Assembly: GCA_013002225.1 (NCBI GenBank)
Contig: JABDKL010000014.1
Span: 1 to 43,181, forward strand
DNA: 43,181 nucleotides
Source: Winogradskyella sp.
Lineage (GTDB): Bacteria; Bacteroidota; Bacteroidia; Flavobacteriales; Flavobacteriaceae
Direction of reading: 5' to 3'
Below the pieces are notes generated by a model. The model had not been told where the DNA came from. It was given only the letters and a program-made list of their open reading frames with translations, and searched no databases. The position numbers were made by a program, and so were the translations under genes. The stretch's first letter is position 1; each line of letters starts with the position of its first letter. Positions 1 to 43,181 of the stretch are shown here, piece by piece.

Positions 1-46
1 GCACGATACTTAGAATAAAAACTATATTTTTCATATTCAAATCACT

Positions 47-811
47 TTAATCGTTGGATGGATAATAACTTAGATCTTCTCTAAACTCGCCGTTTACTTG
101 GTCGTATCTTGATGCGAGCTGAATAATACCAAAGAGTGCCGCTTTACCTTCATCACCTAAAATCTCACTGTTTGCTTTGCCACCCATAGCGATGCTCGTA
201 GTATCTTCACCTGCAACTTCTACCATGTAGTAAGCTTCTTCACTACCAAATCCGCTATGGTAAACATTGTACCCATTTTTAATACCCTTTGTTTTATAGA
301 CGTTTTTTATACCAGCCATGGCCTCTTTCATTGCTGCAGCATTTTTTGGAGAATAATATAAAAAGTGATATTCTCTGGTAGATTTACCTTCAGTGGAATA
401 GCCTTTGGGCAAGTAAGATAAATCTGCAGAATGATGAATGACGTAATCATAATGAGAATCATAACATTGATCCATTTCAGCTAACATATTAGATAAGTTG
501 TCATTACCCATTTTTTTACCTAGGTTACCTAAAGGGCTATTGTCTAAATCTGCCATACTTGTAATTGGAGAGACGTATACATATCTGCCGTCTTCTACAG
601 TTATGGCTGTCCAGTTAGTTCCTTCTACATTATGTTTTTCGCAAGCGTCTTTGAGTTGTTTTGATAATTCTTCATATTTCGCCATCTTATCAAATTTTAC
701 ATTATCTGTGTGAACCACAAACATTGATGGCTGCTCGGATTGTGCGTAAGCAAAGCTCATAATTAACAGCAATGCGACGAGGAGTACGCTTCCCTTTTTT
801 AAAGTTTTCAT
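47..811 (-). CDS. Secreted protein of unknown function (254 aa)
   Basis: I do not recognise the family. The first ~23 residues form a classical signal peptide: a KTLKK basic start, a leucine-rich core, and a likely cut after AYA. The protein is therefore exported to the periplasm or beyond; there is no lipobox cysteine. The mature part has no transmembrane segment and is rich in Tyr, Asn and acidic residues. Two stretches look alike: residues ~30-110 and ~145-230 both have an aromatic beta strand followed by a Lys-rich helix (KYEELSKQLKDACEKHN and AAAMKEAMAGIKNVYKTKG). That could be two ferredoxin-like halves, as in dimeric alpha-beta-barrel folds, but this is only a shape argument. It stands alone on the minus strand, 174 bp from rsmD. 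Confidence 0.75.
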   Translation of the reverse strand: MKTLKKGSVLLVALLLIMSFAYAQSEQPSMFVVHTDNVKFDKMAKYEELSKQLKDACEKHNVEGTNWTAITVEDGRYVYVSPITSMADLDNSPLGNLGKKMGNDNLSNMLAEMDQCYDSHYDYVIHHSADLSYLPKGYSTEGKSTREYHFLYYSPKNAAAMKEAMAGIKNVYKTKGIKNGYNVYHSGFGSEEAYYMVEVAGEDTTSIAMGGKANSEILGDEGKAALFGIIQLASRYDQVNGEFREDLSYYPSND

Positions 812-985
812 AATACTTGATTTAAATTATATAATTGATTAATAGTTACAAATCAGTATTGGGACACTATCTCTTAAGGGGTAGAGCTACCATAAAATAA
901 GGAAAAAATAAATATAGGGCGAGTTACTTAGGAATGCTAAGGTAATGAAAATAAATGAATTAAAATGTAGTTGTATTCTTTCAAA

Positions 986-1528
986 TTAATCTTCTAATTC
1001 AAAAAAACTAAACATATTACCACCGTAACTTTTTGAGTACGAAAAGTGATTTAAATGGCTTAGATCTGTATGTTTAGAGTGTTCTACAATTAGTAATCCA
1101 CCCTCGTCTAACAACTGATTTTGAAATACTAGTTGTGGTATTTCTGTAAATTTTGAAAGCTCGAAATCGTAAGGAGGATCGGCAAAAATAATAGTATGCT
1201 TTTGTTTAGAGTTTTCAAGGAATTTAAAAACATCACTTTTTATTGTGCGTATAGACATCTCAAAATCCTCTGCAGTCTCATTTATAAATTTAATGCAGGC
1301 ATAATGGTCATCTACTGCCAAAATAGTTGTTGTACCTCTAGATGCGAATTCGTAACTAATATTCCCTGTGCCAGCAAATAGGTCTAAGACAGAAATATCG
1401 TCGAAATAGTAAAGGTTGTTTAATATATTAAACAAAGCTTCCTTTGCCATATCTGTCGTAGGACGGACTGGTAGTTTTTTTGGCGCTGTGATGCGTCTTC
1501 CTTTGTATAAACCAGAAATTATGCGCAC
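986..1528 (-). CDS. rsmD: 16S rRNA (guanine(966)-N(2))-methyltransferase RsmD
   Basis: This is a SAM-dependent methyltransferase that modifies a guanine of 16S rRNA (G966 in E. coli numbering) on the 30S subunit. The N-terminal MRIISGLYKGRRI and RPTTDMAKEALFNIL signatures are typical of RsmD. The SAM-binding motif I is LDLFAGTG (residues ~48-55) and the catalytic motif IV is DPPY (~117-120). The length of 180 aa is normal. The start codon lies on the stop of the upstream DUF3822 gene (shared base 1528), so the two are translationally coupled, an arrangement common in Flavobacteriia. No terminator is obvious downstream. Confidence 0.93.
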   Translation of the reverse strand: MRIISGLYKGRRITAPKKLPVRPTTDMAKEALFNILNNLYYFDDISVLDLFAGTGNISYEFASRGTTTILAVDDHYACIKFINETAEDFEMSIRTIKSDVFKFLENSKQKHTIIFADPPYDFELSKFTEIPQLVFQNQLLDEGGLLIVEHSKHTDLSHLNHFSYSKSYGGNMFSFFELED

Positions 1529-2334
1529 TAAAATGAATTTAAAATTAAGTAATGGTTATGTAATTTGTTTTTATTTACCTCATCAGAAAATTTATACTTG
1601 TATTCAGGATCTAAGAAGGTAATATGTCTTACGTAGGTATAAAGTATCTGATACAACTCGTTATCTTTATCTACTTGCCCAAGCAGAACTACTTCGTCTG
1701 TTTCTACATTAAGTGTTAATTGTTCAAATACAAATAAAATATAATATATAAAATCTTCTTTTGTAGTGTAGCTGAATGAATTTACAAGTTTAAGTTGCGT
1801 ATCACTTAAAACTATTACATCGATGCTTGTCTCATTAACGTTTACAGCAACCTTTGTCGTATCCTTAGAATCTATACCTTGCATTAACGTATCTATTAAT
1901 AAGGTGGAAGCGTGTTTGTAGACAAATGCTCCAAAAGTTTCGAAAATAAAGTTGTTTACATTAACGTAAGGGACATAAATATTTACGCTATTGTTTATTG
2001 CAATTTCATCTGTAGCAATAAAATCAGTTCTAAGTATTTTTGAATTAAATTTTAAATAATCTGCTTTATGATTCTCACTGTATAATTTTTGTGGAACTAA
2101 AGTTGAAAGCTCATTTTGGTGAATTATAATAACGTCATTAAACTCATCCGAGAAAACGGGGTTACTACTTAACTCAGATTTAAGTTGATTTAGGACATTA
2201 TGTGGTGTTAGCCTGTGGTCAAAGCTAATCGATTTTAAAAATGAAATCGTGTTGTTAGTCCTATTTAATATACAAAAAGAAAGCCCATTCAAATTAACTT
2301 GAATGGACAGTTCTTTAATATTGTTTTTTGTCAA
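1528..2334 (-). CDS. DUF3822 family protein
   Basis: A 268-residue cytosolic protein of the DUF3822 family, recognised by its overall pattern and its position directly before rsmD in Bacteroidota. Its alternating beta-strand segments (KELSIQVNLNGLSFCILN near the start, TTKVAVNVNETSIDVIVL near residues 160-177) resemble the two lobes of an ASKHA (actin/hexokinase) ATPase-like fold, but I see no clear phosphate-binding loops. No function is established. It starts 3 bp after the stop of the upstream membrane protein gene and ends on the rsmD start, so it is the middle gene of a three-gene operon. Confidence 0.8.
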   Translation of the reverse strand: MTKNNIKELSIQVNLNGLSFCILNRTNNTISFLKSISFDHRLTPHNVLNQLKSELSSNPVFSDEFNDVIIIHQNELSTLVPQKLYSENHKADYLKFNSKILRTDFIATDEIAINNSVNIYVPYVNVNNFIFETFGAFVYKHASTLLIDTLMQGIDSKDTTKVAVNVNETSIDVIVLSDTQLKLVNSFSYTTKEDFIYYILFVFEQLTLNVETDEVVLLGQVDKDNELYQILYTYVRHITFLDPEYKYKFSDEVNKNKLHNHYLILNSF

Positions 2335-2336
2335 AA

Positions 2337-3065
2337 CTACTGGTCTTTAGAATAGTTTTTAGGCCAGTTACCATTAGTGTTTACTTCTTCCATAGATCCT
2401 ACTTTTAATTCAGGTCCATTAACACCATCAACGGATACGACTTGTTTTTCTTTTTCGATCAAGTATTTTTCTTGACCATCCAAAATATCTTCTTTAGATG
2501 CTGTCACAGCAAATACAGGGATGTCATCTACTTTACCAGCGTCTAGTTTAAAAGTAGCGCCCTCTTTACCGATACCAATATTCATCATGTTTTTATATCG
2601 GTCAGAACCTTTAAAGACAGAATCTTTTACTGAGTAGTAATCTAAAGTATCGATCAACGTAATGGTCTTCATGGTTTCTACACCACCAAAAGCTCTTGTT
2701 CTTTCTTCATCTAACACGGTTGTATCTCTGCGTTGGGTAATTGGAACTTGTGCTGTATCTACGAATCTAATTAGCTTGTCAAAAGTACCTGCATATTCTC
2801 CATTTACTTCCTTATACGCTAATTGTGTATCTCTAATATCTTTTAAACGGTTTATTACCACCTTGTAGCGATCTTCCTTCAGTTGATTAAATTGAATTTC
2901 TTTGTAAACAGACATATAAGTTATATATCCTAAGAAAATAATTAAGGCCCAAAGTACAATATGAAGTACTGGTTTAAGTTTTCTTGGGACAAATTTGTCA
3001 ATTAACCAAACGATACCAATGGTTAACAATATAATAACTACAACAGCAATAATTACGTTTAACAT
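2337..3065 (-). CDS. Membrane-anchored protein of unknown function, two N-terminal helices
   Basis: A 242-residue protein with two transmembrane helices (about residues 3-24 and 33-52) joined by a short basic loop, followed by a soluble domain of ~190 residues. The soluble part begins with a long charged helix (EIQFNQLKEDRYKVVINRLK) and a DTQLAYKEVNGEYAGTFDKL segment. That layout resembles the region after the pilin-like helix in Bacteroidota pseudopilin-like proteins, but no type IV prepilin cleavage site is visible. It is probably anchored in the inner membrane. It is the first gene of the operon with DUF3822 and rsmD, and a TAnnTTTG element lies just upstream. Confidence 0.7.
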   Translation of the reverse strand: MLNVIIAVVVIILLTIGIVWLIDKFVPRKLKPVLHIVLWALIIFLGYITYMSVYKEIQFNQLKEDRYKVVINRLKDIRDTQLAYKEVNGEYAGTFDKLIRFVDTAQVPITQRRDTTVLDEERTRAFGGVETMKTITLIDTLDYYSVKDSVFKGSDRYKNMMNIGIGKEGATFKLDAGKVDDIPVFAVTASKEDILDGQEKYLIEKEKQVVSVDGVNGPELKVGSMEEVNTNGNWPKNYSKDQ

Positions 3066-3092
3066 ATTTTTATTTATTAATTAGGTCTATCG

Positions 3093-3100
3093 CAAATCTA
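3093..3100 (-). promoter_or_regulatory. Putative -7 promoter element for the 3065-986 operon
   Basis: On the minus strand these bases read TAGATTTG, an exact match to the Bacteroidota -7 consensus TAnnTTTG, 28 bp upstream of the start codon at 3065. No convincing -33 TTG is present at the usual 19-21 bp spacing; the region upstream is an A/T run. Confidence 0.45.
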
Positions 3101-3218
3101 CAATTTTTTTTTGTTCGTAAAAACTATCTAAATAAAAATCATTAAAATTAAGAAGTAAAATAAAGCCAGCGCCTATAGAATATAGAATAGTGCTATATTG
3201 CTTTATAAATTATTCTTT

Positions 3219-4664
3219 ATGATTACAAATGCGTCTGCATTTTATACGTTATTAAAATCTAAGTTTCCATTTAGACCTACTTCTAAGCAAGATATGGTAT
3301 TAATGCAATTGTCTCAATTTGTATTTGATAAGTCATCAAACACCATTTTTTTATTAAAAGGCTATGCAGGAACAGGTAAAACAAGCATAATAGGTACAGT
3401 CGTTTCAAACCTATGGCAAGCAAAAAAGAGTGCTGTTTTATTAGCACCAACAGGAAGGGCAGCAAAAGTTATATCCAATTATGCTAAAAAGGAAGCGTTC
3501 ACGATCCACAAGAAAATTTATTTTCCAAAAAAAGAAAAAACGGGTGGCGTAAAATTTGTTATGCAACCCAATAAGCATAGAAATACGATCTTTATTGTAG
3601 ATGAAGCATCAATGATTCCCGATGCACCTTCAGACTCAAAACTATTTGAAAATGGTTCATTATTAGATGATCTAATGCAGTATGTTTATTCAGGGCATCA
3701 ATGTAAATTATTATTAATTGGAGATAAAGCCCAATTACCACCAGTAAAATCTGATTTGAGTCCAGCTTTAGATTCCCAGAAGCTCGATCTAAATTATAAT
3801 AAGCAAGTTTCTACTATAGAGTTAGATGAAGTTGTAAGACAAGAGCAGGATTCTGGAATATTAGATAACGCCACAGAGCTTAGAGCTGTTTTAGAGAATA
3901 GTTTTTATGAAAGTTTTAAGTTTAATGTCGCGCCATTTAAAGATATTGTTAGACTAGTAGATGGGTATGAAATTATGGATGCCATAAATGATGCGTATAG
4001 CAATGAAGGCTATGAGGAAACGGCAATTATAGTTAGAAGTAATAAAAGAGCTAACCAATACAATCAACAGATTAGACAACGCATTTTGTTTAATGAAAGC
4101 GAACTCTCTGCTGGCGATTATTTGATGGTGGTAAAGAATAACTACTTCTGGGTTAAACCAACCACTGAAGCCGGATTTATAGCCAATGGGGATATTATTG
4201 AGGTGCTAGAAATTTATAGTCTCAAAGCGTTGTACGGTTTTAAATTTGCAGAGGTTAAAGTGAAAATGGTAGATTACCCCAAAATGAAACCTTTCGAAAC
4301 TGTACTATTATTAGATACGATTAGTGCCGAAAGCGCCTCCTTAACCTACGAAGATTCTAATAGATTATACCAAGAGGTAGCTTTAGATTATGCTAATGAG
4401 AAATCGAATTATAAAAAATTTTTAGGTGTAAAAAACAACAAATACTTTAATGCCTTACAAGTAAAATTCTCTTATGCTATTACTTGTCACAAATCTCAAG
4501 GCGGGCAATGGAATACTATATTTGTTGAGCAACCTTATTTACCTAATGGAATGGATAGAGATTATATACGTTGGCTCTATACTGCGGTAACACGTGCAAA
4601 AGAAAAACTCTATCTGATTGGTTTTAAAGATGATATGTTTATAGAAGACGATATAACTGAATAG
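3219..4664 (+). CDS. RecD-like ATP-dependent DNA helicase (superfamily 1)
   Basis: A 481-residue SF1 helicase of the AAA_30/UvrD_C_2 type, related to the helicase core of RecD/RecD2 but without the long N-terminal extension. Walker A is GYAGTGKT (residues 48-55), Walker B is VDEAS (~127-131), motif III is around LLIGDKAQLPPV, and the C-terminal motifs V/VI are CHKSQGGQW (~423-431) and YTAVTRAKE (~454-462). It probably unwinds DNA in repair or recombination. I chose the ATG at 3219 over an in-frame TTG at 3198, because the family begins close to the conserved FRPTSKQ segment and ATG is the better codon. The DUF4126 gene starts 2 bp after its stop. Confidence 0.88.
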   Translation: MITNASAFYTLLKSKFPFRPTSKQDMVLMQLSQFVFDKSSNTIFLLKGYAGTGKTSIIGTVVSNLWQAKKSAVLLAPTGRAAKVISNYAKKEAFTIHKKIYFPKKEKTGGVKFVMQPNKHRNTIFIVDEASMIPDAPSDSKLFENGSLLDDLMQYVYSGHQCKLLLIGDKAQLPPVKSDLSPALDSQKLDLNYNKQVSTIELDEVVRQEQDSGILDNATELRAVLENSFYESFKFNVAPFKDIVRLVDGYEIMDAINDAYSNEGYEETAIIVRSNKRANQYNQQIRQRILFNESELSAGDYLMVVKNNYFWVKPTTEAGFIANGDIIEVLEIYSLKALYGFKFAEVKVKMVDYPKMKPFETVLLLDTISAESASLTYEDSNRLYQEVALDYANEKSNYKKFLGVKNNKYFNALQVKFSYAITCHKSQGGQWNTIFVEQPYLPNGMDRDYIRWLYTAVTRAKEKLYLIGFKDDMFIEDDITE

Positions 4665-4665
4665 A

Positions 4666-5232
4666 ATGACAGTAGATACCATTCTTAGTGTTTTTTTAGG
4701 TATAGGCCTATCGGCTTCGGTAGGGTTTAGAGTTTTTTTACCCTTGTTTGCACTCAGTCTGGCCGCTTATTTTAATCTCTGGCAACTTAATGAGGCATGG
4801 CTCTGGATAGGAAGTACTACAGCTGTTTTTACCCTTGGAATTGCTACCTTAGTGGAGATACTTGCCTATTACATTCCATTTGTCGATAATGTCTTAGATA
4901 CCATCGCAATTCCATTGGCAACACTTGCAGGTACTGCAGTGATGGTATCAACAATTACAGATCTAAGTCCGGTAATTACTTGGTCATTGGCAATCATTGC
5001 AGGTGGTGGTACTGCCGCTGCTATTAAGAGTTCCGCTGGTGCGACACGATTAGGATCAACTGTTTCAACCGCTGGTTTTGCAAATCCGGTAGTAACTACA
5101 GTCGAGACCATTACATCCATTATTATGTCTGTGCTTTCAATTTTTCTACCAATGGTTTCTTTTATTGTAGTGTTATTTATATTCTATATTGTTTTTAGAG
5201 GCTATAAAAAGATAAAATCAAAGCCGTCTTAA
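4666..5232 (+). CDS. DUF4126 family membrane protein
   Basis: A 188-residue integral membrane protein with about five hydrophobic segments. The family signatures are a glycine-rich N-terminus (GIGLSASVGFRVFLPLFALSL), ETIT and SAGATRLGS motifs in the middle, and a C-terminal helix ending in a short basic tail. DUF4126 proteins have no established role; the gly/ala-rich helices suggest a channel or carrier, which is inference. It starts 2 bp after the helicase stop and is likely co-transcribed with it. A candidate promoter for kdsB follows in the 43-bp gap, so this probably ends a two-gene unit. Confidence 0.8.
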   Translation: MTVDTILSVFLGIGLSASVGFRVFLPLFALSLAAYFNLWQLNEAWLWIGSTTAVFTLGIATLVEILAYYIPFVDNVLDTIAIPLATLAGTAVMVSTITDLSPVITWSLAIIAGGGTAAAIKSSAGATRLGSTVSTAGFANPVVTTVETITSIIMSVLSIFLPMVSFIVVLFIFYIVFRGYKKIKSKPS

Positions 5233-5247
5233 TCGTCTTAAAAGTCT

Positions 5248-5255
5248 TATTTTTG
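5248..5255 (+). promoter_or_regulatory. Putative -7 promoter element for the kdsB operon
   Basis: The bases read TATTTTTG, an exact TAnnTTTG match, 20 bp before the kdsB ATG. The -33 region (GTCTTAAT, around 5226-5233) is a poor TTG match and overlaps the end of the DUF4126 gene. Confidence 0.45.
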
Positions 5256-5275
5256 AATACTCTTAAAGTAATTAA

Positions 5276-6004
5276 ATGAAGATTATATCTATGATTCCGG
5301 CGCGCTATGCCGCCTCACGATTTCCAGGTAAATTAATGCAAAATTTAGCAGGGAAATCTGTAATTCTCAGAACCTATGAAGCTACAGTTGCAACGCAACT
5401 ATTTAGCGAAGTGTATGTAGTTACAGATAGTTCTATAATATATGATGAAATTACAAATAATGGAGGTAAAGCTATTATGAGTAAAATGGAACATGAGTCT
5501 GGTAGCGATAGAATTGCTGAGGCAGTTGCAAATGTAGATTGTGATATAGTTGTGAATGTGCAAGGAGACGAACCATTTACAGAACGCGAAAGTCTAAGAA
5601 AAGTCCTTGAAGTATTTAAGCATGATGATAGTAAGAACATTGATTTGGCATCACTAATGGTAGAAATAAAGGATTGGGAAGAAATTAATAATCCTAATAC
5701 GGTTAAGGTAATTGTAGATCAGAATAATTTTGCACTATACTTTTCTCGTAGTCCAATACCATATCCTAGAGATAAAAATGTCGAGGCAAAATACTTTAAG
5801 CATAAAGGGATTTATGCCTTTAGAAAAGAAGCCTTATTAGATTTTGCTGTGTTGCCAATGCGTTTTATTGAGGCCACAGAGAAAATAGAATGTATAAGAT
5901 ATTTAGAATACGGCAAGCGTATAAAAATGGTAGAAACAGAGGTACAAGGTGTTGAAATCGATACTCCCGAAGACTTGGAAAAAGCCAAACGATTATGGCA
6001 GTAG
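5276..6004 (+). CDS. kdsB: 3-deoxy-manno-octulosonate cytidylyltransferase KdsB
   Basis: CMP-Kdo synthetase. It activates Kdo with CTP to give CMP-Kdo plus pyrophosphate, the donor for Kdo transfer to lipid A in the cytosol. The nucleotide-binding start [15 protein letters not shown] (residues 7-21), the VQGDEP metal/nucleotide motif (95-100), [12 protein letters not shown] and the [11 protein letters not shown] segment are all typical, and 242 aa is the normal length. The next gene begins inside its last 10 bases. Because a kdnB-like gene sits three genes downstream, the enzyme might instead prefer 8-amino-Kdo, as the Shewanella KdsB does. Sequence reading cannot decide this. Confidence 0.93.
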
Positions 6005-6699
6005 ATTACAGCAATATAAAAGTTATTGGATTTGATGCTGACGATACTTTATGGGTAAATGAGACCTATTTTCGAGAAGCAGAAGAGGAGGTAGGCAAAC
6101 TATTATCGCACTATGAGACTCCAAATAAGATAGATCAGGAACTTTTTAAAATGGAGATTAAAAACCTGCCCACCTATGGTTATGGTGTAAAAGGGTTTAT
6201 ATTGTCTATGATTGAGCTGGCTATTGAACTTTCTAATGGCACTGTATCTAATACGGTTTTATCTAAGATGTTAGATATCGGTAAAGAAATGATTAATAAA
6301 CCCATTGAGTTGTTAGATGGCGTACCGCAAGTCCTTAAAACCCTTACAAAAGACTATAGGTTAATAGTTGCGACAAAAGGAGATTTATTAGATCAGGAAC
6401 GGAAGCTAGAAAAATCTGGATTAATTGATTACTTCCATCATATAGAGGTGCTTAGTGAAAAACAGGAGGTCAATTACACAAAATTATTAAAACATTTAGA
6501 CATAAAACCAGCGGAATTCCTGATGATTGGTAATTCTCTAAAGTCAGATATTTTACCTTTAATAAATATTGGTGCAAGGGCTATTCATGTGCCGTTTCAT
6601 ACGACTTGGGAGCACGAAAAAGTGACAAAAAATGATACAAATGGTCTAAATTTTGAAACGGTAAAAAGTATAACGGAAATTACCTCTATTTTAGGATGA
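5995..6699 (+). CDS. HAD-superfamily hydrolase (subfamily IA)
   Basis: A 234-residue haloacid-dehalogenase-type phosphatase. Motif I is FDADDT (residues 13-18) with nucleophile Asp14 and acid/base Asp16. A helical cap occupies roughly residues 25-100, motif II/III follow around VATKGD and the Lys near 150, and motif IV is [10 protein letters not shown]. The substrate is unknown. It overlaps kdsB by 10 bp and the CAT-like gene by 4 bp, so it is translationally coupled in the kdsB operon. It is not the capless KdsC type that removes phosphate from Kdo-8-P, although its position makes a sugar-phosphate role tempting (inference). Confidence 0.85.
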
Positions 6700-7313
6700 A
6701 ATTTATAGATATCGAGCAGTGGAATAGAAAACATTTATTTGAACATTTTATTCGCTTAAAGGATCCTTATTTTGGAGTGGTTATCCCGTTTGATGTGACA
6801 TATGCTTATGATTTTGCAAAAAAGAATGCGATAAGTTTTTTTGTACGGTATTTGCATGATTGTATGAAGGCCATCAACGCAGTTGAAAATTTACGGTATA
6901 GGATAAAGGATAGTAAAGTGGTTGATTTTGAAAAGATTCATGCATCCGCAACGATTATGAGAGCAGATAAGACCTTTGGTTTTTCATATATAAATTTCGA
7001 TGATAACTTAGAGGATTTCAATACTAATTTTAAGAAGGAGAAAGCGCGTATAGAAGGTTCAAAAGAATTATATCCTATAAACAATGGATTAGATTGTATT
7101 CATTGTTCGGCCTTACCATGGTTTCATTTTTCAGGTCATAAAGAGCCTGTTTCGGGACAATTGGAGTCTATACCCAAATTAGCCTTTTCAAAAGTTAAAA
7201 ATGAAAATGATCAACTTATAATGAATGTTTCTATAAATGTTAACCATGCTTTAGTTGATGGATACCATCTAGGGCTCTTTGCAGAAAAATTTCAATTTTA
7301 TTTAAATACTTAG
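6696..7313 (+). CDS. Chloramphenicol acetyltransferase (CAT) superfamily protein
   Basis: A 205-residue trimeric-CAT-fold acyltransferase. The N-terminus FIDIEQWNRKHLFEHF matches the CAT opening, and the catalytic motif HALVDG (His184 to Gly189) is intact, as is the LPWFHFSG region facing the active site. CATs move acetyl from acetyl-CoA to a hydroxyl. The N-terminal segment differs from the classical resistance enzymes (YFGVVIPFDVTYAYDF where they have a CTYS-type motif). It overlaps the HAD gene by 4 bp within the kdsB-kdnB operon, so a housekeeping role on a cell-envelope sugar is as plausible as drug resistance. The substrate cannot be named from sequence. Confidence 0.85.
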   Translation: MKFIDIEQWNRKHLFEHFIRLKDPYFGVVIPFDVTYAYDFAKKNAISFFVRYLHDCMKAINAVENLRYRIKDSKVVDFEKIHASATIMRADKTFGFSYINFDDNLEDFNTNFKKEKARIEGSKELYPINNGLDCIHCSALPWFHFSGHKEPVSGQLESIPKLAFSKVKNENDQLIMNVSINVNHALVDGYHLGLFAEKFQFYLNT

Positions 7314-7332
7314 TTAATACAAACTTTGTTTT

Positions 7333-7340
7333 TATTTTTG
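7333..7340 (+). promoter_or_regulatory. Putative internal -7 element before kdnB
   Basis: The bases read TATTTTTG, matching TAnnTTTG, in the only real gap (45 bp) of the kdsB operon, 18 bp before the kdnB start. The -33 position lies at the end of the CAT-like gene and is weak. It may provide extra transcription of kdnB and the acyltransferase. Confidence 0.35.
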
Positions 7341-7358
7341 TTATAGATAAAAAAGTTA

Positions 7359-8441
7359 ATGACATATAAAAATTATCCTATGGTGTCCAGAGTAGTTTTT
7401 GGGCGCGGAAGTTTTAATCAGTTAGATGAAATTCTTGCACCAAATCGTAAGGGACGTAATGCACCATTCATATTTTTTGTAGACGATGTTTTTAAAGGAA
7501 ACCATTGGTTAACCTCCAGGATAAGATTGTCGTATAAGGATAAGATTATATTTATTCCAACATTGGAAGAACCTAAAACGTCTCAAATCGATAAGCTGGT
7601 TGAGGATATTATCCTTGAGTTTAGCGAATTACCATCTGGGATTATAGGTATAGGAGGTGGTACAGTAATGGACATTGCCAAAGCAGTTGCCTTAATGCTC
7701 ACCAATAAAGGAGAATCTAAAGACTATCAAGGGTGGGATTTAATTAAGCAGCCTGCAATTTATCATGTTGGTGTGCCAACAATTTCTGGGACAGGGGCAG
7801 AGGTATCGAGAACTACTATATTAACGGGACCAGAACGCAAATTAGGAATTAACAGCGATTTCACCCCTTTTGACCAGGTTATATTAGATCCTGAACTAAC
7901 CAAAGACGTTCCTAAAAATCAGTGGTTTTTTACAGGTATGGATTGTTATGTACATTGTGTAGAGTCCTTAAATGGAACTTACCTCAATACTTTTAGTCAA
8001 AGTTATGGAGAAAAGGCACTGCAATTATGTAACGAGATATTTTTAGAAAATAATTTAAGCACAGAAGAATCTCAAGATAAATTAATGATGGCCTCATGGC
8101 ATGGTGGTATGAGCATTGCATACTCACAGGTTGGTGTGGCTCATGCACTCAGTTATGGTCTGGGTTATTTGCTGGGCGTGAAACACGGTATAGGTAACTG
8201 CATTGTTTTTGATCATCTTGAAAAGTATTATCCAGAAGGTGTTGCTGTATTTAAGGAAATGAAAGCAAAGCATGACATTGAACTGCCAAAAGGCATTTGT
8301 GCAGACCTAGAAGATTATCAATTTGAAACGATGATAGACGTTGCCTTAAGTCTAGAACCACTATGGGAAAATGCGATTGGCAAAAACTGGAAGACGATTA
8401 TTACAAGGCAAGAATTGTTAGAGTTGTATAAAAAGATGTAG
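7359..8441 (+). CDS. kdnB: Iron-containing alcohol dehydrogenase, KdnB-like (Kdo 8-oxidase)
   Basis: A 360-residue group III iron-dependent alcohol dehydrogenase. The nucleotide-binding GIGGGTVMD lies at ~97-105, and the metal ligand set is complete: Asp195 and His199 (in MDCYVHCVES), His262 (in AHALSYGLG) and His276 (in KHGIGN). The segments YQGWDLIKQPA, PTISGTGAE and RKLGINSDFTPFDQ resemble Shewanella KdnB, which oxidises C8 of Kdo to the aldehyde that the PLP enzyme KdnA then aminates to 8-amino-Kdo. Co-location with kdsB supports this, as in Shewanella. No kdnA is visible nearby. The acyltransferase gene starts 1 bp after its stop. A different alcohol substrate remains possible. Confidence 0.8.
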   Translation: MTYKNYPMVSRVVFGRGSFNQLDEILAPNRKGRNAPFIFFVDDVFKGNHWLTSRIRLSYKDKIIFIPTLEEPKTSQIDKLVEDIILEFSELPSGIIGIGGGTVMDIAKAVALMLTNKGESKDYQGWDLIKQPAIYHVGVPTISGTGAEVSRTTILTGPERKLGINSDFTPFDQVILDPELTKDVPKNQWFFTGMDCYVHCVESLNGTYLNTFSQSYGEKALQLCNEIFLENNLSTEESQDKLMMASWHGGMSIAYSQVGVAHALSYGLGYLLGVKHGIGNCIVFDHLEKYYPEGVAVFKEMKAKHDIELPKGICADLEDYQFETMIDVALSLEPLWENAIGKNWKTIITRQELLELYKKM

Positions 8442-8442
8442 G

Positions 8443-8991
8443 ATGCGCTGGTTATCAAAGATTATCTATTTTAAACTATTGGGATGGAAAGTTGTTGGTA
8501 ACACAGACTTTTCTAAAAACTCCGTTAAAAAAGCTGTGATTATAGCAGTACCACACACAAGCTGGCACGATTTCTATATTGGGATCTTATTGAGAAAAAT
8601 TGCAGGAGTAAAAACTAATTTTGTTGCGAAAAAAGAACTGTTTAAATGGCCTTTTGGATACTATTTTAGAGCTGTAGGTGGAAAAGCATTAGACAGAACT
8701 TCTGGTCAGAATAAAGTAGAAGCTATAGCTCAACTTTTTGAAAAGGAAGATGAGTTTAGATTAACGCTTGCACCTGAAGGCACACGCAAAAGAGTAGAAA
8801 ATTGGAAAACAGGATTCTATTATATCGCTAAAAAAGCTAATGTCCCTATTATAATGTTTACGCTAGACTATAAAAATAAGCAAAATAAAGTGTCAGCGCC
8901 TTTTTACCCAACAGATGACATAAATGCAGATTTACGTTTTATGAAATCATTTTTTGAAGGTGTTGAGGGAAAAGTTAAAGCCTACAGCTAA
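8443..8991 (+). CDS. 1-acylglycerol-3-phosphate acyltransferase-like protein (PlsC family)
   Basis: A 182-residue PlsC-type acyltransferase, shorter than classical PlsC (~245 aa). The catalytic HX4D motif is HTSWHD (His38 to Asp43) and the substrate-binding PEGTR is at 111-115, with the LFKWPFGYYFRAVGG block between them. Such short forms move an acyl chain from acyl-ACP or acyl-CoA to a lipid or sugar hydroxyl at the inner membrane. It follows the kdnB-like gene by 1 bp and closes the kdsB operon, so acylation of a lipid A precursor or phospholipid is plausible (inference). A strong terminator stands 100 bp downstream. Confidence 0.85.
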   Translation: MRWLSKIIYFKLLGWKVVGNTDFSKNSVKKAVIIAVPHTSWHDFYIGILLRKIAGVKTNFVAKKELFKWPFGYYFRAVGGKALDRTSGQNKVEAIAQLFEKEDEFRLTLAPEGTRKRVENWKTGFYYIAKKANVPIIMFTLDYKNKQNKVSAPFYPTDDINADLRFMKSFFEGVEGKVKAYS

Positions 8992-9089
8992 ACTCATAAA
9001 TTTGGCATAACATTTGCTCATATATTAGTATAATACAATGAAACATAAAGTAAACTGATAAGTCCCTAAAAAGAAACATTGTTATTGGA

Positions 9090-9120
9090 AAGCTACTTAA
9101 ATTAATAAGTAGCTTTTTTT
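9090..9120 (+). terminator. Rho-independent terminator of the kdsB operon
   Basis: A 10-bp perfect stem, AAGCTACTTA / TAAGTAGCTT, with a 6-base loop, followed directly by a T run. The rest of the 291-bp gap 8992-9282 holds no gene I can support; it contains the leader of the lipoprotein gene and A/T-rich sequence. Confidence 0.85.
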
Positions 9121-9282
9121 GTTTTTAAGGCTATAAACTTATAATCACAATGTTAAATATTTTATAAATTTCAAGGGCTAAAAACCTCTTAGTCAACAAT
9201 TACTAAAATCATTTAATTTCACTTAAAAACTATGTTTTCGTTCTATACGTATATATAGAAACAAACAAAAAAACACAAACTT

Positions 9283-10329
9283 ATGATTATGTTTAAAAAG
9301 AATTTAACGAAAGCAGCCTGCCTTTTAATGACAGTAGGTTTGGGATTTACATCATGTAGTGATGATGATAATTCAAATAATAATGATACTGATACTTCAG
9401 TATCTCTATATGCATCTAATAACTCAGATGGTAACATTTCAATTTATGATTTTGAATCTGACCAAAATGTCAGTTCAAAAACATTGGTAACTACTTCAGT
9501 TGCAGCAGATGGTATTTATTATGATAGCAGTACAAGTTCAGTTTTTCAAGCTTCAAGATCTGGAAATAATCTAGAAGGCTTTGCTAATATCGATCTACTA
9601 ACTTCTGGTAGTGTTTTAACAACTGATTTTATTGGAACCAGTGATATGGACAGTCCAAGAGAGGTTGCTGTTAGTGGTAATTTTTTCGTAGTTGCAGATA
9701 ATGCAGACGTAGATGGCGATGTAAATACGCCAGATGGCAGATTATTTATTTATAATTTCACAGGGGGAAGCTTTACTTTAAGAAATGTGATTACTACAAA
9801 TTTTAAATTATGGGGTATTACATTTGTAAATTCTAACCTTTATGCCGTTGTAGATGCTACTAATGAACTAGCTGTTTTTACAAACTTTTTGTCTAACAAT
9901 GTAGATGCTACAGTAGCTGCGTCTAAAAGAATTGCTATCGAAGGTATTGTGAGAACTCATGGTATTACTTACGATGCAGCCTCAGACACAATGATCATGA
10001 CTGATATAGGTGCAGCTTCAAATACTCAGGATGATGGTGCATTTCACATTATAGAAGGTTTTACAAGTAAGTTCAATGCTGTTGCAGATGGAGGTACGAT
10101 GGTAGTTGCAGGTAATCAGGTGCGAGTAGCCGGAAGTTCTACTTTATTAGGAAACCCTGTAGATGTGGCTTACGATTCTCAAAATAGAGTTGTATACATT
10201 GCAGAAGCCGGAAATGGTGGGGGAAGAATTTTATCTTTTAGCAATTTCGATTTCTCAACAGGTGGTAATATTGCGCCAACTTTTAATAGTTCGCTTGCAT
10301 CTGCTTCCTCAGTTTATTTAGATAAATAG
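9283..10329 (+). CDS. Lipoprotein with predicted beta-propeller fold
   Basis: A 348-residue lipoprotein. The signal peptide ends in the lipobox FTSC (Cys25 from the first ATG, Cys23 from the in-frame ATG at 9289), followed by an acidic SDDDNSNNND linker, typical of surface or outer-membrane lipoproteins in Bacteroidota. The mature protein is built from repeating blocks of about 45-50 residues: SLYASNNSDGNISIYDF, FVVADNADVDGDVNTPDGRLFIYNF, NLYAVVDATNELAVFTNF, VVYIAEAGNGGGRILSFSNF. That pattern fits a six- or seven-bladed propeller of the NHL/YncE kind. No catalytic residues are recognised; ligand or partner binding outside the cell is the likely role. It is monocistronic, with its own terminator. 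Confidence 0.8.
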   Translation: MIMFKKNLTKAACLLMTVGLGFTSCSDDDNSNNNDTDTSVSLYASNNSDGNISIYDFESDQNVSSKTLVTTSVAADGIYYDSSTSSVFQASRSGNNLEGFANIDLLTSGSVLTTDFIGTSDMDSPREVAVSGNFFVVADNADVDGDVNTPDGRLFIYNFTGGSFTLRNVITTNFKLWGITFVNSNLYAVVDATNELAVFTNFLSNNVDATVAASKRIAIEGIVRTHGITYDAASDTMIMTDIGAASNTQDDGAFHIIEGFTSKFNAVADGGTMVVAGNQVRVAGSSTLLGNPVDVAYDSQNRVVYIAEAGNGGGRILSFSNFDFSTGGNIAPTFNSSLASASSVYLDK

Positions 10330-10350
10330 TATTGCTTACAAATTCAAGGA

Positions 10351-10383
10351 AAGAGCTGTTATTTTATAACAGCTCTTTTTTTT
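10351..10383. terminator. Bidirectional terminator between convergent genes
   Basis: Perfect 11-bp stem AAGAGCTGTTA / TAACAGCTCTT with a TTTTA loop, a T run on the right and A-rich sequence on the left. It follows the lipoprotein gene and overlaps the last codons of the convergent gene that ends at 10364. Confidence 0.85.
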
Positions 10384-10837
10384 GAATATACTTATCCACT
10401 AGATGATTTGTCTGGTGGTTTAATTTAGATTTAAAAAAATGGGTTTTGCCCATTATAAAACCTGTAACTCCAAAGGCTTGAGTTGCCCATTTGTGTAAGC
10501 TAAATTTATCAGTATGTTTAATTATTAAACCGTCTTTGAACTCAAATGTGGCATTTATCTTGTTATGTATTTTTTTTCCGGTCTTACTAAATATATAAAA
10601 AGCCTCCCATTGTGCGGTTCCTTCTGTATCTGAAACTTTTATATTATATACATTTACTTTAAAATCTTTGTCTTTTTGATTTTCGCACAACATTTGCCAC
10701 ATAGCTCTAGCTCTGTCTCCTTCCAAAACCCCAAAAGCAGGATCTTCAAAGACAACATCCTTATGATAACAAGCCACCATTGTATTAGCATCTAATTGAT
10801 CGAAGGCATTATAAAATCTTTTGATTAATTCTTTCAT
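10364..10837 (-). CDS. NTF2-like / SnoaL-like domain protein
   Basis: A 157-residue protein of the nuclear transport factor 2-like superfamily. The N-terminus KRFYNAFDQLDANTMVACYHKDVVFEDPAFG is the standard opening (helix, then the strand with an acidic pair), and the WQMLCENQKD, TAQWEAFYIFSKTGKKIHNKI and FEFKDGLIIKHTDKFSLHKW segments complete the cone-shaped fold. Members are steroid isomerases, polyketide cyclases or non-enzymatic small-molecule binders, so no reaction can be assigned. The protein is cytosolic: no signal peptide. A basic ~30-residue C-terminal extension reaches into the shared terminator. Confidence 0.85.
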   Translation of the reverse strand: MKELIKRFYNAFDQLDANTMVACYHKDVVFEDPAFGVLEGDRARAMWQMLCENQKDKDFKVNVYNIKVSDTEGTAQWEAFYIFSKTGKKIHNKINATFEFKDGLIIKHTDKFSLHKWATQAFGVTGFIMGKTHFFKSKLNHQTNHLVDKYIQKKELL

Positions 10838-11080
10838 ATTTTTTATTAATCCATAATAAAACCTTAGACCTAGAAATTACGTAAGTAAGATAGTAACATT
10901 TATTGTTGTTGCTTTGGTAATTTAGATTAAAATGTATTACGTTTAAATTGTTAATTGCTATGAAAGAGAAGGGTCGCTTAGAAATAGGTGACCATTTTTT
11001 TAGCGTATTTTACTTGCTTTATTTGCTTATTAGAACCGCCAAGTATATAGGCATAATATAAGAATCAGTAATTTTTATAT

Positions 11081-12172
11081 TTAACTTTTAATTTTTTCCA
11101 TTATGAGACGAAGCTTGGCATATAAATAAGCGTTTGTTCTTGTATAGTAAAATGAGATTATACACACAACTACTATAAAGAGAAGTGCACCTATAGCGGC
11201 TTCCCAAGGAATTAAAGCTCTTCCGATTAATTTGTTTAAGCCTAAGCCTGTAAAGCTGCCATATATAACTATAAAATGAATGATATAAATGGATAAAGTT
11301 TTCTGGCCTATTTTTAAAATTAAGGGCTGCTTGATGAGTGATTCGACCAAATAAAATAGGGCAAACAAAACAAGAACATTACCTAATCGCGTAAAAAGGT
11401 AATTAAAATAAGCTACGTCTTTTAAAAGCTCAAAGTCTATTTTGAAATAGAGCTGCATAAAGAACCAGGAGGAGTAATGTATTAAAAGCATACCAATTAT
11501 TAATAATCCAACAATTGTAGCCATTTTAAATTTAGGACGTTCCAGATATTTATAAAAAAGCGTTGCTAAAAAAGCACCATAACATACATAACCAAACCAA
11601 GGGATTATGGTAAAAATAGAGCCATCTGCTTTGCTTATATAATTGGACAAAATTAGCGGTATTTCACCTAGGTCTAAACTTCTGTAATAAGGTTCAGTGA
11701 TGAAAATGAAGGTACCTGAAAACACCATTAGTAAAGAAAATAGGGTTGTATTGGTTAGCAGTATCTTGTAAATAAGTACTATTAAAATTAAGGAGAGACC
11801 AATACATTGTAAGACATCAACGACAAAAAAAGAATTACTAAAATTACCTGCTAGCCATTGTAAAATTGGCAATCGCAGCGCATATCCAATGCCAATAAGC
11901 ATTAATCCACGTGTAATGCCTTTTCTTATACGTTGATTTACCAAGCCTTTATGCTTAGCTTTTATAAGTAAGTAAGTAAATATAAGTCCAGAAATTGTAA
12001 AGAATGTAGGTGCAGTAATACCTCTAAAATATTTCCAGCAATTGAATATAACACTGCTTTCATCTCTGTAAGAAACATCCATTAGCGTATCAATAAAATG
12101 CCCTTGCAACATCATCAATATAGCAAAGGCTCTTACAGCATCAATAAAATATAAGCGTTTTGTGGTACTCAA
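11081..12172 (-). CDS. Multi-pass acyltransferase-like membrane protein (HGSNAT/DUF1624 type)
   Basis: A 363-residue protein with about ten transmembrane helices. The N-terminus RLYFIDAVRAFAILMMLQGH followed by FRGITAPTFFTISGLIF is the pattern of the heparan-alpha-glucosaminide N-acetyltransferase catalytic domain (DUF1624) and related acyltransferase-3 proteins; the His in QGHFID is the conserved, possibly catalytic one. Such proteins carry acyl groups across the inner membrane onto sugars. The final helices (SIYIIHFIVIYGSF) also resemble acyltransferase 3. It is divergent from the AGCS symporter operon, with a TAnnTTTG element just upstream. The substrate is unknown. Confidence 0.75.
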   Translation of the reverse strand: MSTTKRLYFIDAVRAFAILMMLQGHFIDTLMDVSYRDESSVIFNCWKYFRGITAPTFFTISGLIFTYLLIKAKHKGLVNQRIRKGITRGLMLIGIGYALRLPILQWLAGNFSNSFFVVDVLQCIGLSLILIVLIYKILLTNTTLFSLLMVFSGTFIFITEPYYRSLDLGEIPLILSNYISKADGSIFTIIPWFGYVCYGAFLATLFYKYLERPKFKMATIVGLLIIGMLLIHYSSWFFMQLYFKIDFELLKDVAYFNYLFTRLGNVLVLFALFYLVESLIKQPLILKIGQKTLSIYIIHFIVIYGSFTGLGLNKLIGRALIPWEAAIGALLFIVVVCIISFYYTRTNAYLYAKLRLIMEKIKS

Positions 12173-12190
12173 TTAATGGTGATTGAGTTG

Positions 12191-12198
12191 CAAAGGTA
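12191..12198 (-). promoter_or_regulatory. Putative -7 element for the acyltransferase-like gene
   Basis: On the minus strand the bases read TACCTTTG, an exact TAnnTTTG match, 19 bp upstream of the start at 12172. There is no clear -33 TTG at 19-21 bp. Confidence 0.4.
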
Positions 12199-12346
12199 AT
12201 ATTTAGAAACAAATATGATATTGGTATTATAATTACCTAAATGCGAATTTTAAAATAACTGAAAATTAATAAGTTAACCATTAATATTATAACTTGTTGT
12301 GATTAATGTAGTTTAAAATGTGTTGGGTTTAGTACATTTATAGTCT

Positions 12347-13738
12347 ATGGAATTGCTCAACCAACTACTCTCTGATTTTTCATCATTTGCCTGGGGATTA
12401 CCCCTTTTAATATTACTTATTGGTGGTGGATTGTATTTATTAATCCGTTCTCAATTTTTACCTTTTCGATATTTAGGTCATGCTCTTAATATATTACGTG
12501 GAAAGTATGACGACCCTAATGATCCAGGTCAAATTTCTCACTTTCAGGCATTAACAACAGCCTTGTCAGCAACTGTTGGCATGGGAAATATTGCAGGTGT
12601 CGCCGTTGCTATTTCTATTGGGGGACCTGGTGCCGTATTTTGGATGTGGGTAAGTGCAGTAATTGGTATGTCCACTAAGTTTTTTACATCAACCTTAGCT
12701 ATTTTATATCGTGGAAGGGATAGTGCAGGCGAAATACAAGGGGGGCCAATGTATTTTATCACAGAAGGCCTGGGTAAGTCGTGGAAGCCTTTGGCTGTGT
12801 TTTTTAGCTTATGTGGTCTAATAGGTGCTTTGCCAGTATTTAACGTGAACCAGTTAACTCAGGCGTTGAATGATATTTTGTTAATTCCAAATGGTGTCGA
12901 GGTAAATTTAATGTCTAATCTTATCATTGGTTTTATTTTAGTGAGTATTACAGCTCTGGTAATTATTGGGGGAATTAAACGCATAGGTAATGTGGCATCG
13001 CGATTGGTGCCAAGTATGGTCGTACTGTATTTTGTATTAGTTGTGATTATTTTAATAGCACACAAGGACGTTTTATTATATTATCTAAAACTGATTTTTA
13101 CCGATGCGTTTGCAGCAAATTATTACCCAAAGGACGATACTTTTTTAGGTGGAGTTTTAGGAGCTTTAATTCTTCATGGTATTAAACGAGGCGCATTTTC
13201 TAATGAGGCAGGAATCGGAACTGCACCGATGGCACACGGTGCGGCAAAAACTGATGAGCCTGTAAGAGAAGGTTTGGTAGCTATGCTCGGCCCTGCAATT
13301 GATACATTAATCGTTTGTACGTTAACCGCTTTAGCAATTCTAGTCACGGGTGTTTGGGAAACTACTTCCGATAATGGTGTAAGTCTTACTGCCTCTGCTT
13401 TTGGTAATGTAATGCCAACGTATGGGAAGTACGCCTTACTGATTTGTATTACTGTTTTTAGTATGAGCTCCTTGTTTTCCTATTCGTATTATGGTACTAA
13501 ATGTATGTCCTTTTTATTCGGGGTAGACAAAAAGCATTATTATAATTACTTTTATATTATAAGCATTTTCCTCGGTGCTACTACAAGCCTTAGTATGATG
13601 ATTAATCTCATCGATGGTGTATTTGCTTTTATGGCTATTCCAACCATGGTTGCAACTATCATTCTAGCACCTAAGGTAGTTAAGGAATTAAAGGCTTATA
13701 CTAAGCGATTAAAACTAAATAGAAATGAAAATAATTAA
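12347..13738 (+). CDS. Sodium:alanine symporter family protein (AGCS)
   Basis: A 463-residue sodium-coupled amino acid carrier with about ten to eleven transmembrane helices. The family signatures are ALTTALSATVGMGNIAGVAVA (helix 2 sodium/substrate site), GGPGAVFWMWVSA, GGPMYFI and the SNEAGIGTAPMAHGAA block. AGCS members take up alanine or glycine with sodium; the exact substrate cannot be read here. The small symporter subunit gene starts inside its last 14 bases, so this is the first gene of a four-gene operon ending with acetyl-CoA synthetase. That context hints at uptake of carbon substrates feeding acetyl-CoA. Confidence 0.9.
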   Translation: MELLNQLLSDFSSFAWGLPLLILLIGGGLYLLIRSQFLPFRYLGHALNILRGKYDDPNDPGQISHFQALTTALSATVGMGNIAGVAVAISIGGPGAVFWMWVSAVIGMSTKFFTSTLAILYRGRDSAGEIQGGPMYFITEGLGKSWKPLAVFFSLCGLIGALPVFNVNQLTQALNDILLIPNGVEVNLMSNLIIGFILVSITALVIIGGIKRIGNVASRLVPSMVVLYFVLVVIILIAHKDVLLYYLKLIFTDAFAANYYPKDDTFLGGVLGALILHGIKRGAFSNEAGIGTAPMAHGAAKTDEPVREGLVAMLGPAIDTLIVCTLTALAILVTGVWETTSDNGVSLTASAFGNVMPTYGKYALLICITVFSMSSLFSYSYYGTKCMSFLFGVDKKHYYNYFYIISIFLGATTSLSMMINLIDGVFAFMAIPTMVATIILAPKVVKELKAYTKRLKLNRNENN

Positions 13739-13979
13739 TGCCAAATCCTATTGGCGAACTAACATTAAGTACGTTCTCATACTATTAGCTGTTTGGTTTG
13801 CTGTGTCTTATGGGGCAGGAATTTTACTTAAGGATCAATTAAATACCATAAAAATCGGCGGTTTTAAACTGGGTTTTTGGTTTGCCCAACAAGGCTCAAT
13901 GTATGTTTTTGTTATTCTCATTTTCGTTTATGTTAGATTAATGAACCAACTCGATAAAAAGTATGGCTATGACGAATAG
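13725..13979 (+). CDS. DUF4212 protein, small subunit of a sodium:solute symporter
   Basis: An 84-residue membrane protein with two helices (about residues 15-35 and 50-72). The AKSYWRTNIKYVLILLAVWF opening, GFWFAQQGSMYVFV and the RLMNQLDKKYG tail are the signature of the DUF4212/putative sodium symporter small subunit, which is always encoded next to a matching SSS-family large subunit, as here. It overlaps the AGCS gene by 14 bp and its end lies 10 bp before the preferred start of the large subunit. It probably forms an inner-membrane complex with that protein. Confidence 0.88.
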   Translation: MKIINAKSYWRTNIKYVLILLAVWFAVSYGAGILLKDQLNTIKIGGFKLGFWFAQQGSMYVFVILIFVYVRLMNQLDKKYGYDE

Positions 13980-13989
13980 GATTTTATTA

Positions 13990-15699
13990 ATGTCTGATAT
14001 AGACGTACAAACCTGGACTTATATTTTAGTCGGTATAACGTTTACATTATATATTGGTATTGCCATTTGGTCGAGAGCAGGTTCAACAAAAGATTTTTAT
14101 GTGGCAGGTGGTGGTGTATCACCTTTAGCCAACGGCATGGCCACTGCAGCAGATTGGATGAGCGCAGCTTCATTTATCTCAATGGCTGGAATAATTTCAT
14201 TTGCTGGTTATGACGGTGCTGTTTATTTGATGGGTTGGACAGGTGGTTATGTGTTGCTCGCTTTACTTTTAGCTCCGTATTTACGAAAGTTTGGAAAGTT
14301 TACCGTTCCGGATTTTATTGGTGATCGCTATTACTCTAAAACCGCGCGTATTGTTGCTGTGTTTTGTGCATTATTAGTATCATTTACTTATGTCGCTGGC
14401 CAAATGCGTGGCGTAGGTATTGTATTTTCAAGATTTCTCGAAGTCGATATTAATACAGGAGTCATCATTGGTATGCTTATTGTTTTGTTTTATGCCGTTC
14501 TGGGTGGAATGAAAGGAATTACCTATACACAGGTTGCGCAATACTGTGTTTTGATTTTTGCCTTTATGGTGCCAGCTATATTTATCTCTATACAAATGAC
14601 AGGTAACCCAATTCCCCAATTGGGATTTGGTGCAGAATTGAATGATGGTTCTGGGACATATTTATTAGACAAATTAGATGGACTGAGTACAGAACTCGGT
14701 TTTGCAGAGTATACAGAAGGCTCTAAATCTATGATAGATGTTTTCGCGATCACATTCGCATTAATGGTTGGTACCGCTGGATTGCCTCATGTTATTGTTC
14801 GATTTTTTACTGTGAAACGAGTTAAAGATGCGCGTAAATCTGCTGGAATTGCTTTATTGCTCATCGTCATTCTATATACTACAGCACCTGCTGTTGCAGC
14901 GTTTGCACGAACTAATATGATTGAAACCGTTTCTAACCAACCCTATGCAAATGTTCCGGAGTGGTTTAAAAAATGGGAAGCAACCGAACTTATAAAGTTT
15001 AACGATAAAAACAGCGATGGCTTAATTAGTTATGTTGGCGATGAATCTAAAAACGAATTAATTGTCGATAGAGATATTATGGTATTGGCCAATCCAGAGA
15101 TTGCAAAGTTACCAAACTGGGTAATAGCTTTAGTTGCAGCTGGCGGATTGGCAGCAGCGTTATCTACAGCAGCAGGATTATTATTGGTCATCTCTTCATC
15201 TGTGTCTCACGATTTAATCAAGAAAATTATAAAACCTTCAATTTCTGAAAAAGGTGAATTAATTGCAGCACGTTTATCTGCTGTTGGTGCTGTATGTGTT
15301 GCCGGTTATTTTGGTATTAATCCACCTGGTTTTGTTGCTGCTGTCGTTGCCCTGGCATTTGGCCTGGCGGCTGCATCCTTTTTTCCTGCTATAATACTTG
15401 GTATTTTCTATAAGCGTATGAATAAGGAAGGGGCGATTGCAGGTATGTTAGTTGGGATATTCAGTATGTTGTTATATATGATGAAATACAAATTAGGCTG
15501 GTTTGACGATGTATTGCCACATAAAAGTGAGTGGTGGTTTGGAATTTCGCCCGAAGGATTTGGAACTATCGCGATGATGCTTAACTTTATCGTATCAATC
15601 ACGATAACGAAATTCACTAAAGCACCACCAAAATCGGTTCAAGATATTGTAGATCATATAAGAATACCGAGTGGAGCGGATGATGCGGTTCAACATTAA
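13990..15699 (+). CDS. Sodium:solute symporter family protein, large subunit (SSS)
   Basis: A 569-residue SSS transporter with about 13 helices, of the type partnered with DUF4212 and similar to acetate permease ActP. The segments KDFYVAGGGVSPLANGMATAADWMSAASFI, GLPHVIVRFFTV and GGLAAALSTAAGLLLVISSSVSHDL are family landmarks. A loop around residues 320-365 (NDKNSDGLISYVGDESKNE) is specific to this subfamily. I place the start at ATG 13990; in-frame ATGs at 13963 and 13969 would overlap the small subunit gene and add nothing conserved. The acs gene follows 5 bp after the stop, so acetate or another short carboxylate is a likely substrate (inference). Confidence 0.88.
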   Translation: MSDIDVQTWTYILVGITFTLYIGIAIWSRAGSTKDFYVAGGGVSPLANGMATAADWMSAASFISMAGIISFAGYDGAVYLMGWTGGYVLLALLLAPYLRKFGKFTVPDFIGDRYYSKTARIVAVFCALLVSFTYVAGQMRGVGIVFSRFLEVDINTGVIIGMLIVLFYAVLGGMKGITYTQVAQYCVLIFAFMVPAIFISIQMTGNPIPQLGFGAELNDGSGTYLLDKLDGLSTELGFAEYTEGSKSMIDVFAITFALMVGTAGLPHVIVRFFTVKRVKDARKSAGIALLLIVILYTTAPAVAAFARTNMIETVSNQPYANVPEWFKKWEATELIKFNDKNSDGLISYVGDESKNELIVDRDIMVLANPEIAKLPNWVIALVAAGGLAAALSTAAGLLLVISSSVSHDLIKKIIKPSISEKGELIAARLSAVGAVCVAGYFGINPPGFVAAVVALAFGLAAASFFPAIILGIFYKRMNKEGAIAGMLVGIFSMLLYMMKYKLGWFDDVLPHKSEWWFGISPEGFGTIAMMLNFIVSITITKFTKAPPKSVQDIVDHIRIPSGADDAVQH

Positions 15700-15704
15700 A
15701 TAGC

Positions 15705-17612
15705 ATGAGTAATTATCACATTAAACAATTTGAAGAGTATTTCCAGGTTTATAAAAAATCTGTTAATCAACCTGAACAATTTTGGGAAGAAATAGCTGAA
15801 GAACATTTTGTCTGGCGAAAAAAATGGAATAATGTTTTAAGCTGGGATTTTAAAAAACCAGAAGTAAAATGGTTTGAAGGTGCTCAACTCAATATTACCG
15901 AAAACTGTTTAGATAGACATTTAAGAACAAAAGGTGATAAAACAGCGATTCTTTTTGAACCTAATGATCCAAAAGATCAAGCAGAGCATATAACCTACAA
16001 ACAGTTGCACGAACGCGTTTGTAAGTTTGCCAATGTGCTTAAAGAAAAGGGCATTCAAAAAGGGGATAGGATTTGTATCTATTTACCGATGATTCCAGAG
16101 TTGGCCATATCTGTTTTGGCATGTGCCAGAATAGGAGCGATTCATTCTGTCGTATTTGCAGGCTTTTCTGCAACTGCCCTCTCAACCCGAATTAATGATT
16201 GTGATGCTAAAATGGTTATTACTTCAGATGGGTCTTATCGAGGGGCGAAAACTATTGATTTAAAAAGTATTGTAGATGAAGCTTTAGAAGATTGCCCGAA
16301 TGTAGAATCGGTTTTGGTGGCAAAGCATATACATTCAGATGTAAAAATGAAAGAAGGTCGTGATTATTGGTTACAACCACTATTAGATGATGCTTATAAA
16401 GATTTTCCTGTAGAGATTATGGATGCAGAAGACCCCTTGTTTATATTATATACATCAGGCTCTACCGGAAAGCCAAAAGGTATGGTACATTCTTCTGCTG
16501 GTTATATGATATATGCGGCTTACACCTTTAAAAATGTATTTCAGTATAATAATGATGATATCTATTGGTGTACTGCAGACATTGGTTGGATAACAGGTCA
16601 TAGTTACATTGTATATGGACCTCTAGCCAATGGTGCAACAACGGTAATGTTTGAGGGGGTACCGAGCTATCCAGATTTTGGTCGCTTTTGGGATATTGTA
16701 GAAAAGCATAAAGTTACACAGTTTTATACAGCACCAACAGCTATAAGAGCGTTGGCAAAACAAGGCACTGAGTTTGTTGAGAAATACGATTTGTCATCGC
16801 TTAAAGTCTTAGGCACAGTAGGTGAACCCATTAATGAAGAGGCCTGGCATTGGTACAATGAAAATATAGGTAAGAAGAAAAGCCCCATTGTAGATACATG
16901 GTGGCAAACAGAGACTGGCGGGATTATGATCACACCAATTCCTTTTTCTACACCAACAAAACCTACCTATGCGACGTTGCCGTTTATAGGTGTTCAACCT
17001 GCTTTAATGGACGAAAACGGAACGGAAATAAAAGGTAACCAGGTCGATGGTCGCTTATGTATTAAATTTCCATGGCCAGGTATTGCACGTACCATCTGGG
17101 GAAATCATCAGCGTTATAAAGACACTTATTTTTCGGCTTTTGATAATATGTACTTTACTGGTGATGGTGCACTTAGAGATGAGGTTGGCTATTACAGGAT
17201 CACAGGACGTGTAGATGATGTTATTATAGTTTCTGGTCATAATCTTGGTACTGCGCCGATTGAAGACGCAATTAATGAGCATCAAGCTGTGGCAGAGTCT
17301 GCAATTGTAGGCTTTCCTCACGATGTTAAAGGAAACGCCTTATATGGATATATCACACTAAAAGAGAGTGGGGAAAGCCGAAATCACGATAACTTAAGAA
17401 AAGAAATCAATCAATTAATAACAGACCGAATAGGACCAATTGCTAAACTCGACAAAATTCAGTTTACAAATGGATTACCAAAAACTCGTTCAGGAAAAAT
17501 AATGCGACGAATATTAAGGAAAATTGCTTGTAATGAAACAGATCAGCTTGGCGATACAAGTACATTGTTAAACCCTGAAGTGGTTGAGGACATAATCAAT
17601 AATACGCTTTAA
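15705..17612 (+). CDS. acs: Acetate--CoA ligase (acetyl-CoA synthetase)
   Basis: A 635-residue AMP-forming acetyl-CoA synthetase: acetate + ATP + CoA gives acetyl-CoA + AMP + PPi. The P-loop TSGSTGKPKG is at 250-259, the acetate-pocket/adenylate motif TWWQTETGG is near 400, and the conserved lysine that is acetylated for control in other species is Lys598 in RSGKIMRR. N-terminal ACAS domain and length are normal. It ends the symporter operon; together the genes suggest scavenging of acetate or of compounds degraded to it. Directly convergent is the 49-residue basic protein, only 6 bp away. Confidence 0.95.
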   Translation: MSNYHIKQFEEYFQVYKKSVNQPEQFWEEIAEEHFVWRKKWNNVLSWDFKKPEVKWFEGAQLNITENCLDRHLRTKGDKTAILFEPNDPKDQAEHITYKQLHERVCKFANVLKEKGIQKGDRICIYLPMIPELAISVLACARIGAIHSVVFAGFSATALSTRINDCDAKMVITSDGSYRGAKTIDLKSIVDEALEDCPNVESVLVAKHIHSDVKMKEGRDYWLQPLLDDAYKDFPVEIMDAEDPLFILYTSGSTGKPKGMVHSSAGYMIYAAYTFKNVFQYNNDDIYWCTADIGWITGHSYIVYGPLANGATTVMFEGVPSYPDFGRFWDIVEKHKVTQFYTAPTAIRALAKQGTEFVEKYDLSSLKVLGTVGEPINEEAWHWYNENIGKKKSPIVDTWWQTETGGIMITPIPFSTPTKPTYATLPFIGVQPALMDENGTEIKGNQVDGRLCIKFPWPGIARTIWGNHQRYKDTYFSAFDNMYFTGDGALRDEVGYYRITGRVDDVIIVSGHNLGTAPIEDAINEHQAVAESAIVGFPHDVKGNALYGYITLKESGESRNHDNLRKEINQLITDRIGPIAKLDKIQFTNGLPKTRSGKIMRRILRKIACNETDQLGDTSTLLNPEVVEDIINNTL

Positions 17613-17618
17613 TACCAA

Positions 17619-17768
17619 CTATTTTGAAGCTTTAGATTTTTCAATTATCGCTTTAAGCCGAGCTTTGCGTTCTGCTTCTTTCGATTTTAACTTATTCTTT
17701 TTCTGCGCTATAAGTTTGGAGTGCTTAGCTTTATTTACTGTGTTTTTTTCGCGTCCTTTCTTTGCCAT
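17619..17768 (-). CDS. Small highly basic protein (49 aa)
   Basis: A 49-residue ORF starting MAKKGREKNTVNKAKHSK, ending in KSKASK with a TAG stop. About 17 residues are lysine, 4 arginine and there is no cysteine; it is predicted to be one long charged helix. I cannot name a family. The composition resembles small ribosome- or nucleic-acid-associated proteins. It has a clean ATG, fills the space between acs and the HAD gene almost exactly, and its third positions vary as in a coding frame. Being under 60 residues, it is easily missed. The role is unknown. Confidence 0.6.
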   Translation of the reverse strand: MAKKGREKNTVNKAKHSKLIAQKKNKLKSKEAERKARLKAIIEKSKASK

Positions 17769-17826
17769 TTTAGGGTTGAGTTACGAATAAGATTTCTTGT
17801 TTTACTAGATAATAATACACTTCTAT

Positions 17827-17834
17827 TATCTTCG
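17827..17834 (+). promoter_or_regulatory. Possible -7 element before the HAD phosphatase gene
   Basis: TATCTTCG differs from TAnnTTTG at one position (TTCG for TTTG), 20 bp upstream of the ATG at 17855. The nearest TTG lies too far upstream. Confidence 0.3.
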
Positions 17835-17854
17835 CAGCTAAACTAATAAATATT

Positions 17855-18517
17855 ATGCTAAAAGCAGTTCTATTTGACATGGATGGTGTTATTGTAGATA
17901 CTGAGCCTTTACATCGCAAGGCCTATCACCAAATGTTTGATGATGTAAATATCAATGTGCCTACAGAATTATATGAATCTTTTACTGGACAGTCTACCAT
18001 AAATATTTGTAAGCGGCTTGTTGAGCATTTTGGCTTACGCGAATCTCCAGAGCAATTAATGACATTAAAACGTCACCACTATAGCTATCTTTTTAATCAC
18101 GATGATGAGTTAGCGTTAATAGATGGTGTCTTTAACCGAATTAAAGATTATTATGAAAATGAAGTTGCGCTTGTGGTTGCCTCCTCGGCTTCTATGAAAG
18201 GAATCAATCAGATTTTTGAACGCTTTGACCTCAACCCCTATTTTAGCGGAAAATTTAGTGGAGCGGACCTCAAACGATCTAAACCCCATCCAGAAATTTT
18301 TATGAAGGCAGCAGATCACACCGGATTTAAAAAATCGGAATGTATGGTCATAGAAGATTCTACAAATGGTATAAAAGCCGCACATGCAGCAGGCATTTTT
18401 TGTACAGCTTATAAAAGTGAACATTCTTCTGGTCAGGATTATTCATTAGCTAATAAGGTTATTTCTGATTTTAAAGAAATCTCCTACTCTAGACATCAAT
18501 CCTTCTTCAAACATTAA
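17855..18517 (+). CDS. HAD phosphatase, beta-phosphoglucomutase-like
   Basis: A 220-residue HAD subfamily IA hydrolase. Motif I is FDMDGV (nucleophile Asp8, acid/base Asp10), followed by VDTEPLHRKAY, the cap opening shared by beta-phosphoglucomutase and sugar-phosphate phosphatases such as YniC. Motif II is VASSAS, the motif III Lys is in KRSKPHPEIF, and motif IV is VIEDSTNGIKAA. It most likely hydrolyses a phosphorylated sugar or nucleotide in the cytosol. It is transcribed alone, in the same direction as the alcohol dehydrogenase that follows after 67 bp. Confidence 0.87.
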   Translation: MLKAVLFDMDGVIVDTEPLHRKAYHQMFDDVNINVPTELYESFTGQSTINICKRLVEHFGLRESPEQLMTLKRHHYSYLFNHDDELALIDGVFNRIKDYYENEVALVVASSASMKGINQIFERFDLNPYFSGKFSGADLKRSKPHPEIFMKAADHTGFKKSECMVIEDSTNGIKAAHAAGIFCTAYKSEHSSGQDYSLANKVISDFKEISYSRHQSFFKH

Positions 18518-18584
18518 CGAGTTCATAACACAGTTAATCTCTGCTTTTGCCTAACTTTAGTTTAAACTAAATATAAAATTGACT

Positions 18585-19592
18585 ATGACAAAAGTAAACG
18601 CATATGCAGCAAAATCTGCTGGTAATAAATTAGAAAAATTTGAGTATGAGCTACCAGATATTGGGAAGGAGCAGGTAGATATTAAAGTGCATTACTGTGG
18701 TCTGTGTCACAGCGATATAAGTATGATAAACAACGATTGGGGAAATTCTCAATTTCCGCTTGTGCCTGGTCATGAAATTGTTGGTGAAATAGAGGCCGTC
18801 GGTAGTGAAGTAAAAGGGCTTAAAAAAGGTGATAAAGTAGGTATGGGTTGGTACTCAGCATCGTGTATGCATTGCAACCAGTGTATGGACGGTAAACAGC
18901 ATTTATGCAACAACTCGGAAGCTACAATTGTAGGTAGACATGGCGGTTTTGCAGACAAAGTACGTGGTCACTGGTCTTGGGTCACTAAATTGCCTGATGG
19001 TATTGATTTGTCTAAGGCTGGCCCCTTGTTCTGTGGTGGTATTACTGTTTTTAATCCTATAGTATTATCTGGTGTTCAGCCTACGGACAGGGTAGGAGTC
19101 ATTGGCATAGGAGGTTTGGGGCACATGGCGCTTAAATTTTTAAAAGCTTGGGGATGCGAGGTTACGGCCTTTACATCGAATAAAGATAAGACTGAGGCAT
19201 TAAAGAAAATGGGTGCTCATAATGTCGTAGATTCAACCGACACTAAAGAATTGGAAACAATTGCGGGAACCTTAGATTTTATTCTAAATACAACCAATGT
19301 GAAGTTAGATTGGGATGCATTTTTAACCACCCTCGCTCCTCAAGGTAAACTACATACCGTTGGAGCTGTGTTAGAGCCTATGGAAATCCCTGCATTTAGT
19401 ATGATAGCAGGTGAAAAATCTGTTGGTGGTAGTCCTTTGGGTAGTATTGCATTAACCCGTAAAATGCTCGAATTTTGCGTTAGACATAATATCTATCCTA
19501 CTGTCGAAGAATTTGATATGGAAAATGTAAATGGAGCGCTGGAACATTTGCATGATGGAAAAGCCCGGTTTAGGATAGTGCTCAAGGCATAA
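18585..19592 (+). CDS. Zinc-dependent NADP alcohol dehydrogenase (cinnamyl-alcohol dehydrogenase type)
   Basis: A 335-residue medium-chain dehydrogenase similar to YahK/AdhA. Catalytic zinc ligands are Cys41 (GLCHSD), His63-Glu64 (PGHE) and Cys150; structural zinc ligands are Cys94, Cys97, Cys100 and Cys108. The Rossmann motif is GIGGLG (174-179). It probably reduces a broad range of aldehydes with NADPH. I start at ATG 18585; an in-frame TTG two codons earlier (18579) is unlikely. It is probably monocistronic, with CsbD 92 bp downstream. Confidence 0.9.
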   Translation: MTKVNAYAAKSAGNKLEKFEYELPDIGKEQVDIKVHYCGLCHSDISMINNDWGNSQFPLVPGHEIVGEIEAVGSEVKGLKKGDKVGMGWYSASCMHCNQCMDGKQHLCNNSEATIVGRHGGFADKVRGHWSWVTKLPDGIDLSKAGPLFCGGITVFNPIVLSGVQPTDRVGVIGIGGLGHMALKFLKAWGCEVTAFTSNKDKTEALKKMGAHNVVDSTDTKELETIAGTLDFILNTTNVKLDWDAFLTTLAPQGKLHTVGAVLEPMEIPAFSMIAGEKSVGGSPLGSIALTRKMLEFCVRHNIYPTVEEFDMENVNGALEHLHDGKARFRIVLKA

Positions 19593-19684
19593 TTATATGC
19601 GTTAATCTTTCTATGGATTGCCATAATGATTATTTAATATTAAAGGTAAATTGAATTATTACTAATCTTAAATATCTTAAAATT

Positions 19685-19870
19685 ATGAATAACGATCAAT
19701 TAGAAGGAAAATGGAAACAAATCAAAGGTGATTTTAAAAAGAAATATGGAGAAATTACTGATGACGAGTATAAAGAAGCTGAAGGCGACATAGATAAGCT
19801 TGCAGGGAAAGTGCAAGAAAAATATGGTAAATCGAAAGAAGAAGTAAAACAAGAAATAGAAAATTGGTAA
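19685..19870 (+). CDS. CsbD family stress-response protein
   Basis: A 61-residue CsbD-like protein. The opening MNNDQLEGKWKQIKGDFKKK and the KLAGKVQEKYGKSKEEVKQEI part are the family signature; the protein is small, charged and helical. In other bacteria these are among the most strongly induced proteins under general stress, though their activity is unknown. It stands alone and is followed by a strong palindromic terminator shared with the convergent receptor gene. Confidence 0.92.
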   Translation: MNNDQLEGKWKQIKGDFKKKYGEITDDEYKEAEGDIDKLAGKVQEKYGKSKEEVKQEIENW

Positions 19871-19891
19871 AAGAATAACCTATTGATTTAA

Positions 19892-19929
19892 AAAAAGCGT
19901 TTAAAGAATTAATTCTTTAAACGCTTTTT
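19892..19929. terminator. Bidirectional terminator, 38-bp perfect palindrome
   Basis: The two 19-base arms are exact reverse complements (AAAAAGCGTTTAAAGAATT on the left), centred at 19910/19911. A T run closes each strand. It separates the csbD-like gene (+) and the outer membrane receptor gene (-). Confidence 0.88.
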
Positions 19930-19950
19930 CATTGACTTTTATGCTAATTA

Positions 19951-22485
19951 TTAGCCTTCACCTTCAAAATCAAAATCATCATCTCCAGAATTGTTCCTAG
20001 TGCCAGAACGATCTCTTTTGTTCAATTGTTGATTGAATCTATATATTAACGACAGATTAATTTGTCGCTGTCTCCATTGTGATTCATTATATCTGGTAAA
20101 GAAATCTGTTGTAGTAGTAGATTGTCTTTTTCTTGAGTTTAATAAGTCCCTCACATTGGCAGATATGGTCAGTTTATTTTCTAATAACTCCTTACTAAAT
20201 GCCAAATCTATAGAAAAGAGTCCTTGTGTATCGGATTGTGCATCTTGTCTGGCACCTCTGTAAAAGGCATTTGTTTGCCAGTCTACCTTACCAGGTAAGG
20301 TAACTTTAGAACTAAAACGTGCAAACCAACTTGTATTTTTAGCACTGTAATCTACGCCATTAAAAGCACCATCTGTTTCAAATTGAAAAAAGTTAAAACT
20401 AGAATTTAATCGCAACCATTTCTCTGGATTGTACAATATACCTAGTTCTGCACCTGTTCTTTGGTTTGTAGAAAGGTTTATAGGAATAGTTCTAATAATA
20501 TCTATACCATCTGTAGTTTGCTGTCCTGTATTTTCCTGTACGCGCTCAAAAGAATTTGTTTCGTATTGATAATATACAGAAGTAGTTAAAGTTAATTTAT
20601 CCCAACGCTTGAGATATCCTAAATCAAATGCACTTGAAAATGCAGGCTGTAGATTTGGATTACCTTGAAAAATGTTAGTTCTACTAGATCTTGAAGGGAA
20701 AGGATTGATAAACCAGCCTCTTGGTCTGTTAATTCGCCTATTATATCCCAATGTAACACTTTCTTCTGAATCGGAATCATTACCACTAAGTTCATAAATT
20801 AAATTTAGTGTTGGAAACAGGCCAAGGTAATTATTATCGAATTTAGTTTGTATTGGAAAACCGAAAGCTTCTACTAGTTCTTCATTTGTTAAACGGGAAT
20901 CTATATCACCCTTTAATTGTGTATGCTCCAGGCGCAAGCCAAGTAAAAATGAGAATTTCCCGAATTTGCTTCCATACTGTGTGTAAACGGCGTTTACGTT
21001 TTCATCGTAATCAAATACATTAGTGATAGTGTCATTAACCACCAATTGGCCAGTTTGTATATTTTCTTGTTCTAGACGATAATCGGTGACCTGATTCTCA
21101 AATGTACCTCTATAACCTGCTTCAAAACGCGAATCTTCACCTAATGGAAGCACATAATCTGCCTGAAAGAGGTATTCTTTCTGGTCTTCTACAGTAAATT
21201 CTTGTTCTATCTGAAAGGGTTCCGGGTCGGTTTGAGCTGTAGTAATATACTCTTCATTTAAAAATGTAAAACCTTCTTCATCATCATTTTCAAATTGAAA
21301 ATCTGCCGTTAACTTGTGATCACTATCTTCACCAAAGCGCTTTACATAGTTAATTGAAATCTGGTAGCTATTGTCTTGCTCTGTTTCTTTTTCTCGTCGC
21401 AATGTTTCTTCTACAATTGCACCATCATTAAAACGTTCACTTTCATTTAAGGATAAATCGGCATCACTTCCTAGTCTGTAAAAAATACTTCCTGTAATTG
21501 AAGAGGATTCGTCAAGAAAATATTCCATACCAATATTAGCATTGTAATTTCTATTTAATCGCTCAACTTCTTGATCTTCTCTAATTCTTCTATATTCTGG
21601 TGCTGTTAATGTACCGTTAATGTCACGATCAAAATACGTGATATCATTAAAACTGTTTCTAGGTGCATCAAAATATCTCCAGCCAATATTTGTAAATAGA
21701 TTAAATTGTTCTGTACGGTAATTAATACTTGCGTTTAAACCTAGGTTATCCGGGTTTCCTACAGTTAAGTTAAAAGCACCATTAAATCCAAGGGTTTCTT
21801 TTTGTCTTAATATAATGTTTAAGATACCAGCTGTTCCTTCTGCATCATATCTCGCTGATGGCGATGTTATAACTTCTACGCGCTCAATGGCGTCTGCTGG
21901 TAATTGACTTAGAACATTAGAATCTCCAAAACCTGCAAGTGCAGAAGGTTTTCCATTTATAAGAATTCTAACATTTTCATTACCTCTAAGACTAATTGCC
22001 CCATCAATATCTACAGCAACAGATGGTACATTATTTAAAGCATCACTAACAGTGCCGCCTGCGGTAGTTAAATCCTTACCAATATTATAGACTTTTTTGT
22101 CGAGCTTTATTTCAACCGTAGTACGTTCGGCTATAATTTCAACCTCATCAAGTGACTCCACATCTAAATCTAAAGCCACAGTACCTAAATCTATTTTTTC
22201 TGTTATACTTTTATTGTTATAGTTTTTGGTTTTGTAAGAAATGTACTCAACGGAGATGTCGTAGCTTCCTTCTGGGACTTCAACTTGAAACTTCCCTTTA
22301 GCGTCGGTAATACCTCCATCTACAATGGTATTAACACCGACAGTTTTAAAAGTTACTGTGGCATACTCTAAAGGAATATTAGAGCCTTTTTCTACTACAG
22401 TACCGGACACTTTAATTTTATTTTGTCCTATAGCAATAGAAAGAGAACAAAAGATTAAAAATTTGACAAATAGTTTTAAATACAT
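19951..22485 (-). CDS. TonB-dependent-receptor-like outer membrane protein (OMP_b-brl_3 type)
   Basis: An 844-residue outer membrane protein. A signal peptide (about residues 1-20, ending IAIGQ) is followed by a carboxypeptidase-regulatory-like beta domain (~25-105, VSGTVVEKGSNIPLEYATVTF), a plug domain (~120-215, with VSDALNNVPSVAVDIDG and ISLRGNENVRILINGKP) and a large beta-barrel with many alternating aromatic strands. The C-terminus carries an acidic, glycine-rich tail (DDDFDFEGEG) instead of ending on an aromatic strand residue. Such proteins take up ligands through the outer membrane; no susD-like partner is adjacent, so the substrate is open. A hairpin lies in its mRNA leader. Confidence 0.88.
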   Translation of the reverse strand: MYLKLFVKFLIFCSLSIAIGQNKIKVSGTVVEKGSNIPLEYATVTFKTVGVNTIVDGGITDAKGKFQVEVPEGSYDISVEYISYKTKNYNNKSITEKIDLGTVALDLDVESLDEVEIIAERTTVEIKLDKKVYNIGKDLTTAGGTVSDALNNVPSVAVDIDGAISLRGNENVRILINGKPSALAGFGDSNVLSQLPADAIERVEVITSPSARYDAEGTAGILNIILRQKETLGFNGAFNLTVGNPDNLGLNASINYRTEQFNLFTNIGWRYFDAPRNSFNDITYFDRDINGTLTAPEYRRIREDQEVERLNRNYNANIGMEYFLDESSSITGSIFYRLGSDADLSLNESERFNDGAIVEETLRREKETEQDNSYQISINYVKRFGEDSDHKLTADFQFENDDEEGFTFLNEEYITTAQTDPEPFQIEQEFTVEDQKEYLFQADYVLPLGEDSRFEAGYRGTFENQVTDYRLEQENIQTGQLVVNDTITNVFDYDENVNAVYTQYGSKFGKFSFLLGLRLEHTQLKGDIDSRLTNEELVEAFGFPIQTKFDNNYLGLFPTLNLIYELSGNDSDSEESVTLGYNRRINRPRGWFINPFPSRSSRTNIFQGNPNLQPAFSSAFDLGYLKRWDKLTLTTSVYYQYETNSFERVQENTGQQTTDGIDIIRTIPINLSTNQRTGAELGILYNPEKWLRLNSSFNFFQFETDGAFNGVDYSAKNTSWFARFSSKVTLPGKVDWQTNAFYRGARQDAQSDTQGLFSIDLAFSKELLENKLTISANVRDLLNSRKRQSTTTTDFFTRYNESQWRQRQINLSLIYRFNQQLNKRDRSGTRNNSGDDDFDFEGEG

Positions 22486-22493
22486 TAATGCTA

Positions 22494-22524
22494 ATTTTAC
22501 GGTTGGGTTTAAGACCGGTAAAAT
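22494..22524 (-). other. Hairpin in the leader of the receptor gene
   Basis: Arms ATTTTAC-GGT and ACCGGTAAAAT pair with a single bulged base around a 10-base loop, ending 9 bp before the receptor start codon at 22485. It could affect translation or be an operator. No T run follows, so it is not a terminator. Confidence 0.35.
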
Positions 22525-22601
22525 TACATTTAGTTTAATCTGTTTAGGTTAATCTTATGTTAAACCAAAATACGATTTAACAATATAAGAATAGGTAGCA
22601 G

Positions 22602-23066
22602 CTATTTGCCTTTATTCCTTTTTCTTGATTTTCTTTTTTTCTTTTTCTCCTTTACAACCTCTTTTTCTTTAAAATCACCCTTCATTAATTCTTTGATCTT
22701 CACCATATCTGATTCTGAGATAAGCTCAGCTATATCAGCAAAATGGGTGTCTTCTAAATGTTTTAAGGCTTCGTCACGATCTATTCTATGCTGAAATTTG
22801 GTTTTTAAAATGGCAATTTTAGCTTCAAAATAACTGGTAACATACTGCTTTATAATTTCTTTTTGAAAATCATCGGCCTCCAAAGTCGTTATAAAATTAT
22901 TGATAAATTCTGCTTTGCGCTCTTCAATTTCACGCTCTCTTTTAGCAATTTCCTGTTCGGTTGGCTCTCTCTGAGTATTAGGAATACCACTCATGCTTCT
23001 GCGTCTTTGTCCAAAGACATTTAGACCAATAAATAGCGCGAAAAGGATTAATAGAGACTTTTTCAT
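22602..23066 (-). CDS. Exported helical protein with very basic C-terminus
   Basis: A 154-residue protein with a signal peptide (about residues 1-19, cut near VFGQ), then RRRSMSG, a helical region (~35-125) and a Lys/Arg-rich tail (KEKKKKRKSRKRNKGK). The helical middle, with EADDFQKEIIKQYVTSYFEAKIAIL, looks like the Spy/CpxP-like or Bacteroidota periplasmic sensor type, but I cannot assign a family. The start lies 1 bp after the arsC stop, so it ends the prfB operon. The basic tail may bind anionic polymer or membrane; that is inference. Confidence 0.72.
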   Translation of the reverse strand: MKKSLLILFALFIGLNVFGQRRRSMSGIPNTQREPTEQEIAKREREIEERKAEFINNFITTLEADDFQKEIIKQYVTSYFEAKIAILKTKFQHRIDRDEALKHLEDTHFADIAELISESDMVKIKELMKGDFKEKEVVKEKKKKRKSRKRNKGK

Positions 23067-23067
23067 T

Positions 23068-23409
23068 TTAGATAATATTTAATATGGTTTCTGGTGGTCT
23101 TCCCACGACAGCATCATTTCCGTTTGTCACTATCGGTCGCTCAATTAATTTAGGGTTGGCGACCATAGCTTCTATAATTTCCTGATCAGATAAGGTTTTA
23201 CCTTTATAATCCGATTTCCAAATGGCTTCATTTTTCCGAACTAATTCAATGGGTTTAATATCTAATTTAGCTATGATATTTTTGAGTTGCTCAGGGCCTA
23301 AATTTTCATCTAAATATTTAATAATCTTATAGTCCTTGCCAGATTCTTCTAGGATTGCTAATCCTTGTCTGGATTTAGAACATCTGGGATTGTGATAAAT
23401 TTCTATCAT
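23068..23409 (-). CDS. arsC: Arsenate reductase (glutaredoxin-dependent), ArsC family
   Basis: A 113-residue thioredoxin-fold ArsC protein. The catalytic cysteine is Cys10 in HNPRCSKSR, and the three arginines that bind arsenate in the E. coli plasmid enzyme have counterparts at Arg58 (VRKNE), Arg91 (ERPIV) and Arg104 (GRPPE), which favours a true reductase over the related YffB or Spx proteins. The reaction is arsenate + glutaredoxin thiols to arsenite. No arsenic transporter or ArsR regulator is nearby; instead it sits 2 bp after a HAD gene in the prfB operon, so it may have a constitutive role. Confidence 0.87.
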   Translation of the reverse strand: MIEIYHNPRCSKSRQGLAILEESGKDYKIIKYLDENLGPEQLKNIIAKLDIKPIELVRKNEAIWKSDYKGKTLSDQEIIEAMVANPKLIERPIVTNGNDAVVGRPPETILNII

Positions 23410-23411
23410 GA

Positions 23412-24029
23412 TTATATGTTAATTGAGAATTTTTGTAAAGCCTGTTTTAGTGCTTGAGGTGATTCAAAATGTATGCCATTTATTCCTAATTCTGTAGCCG
23501 CATTAATATTTCTGAGATTATCATCAATAAAAATTGCATTTTCAGCCACGATATCAAAACGTTTTAACGTCAGTTCATAAATATCCCTAAATGGTTTTCT
23601 TGTCTTTTCTTCGCCAGAAACTAATATACCATCAAACCATTGCAAAAATTCAAACTTGTCTAAAGCAACCGGAAACGTTTCGTGACTCCAGTTGGTTAAT
23701 GCGACAACTTTATAATTAGGATTGTCAATTAAACATTTTAGTATTTTAACTGTACCATCTATGGCTTCACCAAGCATTTCTTCCCATCTGCCATAGAACA
23801 TTCTAATGAGTTCTTCATGTTCCGGGAATAGGGCAACACGTTCTTCTGTGGCTTTTTGTAAAGGGTAACCAGCATCTTGGTTTTCGTTCCATTCATGTGT
23901 GCAAATGTTCTCAAAAAACCATTGCATTTTTTTACGATCACCTTTAAATACGTCTAAATACACATATTCGGGATTCCAGTCGATTAATACGCCACCTAGA
24001 TCAAAAATTATAGTATCAATCTTTTTCAT
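23412..24029 (-). CDS. HAD-superfamily phosphatase (subfamily IA variant 3)
   Basis: A 205-residue HAD hydrolase similar to YihX. Motif I is FDLGGVLID (nucleophile Asp10), where the second Asp is replaced by Gly12 as in many YihX-like members. Motif II is ALTNWSHETF, the motif III Lys is in EKTRKPFRDIY and motif IV is FIDDNLRNI. Likely substrates are sugar phosphates. The start codon directly abuts the prfB stop (24029/24030) and arsC follows after 2 bp, so all are co-transcribed. Confidence 0.87.
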   Translation of the reverse strand: MKKIDTIIFDLGGVLIDWNPEYVYLDVFKGDRKKMQWFFENICTHEWNENQDAGYPLQKATEERVALFPEHEELIRMFYGRWEEMLGEAIDGTVKILKCLIDNPNYKVVALTNWSHETFPVALDKFEFLQWFDGILVSGEEKTRKPFRDIYELTLKRFDIVAENAIFIDDNLRNINAATELGINGIHFESPQALKQALQKFSINI

Positions 24030-25140
24030 TTACAAATTGTTTGTATCTGCTTCCTGTTGTCCCATCATCATTAGGTAGGCTTTTAAAAACGGCTCAATAT
24101 CACCATCCATAACGGCATCTACATTCCCAGTCTCATGGGCAGAACGTACATCTTTTACTAATTTATAAGGGTGCATCACGTAATTTCTAATTTGGCTTCC
24201 CCATTCAATCTTCATTTTTCCAGCCTCAATATCGTCCCGCTGTGCCATTTGCTTTTGCAATTCAATCTCATATAATTGAGACTTCAACATTTGAAGCGCT
24301 CTCGTACGATTATCGTGTTGCGAACGTGTCTCAGAGCACTGAATTTGTATGCCAGATGGTTTATGAAGTAACTGAACTTTGGTCTCTACTTTATTTACGT
24401 TTTGTCCACCAGCTCCACTGGAACGTGCAGTAGTGATTTCGATTTCTGAAGGATTAATTTCGATTTCAATAGAATCATCTACCAGTGGGTAAACATAAAC
24501 CGAAGCAAAACTAGTATGGCGTTTCGCATTACTATCAAATGGCGAAATACGTACCAATCGATGTACTCCATTTTCGCCTTTTAACCAGCCAAAGGCATAG
24601 TCTCCCTCAATCTCCAGAGTGACAGTTTTTATACCAGCAACATCGCCTTCCTGGTGGTTGAGTTCTTTTACTTTAAACCCACTTTTTTCAGCATACATTA
24701 AGTACATGCGCATAAGCATGCTTGCCCAATCACAACTCTCAGTACCACCTGCGCCTGCAGTAATCTGAAGCACAGCACTTAAGCTATCACCTTCTTCTGA
24801 AAGCATGTTTTTAAACTCTAGTTTTTCGATGGCGTTATTAGCTTTTTCGTAACGCTCTTCTACATTTTGCATAGGAGCTTCATCTTCCTTGTAGAATTCG
24901 TAAATAACTTCGAGATCTTCGAAAAGTGTTTTAGCAGAATTGTAATCATTAACCCAGCTTTTTTTCTCTCTTATAGACTTCATTACCTGCTCGGCAGCCT
25001 TGGAGTCATTCCAAAAATTAGGGTCGAAAGTTTGTTCTTCCTCGTTAGAGATTTCTATGAGCTTAGCATCTAAGTCAAAGATATTGTCTAAGTGTGTCTA
25101 GACGGGAATTAAGATCTTTAATTTGATCTGATGTTATCAT
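24030..25140 (-). CDS. prfB: Peptide chain release factor 2, with +1 programmed frameshift
   Basis: RF2 ends translation at UGA and UAA. The gene is in two frames: a 21-codon first part (25140-25078, [16 protein letters not shown]...) ends at CTT followed by an in-frame TGA (25077-25075). Skipping the T at 25077 continues as GAC TTA GAT in the frame 25076-24030. The joined product is 369 residues, the normal RF2 length. The stop-recognition tripeptide SPF is at ~199-201 and the catalytic GGQ at ~244-246. The frameshift lets RF2 regulate its own synthesis: little RF2 means slow UGA reading and more shifting. The position of the usual SD-like AGGGGG is AGACAA here. A reading without the shift would wrongly give a 317-residue protein starting at 24983. 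Confidence 0.95.
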
Positions 25141-25158
25141 ATATTGAAGTAATTTCTG

Positions 25159-25166
25159 CAAATATA
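25159..25166 (-). promoter_or_regulatory. Putative -7 promoter element for prfB
   Basis: On the minus strand the bases read TATATTTG, an exact TAnnTTTG match, 19 bp upstream of the prfB ATG. The -33 region (TTATGG) is only a partial match. Confidence 0.5.
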
Positions 25167-25171
25167 ATATG

Positions 25172-25187
25172 TGGCATTAAAGTGCCA
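25172..25187. other. Inverted repeat in the prfB / metalloprotease divergent region
   Basis: TGGCA and TGCCA arms with a 6-base spacer lie between the putative -7 elements of the two divergent genes. Position and symmetry fit a small operator, but the arms are only 5 bp and may be chance. Confidence 0.25.
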
Positions 25188-25192
25188 TAATT

Positions 25193-25225
25193 TTGAATCG
25201 GTTTTTTAGAAATTCCGTAGTTTTA
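25193..25225 (+). promoter_or_regulatory. Putative promoter for the zinc metalloprotease gene
   Basis: TTG at 25193-25195 and TAGTTTTA at 25218-25225 (one mismatch to TAnnTTTG) are 22 bp apart, near the Bacteroidota spacing. The start codon is 41 bp further on. Confidence 0.4.
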
Positions 25226-25265
25226 TAATTCACAACTAAGTTAACCGTTTTATCCGGAAATAGAT

Positions 25266-27668
25266 ATGAAAAAATTACTATTCGTTTGCTTCTTCGCACT
25301 TATAAATTTCACATTTCAAGCTCAAATTCTGAATAAAAAAAACCTTACAACATATGAAGGTTTTTTTGATTTCTATTATGAGGAAAGTAGCGATAAAATT
25401 TACCTTAAAGTTAAAAATCTCAATGATGAATTTCTTTATGTAAATGCTTTAGCATCTGGTGTGGGCAGTAATGATATTGGATTAGACAGAGGGCAACTGG
25501 GTAATGAACGCGTGGTCTATTTTCAAAAATCGGGAAATAAATTACTGTTAATTCAGCCTAATTTAAAGTTTAGAGCCAATACAGAAAACCAGGCAGAACG
25601 CAAAAGTATAGAACAGGCATTTGCAAAATCTGTTTTATTTGGATTTAAAATTCTATCAGAAGATGCTGGTAGTTTTATTATTGATTTTACGCCATTTTTA
25701 ATGGAAGATGCTCATGGCGTATCAAATCGTCTAAAACAAAGGAAAGAAGGTACATATAAAATTGATGCGTCAAAAAGTGCACTAGCATTAGAACGCACCA
25801 AAGCTTTTCCGGAAAATGTTGAGTTTGAAGCATTATTAACCTTTAAAGGGCAACCTACCGGCAAAAATGTTAGAAGTGTAACACCTACGAGCTCATTAGT
25901 AACTGTTGTACAGCACCACTCGTTTATAAGACTACCAGATGATAATTACAAACCTCGTGTATTTGATCCACGTAGCGGAGCTATTTCTATGTCGTACTTA
26001 GATTATGCAACACCTATACAAGAGGCTATAAAAAAACGTTTTATTATTCGTCATCGTTTAGAAAAAAAGAATCCTAATGCGGAAACAAGTGAGGCAATAG
26101 AACCTATTATTTATTATTTAGATCCTGGAACACCAGAACCTGTTAGATCGGCATTATTAGATGGAGCACATTGGTGGAACGAAGCATACAAGGCCATTGG
26201 TTTTAAAGATGCTTTTCAGGTAAAAATGTTGCCAGAAGATGCTGACCCTATGGACTGTAGGTATAATGTGATACAATGGGTACACCGAAGCACTAGAGGT
26301 TGGAGCTATGGTGCAAGTGTAGTAGATCCTCGAACAGGCGAAATAATAAAAGGCCATGTGAGTCTGGGAAGTTTGCGTATTCGACAAGACTTTATGATAG
26401 CGCAAGCTTTGATGAATAAACCTTTTGCAGAAAATGATGATAATTACCAACCGATGTTAGAAATGGCTTTGGCAAGAATTAGGCAATTGAGTGCGCATGA
26501 AGTTGGTCATACTATTGGTTTTGCCCATAATTTTGCAGCTAGCACAAACGATAGAGCATCAGTTATGGATTATCCTCACCCAAATATTGAGCTTAATAAT
26601 GGAAAAATAGATTTTAGTAACGCGTATGCTACTGGAATAGGTGAGTGGGATAAGGTCACTGTGGCTTATAGTTATTCTGATTTTGAAAGTGATGTCAATG
26701 AGGAAGAAGCCTTAAACAATATTTTGAAGAAGGCACAAGCGGAGGGCCAGCGTTTTATCACAGATTCTGATGCAAGAGCTGCCGGTGGCGCACATGCCTT
26801 AGCCCATTTATGGGACAATGGTAGTGATGCTGCGACGGAATTGAATAATATTCTTGATTTGCGAGAAAAGGCAATTTCAAATTTTTCAGTGGATAATATA
26901 AAAATTTATGAGCCTTACTCGGTGTTAGAGGATGTTTTTGTACCCTTATATTTTTATCATCGATTTCAGGTGGAAGCAGCAACAAAAGTTATTGGCGGAT
27001 TAGATTACAATTATGCTGTAAAGAAGGATGGGCAATTAACCACACAAGCAATTGATGCAGAAAAACAAAAGAATACTCTAGAGGCCATACTCAAAACATT
27101 ACAAGCAGAAACCTTGGCAATTCCGAAAGACAAATTAGGGTTATTTCCGCCAAGAGCATTTGGTTATAATCGCACTCGCGAATCGTTTAAAGGAAAAACA
27201 GGTGTTGCTTTTGATCCTTTAAGTGCTGCCAATACTGCTAGTGATATGACTTTAAAATATTTATTACATCCACAGCGAGCTAACCGCTTGGTGCTTCAAA
27301 AGAGTTTGGACGAAAATCAATTGAGTTTACAGCAAGTTTTTGATGATCTTATTAAGGCCTCATTTGGTAAGACGCATAAAGATGCTTATTTATCAGAAAT
27401 TCAACAACAGGTAAACGTTAATGTCTTAAAATATTTAATGAATTTAGCTGCCAGTGATCAATCTTATTTTCAGGTTAAAGCCATAGCCAATAAAACAATC
27501 AAAGATATCGCTAAGAAAAATTTAGCGATGGATGCATTTCAGTTTCAATACAACCTTATGATTAACGAATTTTATGAGCACCCAGATAAATTTAAACTAA
27601 AAAATGCACCTAAAATACCAGACGGATCTCCTATTGGTAGTGGTGCTTGTAATTATATGCCTAATTAA
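25266..27668 (+). CDS. Secreted zinc metalloprotease (DUF5117/DUF4953 type)
   Basis: An 800-residue exported metalloprotease. The signal peptide covers about residues 1-19 (cut near FQAQ). The zinc motif is HEVGHTIGFAHN, with His411 and His415 as ligands, Glu412 as base, and a third ligand at His421, the metzincin layout. A VMDYPHP segment follows as the Met-turn (SVMDY). N-terminal domains (about 25-300) match the DUF5118/DUF5117 pattern and the long C-terminal part the DUF4953 pattern. The substrate is unknown; the enzyme likely acts in the periplasm or outside. It stands alone, divergent from prfB and closed by a terminator. Confidence 0.88.
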   Translation: MKKLLFVCFFALINFTFQAQILNKKNLTTYEGFFDFYYEESSDKIYLKVKNLNDEFLYVNALASGVGSNDIGLDRGQLGNERVVYFQKSGNKLLLIQPNLKFRANTENQAERKSIEQAFAKSVLFGFKILSEDAGSFIIDFTPFLMEDAHGVSNRLKQRKEGTYKIDASKSALALERTKAFPENVEFEALLTFKGQPTGKNVRSVTPTSSLVTVVQHHSFIRLPDDNYKPRVFDPRSGAISMSYLDYATPIQEAIKKRFIIRHRLEKKNPNAETSEAIEPIIYYLDPGTPEPVRSALLDGAHWWNEAYKAIGFKDAFQVKMLPEDADPMDCRYNVIQWVHRSTRGWSYGASVVDPRTGEIIKGHVSLGSLRIRQDFMIAQALMNKPFAENDDNYQPMLEMALARIRQLSAHEVGHTIGFAHNFAASTNDRASVMDYPHPNIELNNGKIDFSNAYATGIGEWDKVTVAYSYSDFESDVNEEEALNNILKKAQAEGQRFITDSDARAAGGAHALAHLWDNGSDAATELNNILDLREKAISNFSVDNIKIYEPYSVLEDVFVPLYFYHRFQVEAATKVIGGLDYNYAVKKDGQLTTQAIDAEKQKNTLEAILKTLQAETLAIPKDKLGLFPPRAFGYNRTRESFKGKTGVAFDPLSAANTASDMTLKYLLHPQRANRLVLQKSLDENQLSLQQVFDDLIKASFGKTHKDAYLSEIQQQVNVNVLKYLMNLAASDQSYFQVKAIANKTIKDIAKKNLAMDAFQFQYNLMINEFYEHPDKFKLKNAPKIPDGSPIGSGACNYMPN

Positions 27669-27674
27669 CTTAAT

Positions 27675-27709
27675 AAAAAAACCTGAAATATATATTTCAG
27701 GTTTTTTTT
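27675..27709. terminator. Bidirectional terminator after the metalloprotease gene
   Basis: A perfect 34-bp palindrome (27675-27708) centred on ATATAT, with arms AAAAAAACCTGAAATAT and its complement, T run on the right and A run on the left. It separates the metalloprotease gene and the convergent lipoprotein gene (stop at 27727). Confidence 0.88.
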
Positions 27710-27726
27710 ATTTGTTTAACTATGAT

Positions 27727-28905
27727 TTAGTATGGTCCATTTCCATCATCATCATCTTCACAAACAACCGAATGAGCAATTACATAAATATCTCCAGACA
27801 AGTTAGATTCAACATCATATTGACCTGGTGCTACTGTGTATGATCCATTATTTTTTGTAGGATAAGGTAGATAACCTGCATACAGATGCTCTTCTGTATT
27901 TACATAACCATCTAAGAGATCGTAAGAAGCAGTTACTCCATTAGAATCATAAGTAATTGTTACTGTTCCAACTAAAGCGCCGTTGCTAATATTACATTGA
28001 CCTGCACCAGCGTAAACATCATAAGTATATGTGCCTTCAGATAAAGGACCTATATTCCATCCCCATCGACTGAAGCCTCCTTCGTCGAAACATGCATGAT
28101 CATCATTTGAATTTCCTTTTGCAAAAGCTGTTTCGCAACCGCCTCCGCCTGTGCTTGGTGGCTCACATTCAATTTTAAAATTAAAATCTATCAACCATAA
28201 GTCTGCGCCTGTATTAACATCAGTTAACCAGCCCCATGTACTTAGTCCAATAGCATTTAAATCAGAGTCATAATTAGCGCCTCCTACACCAATATGTGCA
28301 CCATAATTCGGTGTAGTAACGTCAGCAGGATCAGGTCTTTGTCTTAATCCAAATTCTCCCTCTTGTACACAATCTCCACCTAATGCAGAAACTGTACTTC
28401 TTTCAGAGTCAATGAGATAAAAGCTCATGTCCTCAGAATTAGAAGCATTACCAGCGGTACCTTCTTTTTTATGATCACCATCATGGAATGCTTGCCATTC
28501 TTCCCATGTACGCTTATCTTTTAACCAAACATCGATTTCTACGACACAAGTACCTCTTACTGTACTTCCTAATATATTGGCTGTTCCGTCTTCGTATTCT
28601 CTAAAAACCAAATTATGATTACTGTCCTGAGAAAAATAAGTATTAGCATTAAAATAATCAGTCGCTTCTGGAGTTTCTGACCACCAAAAGTTTGATGTAG
28701 GTTGGCGATCTCCCCAAGGAGCTCTATCGGCATCAATTATGTTACACTCAGTAAAATTTGCAACAGAAGTAGTAACATTTGGTTTTTTCTTTTTCTTTTT
28801 CTTTTCTATGTCTAAAAGAGAGTTATTGTCTGTTTCTAATTGCTCTGTTTGGCATGCAAAGAATATAAAACATAGTCCAAAAAGCAATGATAATTTTTTA
28901 ATCAT
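27727..28905 (-). CDS. Surface lipoprotein, shared central domain plus YAGAGQC-type C-terminal module
   Basis: A 392-residue lipoprotein. The lipobox is FFAC (Cys18), followed by an acidic stretch and a run of seven lysines. Residues ~50-245 form a domain nearly parallel to the one in the gene at 32362-33588: IDADRAP.G..QP.SNFWWS, YFN..TY, a Trp-rich VWLKDKRTWEEWQA, HKKEG, SNSEDM.FYLID.(E/T)RSTV, LRQRPDP and ANYDS. The C-terminal ~130 residues (RWGWNIGPL, YAGAGQCNISNG, HLYAGYLPYP, YTVAPGQYDV, GDIYVIAHSVVC) are a module seen at the ends of large secreted Flavobacteriia proteins. Binding or adhesion is likely. Start chosen at ATG 28905: the upstream TTG (28935) overlaps a promoter element. Confidence 0.8.
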   Translation of the reverse strand: MIKKLSLLFGLCFIFFACQTEQLETDNNSLLDIEKKKKKKKPNVTTSVANFTECNIIDADRAPWGDRQPTSNFWWSETPEATDYFNANTYFSQDSNHNLVFREYEDGTANILGSTVRGTCVVEIDVWLKDKRTWEEWQAFHDGDHKKEGTAGNASNSEDMSFYLIDSERSTVSALGGDCVQEGEFGLRQRPDPADVTTPNYGAHIGVGGANYDSDLNAIGLSTWGWLTDVNTGADLWLIDFNFKIECEPPSTGGGGCETAFAKGNSNDDHACFDEGGFSRWGWNIGPLSEGTYTYDVYAGAGQCNISNGALVGTVTITYDSNGVTASYDLLDGYVNTEEHLYAGYLPYPTKNNGSYTVAPGQYDVESNLSGDIYVIAHSVVCEDDDDGNGPY

Positions 28906-28932
28906 GATTGAAAGTTTAAAATTAATAGCATA

Positions 28933-28940
28933 CAAATTTA
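28933..28940 (-). promoter_or_regulatory. Putative -7 element for the 27727-28905 lipoprotein gene
   Basis: Minus-strand TAAATTTG matches TAnnTTTG exactly, 28 bp upstream of the ATG at 28905. It overlaps the alternative TTG start at 28935, which argues against that start. Confidence 0.45.
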
Positions 28941-28970
28941 ACTTATATCCATTTCAGCACCTCTTCTTAT

Positions 28971-29040
28971 AGATAAAATGCAAAAATTAATTGTTGTATT
29001 GCTTTTCCCTAGATATAATGCAAATTTTGATTGTTAAATT
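28971..29040 (+). repeat. Imperfect direct repeat in a divergent intergenic region
   Basis: Two 30-base copies, 28971-29000 and 29011-29040, are 40 bp apart and agree at about 24 of 30 positions; both contain AGATAnAATGCAAA and ATTGTT. They lie between the lipoprotein gene and ltaE and may be a regulator binding site read on either strand. Confidence 0.45.
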
Positions 29041-29069
29041 ACATTGACCGCTCATGCAATTTTATAAAA

Positions 29070-29099
29070 TTGAGAGTTTTTTCTAATAAATTAATATTG
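29070..29099 (+). promoter_or_regulatory. Putative promoter for the threonine aldolase gene
   Basis: TTG (29070-29072) and TAATATTG (29092-29099) are separated by 19 bp, the canonical Bacteroidota -33/-7 spacing; the -7 differs at one base from TAnnTTTG. The ATG is 30 bp further. Confidence 0.5.
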
Positions 29100-29129
29100 A
29101 TTCATATATTTAAATTTTAGTATTTCAAA

Positions 29130-30149
29130 ATGATTATAGACTTAAGAAGTGATACGATAACAAATCCAACAGAAGGGATGTTAAATGCAATGTTAACTGC
29201 TGAAGTTGGAGATGACGTTTATAAAGAAGACCCAACGGTAAATGCATTAGAACAACGCTTAGCGGAAATGTTTGGTATGGACGAAGCCTTGTTCTTTCCA
29301 ACCGGAAGTATGGCTAATCAAGCTGCATTAAAATTACATACTAATCCTGGAGAACAAGTTATTTGCGACAAATATGCACATATCTATAATTACGAAGGCG
29401 GTGGAGCTTCCTTTAACAGTGGAATCTCGTGTAAGTTGATAGATGGATACAGAGGCATGTTTACAGCGGAACAGGCTGAAGCTTCAATTAATCCACCAGA
29501 CTTTTATCACAGTCCCCTAACGTCGTTAATTGCAATTGAAAACACCACAAATAAAGGAGGAGGAGCATGTTGGGATTTCGAAGAATTAAAAAGGATTAGA
29601 GAGGTAGCTAATAATCATAACCTAGGTTTTCACTTGGATGGCGCCCGATTATGGAACGCATTAATTGCTAAAGGTGAAACACCACAACAGTATGGAAAAT
29701 TATTTGATACTATTTCGGTTTGCTTAAGCAAGGGGTTAGGCTGTCCCATGGGTTCAGTTCTTATCGGAAATAAAGAGCTGATGAAAGGAGCGATTAGAAT
29801 TCGAAAAATTTTGGGTGGTGGTATGCGGCAGGTAGGTTTTGCTGCTGCTGCTGGTTTGTATGCCTTGGACCATCATTTTGAACGTCTCTCTGAAGATCAT
29901 ATTAGGGCTAAAGAAATTGGTCATGTACTTGCTGATCTACATTCAATTAAAAAAGTAGAACCTATTGAAACGAATATTATCATTTTTGAGTTACATAATG
30001 AGGTAGATGAAGCGCAATTTTTAAAAACCTTAACAGATAAGCAAATTCATATTATTGGAATGGGAAGTAATAAGTTGAGAATGGTCACACATTTAGATTA
30101 TACTTCTGTGATGCATCAGCAATTATTAGCGGTTTTAAGACAATTATAA
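29130..30149 (+). CDS. ltaE: Low-specificity L-threonine aldolase
   Basis: A 339-residue PLP enzyme (fold type I) that splits L-threonine or L-allo-threonine to glycine and acetaldehyde. The start MIIDLRSDTITNPTEGM is diagnostic. The PLP lysine is Lys201 in CLSKGLGCPMGS, the ring-stacking His84 lies in KYAHIYNYEGGG, and LDGARLWNA carries the PLP nitrogen partner Asp170. Length is normal. It begins the plus-strand cassette that continues with the two glycosyltransferases after an 86-bp gap. That gap contains no clear terminator. Confidence 0.92.
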   Translation: MIIDLRSDTITNPTEGMLNAMLTAEVGDDVYKEDPTVNALEQRLAEMFGMDEALFFPTGSMANQAALKLHTNPGEQVICDKYAHIYNYEGGGASFNSGISCKLIDGYRGMFTAEQAEASINPPDFYHSPLTSLIAIENTTNKGGGACWDFEELKRIREVANNHNLGFHLDGARLWNALIAKGETPQQYGKLFDTISVCLSKGLGCPMGSVLIGNKELMKGAIRIRKILGGGMRQVGFAAAAGLYALDHHFERLSEDHIRAKEIGHVLADLHSIKKVEPIETNIIIFELHNEVDEAQFLKTLTDKQIHIIGMGSNKLRMVTHLDYTSVMHQQLLAVLRQL

Positions 30150-30235
30150 CCTAATACCTGTACATATGCGTATTAACGATTTTTTTCAGTTTATAAAATA
30201 AATGGTCTTACATTGTTCAACACTTAAAAACTAGC

Positions 30236-31276
30236 ATGAAATTAAGCATTTTAATTCCTATGTATAATGCTGAGAAATACGTTGGGAATTGCATTGAAAG
30301 TCTTTTGAGGCAGGATTTGAATTTTGATGATTATGAAATCCTTATTATGGATGATGGTTCACAGGATCAATCAATTACTGTAGTCGAGAATTACGCTAAA
30401 AAATATCCAAATATTACATTATACGCTCACCCGAACACGGGTTGTTATTCTACAAGAAATAAACTATTAACTAAAGCAAAAGGCGACTATATCTATCATT
30501 TAGATGCCGACGATTATATTGTAGATAATAGTTTAAAACCATTATTGGATATTGCGGTAAATGAAAATCTCGATATCATTGGTTTTAAAACAAAAGAAAC
30601 TAAAAAATTAAACCTGTTTAATCTGAATAGACCTATTGATGATGGTACGTTAAACGTTTGCACAGGGTCTGAATTTTTAGAAAACTTCCCAGATTTAAGA
30701 CATGAAATATGGTGGTATTTTATAAAGCGACAATTTATTGAGACCAATGCCTTAAAATTTACAAAGAACGAGTATAATGCAGATGTAGTATTTACCTTAA
30801 AAGCTTTATTGAACGCTAAACAGATGGTTTATTTACCAAAAGCTATACATAGGTATGTGCAAACAGGAGGCTCTTTAATGCGAAGTAAAGACTTAATAGT
30901 TAAGGTAAAGCGTATATACTATCTTCATATGATGATAATGAATTTAAGTGTTTTAATAAATGAAGCCGAATTAACAGATAACTATAGCAGAAAATTAATC
31001 GATAATTTGTCTCACAGAAGAGATGTCTTCACTTTTTTTAACTTATTAAATATGGTGAGAAATCCTTTTCATATTACATATATTAAGAATAAAGTAAATT
31101 CACTAAAGGAGGTAAATGCTTATCCTATTCATAATTTTGCCCAGAAAAATTATGATACTCTCAAATTTAATTTACTGGTAACACTTATTAATAAAGAAAA
31201 CATATTATATCTAGTTATTTACCTAAAAAATATGCTGATTAAACCCGAGAAAACTACACTTACAGATGAAGCTTAG
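30236..31276 (+). CDS. Family 2 glycosyltransferase (first of a tandem pair)
   Basis: A 346-residue GT-A fold glycosyltransferase of family 2. The nucleotide-binding opening SILIPMYNAEKYV is at 4-16, DDGS at 39-42 and the metal-binding DADD at 90-93. The acceptor half contains EIWWYFIKRQFIE and a RYVQTGG motif; the C-terminal ~80 residues are helical and amphipathic. No transmembrane helix is evident, so it is probably peripheral at the inner membrane. It is homologous to the next gene over its whole length and overlaps it by 11 bp. The sugar and acceptor cannot be read from sequence; surface polysaccharide or protein glycosylation are the options. Confidence 0.88.
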   Translation: MKLSILIPMYNAEKYVGNCIESLLRQDLNFDDYEILIMDDGSQDQSITVVENYAKKYPNITLYAHPNTGCYSTRNKLLTKAKGDYIYHLDADDYIVDNSLKPLLDIAVNENLDIIGFKTKETKKLNLFNLNRPIDDGTLNVCTGSEFLENFPDLRHEIWWYFIKRQFIETNALKFTKNEYNADVVFTLKALLNAKQMVYLPKAIHRYVQTGGSLMRSKDLIVKVKRIYYLHMMIMNLSVLINEAELTDNYSRKLIDNLSHRRDVFTFFNLLNMVRNPFHITYIKNKVNSLKEVNAYPIHNFAQKNYDTLKFNLLVTLINKENILYLVIYLKNMLIKPEKTTLTDEA

Positions 31277-32291
31277 TATAATTGTTCCAGTTTATAACTC
31301 AGAAAAATTTCTAAGTAAATCCATTGAGAATTTAATTAGTCAAGGATTGGCGGATGGTGATTTTGAGATTATAATTGTAGATGATGGCTCTACGGACGGA
31401 AGTGCAGCTATTGCGATGAGATATCAAATTAAACATTCCTGTATAAGAATAATTAACAAAATAAATGGAGGTGTAGGAAGTGCAAGAAATGCTGGGTTGG
31501 ACATTGCTAAGGGAAAATATATTTATTTTATTGATCCGGATGATTTTATGGTTGACAAAGTCCTAAGTAGTTTATTGACTTTAATTGAAGCGAATAAATT
31601 AGACATCCTGACATTTAACTCTGAAATTATATCAGAATTAAGTATGAACAAAGGATCTAATAAAACTATTAACCATCAAATAGCGTTATCTCCAATAACA
31701 AATGGACGAGATTACCTAGCCACACAGGAATATCAAAATGAATGCTGGTGGTATATTGTAGATGCTTCATTTCTGAGAAAATCTAATGTAAGATTTATTA
31801 ATGGCAGATGGATGGAAGATGCAATATTCACTGCCCAGTTATTTCTAAGAGCCAATAAAATGGCTCATAGTTCTATAGTTGCTCATAAACACTTGATTGT
31901 GGACGGCTCTGCAATGACTAGCAAAGAAAAAACGCATTATGTGCAAGTGATTAAAGATAATTACAATGCAGCAATTGTTTTTGACGAAATTATAGATTCT
32001 TTGGAAATTAATAGTGTTAATAGGGATTGTATTGATAGGTTAAAAACAAGGCAGCAATCTTTTGTCTTTTTTATGATGGTAAGAATACTTAAGTCGTCCA
32101 TTAGCCTCAAGGAAATAAGATCAATGTTAACAGGTCTTGAGCAGATAGGTGCGTATCCATTAAATGCATTTATAAGCCGAGACTATAACAAACTATCCTA
32201 TCGTTTACTGGTGAAGGTTTTTAATCAAAAATGGTTATATCTATTGATCTTTAAATTTTGTAATCCAGTTTTGAGACGGGTTTACTCTTAA
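31266..32291 (+). CDS. Family 2 glycosyltransferase (second of a tandem pair)
   Basis: A 341-residue family 2 glycosyltransferase with SIIVPVYNSEKFL at 4-16, DDGS at 39-42 and DPDD at 90-93, the same positions as in the preceding gene. The shared acceptor-half marks are ECWWYIVDASFL (compare EIWWYFIKRQF) and a C-terminal GAYPLNAF (compare NAYPIHNF). The pair thus arose by tandem duplication and has diverged. The start overlaps the preceding gene by 11 bp, giving translational coupling. A good terminator follows 22 bp after the stop. Confidence 0.88.
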   Translation: MKLSIIVPVYNSEKFLSKSIENLISQGLADGDFEIIIVDDGSTDGSAAIAMRYQIKHSCIRIINKINGGVGSARNAGLDIAKGKYIYFIDPDDFMVDKVLSSLLTLIEANKLDILTFNSEIISELSMNKGSNKTINHQIALSPITNGRDYLATQEYQNECWWYIVDASFLRKSNVRFINGRWMEDAIFTAQLFLRANKMAHSSIVAHKHLIVDGSAMTSKEKTHYVQVIKDNYNAAIVFDEIIDSLEINSVNRDCIDRLKTRQQSFVFFMMVRILKSSISLKEIRSMLTGLEQIGAYPLNAFISRDYNKLSYRLLVKVFNQKWLYLLIFKFCNPVLRRVYS

Positions 32292-32313
32292 TAAGGCGCT
32301 AAATTTGAAACAA

Positions 32314-32343
32314 AAAAAAGGGACGATATTTCGTCCCTTTTTT
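32314..32343. terminator. Bidirectional terminator after the glycosyltransferase pair
   Basis: Arms AAAAAAGGGACGA and TCGTCCCTTTTTT with a TATT loop, usable on both strands. It lies between the second glycosyltransferase and the convergent lipoprotein gene. Confidence 0.88.
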
Positions 32344-32361
32344 ATAATCTATATATAGATG

Positions 32362-33588
32362 TTAGTAATATCTACAGTGACTGCGATATCTACATCTCCA
32401 GTGTCTATGACAATAATTGTCTTCTGGAACGTACTCACATAGTTCGCCTCCATGAGAACTGTTACCAGAAACTACTTCTAGAACACCTTTTACATAACCT
32501 GGTCCAATTTCTAAATCACAGTTGGTTCTAATTTTGGTGTAATAACAGTTACCTACAAAAATGTACGCCCATTTACCAATTGTACCATTACTATTAGCAC
32601 CACTGAAACTAAAGTTTTCATGAGCGCCTACGGTTTCATCGAAGATCTTAGTTGCGTAACATGTGTTTTCGTAACGCTGGTAAACTCTCACTCTGTAATC
32701 ATTATGCCAATCCCAGTTTAAAGTTAAATCTGTTACTTTACCTTCACAATCATTACACTCCTCTTCATTTAATTCTAAACGGAAGTTAAAGTCAATCTTT
32801 GGTTTACTTATAGGTAAGCAAGAAACAGGATCTATTAAGGTTCCCCAAGTACTTAAACCAAAAGCACCAATATTAGAATCGTAATTAGCACCACCAGGAC
32901 CAATATGGGTTCCATAATTTGGAGTGTTTGGGTCATTTGGATCTGGTCTTTGTACTAAGCCAAAAGTTCCAGTTTCAATACAATCACCACCACTAGCAGT
33001 CACTGTACTTCTAGTATGGTCAATAAGGTAAAAGTTCATGTCTGCAGAATTTGAAGCCAAACCTGCAACACCTTCTTTTTTGTGTTCTCCACCAATAGCT
33101 TGCCATTCGGCCCAATCTTTCTTATGCTTAAACCATACGTTAAGTTCTACAGTACAGGTACCAGATATAGTAGTTCCTACTAAATTCGCTGTTCCATTAG
33201 TGTACTCCGTAAAGACTAAGTTTTCACCCTCTGCAGCACCATAGTAAGTGTCAGGATTAAAATAATCATCGGCATCTCTACTATTAGACCACCAAAAGTT
33301 TGATACAGGTTGAATGTGCCCATAAGGTGCTCTATCGGCATCGATAACCGTATAGGTTGCAGCAACTTCTGGTCCATTATTACCATAAGTTTTACTTGAA
33401 CTTACAACTAATCTTTCACTGGTTTCAGTAAATTGTAATTCAGGATCTTCCTCACCGTCAGAGACAATTATCTCTTTTTCGAAAAGTACTTCGTTCTGTT
33501 CTAGAGTAGAATCAGAGGCTGATTCTTTCTCACAACTGGCAAATACAAAAAGTATGGCCAGCATACATAGTTTAAAAAATTGTTTCAT
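32362..33588 (-). CDS. Surface lipoprotein paralogous to 27727-28905, with different C-terminal module
   Basis: A 408-residue lipoprotein with lipobox FASC (Cys19) followed by an acidic linker (residues ~20-65). Residues ~80-275 match the central domain of the other lipoprotein: IDADRAPYGHIQPVSNFWWS, YFNPDTYYG, VWFKHKKDWAEWQA, HKKEGVAG, NFYLIDHTRSTV, VQRPDP, ANYDSNIGAFGLSTWG. The C-terminal ~130 residues start at CNDCEGKVTDLTLNW and contain RVYQR, FSFSG, GTIGKWAYIFV and IGPGYVKGVLEVVSGNSSHGG, a beta-rich module I know from other secreted Bacteroidota proteins. It ends in an unusual His/Arg/Cys/Tyr tail (CHRHWRCRYRSHCRYY). A structural or binding role outside the cell is likely. Confidence 0.8.
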   Translation of the reverse strand: MKQFFKLCMLAILFVFASCEKESASDSTLEQNEVLFEKEIIVSDGEEDPELQFTETSERLVVSSSKTYGNNGPEVAATYTVIDADRAPYGHIQPVSNFWWSNSRDADDYFNPDTYYGAAEGENLVFTEYTNGTANLVGTTISGTCTVELNVWFKHKKDWAEWQAIGGEHKKEGVAGLASNSADMNFYLIDHTRSTVTASGGDCIETGTFGLVQRPDPNDPNTPNYGTHIGPGGANYDSNIGAFGLSTWGTLIDPVSCLPISKPKIDFNFRLELNEEECNDCEGKVTDLTLNWDWHNDYRVRVYQRYENTCYATKIFDETVGAHENFSFSGANSNGTIGKWAYIFVGNCYYTKIRTNCDLEIGPGYVKGVLEVVSGNSSHGGELCEYVPEDNYCHRHWRCRYRSHCRYY

Positions 33589-33749
33589 AATAAATAATTG
33601 ATTAATAGCATTAATATCAATTAAAGATAAATTTTAACAATCTTTTTGGGTTTTATTTTAGACTAAATACCAAACTATTAGATTTAGCAATTACTAATTA
33701 CATTTTATCGGAAATTTCGGTAATTCTTAGACGATTTAAAACCACAATT

Positions 33750-34073
33750 TTACTTAAACATATCCATTCCAGGTATGTTAGGCATACCATCTTTAGCTAC
33801 TGCAGCAATTTCGTTTTCGTTAATTTCAGTTGCTTTTTCTATAGCTTTGTTAAGTGTTAAGATGAGGTAATCTTCTAACATTTCCTTATCGTTTAGTAGT
33901 TCATCATCAATAGAAATCGCTTTAATTGTTCTATTGGCAGTAATTGAGACCTTAAGTTTTTTATCACTGCTAGATTCGTCAATTATTACAGTATGTAAGC
34001 GTTCCTTCGTCTCTTCAACTTTTTTTTGGGCTTCTTTTAATTTTGACATCATACCCATCATATCTCCAAACAT
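33750..34073 (-). CDS. YbaB/EbfC family nucleoid-associated protein
   Basis: A 107-residue homodimeric DNA-binding protein. [26 protein letters not shown] is the family's N-terminal helix, followed by the beta-hairpin ([22 protein letters not shown]) and a C-terminal helix. I take the ATG at 34073, the usual MFGDMMGM opening; an in-frame ATG at 34085 would add only four residues. It lies divergent from the oligopeptidase gene with a 77-bp gap. recR/dnaX are not adjacent, which is common in this phylum. Confidence 0.9.
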
Positions 34074-34150
34074 ATATTTTATCATTTAAATTAATGCGCT
34101 GTAAAATTACTAAATTGCCCTCTTTTTCAGAATAAATTTTAAGATTAAAA

Positions 34151-36211
34151 ATGACAAATCATAAAAATATAGTGCCTCCAATTGCTAAGAAAATTCCTCA
34201 TAAGTTAGAAGCGCATGGTGATACGCGTACCGATAATTATTTTTGGATGAAGAACAGAGAACACCCTGAAGTATTAAGCTACTTACAGGCCGAAAATGAG
34301 TATTGTGATTTAAAAATGAAGCATACCAAAAAATTTCAGACAGACCTGTTCGAAGAAATGAAGGCGAGAATTAAAGAAGATGATTCGTCTGTCCCCTACA
34401 AATACAATGGCTACTGGTATATAACAAAATTCGAAAAAGGTAAAGATTATCCAATTTACACTCGTAAAAAAGACTCTTTAGAAAATCCGGAAGAGCTATT
34501 ATTTGATTGCAACAAAATGGCTGAGGGTCATAATTATTTTAAGCTGGCTGGTATAAGTATAAGTCCTGATAATAAGCTGGTTTCCTATGGTATAGATACA
34601 ACAGGTAGGCGAAACTATACCATCCATATTAAAAATATTGAAACAGGTAATGTAGCTTCAGACAGAGTTGTCAATACCTCAGGATCATCGAGTTGGGCAA
34701 GTGATAATAAAACCTTATTCTATACTAAAAAAGATGAAATTACTTTAAGGTCATATCAAATTTACAGACATAAACTTGGTGATACTAACGATTCCCTGGT
34801 ATTTGAAGAGGGTGACGATACTTTTGGCGTAACTGTTTACAAATCAAAGTCTAGAAAATATATCATTATTGCTTGCTATAGCACGGTTACGAACGAGTAC
34901 CATATTTTAAATGCAGATAAACCAGATGGTAAGTTCGAAGTTTTTCAGCCAAGACGAAGAGGTTTAGAGTATAGTATTTCGCATTATAAAAATGACTTCT
35001 ATATACTAACTAATAAAGATAAAGCCACCAATTTTAAACTCATGAAAGTTCCAGAAACGGATAGAGCTATTAAAAAGTGGGAGGAAATAATACCGCACCG
35101 AGAGGATGTGTTATTAGAAAATATTGACATTTTTAAAGATTATTTGGTAATAAGTGAGCGTAGCAATGGACTCAACCAAATTAGAGTTAAAAGATGGGAT
35201 GACACTCAAGATTATTATTTACCCTTCGATAATGAAACTTATACCTGCTATACCAGTGTAAATGTAGAATTTGACACAGAAATACTAAGGTATGGTTATA
35301 ATGCTTTAACTACGCCTTCTTCTGTGATTGACTTTAATATGCGAACAAAAACGAAAGTGATCTTAAAGGAGCAGGAAGTATTAGGAGGTGATTTTAATAA
35401 AGACAACTACATTTCTGAGCGTATTTGGGCAGAGGCAGAGGACGGTACTAAAATACCGATGTCTTTAGTTTATAAAAAAGGTCTTAAAAAAGATGGTTCC
35501 AATCCATTATTGCAATATGCTTACGGCAGTTATGGGTCTACGGTAGATCCCTATTTTTCCACCATAAGATTAAGTTTACTAGATCGAGGCTTTATTTATG
35601 TCATCGCGCATATAAGAGGTGGAGAATATTTAGGCAGACAGTGGTATGAAGATGGCAAACTTTTGAAAAAGAAAAATACCTTTACAGATTTTATAGCCTG
35701 TTCTATTCATCTTATTAAACAACGGTATACCTCATCTAGTCATTTATACGCTATGGGCGGAAGTGCAGGTGGTTTACTCATGGGTGTTATTATTAATGAG
35801 GCACCCGAATTATACAATGGTGTAGTGGCTGCAGTACCATTTGTAGATGTTGTTACCACGATGTTAGATGATTCAATACCCTTAACCACAGGCGAATATG
35901 ACGAATGGGGAAACCCAAACGACATATTATATTACAATTACATGAAATCCTACTCGCCATACGATAATGTTACTGCTAAAGATTATCCAAACATGCTGAT
36001 TACAACTGGTCTAAACGACTCGCAGGTGCAATATTGGGAACCTGCAAAATGGGTAGCTAAACTTAGAGATCTAAAAACAGATAATAAACAGTTATATCTT
36101 AAAACCAATATGGACGCGGGACATGGCGGTGCTTCAGGTCGATTTGAAAGTTTAAAAGAGGATGCAGAGGAGTTCGCATTTCTATTTGACCTAGAAGGTA
36201 TTTCAAGCTAA
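34151..36211 (+). CDS. ptrB: Oligopeptidase B (S9 family serine peptidase)
   Basis: A 686-residue S9A peptidase that cuts short peptides after basic residues. The N-terminal part (IPHKLEAHGDTRTDNYFWMKNREHPEVLSYL) is the family opening, followed by a seven-bladed propeller (~75-400) that limits access, and the alpha/beta-hydrolase domain. The catalytic triad is Ser538 in GGSAGG, an Asp near 623 (GLNDSQV) and His658 in DAGHGG. No signal peptide, so it is cytosolic. The gene is monocistronic. Confidence 0.92.
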   Translation: MTNHKNIVPPIAKKIPHKLEAHGDTRTDNYFWMKNREHPEVLSYLQAENEYCDLKMKHTKKFQTDLFEEMKARIKEDDSSVPYKYNGYWYITKFEKGKDYPIYTRKKDSLENPEELLFDCNKMAEGHNYFKLAGISISPDNKLVSYGIDTTGRRNYTIHIKNIETGNVASDRVVNTSGSSSWASDNKTLFYTKKDEITLRSYQIYRHKLGDTNDSLVFEEGDDTFGVTVYKSKSRKYIIIACYSTVTNEYHILNADKPDGKFEVFQPRRRGLEYSISHYKNDFYILTNKDKATNFKLMKVPETDRAIKKWEEIIPHREDVLLENIDIFKDYLVISERSNGLNQIRVKRWDDTQDYYLPFDNETYTCYTSVNVEFDTEILRYGYNALTTPSSVIDFNMRTKTKVILKEQEVLGGDFNKDNYISERIWAEAEDGTKIPMSLVYKKGLKKDGSNPLLQYAYGSYGSTVDPYFSTIRLSLLDRGFIYVIAHIRGGEYLGRQWYEDGKLLKKKNTFTDFIACSIHLIKQRYTSSSHLYAMGGSAGGLLMGVIINEAPELYNGVVAAVPFVDVVTTMLDDSIPLTTGEYDEWGNPNDILYYNYMKSYSPYDNVTAKDYPNMLITTGLNDSQVQYWEPAKWVAKLRDLKTDNKQLYLKTNMDAGHGGASGRFESLKEDAEEFAFLFDLEGISS

Positions 36212-36225
36212 TTCAAAAAAAATGT

Positions 36226-36233
36226 TACCTTTG
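36226..36233 (+). promoter_or_regulatory. Putative -7 element for the cysteine-synthase-like gene
   Basis: TACCTTTG is an exact TAnnTTTG match, 51 bp before the ATG at 36284. A TTC (36202-36204) stands where the -33 TTG would be expected. Confidence 0.5.
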
Positions 36234-36283
36234 CGAGGTTTTAGGTGTATTTGAAATTAATAGAGTATCGATAATTAGCATTT

Positions 36284-37321
36284 ATGGACAAAAACAACAA
36301 TGTATTTGATAATGTACTTCAACTTATAGGGAGTACTCCACTCATCAAATTAAATAGAATGACTGCCGATTTTGATGGTGAATTTTATGCTAAAGTAGAG
36401 GCATTTAATCCAGGTCATTCTTCTAAAGACAGAATTGCATTACATATCATCGAAGAAGCGGAGCGCCAAGGTATTTTAAAACCTGGCGATACAATAATAG
36501 AAACAACATCTGGCAACACAGGTTTTAGTATTGCGATGGTGAGCATTATAAAGGGCTATGAGTGCATTTTAGCAGTGAGTTCTAAGTCTTCTGGCGATAA
36601 AATAGACATGCTTAAGTCAATGGGTGCTAAAGTATATGTTTGTCCGGCTCACGTAAAGGCAGACGATCCGCGTTCGTATTATCAGGTAGCAAAACGTTTG
36701 CATGAAGAAATTAAAGGATCGATCTATATAAATCAATATTTTAACCAATTAAATATTGATGCACATTACCATACAACCGGACCTGAAATTTGGAATCAGA
36801 CGAATGGTGAAATCACACACTTAGTAGCATGTAGTGGTACAGGTGGGACTATTTCTGGAATTGCTAAATATCTTAAGGAACAAAATCCAGATGTAAAAGT
36901 TATAGGTGTTGATGCTTATGGTTCTGTCTTAAAAAAATACCATGAGACGCGCGAATTCGATGATAAAGAAATTTATCCTTATCGCATTGAAGGTCTTGGT
37001 AAAAATTTAATACCAACGGCAACCGATTTTGATTTGATTGATACGTTCGTAAAAGTTACCGATGAAGAGAGCGCACATACGGCAAGAGAAATAGCTAATT
37101 CAGAAGGATTATTTGTTGGTTATACAAGTGGCGCAGCAATGCAAGCGCTAAAACAACTACAAGAAGATGGTGAATTTAAAGCAACTGATAAGGTTGTTGT
37201 CATTTTTCCAGATCACGGATCAAGATATATGAGCAAAGTATATAGTGATAAGTGGATGGAGGACCAAGGCTTCTTTGATAGTAAAAACGAAGTTCATACA
37301 ACCATCGAGTATATTAAATAA
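36284..37321 (+). CDS. Cysteine synthase-fold PLP enzyme, candidate cysteate synthase
   Basis: A 345-residue fold type II PLP enzyme of the cysteine synthase / cystathionine beta-synthase family. The PLP lysine is Lys48 in NPGHSSKDR; the common form is NPxxSVKDR, so the segment is altered. The phosphate and carboxylate loops are TTSGNTGFS and [12 protein letters not shown], and [11 protein letters not shown] carries the C-terminal PLP contact. A standard reading is cysteine synthase or cystathionine beta-synthase. Because the next gene is an alpha-oxoamine synthase, I favour synthesis of cysteate (for example from phosphoserine and sulfite) for sulfonolipids; this is inference. A terminator and a promoter-like site separate the two genes. 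Confidence 0.8.
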
Positions 37322-37342
37322 AAAGATTAACGAATTAAGGAG

Positions 37343-37373
37343 CCTACCAATAATTTTTTGGTAGGTTTTTTTT
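37343..37373 (+). terminator. Rho-independent terminator after the cysteine-synthase-like gene
   Basis: 8-bp perfect stem CCTACCAA / TTGGTAGG with a 7-base loop and eight T residues after it. Confidence 0.85.
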
Positions 37374-37432
37374 GTTTTATTTAGACGGGATTACTTGGGA
37401 TAAATAAATTATGCAGTCATAATATTATTAAC

Positions 37433-37440
37433 TAATTTTG
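37433..37440 (+). promoter_or_regulatory. Putative -7 element for the alpha-oxoamine synthase gene
   Basis: TAATTTTG matches TAnnTTTG exactly and implies an untranslated leader of about 80 bases before the ATG at 37527. The -33 position has only TTA (37409-37411) at 21 bp. Confidence 0.45.
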
Positions 37441-37526
37441 CTGCAACTAACAAAACTAAAATATATTAAATCAATATTAATTATAATCAAAAATTCTTAG
37501 TATTGAACTAATATAAAAGACTACGC

Positions 37527-38786
37527 ATGAAGGATTTATTTGAAAAAATTTACAGAGACAAAGGACCCTTAGGAAAGTGGGCTGCACAAGCAGAAGGCTA
37601 TTTTGTATTTCCAAAATTGGAAGGCGAAATTTCTAACAGAATGAAATTTCAAGGGAAGGATGTCATTACCTGGAGTATAAATGATTACTTAGGATTAGCA
37701 AACCACCCAGAAGTTAGAAAAGTTGATGCTGATGCTGCCAAGCAGTATGGATCTGCTTATCCTATGGGTGCTCGTATGATGTCTGGACATACTGATCTGC
37801 ACGAACAATTGCAAAACGAGCTTGCCGCTTTTGTACAAAAAGAAGCAGCGTATTTGCTGAATTTTGGTTATCAGGGAATGGTGTCGACAGTAGACGCTTT
37901 AGTTGCTAAGGACGATATAATTGTTTATGATGTAGATGCTCATGCTTGTATTATTGATGGTGTTAGATTGCATCATGGTAAGCGTTTTACTTATAAGCAT
38001 AACGATATTGAAAGCTTAGAAAAAAATCTTGAGCGTGCTACAAAAATGGCAGAGCAAACAGGTGGTGGTATTCTTGTTATCTCAGAAGGTGTATTTGGAA
38101 TGCGCGGAGAACAAGGTCGACTAAAAGAAATTGTAGCGCTTAAGAAAAAATTTAATTTCAGATTATTTGTTGATGATGCTCATGGATTTGGAACCTTAGG
38201 AAAAACAGGTGCAGGTGCAGGAGAGGAGCAAGGCGTGCAGGCAGATATTGATGTCTATTTTGCAACTTTTGCAAAGTCATTAGCGAGTACTGGTGCTTTT
38301 ATTGCGGCAGACCAAGAGATAATCGATTATTTAAAATATAATTTACGTTCTCAAATGTTCGCTAAATCGCTTCAAATGCAACTCGTTGTGGGTGCATTAA
38401 AACGTTTGGATATGTTACGTACTATGCCAGAACTTAAAGAAAATCTTTGGACTATTGTAAATGCGTTACAATCAGGATTAAAGGAAAGAGGTTTTGATAT
38501 TGGTACAACTCAAAGTTGTGTTACACCAGTTTACCTAAAAGGAAGTATTCCAGAAGCTATGGCATTGGTTAGAGATTTAAGAGAAAATTACGGAATATTC
38601 TGTTCTATAGTTGTTTATCCAGTGATACCTAAAGGATTAATTTTACTTAGAATGATTCCAACAGCAACACATACTTTAGAAGATGTCAGAGAAACTTTAG
38701 ATGCCTTTGACGCTATTAGAGAAAGACTTCATAATGGAACTTATAAGCGCATGTCTGCCGCATTGATTGCTGCGATGGGTGAATAA
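37527..38786 (+). CDS. Alpha-oxoamine synthase, candidate cysteate (or serine) fatty acyltransferase
   Basis: A 419-residue fold type I PLP enzyme of the alpha-oxoamine synthase family, which joins an amino acid and an acyl thioester with loss of CO2. The PLP lysine is Lys250 in FATFAKSLAST, the DDAHG motif holds Asp217 and His219, and His139 (DAHACI) stacks on the ring. Members are serine palmitoyltransferase, KBL, BioF and the Flavobacterium johnsoniae cysteate fatty acyltransferase needed for capnine and gliding. The N-terminal GYFVFPKLEGEISNRMKFQGKDVITWSINDYLGL fits the lipid-forming branch rather than BioF. No other bio genes are near. With the cysteine-synthase-like gene upstream, the capnine role is the best reading, serine palmitoyltransferase the alternative. 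Confidence 0.85.
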   Translation: MKDLFEKIYRDKGPLGKWAAQAEGYFVFPKLEGEISNRMKFQGKDVITWSINDYLGLANHPEVRKVDADAAKQYGSAYPMGARMMSGHTDLHEQLQNELAAFVQKEAAYLLNFGYQGMVSTVDALVAKDDIIVYDVDAHACIIDGVRLHHGKRFTYKHNDIESLEKNLERATKMAEQTGGGILVISEGVFGMRGEQGRLKEIVALKKKFNFRLFVDDAHGFGTLGKTGAGAGEEQGVQADIDVYFATFAKSLASTGAFIAADQEIIDYLKYNLRSQMFAKSLQMQLVVGALKRLDMLRTMPELKENLWTIVNALQSGLKERGFDIGTTQSCVTPVYLKGSIPEAMALVRDLRENYGIFCSIVVYPVIPKGLILLRMIPTATHTLEDVRETLDAFDAIRERLHNGTYKRMSAALIAAMGE

Positions 38787-38812
38787 ATCCACATAGTTCT
38801 TTAATAAAAAAC

Positions 38813-38839
38813 GCTATCTCTTAGGATAGCTTTTTTTTT
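38813..38839. terminator. Terminator between the oxoamine synthase and the GNAT gene
   Basis: 6-bp stem GCTATC / GATAGC, 6-base loop and nine T residues; an A run upstream lets it also work for the convergent gene ending at 38838. Confidence 0.8.
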
Positions 38840-39956
38840 ATAAATTTTTTCTGAGTGTTTTTCTACGCTTATACACAACAGGATCAAAATGCTTCCATAT
38901 TTTATGTATGGCCACATTATCCTCTAATTCTGGTGTGCGGTAACACATTTCAATACCTTTTTTGGTAAAGGTTTCATAATATTCATTAAAAATAACAGCA
39001 TGTACACCTTTATTTTGATAGTCGGGATGAATGCCAATTAAATAAAAAATTACATCTTTACTATGCTTTTTTGCTTTTAAAACATGTGTAAAACCAATAG
39101 GAAACAATTTGCCTTTAGCCTTTTGTAATGCTTCTGCAAATCGAGGCATTACAATAGCAAATCCGACTAATGTATCATCTTCATCCACAACAAATTTTAT
39201 ATATTCTGGATTTACAAAACTCACAAATTTACTTTTAAAGTACTCCTTTTGTATATCCGTAATTTCTACAAAAGAAGCAAGCGAGGAATAACTCTGATTA
39301 AATAAATCAAACATGCGGTCTGCATAAGGCATAACCTCCTCTGTTTTAGTAAATTTTAAAGCTTTTAATTTATAGCGACGCTTAATGAGCTCCTGAGCTT
39401 TTTTAAACGTTTCTGGTTTCACATTCGCAAAAGGAAATTTACTTTCAGAATATTCCTTTTCGATTTTATAACCATGCTTAAAATAATGGTCAATATAATA
39501 AGGGTGATTATACCAGGTGATCATAGGTGCTATACTATCAAATCCTTCTGTCATCACGCCTACTTTGTCTAAATTAGAGAATCCAACTGGTCCTTCTGCA
39601 TAATCTAATTGGTGTTCTCTGCCTATTTTTTCAACCGTCTCTAATAATGCTTTACTGACTTCTAAATCATCAATAAAATCGAACCATCCAAACCTCATTT
39701 TTTTAATTGATTGATTCTTAACCTCGAGCCAGTTTATTATTGCAGCAACTCTTCCTACGACTTCATCGCCTTTATATGCCAGAAAAAATTGTGCTTCAGC
39801 ATCCTTAAAAATAGGGTTCTTATCCTTATTAAATGTTTCTAGTTCCTGTTTAATTATTGGTGGTACCCAAAATTTAGAATCCTTATATAGGGAAAAAGGA
39901 AATTTGACAAAAGTTCTTAAATCTTTTTTAGAGGTCGCTGGTCTTATTGTTATCAT
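38838..39956 (-). CDS. YghO-like GNAT-family acyltransferase
   Basis: A 372-residue protein of the YghO type: two GNAT-like halves. The first (~1-180) opens with IRPATSKKDLRTFVKFPFSLYKDSKFWVPPI and has the core strand AQFFLAYKGDEVVGRVAAIIN. The second (~190-365) includes KFVVDEDDTLVGFAIVMPRF and the acetyl-CoA-like loop IGIHPDYQNKGVHAVIF. Known GNAT enzymes of this kind move acyl groups to amines; a GNAT-type protein acts as ceramide synthase in Caulobacter. It is convergent with the oxoamine synthase, 51 bp apart, so N-acylation of the capnine or sphingoid amine is a reasonable guess, unproven. No signal peptide; cytosolic. Confidence 0.75.
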   Translation of the reverse strand: MITIRPATSKKDLRTFVKFPFSLYKDSKFWVPPIIKQELETFNKDKNPIFKDAEAQFFLAYKGDEVVGRVAAIINWLEVKNQSIKKMRFGWFDFIDDLEVSKALLETVEKIGREHQLDYAEGPVGFSNLDKVGVMTEGFDSIAPMITWYNHPYYIDHYFKHGYKIEKEYSESKFPFANVKPETFKKAQELIKRRYKLKALKFTKTEEVMPYADRMFDLFNQSYSSLASFVEITDIQKEYFKSKFVSFVNPEYIKFVVDEDDTLVGFAIVMPRFAEALQKAKGKLFPIGFTHVLKAKKHSKDVIFYLIGIHPDYQNKGVHAVIFNEYYETFTKKGIEMCYRTPELEDNVAIHKIWKHFDPVVYKRRKTLRKNL

Positions 39957-40041
39957 ATATTGATTTAGTGGTCTTAAGATAAATAGCCTTTAGAGATTTT
40001 GATTAATGATAGGTTTACAAATGATCATATACTGTTACATG

Positions 40042-40929
40042 TTAATTTGATATGTTTTTATCCTGGTGAAAGTCTAATCGATAAGATGCACCAAAGGCAA
40101 TATTAAATACAGAGGGTGTGTCTTTAGTATTAAATGCAATATTAGCATCGAGCTGAAAATCTTTACTCCATAAATAAGCGCCTCCAAATCTAAAAATATT
40201 ATCGGCGTAGAAGTCACTATTAATGCCTTGCGCTTCACCAAAAACCACCCATTGTGGTGTAAAGGAATGCGTTAGCGTAAACACATATTGAAATTCGGAA
40301 AAGTCAGAACCAATTCGGTCCTTAATTAAATTCATAACAAATACCCATCCACCATTAAAATTATTTTGAGTAGCAATCATAACTTTAGGGCTAAATCCTT
40401 CAACATCAGGTGCTGTATAAGGATTGTTAGACGCATCGTAATTAGCACCAACAAATACAGATACTGCCGGAATTAAGGACTTCCACTTAAATTTTCTATT
40501 AGCGCGATAACTGTACAAATTAGGTTTTTCATCTTCGGCATTTTTGTAGGGATCGTAAATTAGATATTTTGCTCCGAGCGTAAAGTTTCTGAAATTAGAT
40601 CGCGGATTCTCTATGGGAATTTGTCCTGCATTAAATGTTTGGGTGTCATTTTGATAAACTCCATCTAACTGAAACTCTAATTGCTCCCATAACACACCAT
40701 ACCTAACAGCAAAATCAACACCAAAACCAGATACATCGTATTGTAAGGGTGTATGTTCTTCTTTAACAGTGAAACCTCCTAGTTCGAACTGTACAACACC
40801 AGTTCCGACTGAGAATGCACTTTCTGAGACACCTGGTCTATTAGAATTTATAACTTCGGTATACTGAGCAAATACAGCATTTGATACCAGATAGATTAGT
40901 AGAATAAAAAAGGATTTGAGCGTCTGCAT
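40042..40929 (-). CDS. Outer membrane transporter-like protein (phenol MetA degradation family)
   Basis: A 295-residue exported beta-barrel protein. From ATG 40929 the signal peptide is about 20 residues, cut near VFAQ. The mature part starts with NSNRPGVSESAFSVGTGVVQFELGG, the opening of the MetA-pathway/transporter family, then alternating strands and a C-terminal strand YRLDFHQ. Length and pattern fit a 10-12-stranded outer membrane barrel. The substrate is unknown. The start is fixed by a TATATTTG promoter element that overlaps an in-frame TTG at 40950. Confidence 0.75.
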   Translation of the reverse strand: MQTLKSFFILLIYLVSNAVFAQYTEVINSNRPGVSESAFSVGTGVVQFELGGFTVKEEHTPLQYDVSGFGVDFAVRYGVLWEQLEFQLDGVYQNDTQTFNAGQIPIENPRSNFRNFTLGAKYLIYDPYKNAEDEKPNLYSYRANRKFKWKSLIPAVSVFVGANYDASNNPYTAPDVEGFSPKVMIATQNNFNGGWVFVMNLIKDRIGSDFSEFQYVFTLTHSFTPQWVVFGEAQGINSDFYADNIFRFGGAYLWSKDFQLDANIAFNTKDTPSVFNIAFGASYRLDFHQDKNISN

Positions 40930-40947
40930 TGAATATAGGTTTAAAAT

Positions 40948-40955
40948 CAAATATA
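40948..40955 (-). promoter_or_regulatory. Putative -7 element of the transporter-like gene (start-deciding)
   Basis: Minus-strand TATATTTG (40955-40948) is an exact TAnnTTTG match 19 bp upstream of the ATG at 40929. The same 8-mer recurs 40 bp upstream at 40988-40995. The overlap with the TTG at 40950 rules that start out. Confidence 0.45.
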
Positions 40956-41009
40956 GATATTTTATAGATTTTTTAAGGATTTATAGTCAAATATAAATTA
41001 GGATAATTG

Positions 41010-41017
41010 TATTTTTG
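41010..41017 (+). promoter_or_regulatory. Putative -7 element of the DUF4834 gene
   Basis: TATTTTTG, an exact TAnnTTTG match, 16 bp before the ATG at 41034. No clear -33 element. Confidence 0.4.
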
Positions 41018-41033
41018 ACTATTAATAAACAAT

Positions 41034-41327
41034 ATGATTTATACAGCTTCGGCAGTGGGATTACTTAGAACAATATTAATAATTTTACTCATATATTTTG
41101 GTGTCAAAATATTAGCACGTCTTTTTGCGCCATTTCTTTTGCGATTTGTAGCCAAAAAAGCTGAAAAAAAATTTGGACAACAGTTTGGCGGATTTCAGAA
41201 TCAACAAAACCAACGACAGCAAAAAAAGCATAAAGAAGGAGAAACGGTTATTGATAAAATGCCAAATCAAGATAAAACCTCAGACCCTAAAGTCGGTGAG
41301 TACATTGATTACGAAGAAGTCGACTAA
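41034..41327 (+). CDS. DUF4834 family membrane protein
   Basis: A 97-residue protein with one N-terminal transmembrane helix (~8-30, LLRTILIILLIYFGVKILA) and a second hydrophobic stretch (LFAPFLLRFVA), then a basic and glutamine-rich cytosolic part (KKAEKKFGQQFGGFQNQQNQRQQKK) ending acidic (EYIDYEEVD). It matches DUF4834, a small Flavobacteriia family of unknown function that often precedes the YfhO gene, as here with an 85-bp gap. Confidence 0.82.
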   Translation: MIYTASAVGLLRTILIILLIYFGVKILARLFAPFLLRFVAKKAEKKFGQQFGGFQNQQNQRQQKKHKEGETVIDKMPNQDKTSDPKVGEYIDYEEVD

Positions 41328-41412
41328 ATTTCAGTTTTTCGAAACTGTATTTACATGTGTTTTTTCAAAAAAAATACCTACTTTTCAAATTCATTCAACA
41401 TAACGTATTTTC

Positions 41413-43181
41413 ATGTCATCTTCATTAAAACGTTTATTACCACATGCTCTTATTTTAATTGGTTTTGTGGTTATTTCGCTCGTATACTTTAGTCCTGTAT
41501 TACAAGGCAAAAAAATATTTCAAAGTGATATAATGCACTATATAGGTATGGCTCAGCAACATAAATCTTTTGCTGAGACAAATAATACCGAAACCTACTG
41601 GACAAATAGTGGTTTTGGTGGTATGCCGACCTATCAGTTAGGGGCGAAATATCCAAACAATTTTATTAAGAAGCTCGATTTAACATTGCGTTTTCTTCCA
41701 CGACCAGCAGATTATCTTCTGCTCTACTTTTTAGGTTTTTACATCTTACTACTCTCATTAAAAGTAGATTATAAGTTATCAGCCTTAGGTGCTTTGGCTT
41801 TTGGGTTTTCAACCTATCTTATAATCATTCTCGGTGTGGGTCATAATGCTAAAGCTCATGCTATTGCGTATATGCCGTTAGTTTTATCTGGAATTATTTT
41901 AACATTCAGAGGAAAATATGTGCTTGGTTTTTTACTTACCACTGTTGCATTAGGTTTAGAATTGGTAGCCAACCATTACCAAATGACTTACTATTTAATG
42001 CTCTTGGTTATAATTTTGGGTTTAAGTTATTTAATTGATGCTTACCGTAAGAAACTTTTACCTCATTACTTTAGGTCTGTAGGGCTATTATCTGTAGCTG
42101 CAATTTTGGCTATTGGGTTAAATGCGACTAACATACTTGCTACGCAAGAGTATGTTAAGGAAAGTACGAGAGGGCAAAGTGAATTAACTATAGCACCAGA
42201 TGGATCACCAAAGACAGTATCAACCGGTTTAGATAAAGATTATATTACAGAATATAGTTATGGATTTCTCGAAACCTTTAATCTTTTTATCCCAAAATTT
42301 ATGGGTGGTGGTAATACAGAAGATGTTGGTAAAGATTCGGAAACTTATAAGGCTTACATCAATTTAGGAGCATCTCCTATTGATGCATTAGACGCAGCGA
42401 AAAATGCGCCAATGTATTGGGGAGATCAACCAATTGTCGAAGCACCAGCTTACGTTGGAGCGGTTATTATATTTCTATTTGTACTTGGATTATTTTTAAT
42501 TAAAGGCCGTTTAAAATGGTGGCTTGTAGGAGGGAGTGTTTTGTCTCTATTACTATCGTACGGGAAAAATTTTGGAATTCTAACCGACTTTTTCATTGAG
42601 TATGTGCCGTTATATAATAAATTTAGAGCCGTAAGCTCCATCCAAGTAGTATTAGAATTATGTGTACCCATTCTAGGCATATTTGCATTAAATAGAGTAT
42701 TCAATGATTTTATAAAGACTGAAATAAAGTTAAAAGCTCTAAAATATAGTGTAGCCATCACAGCAGGTCTATGCGTTGTTTTTTTACTTTTTAAATCTTC
42801 ATTATTCGAATTTGAAGGATTACGAGACGATCAATATATACAGGCTTATGGCCAGGTATTTATGGATGCAGTTATAGAAGATAGAAAAGAGCTGTTAACG
42901 ACAGATACTTTAAGGTCTTTAATATTGGTTCTACTTTCTTCTGGTACCATTTTCCTATTCTTAAAAAAGAAGCTTTCGGAAACGTTAGTCGTCATTGTTT
43001 TTGCTGCATTAATTTTATTTGATTTAGTGAGTGTTGATAGACAATATGTTAATAACGATGATTTTGTTTCTGCATTGCAGGTAGACAAGCCATACCAGCC
43101 TACAATGGCAGATAAAGAAATTTTAAAAGATCAAGGTCATTTTAGAGTGTTGGATATGTCTACAGAAGGACAACGAAAACC
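41413..43181 (+). CDS. YfhO family integral membrane protein (3' end outside window)
   Basis: A partial gene of at least 589 codons, open to the window end. The start MSSSLKRLLPHALILIGFVVIS is the standard opening: a basic N-terminus and a first helix, then a periplasmic loop with FQSDIMHYIGMAQQHKSFAE and TNSGFGGMPTYQLGAKYP. About ten further helices follow, separated by large loops (for example GFLETFNLFIPKFMGGGNTED). YfhO proteins belong to the GT-C-like membrane glycosyltransferase class and in Firmicutes glycosylate lipoteichoic acid; in Bacteroidota the acceptor is unknown. It was translated directly from the sequence and no stop occurs before 43181. Confidence 0.85.
   Translation, partial: MSSSLKRLLPHALILIGFVVISLVYFSPVLQGKKIFQSDIMHYIGMAQQHKSFAETNNTETYWTNSGFGGMPTYQLGAKYPNNFIKKLDLTLRFLPRPADYLLLYFLGFYILLLSLKVDYKLSALGALAFGFSTYLIIILGVGHNAKAHAIAYMPLVLSGIILTFRGKYVLGFLLTTVALGLELVANHYQMTYYLMLLVIILGLSYLIDAYRKKLLPHYFRSVGLLSVAAILAIGLNATNILATQEYVKESTRGQSELTIAPDGSPKTVSTGLDKDYITEYSYGFLETFNLFIPKFMGGGNTEDVGKDSETYKAYINLGASPIDALDAAKNAPMYWGDQPIVEAPAYVGAVIIFLFVLGLFLIKGRLKWWLVGGSVLSLLLSYGKNFGILTDFFIEYVPLYNKFRAVSSIQVVLELCVPILGIFALNRVFNDFIKTEIKLKALKYSVAITAGLCVVFLLFKSSLFEFEGLRDDQYIQAYGQVFMDAVIEDRKELLTTDTLRSLILVLLSSGTIFLFLKKKLSETLVVIVFAALILFDLVSVDRQYVNNDDFVSALQVDKPYQPTMADKEILKDQGHFRVLDMSTEGQRK

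Follow-up and report, generated by a model that had tools for sequence, protein, structure and literature searches.

A putative N-acyltransferase gene beside the capnine genes capA and capB in Winogradskyella

Sulfonolipids support gliding, trigger the development of choanoflagellates, and act on inflammation, as stated in the introduction of a published report (PMC9304779). For the known capnine systems, no gene responsible for N-acylation is named in the literature that was searched. The locus described here raises the question whether a GNAT protein encoded next to capA and capB might catalyze this step. It is located in a stretch of 43,181 nucleotides of Winogradskyella sp. (contig JABDKL010000014.1), which is called the window in the following. 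New is a single candidate for N-acylation, which is linked to capB across the Flavobacteriaceae and makes the step directly testable in a laboratory strain such as F. johnsoniae.

Genes of the locus and assignment of CapA and CapB

Three intact open reading frames, of 345 and 419 amino acids on the forward strand and of 372 amino acids on the reverse strand, are placed as described in the original prediction (Table 1). The PF13557 gene lies upstream of the GNAT gene, and both probably form one operon. The consensus scan revealed five terminator-like sites in the region, compared to 2.4 ± 1.7 in shuffled sequences. The two-way hairpin that separates capB from the GNAT gene was counted against an N-acyltransferase function of the latter.

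Table 1. Features of the putative sulfonolipid locus (positions in the window).
Feature	Position	Strand	Evidence
capA, predicted cysteate synthase, PLP fold type II, would make cysteate	36284..37321	+	NF053679 656.5 bits, cut-off 600; NPGH-S-x-KDR signature
Terminator-like hairpin, 14 pairs, capA-capB gap	37337..37371	+	consensus scan
capB, predicted cysteate C-fatty acyltransferase (SulA/CFAT type), would make 3-ketocapnine	37527..38786	+	best PDB relatives 28eh, 7u7h; Lys280 at SulA Lys281 site; CapB clade
Two-way terminator-like hairpin between the convergent capB and GNAT genes	38813..38830	.	on both strands in consensus scan
GNAT protein, YghO/bacterial ceramide synthase superfamily, proposed 3-ketocapnine or capnine N-acyltransferase	38838..39956	-	homology and context
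PF13557 (MetA-pathway of phenol degradation type) protein	40042..40950	-	Pfam 113.8 bits

The 345-aa protein exceeded the curated cut-off of the CapA model, and all remaining models stayed below their own cut-offs among the 25 of 39 matches listed. Together with the motif NPGHSSKDR at residues 42-50, this score rules out an ordinary cysteine synthase, an outcome that would have refuted the original prediction. By family the protein is therefore predicted to be the cysteate synthase CapA, for which it had been a candidate due to the same motif.

The best PDB relative of the 419-aa protein is named a cysteate-C-fatty acyltransferase. It has been reported that Lys281 of SulA separates cysteate acyltransferases from serine palmitoyltransferases (SPTs), which contain an Ala at this site, and that it is accompanied by conserved Asn, His, Lys, and Arg residues (PMC9304779). 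The 419-aa protein has the diagnostic Lys in place of the SPT Ala, and the other conserved residues are also present (N52, H139, K250, and R375). Across the alignment, this site was occupied by Lys in 18/18 CapB rows, by Ala in 31/31 SPT-type rows, and by Asn or Ser in all 14 others. A quick tree placed the protein inside the 18-row CapB clade with a support of 100, apart from SPT and KBL-like enzymes, and thus the grouping with KBL-like enzymes that would have refuted the original prediction was not observed. Active-site signature and tree support the predicted condensation of cysteate with a fatty acyl thioester, and the protein is assigned by family as a putative CapB/SulA-type cysteate acyltransferase. 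CapB, accompanied by one KBL-like paralogue, was the only long-chain-base synthase found in the draft genome of the window, and no SPT-type match was found in a sample of 100 genomes of the same family, which included the window's own.

The capAB module is known biology, and the first two genes of the window join the CapA/CapB/CapC pathway, Cys/CFAT/KCR of Chryseobacterium gleum, SulA of Alistipes finegoldii, and Fjoh_2419 of F. johnsoniae. Both first steps had been attributed to F. johnsoniae, which is correct for the acyltransferase (Fjoh_2419), but the cysteate synthase has been reported from Capnocytophaga and C. gleum. In contrast to the CapA/CapB/CapC and Cys/CFAT/KCR systems, the window contains no relative of the reductases that were used as queries, in agreement with the earlier remark that a ketone reductase is not seen here.

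Family and distribution of the GNAT protein

The 372-aa protein is homologous to E. coli YghO over its full length (hhalign probability 100, E 1.8e-80, 371 columns) and has the invariant residues of the YghO/bCerS superfamily (G68, R69, G122, P123, G282, and N347). PDB sequence searches retrieved only weak or chance-level matches. PMC9386255 lists YghO as the counterpart of the Caulobacter ceramide synthase CC_1154, and YghO represented this CerS in our sequence comparison. In the tree, the window GNAT falls into the other division of the superfamily (branch supports 100/99), and in contrast to bCerS/YghO its gene is located beside that of a cysteate enzyme instead of an SPT. Its position outside of the YghO division itself was counted against an N-acyltransferase function.

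Oxoamine synthase and NAD-epimerase genes are recurrent neighbours in both divisions, and operons of SPT, GNAT, and NAD-epimerase include members of either one. Among 149 genomes of the class, these three genes are neighbours in 5 of the 10 that contain an SPT. Synthase and/or epimerase genes flank 10 of 80 loci that were found with the window GNAT's own division. GNATs of Bacteroides and Prevotella, which are CerS-like, belong to the same division and are 37-39% identical to the window GNAT, and 56-57% identical to each other. According to PMC10865984, Prevotella matches share more than 50% identity with a reference CerS from Bacteroides, and we infer that the Bacteroides/Prevotella GNAT is the CerS meant there. 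The three class-level genomes of this family have an SPT and no CapB-type match. Outside of the Bacteroidota the division co-occurred with SPT in 17 of 20 genomes. However, a control with 120 genomes from a single Chloroflexota class yielded an SPT-like match of at least 410 bits in 66 of them and the GNAT in only one, and therefore this co-occurrence was dropped as evidence.

In the family sample, the GNAT was matched in 91 genomes (89 close, two distant only), CapB in 97, and CapA above the curated cut-off in 89. The linkage of the GNAT gene, whose absence would have refuted the original prediction, is conserved: in 58 of the 88 family genomes that hold both, capB and the GNAT gene are convergent neighbours, at most 400 bp apart. 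A close GNAT is missing from 9/97 CapB genomes of the family. Among 148 Flavobacteriales genomes the GNAT was present in 50 of 84 with CapB and in none of the 64 without. Conversely, 34 of these 84 CapB genomes contain no close GNAT, and in the class a GNAT above 200 bits is present in only 16 of 132 genomes of the CapB type. The adjacency is not universal: in the family f2, CapB and GNAT are within 10 kb in 0/19 genomes. These gaps in the family, order, and class and the arrangement in f2 were counted against an N-acyltransferase function. In yet another family an SDR-CapB adjoins a convergent GNAT (L217). Where the GNAT is absent or non-adjacent, capB could be accompanied by a different acyltransferase, but this idea was rejected: the ten neighbours checked were two sliding clamps, a methyltransferase, TsaD, a phosphoribosyltransferase, a flavin reductase type, a YjeF type, and three proteins without a Pfam match, none of them an acyltransferase by Pfam match.

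Proposed pathway and alternative readings

Taken together, the locus probably functions in the biosynthesis of sulfonolipids of the capnine/sulfobacin type. Judged by family, CapA would form cysteate from phosphoserine and sulfite, and CapB would condense it with a fatty acyl thioester to 3-ketocapnine and CO2. The GNAT probably acylates the amine of 3-ketocapnine or capnine, with acyl-ACP or acyl-CoA as donor of this second chain, and a reductase encoded elsewhere would reduce the ketone, either before or after N-acylation. The chances seem about even for a wider proposal, in which this GNAT would fill the place of the missing N-acyltransferase for sulfonolipids in the Flavobacteriales. Its ancestor would have been a ceramide N-acyltransferase that exchanged a serine-derived for a cysteate-derived base in lineages with CapB as the sole long-chain-base synthase. 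It would possibly acylate 3-ketocapnine before the reduction, and species with CapB that have lost the GNAT would accumulate free capnine; the candidate thus predicts which species should carry this lipid. Capnocytophaga, whose lipids include free capnine (PMC9304779), would accordingly be expected to have an impaired GNAT or none, and makers of N-acyl sulfonolipids such as C. gleum to contain the GNAT or a different enzyme. If true, one N-acyltransferase family serves ceramides and sulfonolipids alike.

Homology and context support the N-acylation that had been predicted originally, but the adjacency of capB and GNAT by itself may be passive synteny. The capAB genes could be a true capnine module, whereas the GNAT would be located beside them by passive synteny and would act on a different amine, be it an amino acid, an amino sugar, or a peptide, perhaps together with the PF13557 protein of its probable operon. 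The gene order is indeed a portion of a longer block with conserved synteny, in which the GNAT is tied more closely to the PF13557 gene, coding for an outer-membrane protein, than to capB: at five loci (L043, L045, L046, L048, L073) it adjoins this gene without being beside capB, and three genomes (G031, G053, G087) have retained the PF13557 gene beside capB in the absence of the GNAT. Furthermore, the division is also present in Chloroflexota, Clostridia, and Spirochaetes, and the flanks of 69 of its 80 loci are devoid of synthase, epimerase, and ligase relatives. Nevertheless, we regard this explanation as unlikely, because within the order the GNAT is confined to CapB genomes, relatives encoded in SPT operons occur at scattered positions throughout the remaining division, and the adjacency recurs in the family f68.

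Still less probable is that the GNAT belongs to the pathway but O-acylates a hydroxyl group of the lipid, with N-acylation performed by another enzyme. Some relatives occur twice within one SPT operon (L121, L131, L132), and therefore members of the division may have split roles. In addition, a close GNAT is missing from many genomes of the CapB type. However, the characterized Caulobacter relatives are described as N-acyltransferases, and the window's genome contains a single GNAT of the YghO-superfamily kind, which argues for N-acylation.

Finally, an ordinary SPT, KBL, or BioF in a locus unrelated to sulfonolipids can practically be dismissed, because the matches of the 419-aa protein to these models (E 1e-59 to 1e-89) all stayed below the NCBIfam cut-offs (SPT best 300.5 bits versus 640), and the diagnostic Lys, the separate clade, the cysteate-type PDB relative, and CapA as partner gene all oppose it.

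The capA-capB gene pair

All three predicted genes, capA, capB and the convergent GNAT gene, were confirmed at their positions (see the table). The window is contig C106 of a draft assembly (2,993,747 bases, 214 contigs, 95% complete), and this genome is counted in all surveys below.

Coordinates of features in the window and in fetched loci (L numbers)
Sequence	Feature	Position	Strand	Protein
Window	ORF without Pfam match	32362-33588		408 aa
Window	capA	36284-37321	+	345 aa
Window	Terminator-like hairpin, 14 pairs	37337-37371		
Window	capB	37527-38786	+	419 aa
Window	GNAT gene	38838-39956	-	372 aa
L039	ORF pair between capA and capB	8003-9433		
L090	SDR and SPT genes	5839-7886		
L100	Rubrobacter plasmid triad	2707-6074		
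L102	Streptomyces plasmid triad	2763-7289		
L121	SPT operon	5795-10212		
L131	SPT operon	5760-10317		
L132	SPT operon	4548-8122		
L217	SDR gene, capB, GNAT gene	2992-6318		

The proposal of a cysteate synthase candidate is supported by the NCBIfam equivalog model for cysteate synthase CapA, NF053679, which the 345-aa protein matches with 656.5 bits (cut-off 600); each other model among the 25 shown of 39 matched remained under its own cut-off. CapA matches above the cut-off were found in 89 of 100 genomes of the Flavobacteriaceae; at E 1e-90 the number rises to 98, including cysteine-synthase-like paralogues. The altered PLP-lysine segment noted in this cysteine-synthase-fold enzyme turned out to be a CapA signature, as NPGH precedes S-x-KDR in 15 of the 16 rows above 500 bits (two of which are the window's own gene) and NPGQ in the remaining one. 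Below 500 bits, the segment reads NPGNSVKDR in a paralogue from the same genome (L002), and NPGHSAKDR and NPGLSIKDR in two capB neighbours that are more distant.

A PDB sequence search with the 419-aa protein ranks 28eh first (707 bits), a structure with the name cysteate-C-fatty acyltransferase, followed by 7u7h (567 bits), which we take to be A. finegoldii SulA; the best serine palmitoyltransferase (SPT) reaches 242 bits. According to PMC9304779, Lys281 sets SulA apart from SPT, where Ala stands. Window CapB has Lys280 at this site, with N52, H139, K250 and R375 at the remaining positions named there. In a set of 63 oxoamine synthases, all 18 CapB rows have Lys at the site, all 31 SPT-type rows have Ala, and the remaining 14 have Asn or Ser; in a quick tree of this set the CapB rows form a clade with support of 100. 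The oxoamine synthase thus fits the cysteate-condensing role assigned to it. Just one other oxoamine synthase, of the Asn type, was found in the same draft genome at E 1e-5. Judged from the CapA score together with the Lys site, clade and solved relatives of CapB, capA-capB is the known capnine module; CapA, CapB and 3-ketocapnine reductases are described in PMC10191378 and PMC11211663.

The hairpin in the capA-capB gap may act to uncouple or attenuate capB. In genome G087 two ORFs resembling the 408-aa protein of the window sit between capA and capB (L039).

Linkage and co-occurrence of the GNAT gene with capB

Both genes are present in 88 of 100 family genomes, nine have CapB without a close GNAT, two have neither, and the sole genome with GNAT alone is 66% complete (Fisher 0.03). 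In 58 of the 88 the genes are convergent within 400 bp, so that the predicted linkage is indeed conserved; nine more are convergent within 4.3 kb, 15 pairs lie on different contigs and six are far apart. Across 148 genomes of the order Flavobacteriales, 50 contain GNAT (E 1e-40) and 84 contain CapB. Each of the 50 GNAT genomes, which spread over nine family codes, also holds CapB, and none of the 64 genomes without CapB has GNAT (Fisher 7e-17, ignoring kinship). The 50 include two genomes (f64) with distant GNATs, one of which the tree places beyond the division, and G258 (f74), which has both CapB and SPT and whose GNAT adjoins SPT. With genomes at least 90% complete, GNAT is present in 49 of 64 with CapB.

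Several results speak against a functional link between GNAT and CapB. Many of the inspected loci preserve the order YbaB, oligopeptidase B, capA, capB, GNAT, PF13557 gene, DUF4834, and in those with capB at another place (L043, L045, L046, L048, L073) GNAT remains with the PF13557 gene. The gap between capB and GNAT holds a two-way terminator-like hairpin. In G031, G053 and G087 capB is faced by the PF13557 gene with no GNAT between, and in family f2 CapB lies within 10 kb of GNAT in none of 19 GNAT genomes. No other acyltransferase was seen among ten capB neighbours tested where GNAT is absent or unlinked.

All listed CapB-query matches in the family (E 1e-60, 100 genomes) are at least 56% identical, and therefore no SPT was seen there; consequently, no serine-derived base is known in these genomes on which a ceramide-type GNAT could act. 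In the class Bacteroidia, 132 of 149 sampled genomes have a CapB-type match (at least 56% identical, some partial, the diagnostic Lys unchecked in most), and the capacity for the capnine base may thus extend far beyond the reported producers. Also against the link, GNAT exceeds 200 bits in only 16 of these 132 (17 counting one split gene), so that other lineages must rely on a different enzyme or retain free capnine.

Relationship of the GNAT protein to ceramide synthases

In Pfam the 372-aa protein matches the general GNAT domain alone. A plasmid tblastn search revealed relatives in 44 records, including E. coli YghO with 23.5% identity over the whole length; in that record yghO adjoins genes for an SPT-like protein, acyl carrier protein, NAD-epimerase, fatty acyl-AMP ligase and lptF/lptG. 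In PMC9386255, yghO/ECD_02850 is given as the counterpart of Caulobacter CC_1154, needed for dihydroceramide formation. CC_1154 is proposed as the N-acyltransferase CerS (PMC11324152); the Caulobacter enzyme is named bCerS and found cytoplasmic and peripheral to the membrane in PMC11087976, where CerR is described as NDUFA9-related.

When a profile of 38 GNATs from the window's division was compared with one of 12 from the YghO division, 371 columns aligned (probability 100, E 1.8e-80), and G68, R69, G122, P123, G282 and N347 are invariant across 56 rows of both, one long-branch row being omitted. Although homologous to YghO over its full length, the window GNAT was placed in the other division of a tree of 57 hand-picked rows (including 14 of 36 available Flavobacteriaceae-type GNATs, less one truncated row). 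YghO and most SPT-linked GNATs of the set form one division; the other contains the window clade, Bacteroides, Prevotella, one Chloroflexota and one Clostridia member, and a GNAT from an SPT operon (L056). In a 74-row tree the window GNAT falls in a 24-row clade (support 100/97), of which 23 rows come from the order (two of them are pieces of a single gene) and the last from a different order; SPT-linked GNATs of its division are scattered outside this clade. On the simplest reading, an ancestral ceramide-type N-acyltransferase was kept with CapB in Flavobacteriales.

SPT-type matches (E 1e-64) occur in 10 of 149 class genomes, in five of which SPT and GNAT stand side by side on one strand with an NAD-epimerase gene after them; similar neighbours are present on plasmids of Rubrobacter, Streptomyces and Aureispira. 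For the best 80 of 584 loci from an alignment search with the window's division, the flanks of 11 contain a synthase, epimerase or ligase relative (in 10 a synthase and/or epimerase), and those of 69 contain none of these. SPT is also present in 17 of 20 carriers of this division, but this co-occurrence was dropped as support for the GNAT role because it failed a control with 120 genomes of one Chloroflexota class, that of G392: 66 had an SPT-like match of at least 410 bits and only one had GNAT.

Three SPT operons carry two GNAT paralogues each (L121, L131, L132), in the orders SPT-GNAT-epimerase-GNAT or SPT-GNAT-GNAT; perhaps one serves N- and one O-acylation, or they differ in chains. The oxoamine synthase-GNAT-NAD-epimerase triads of Actinomycetota (L100, L102), in Streptomyces followed by a condensation-domain gene, may allow their carriers to make ceramide-like lipids.

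Proposed pathway and the missing reductase

By family assignment, CapA would form cysteate and CapB would condense it to 3-ketocapnine; the GNAT protein would then probably N-acylate 3-ketocapnine or capnine. Literature available in part, mostly outside subscription journals, names no gene for sulfonolipid N-acylation, and one may exist in print. In Caulobacter, one group proposes N-acylation ahead of reduction (PMC11324152, PMC11087976).

As anticipated, no ketone reductase was found at the locus: none of four reductase query sequences has a relative within the window. Since in C. gleum and A. finegoldii, too, kcr genes reportedly do not cluster with cfat and Cys (PMC11211663), the ketone would probably be reduced by an enzyme whose gene lies outside the window. 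In another family (G252, L217), an SDR gene, capB and convergent GNAT stand in a row; the SDR gene shares the strand of capB, is 30 bp away from it, and makes a good 3-ketocapnine reductase candidate. In G121 (L090) a similar SDR gene immediately precedes an SPT gene in the same orientation, possibly a ketosphinganine reductase pair.
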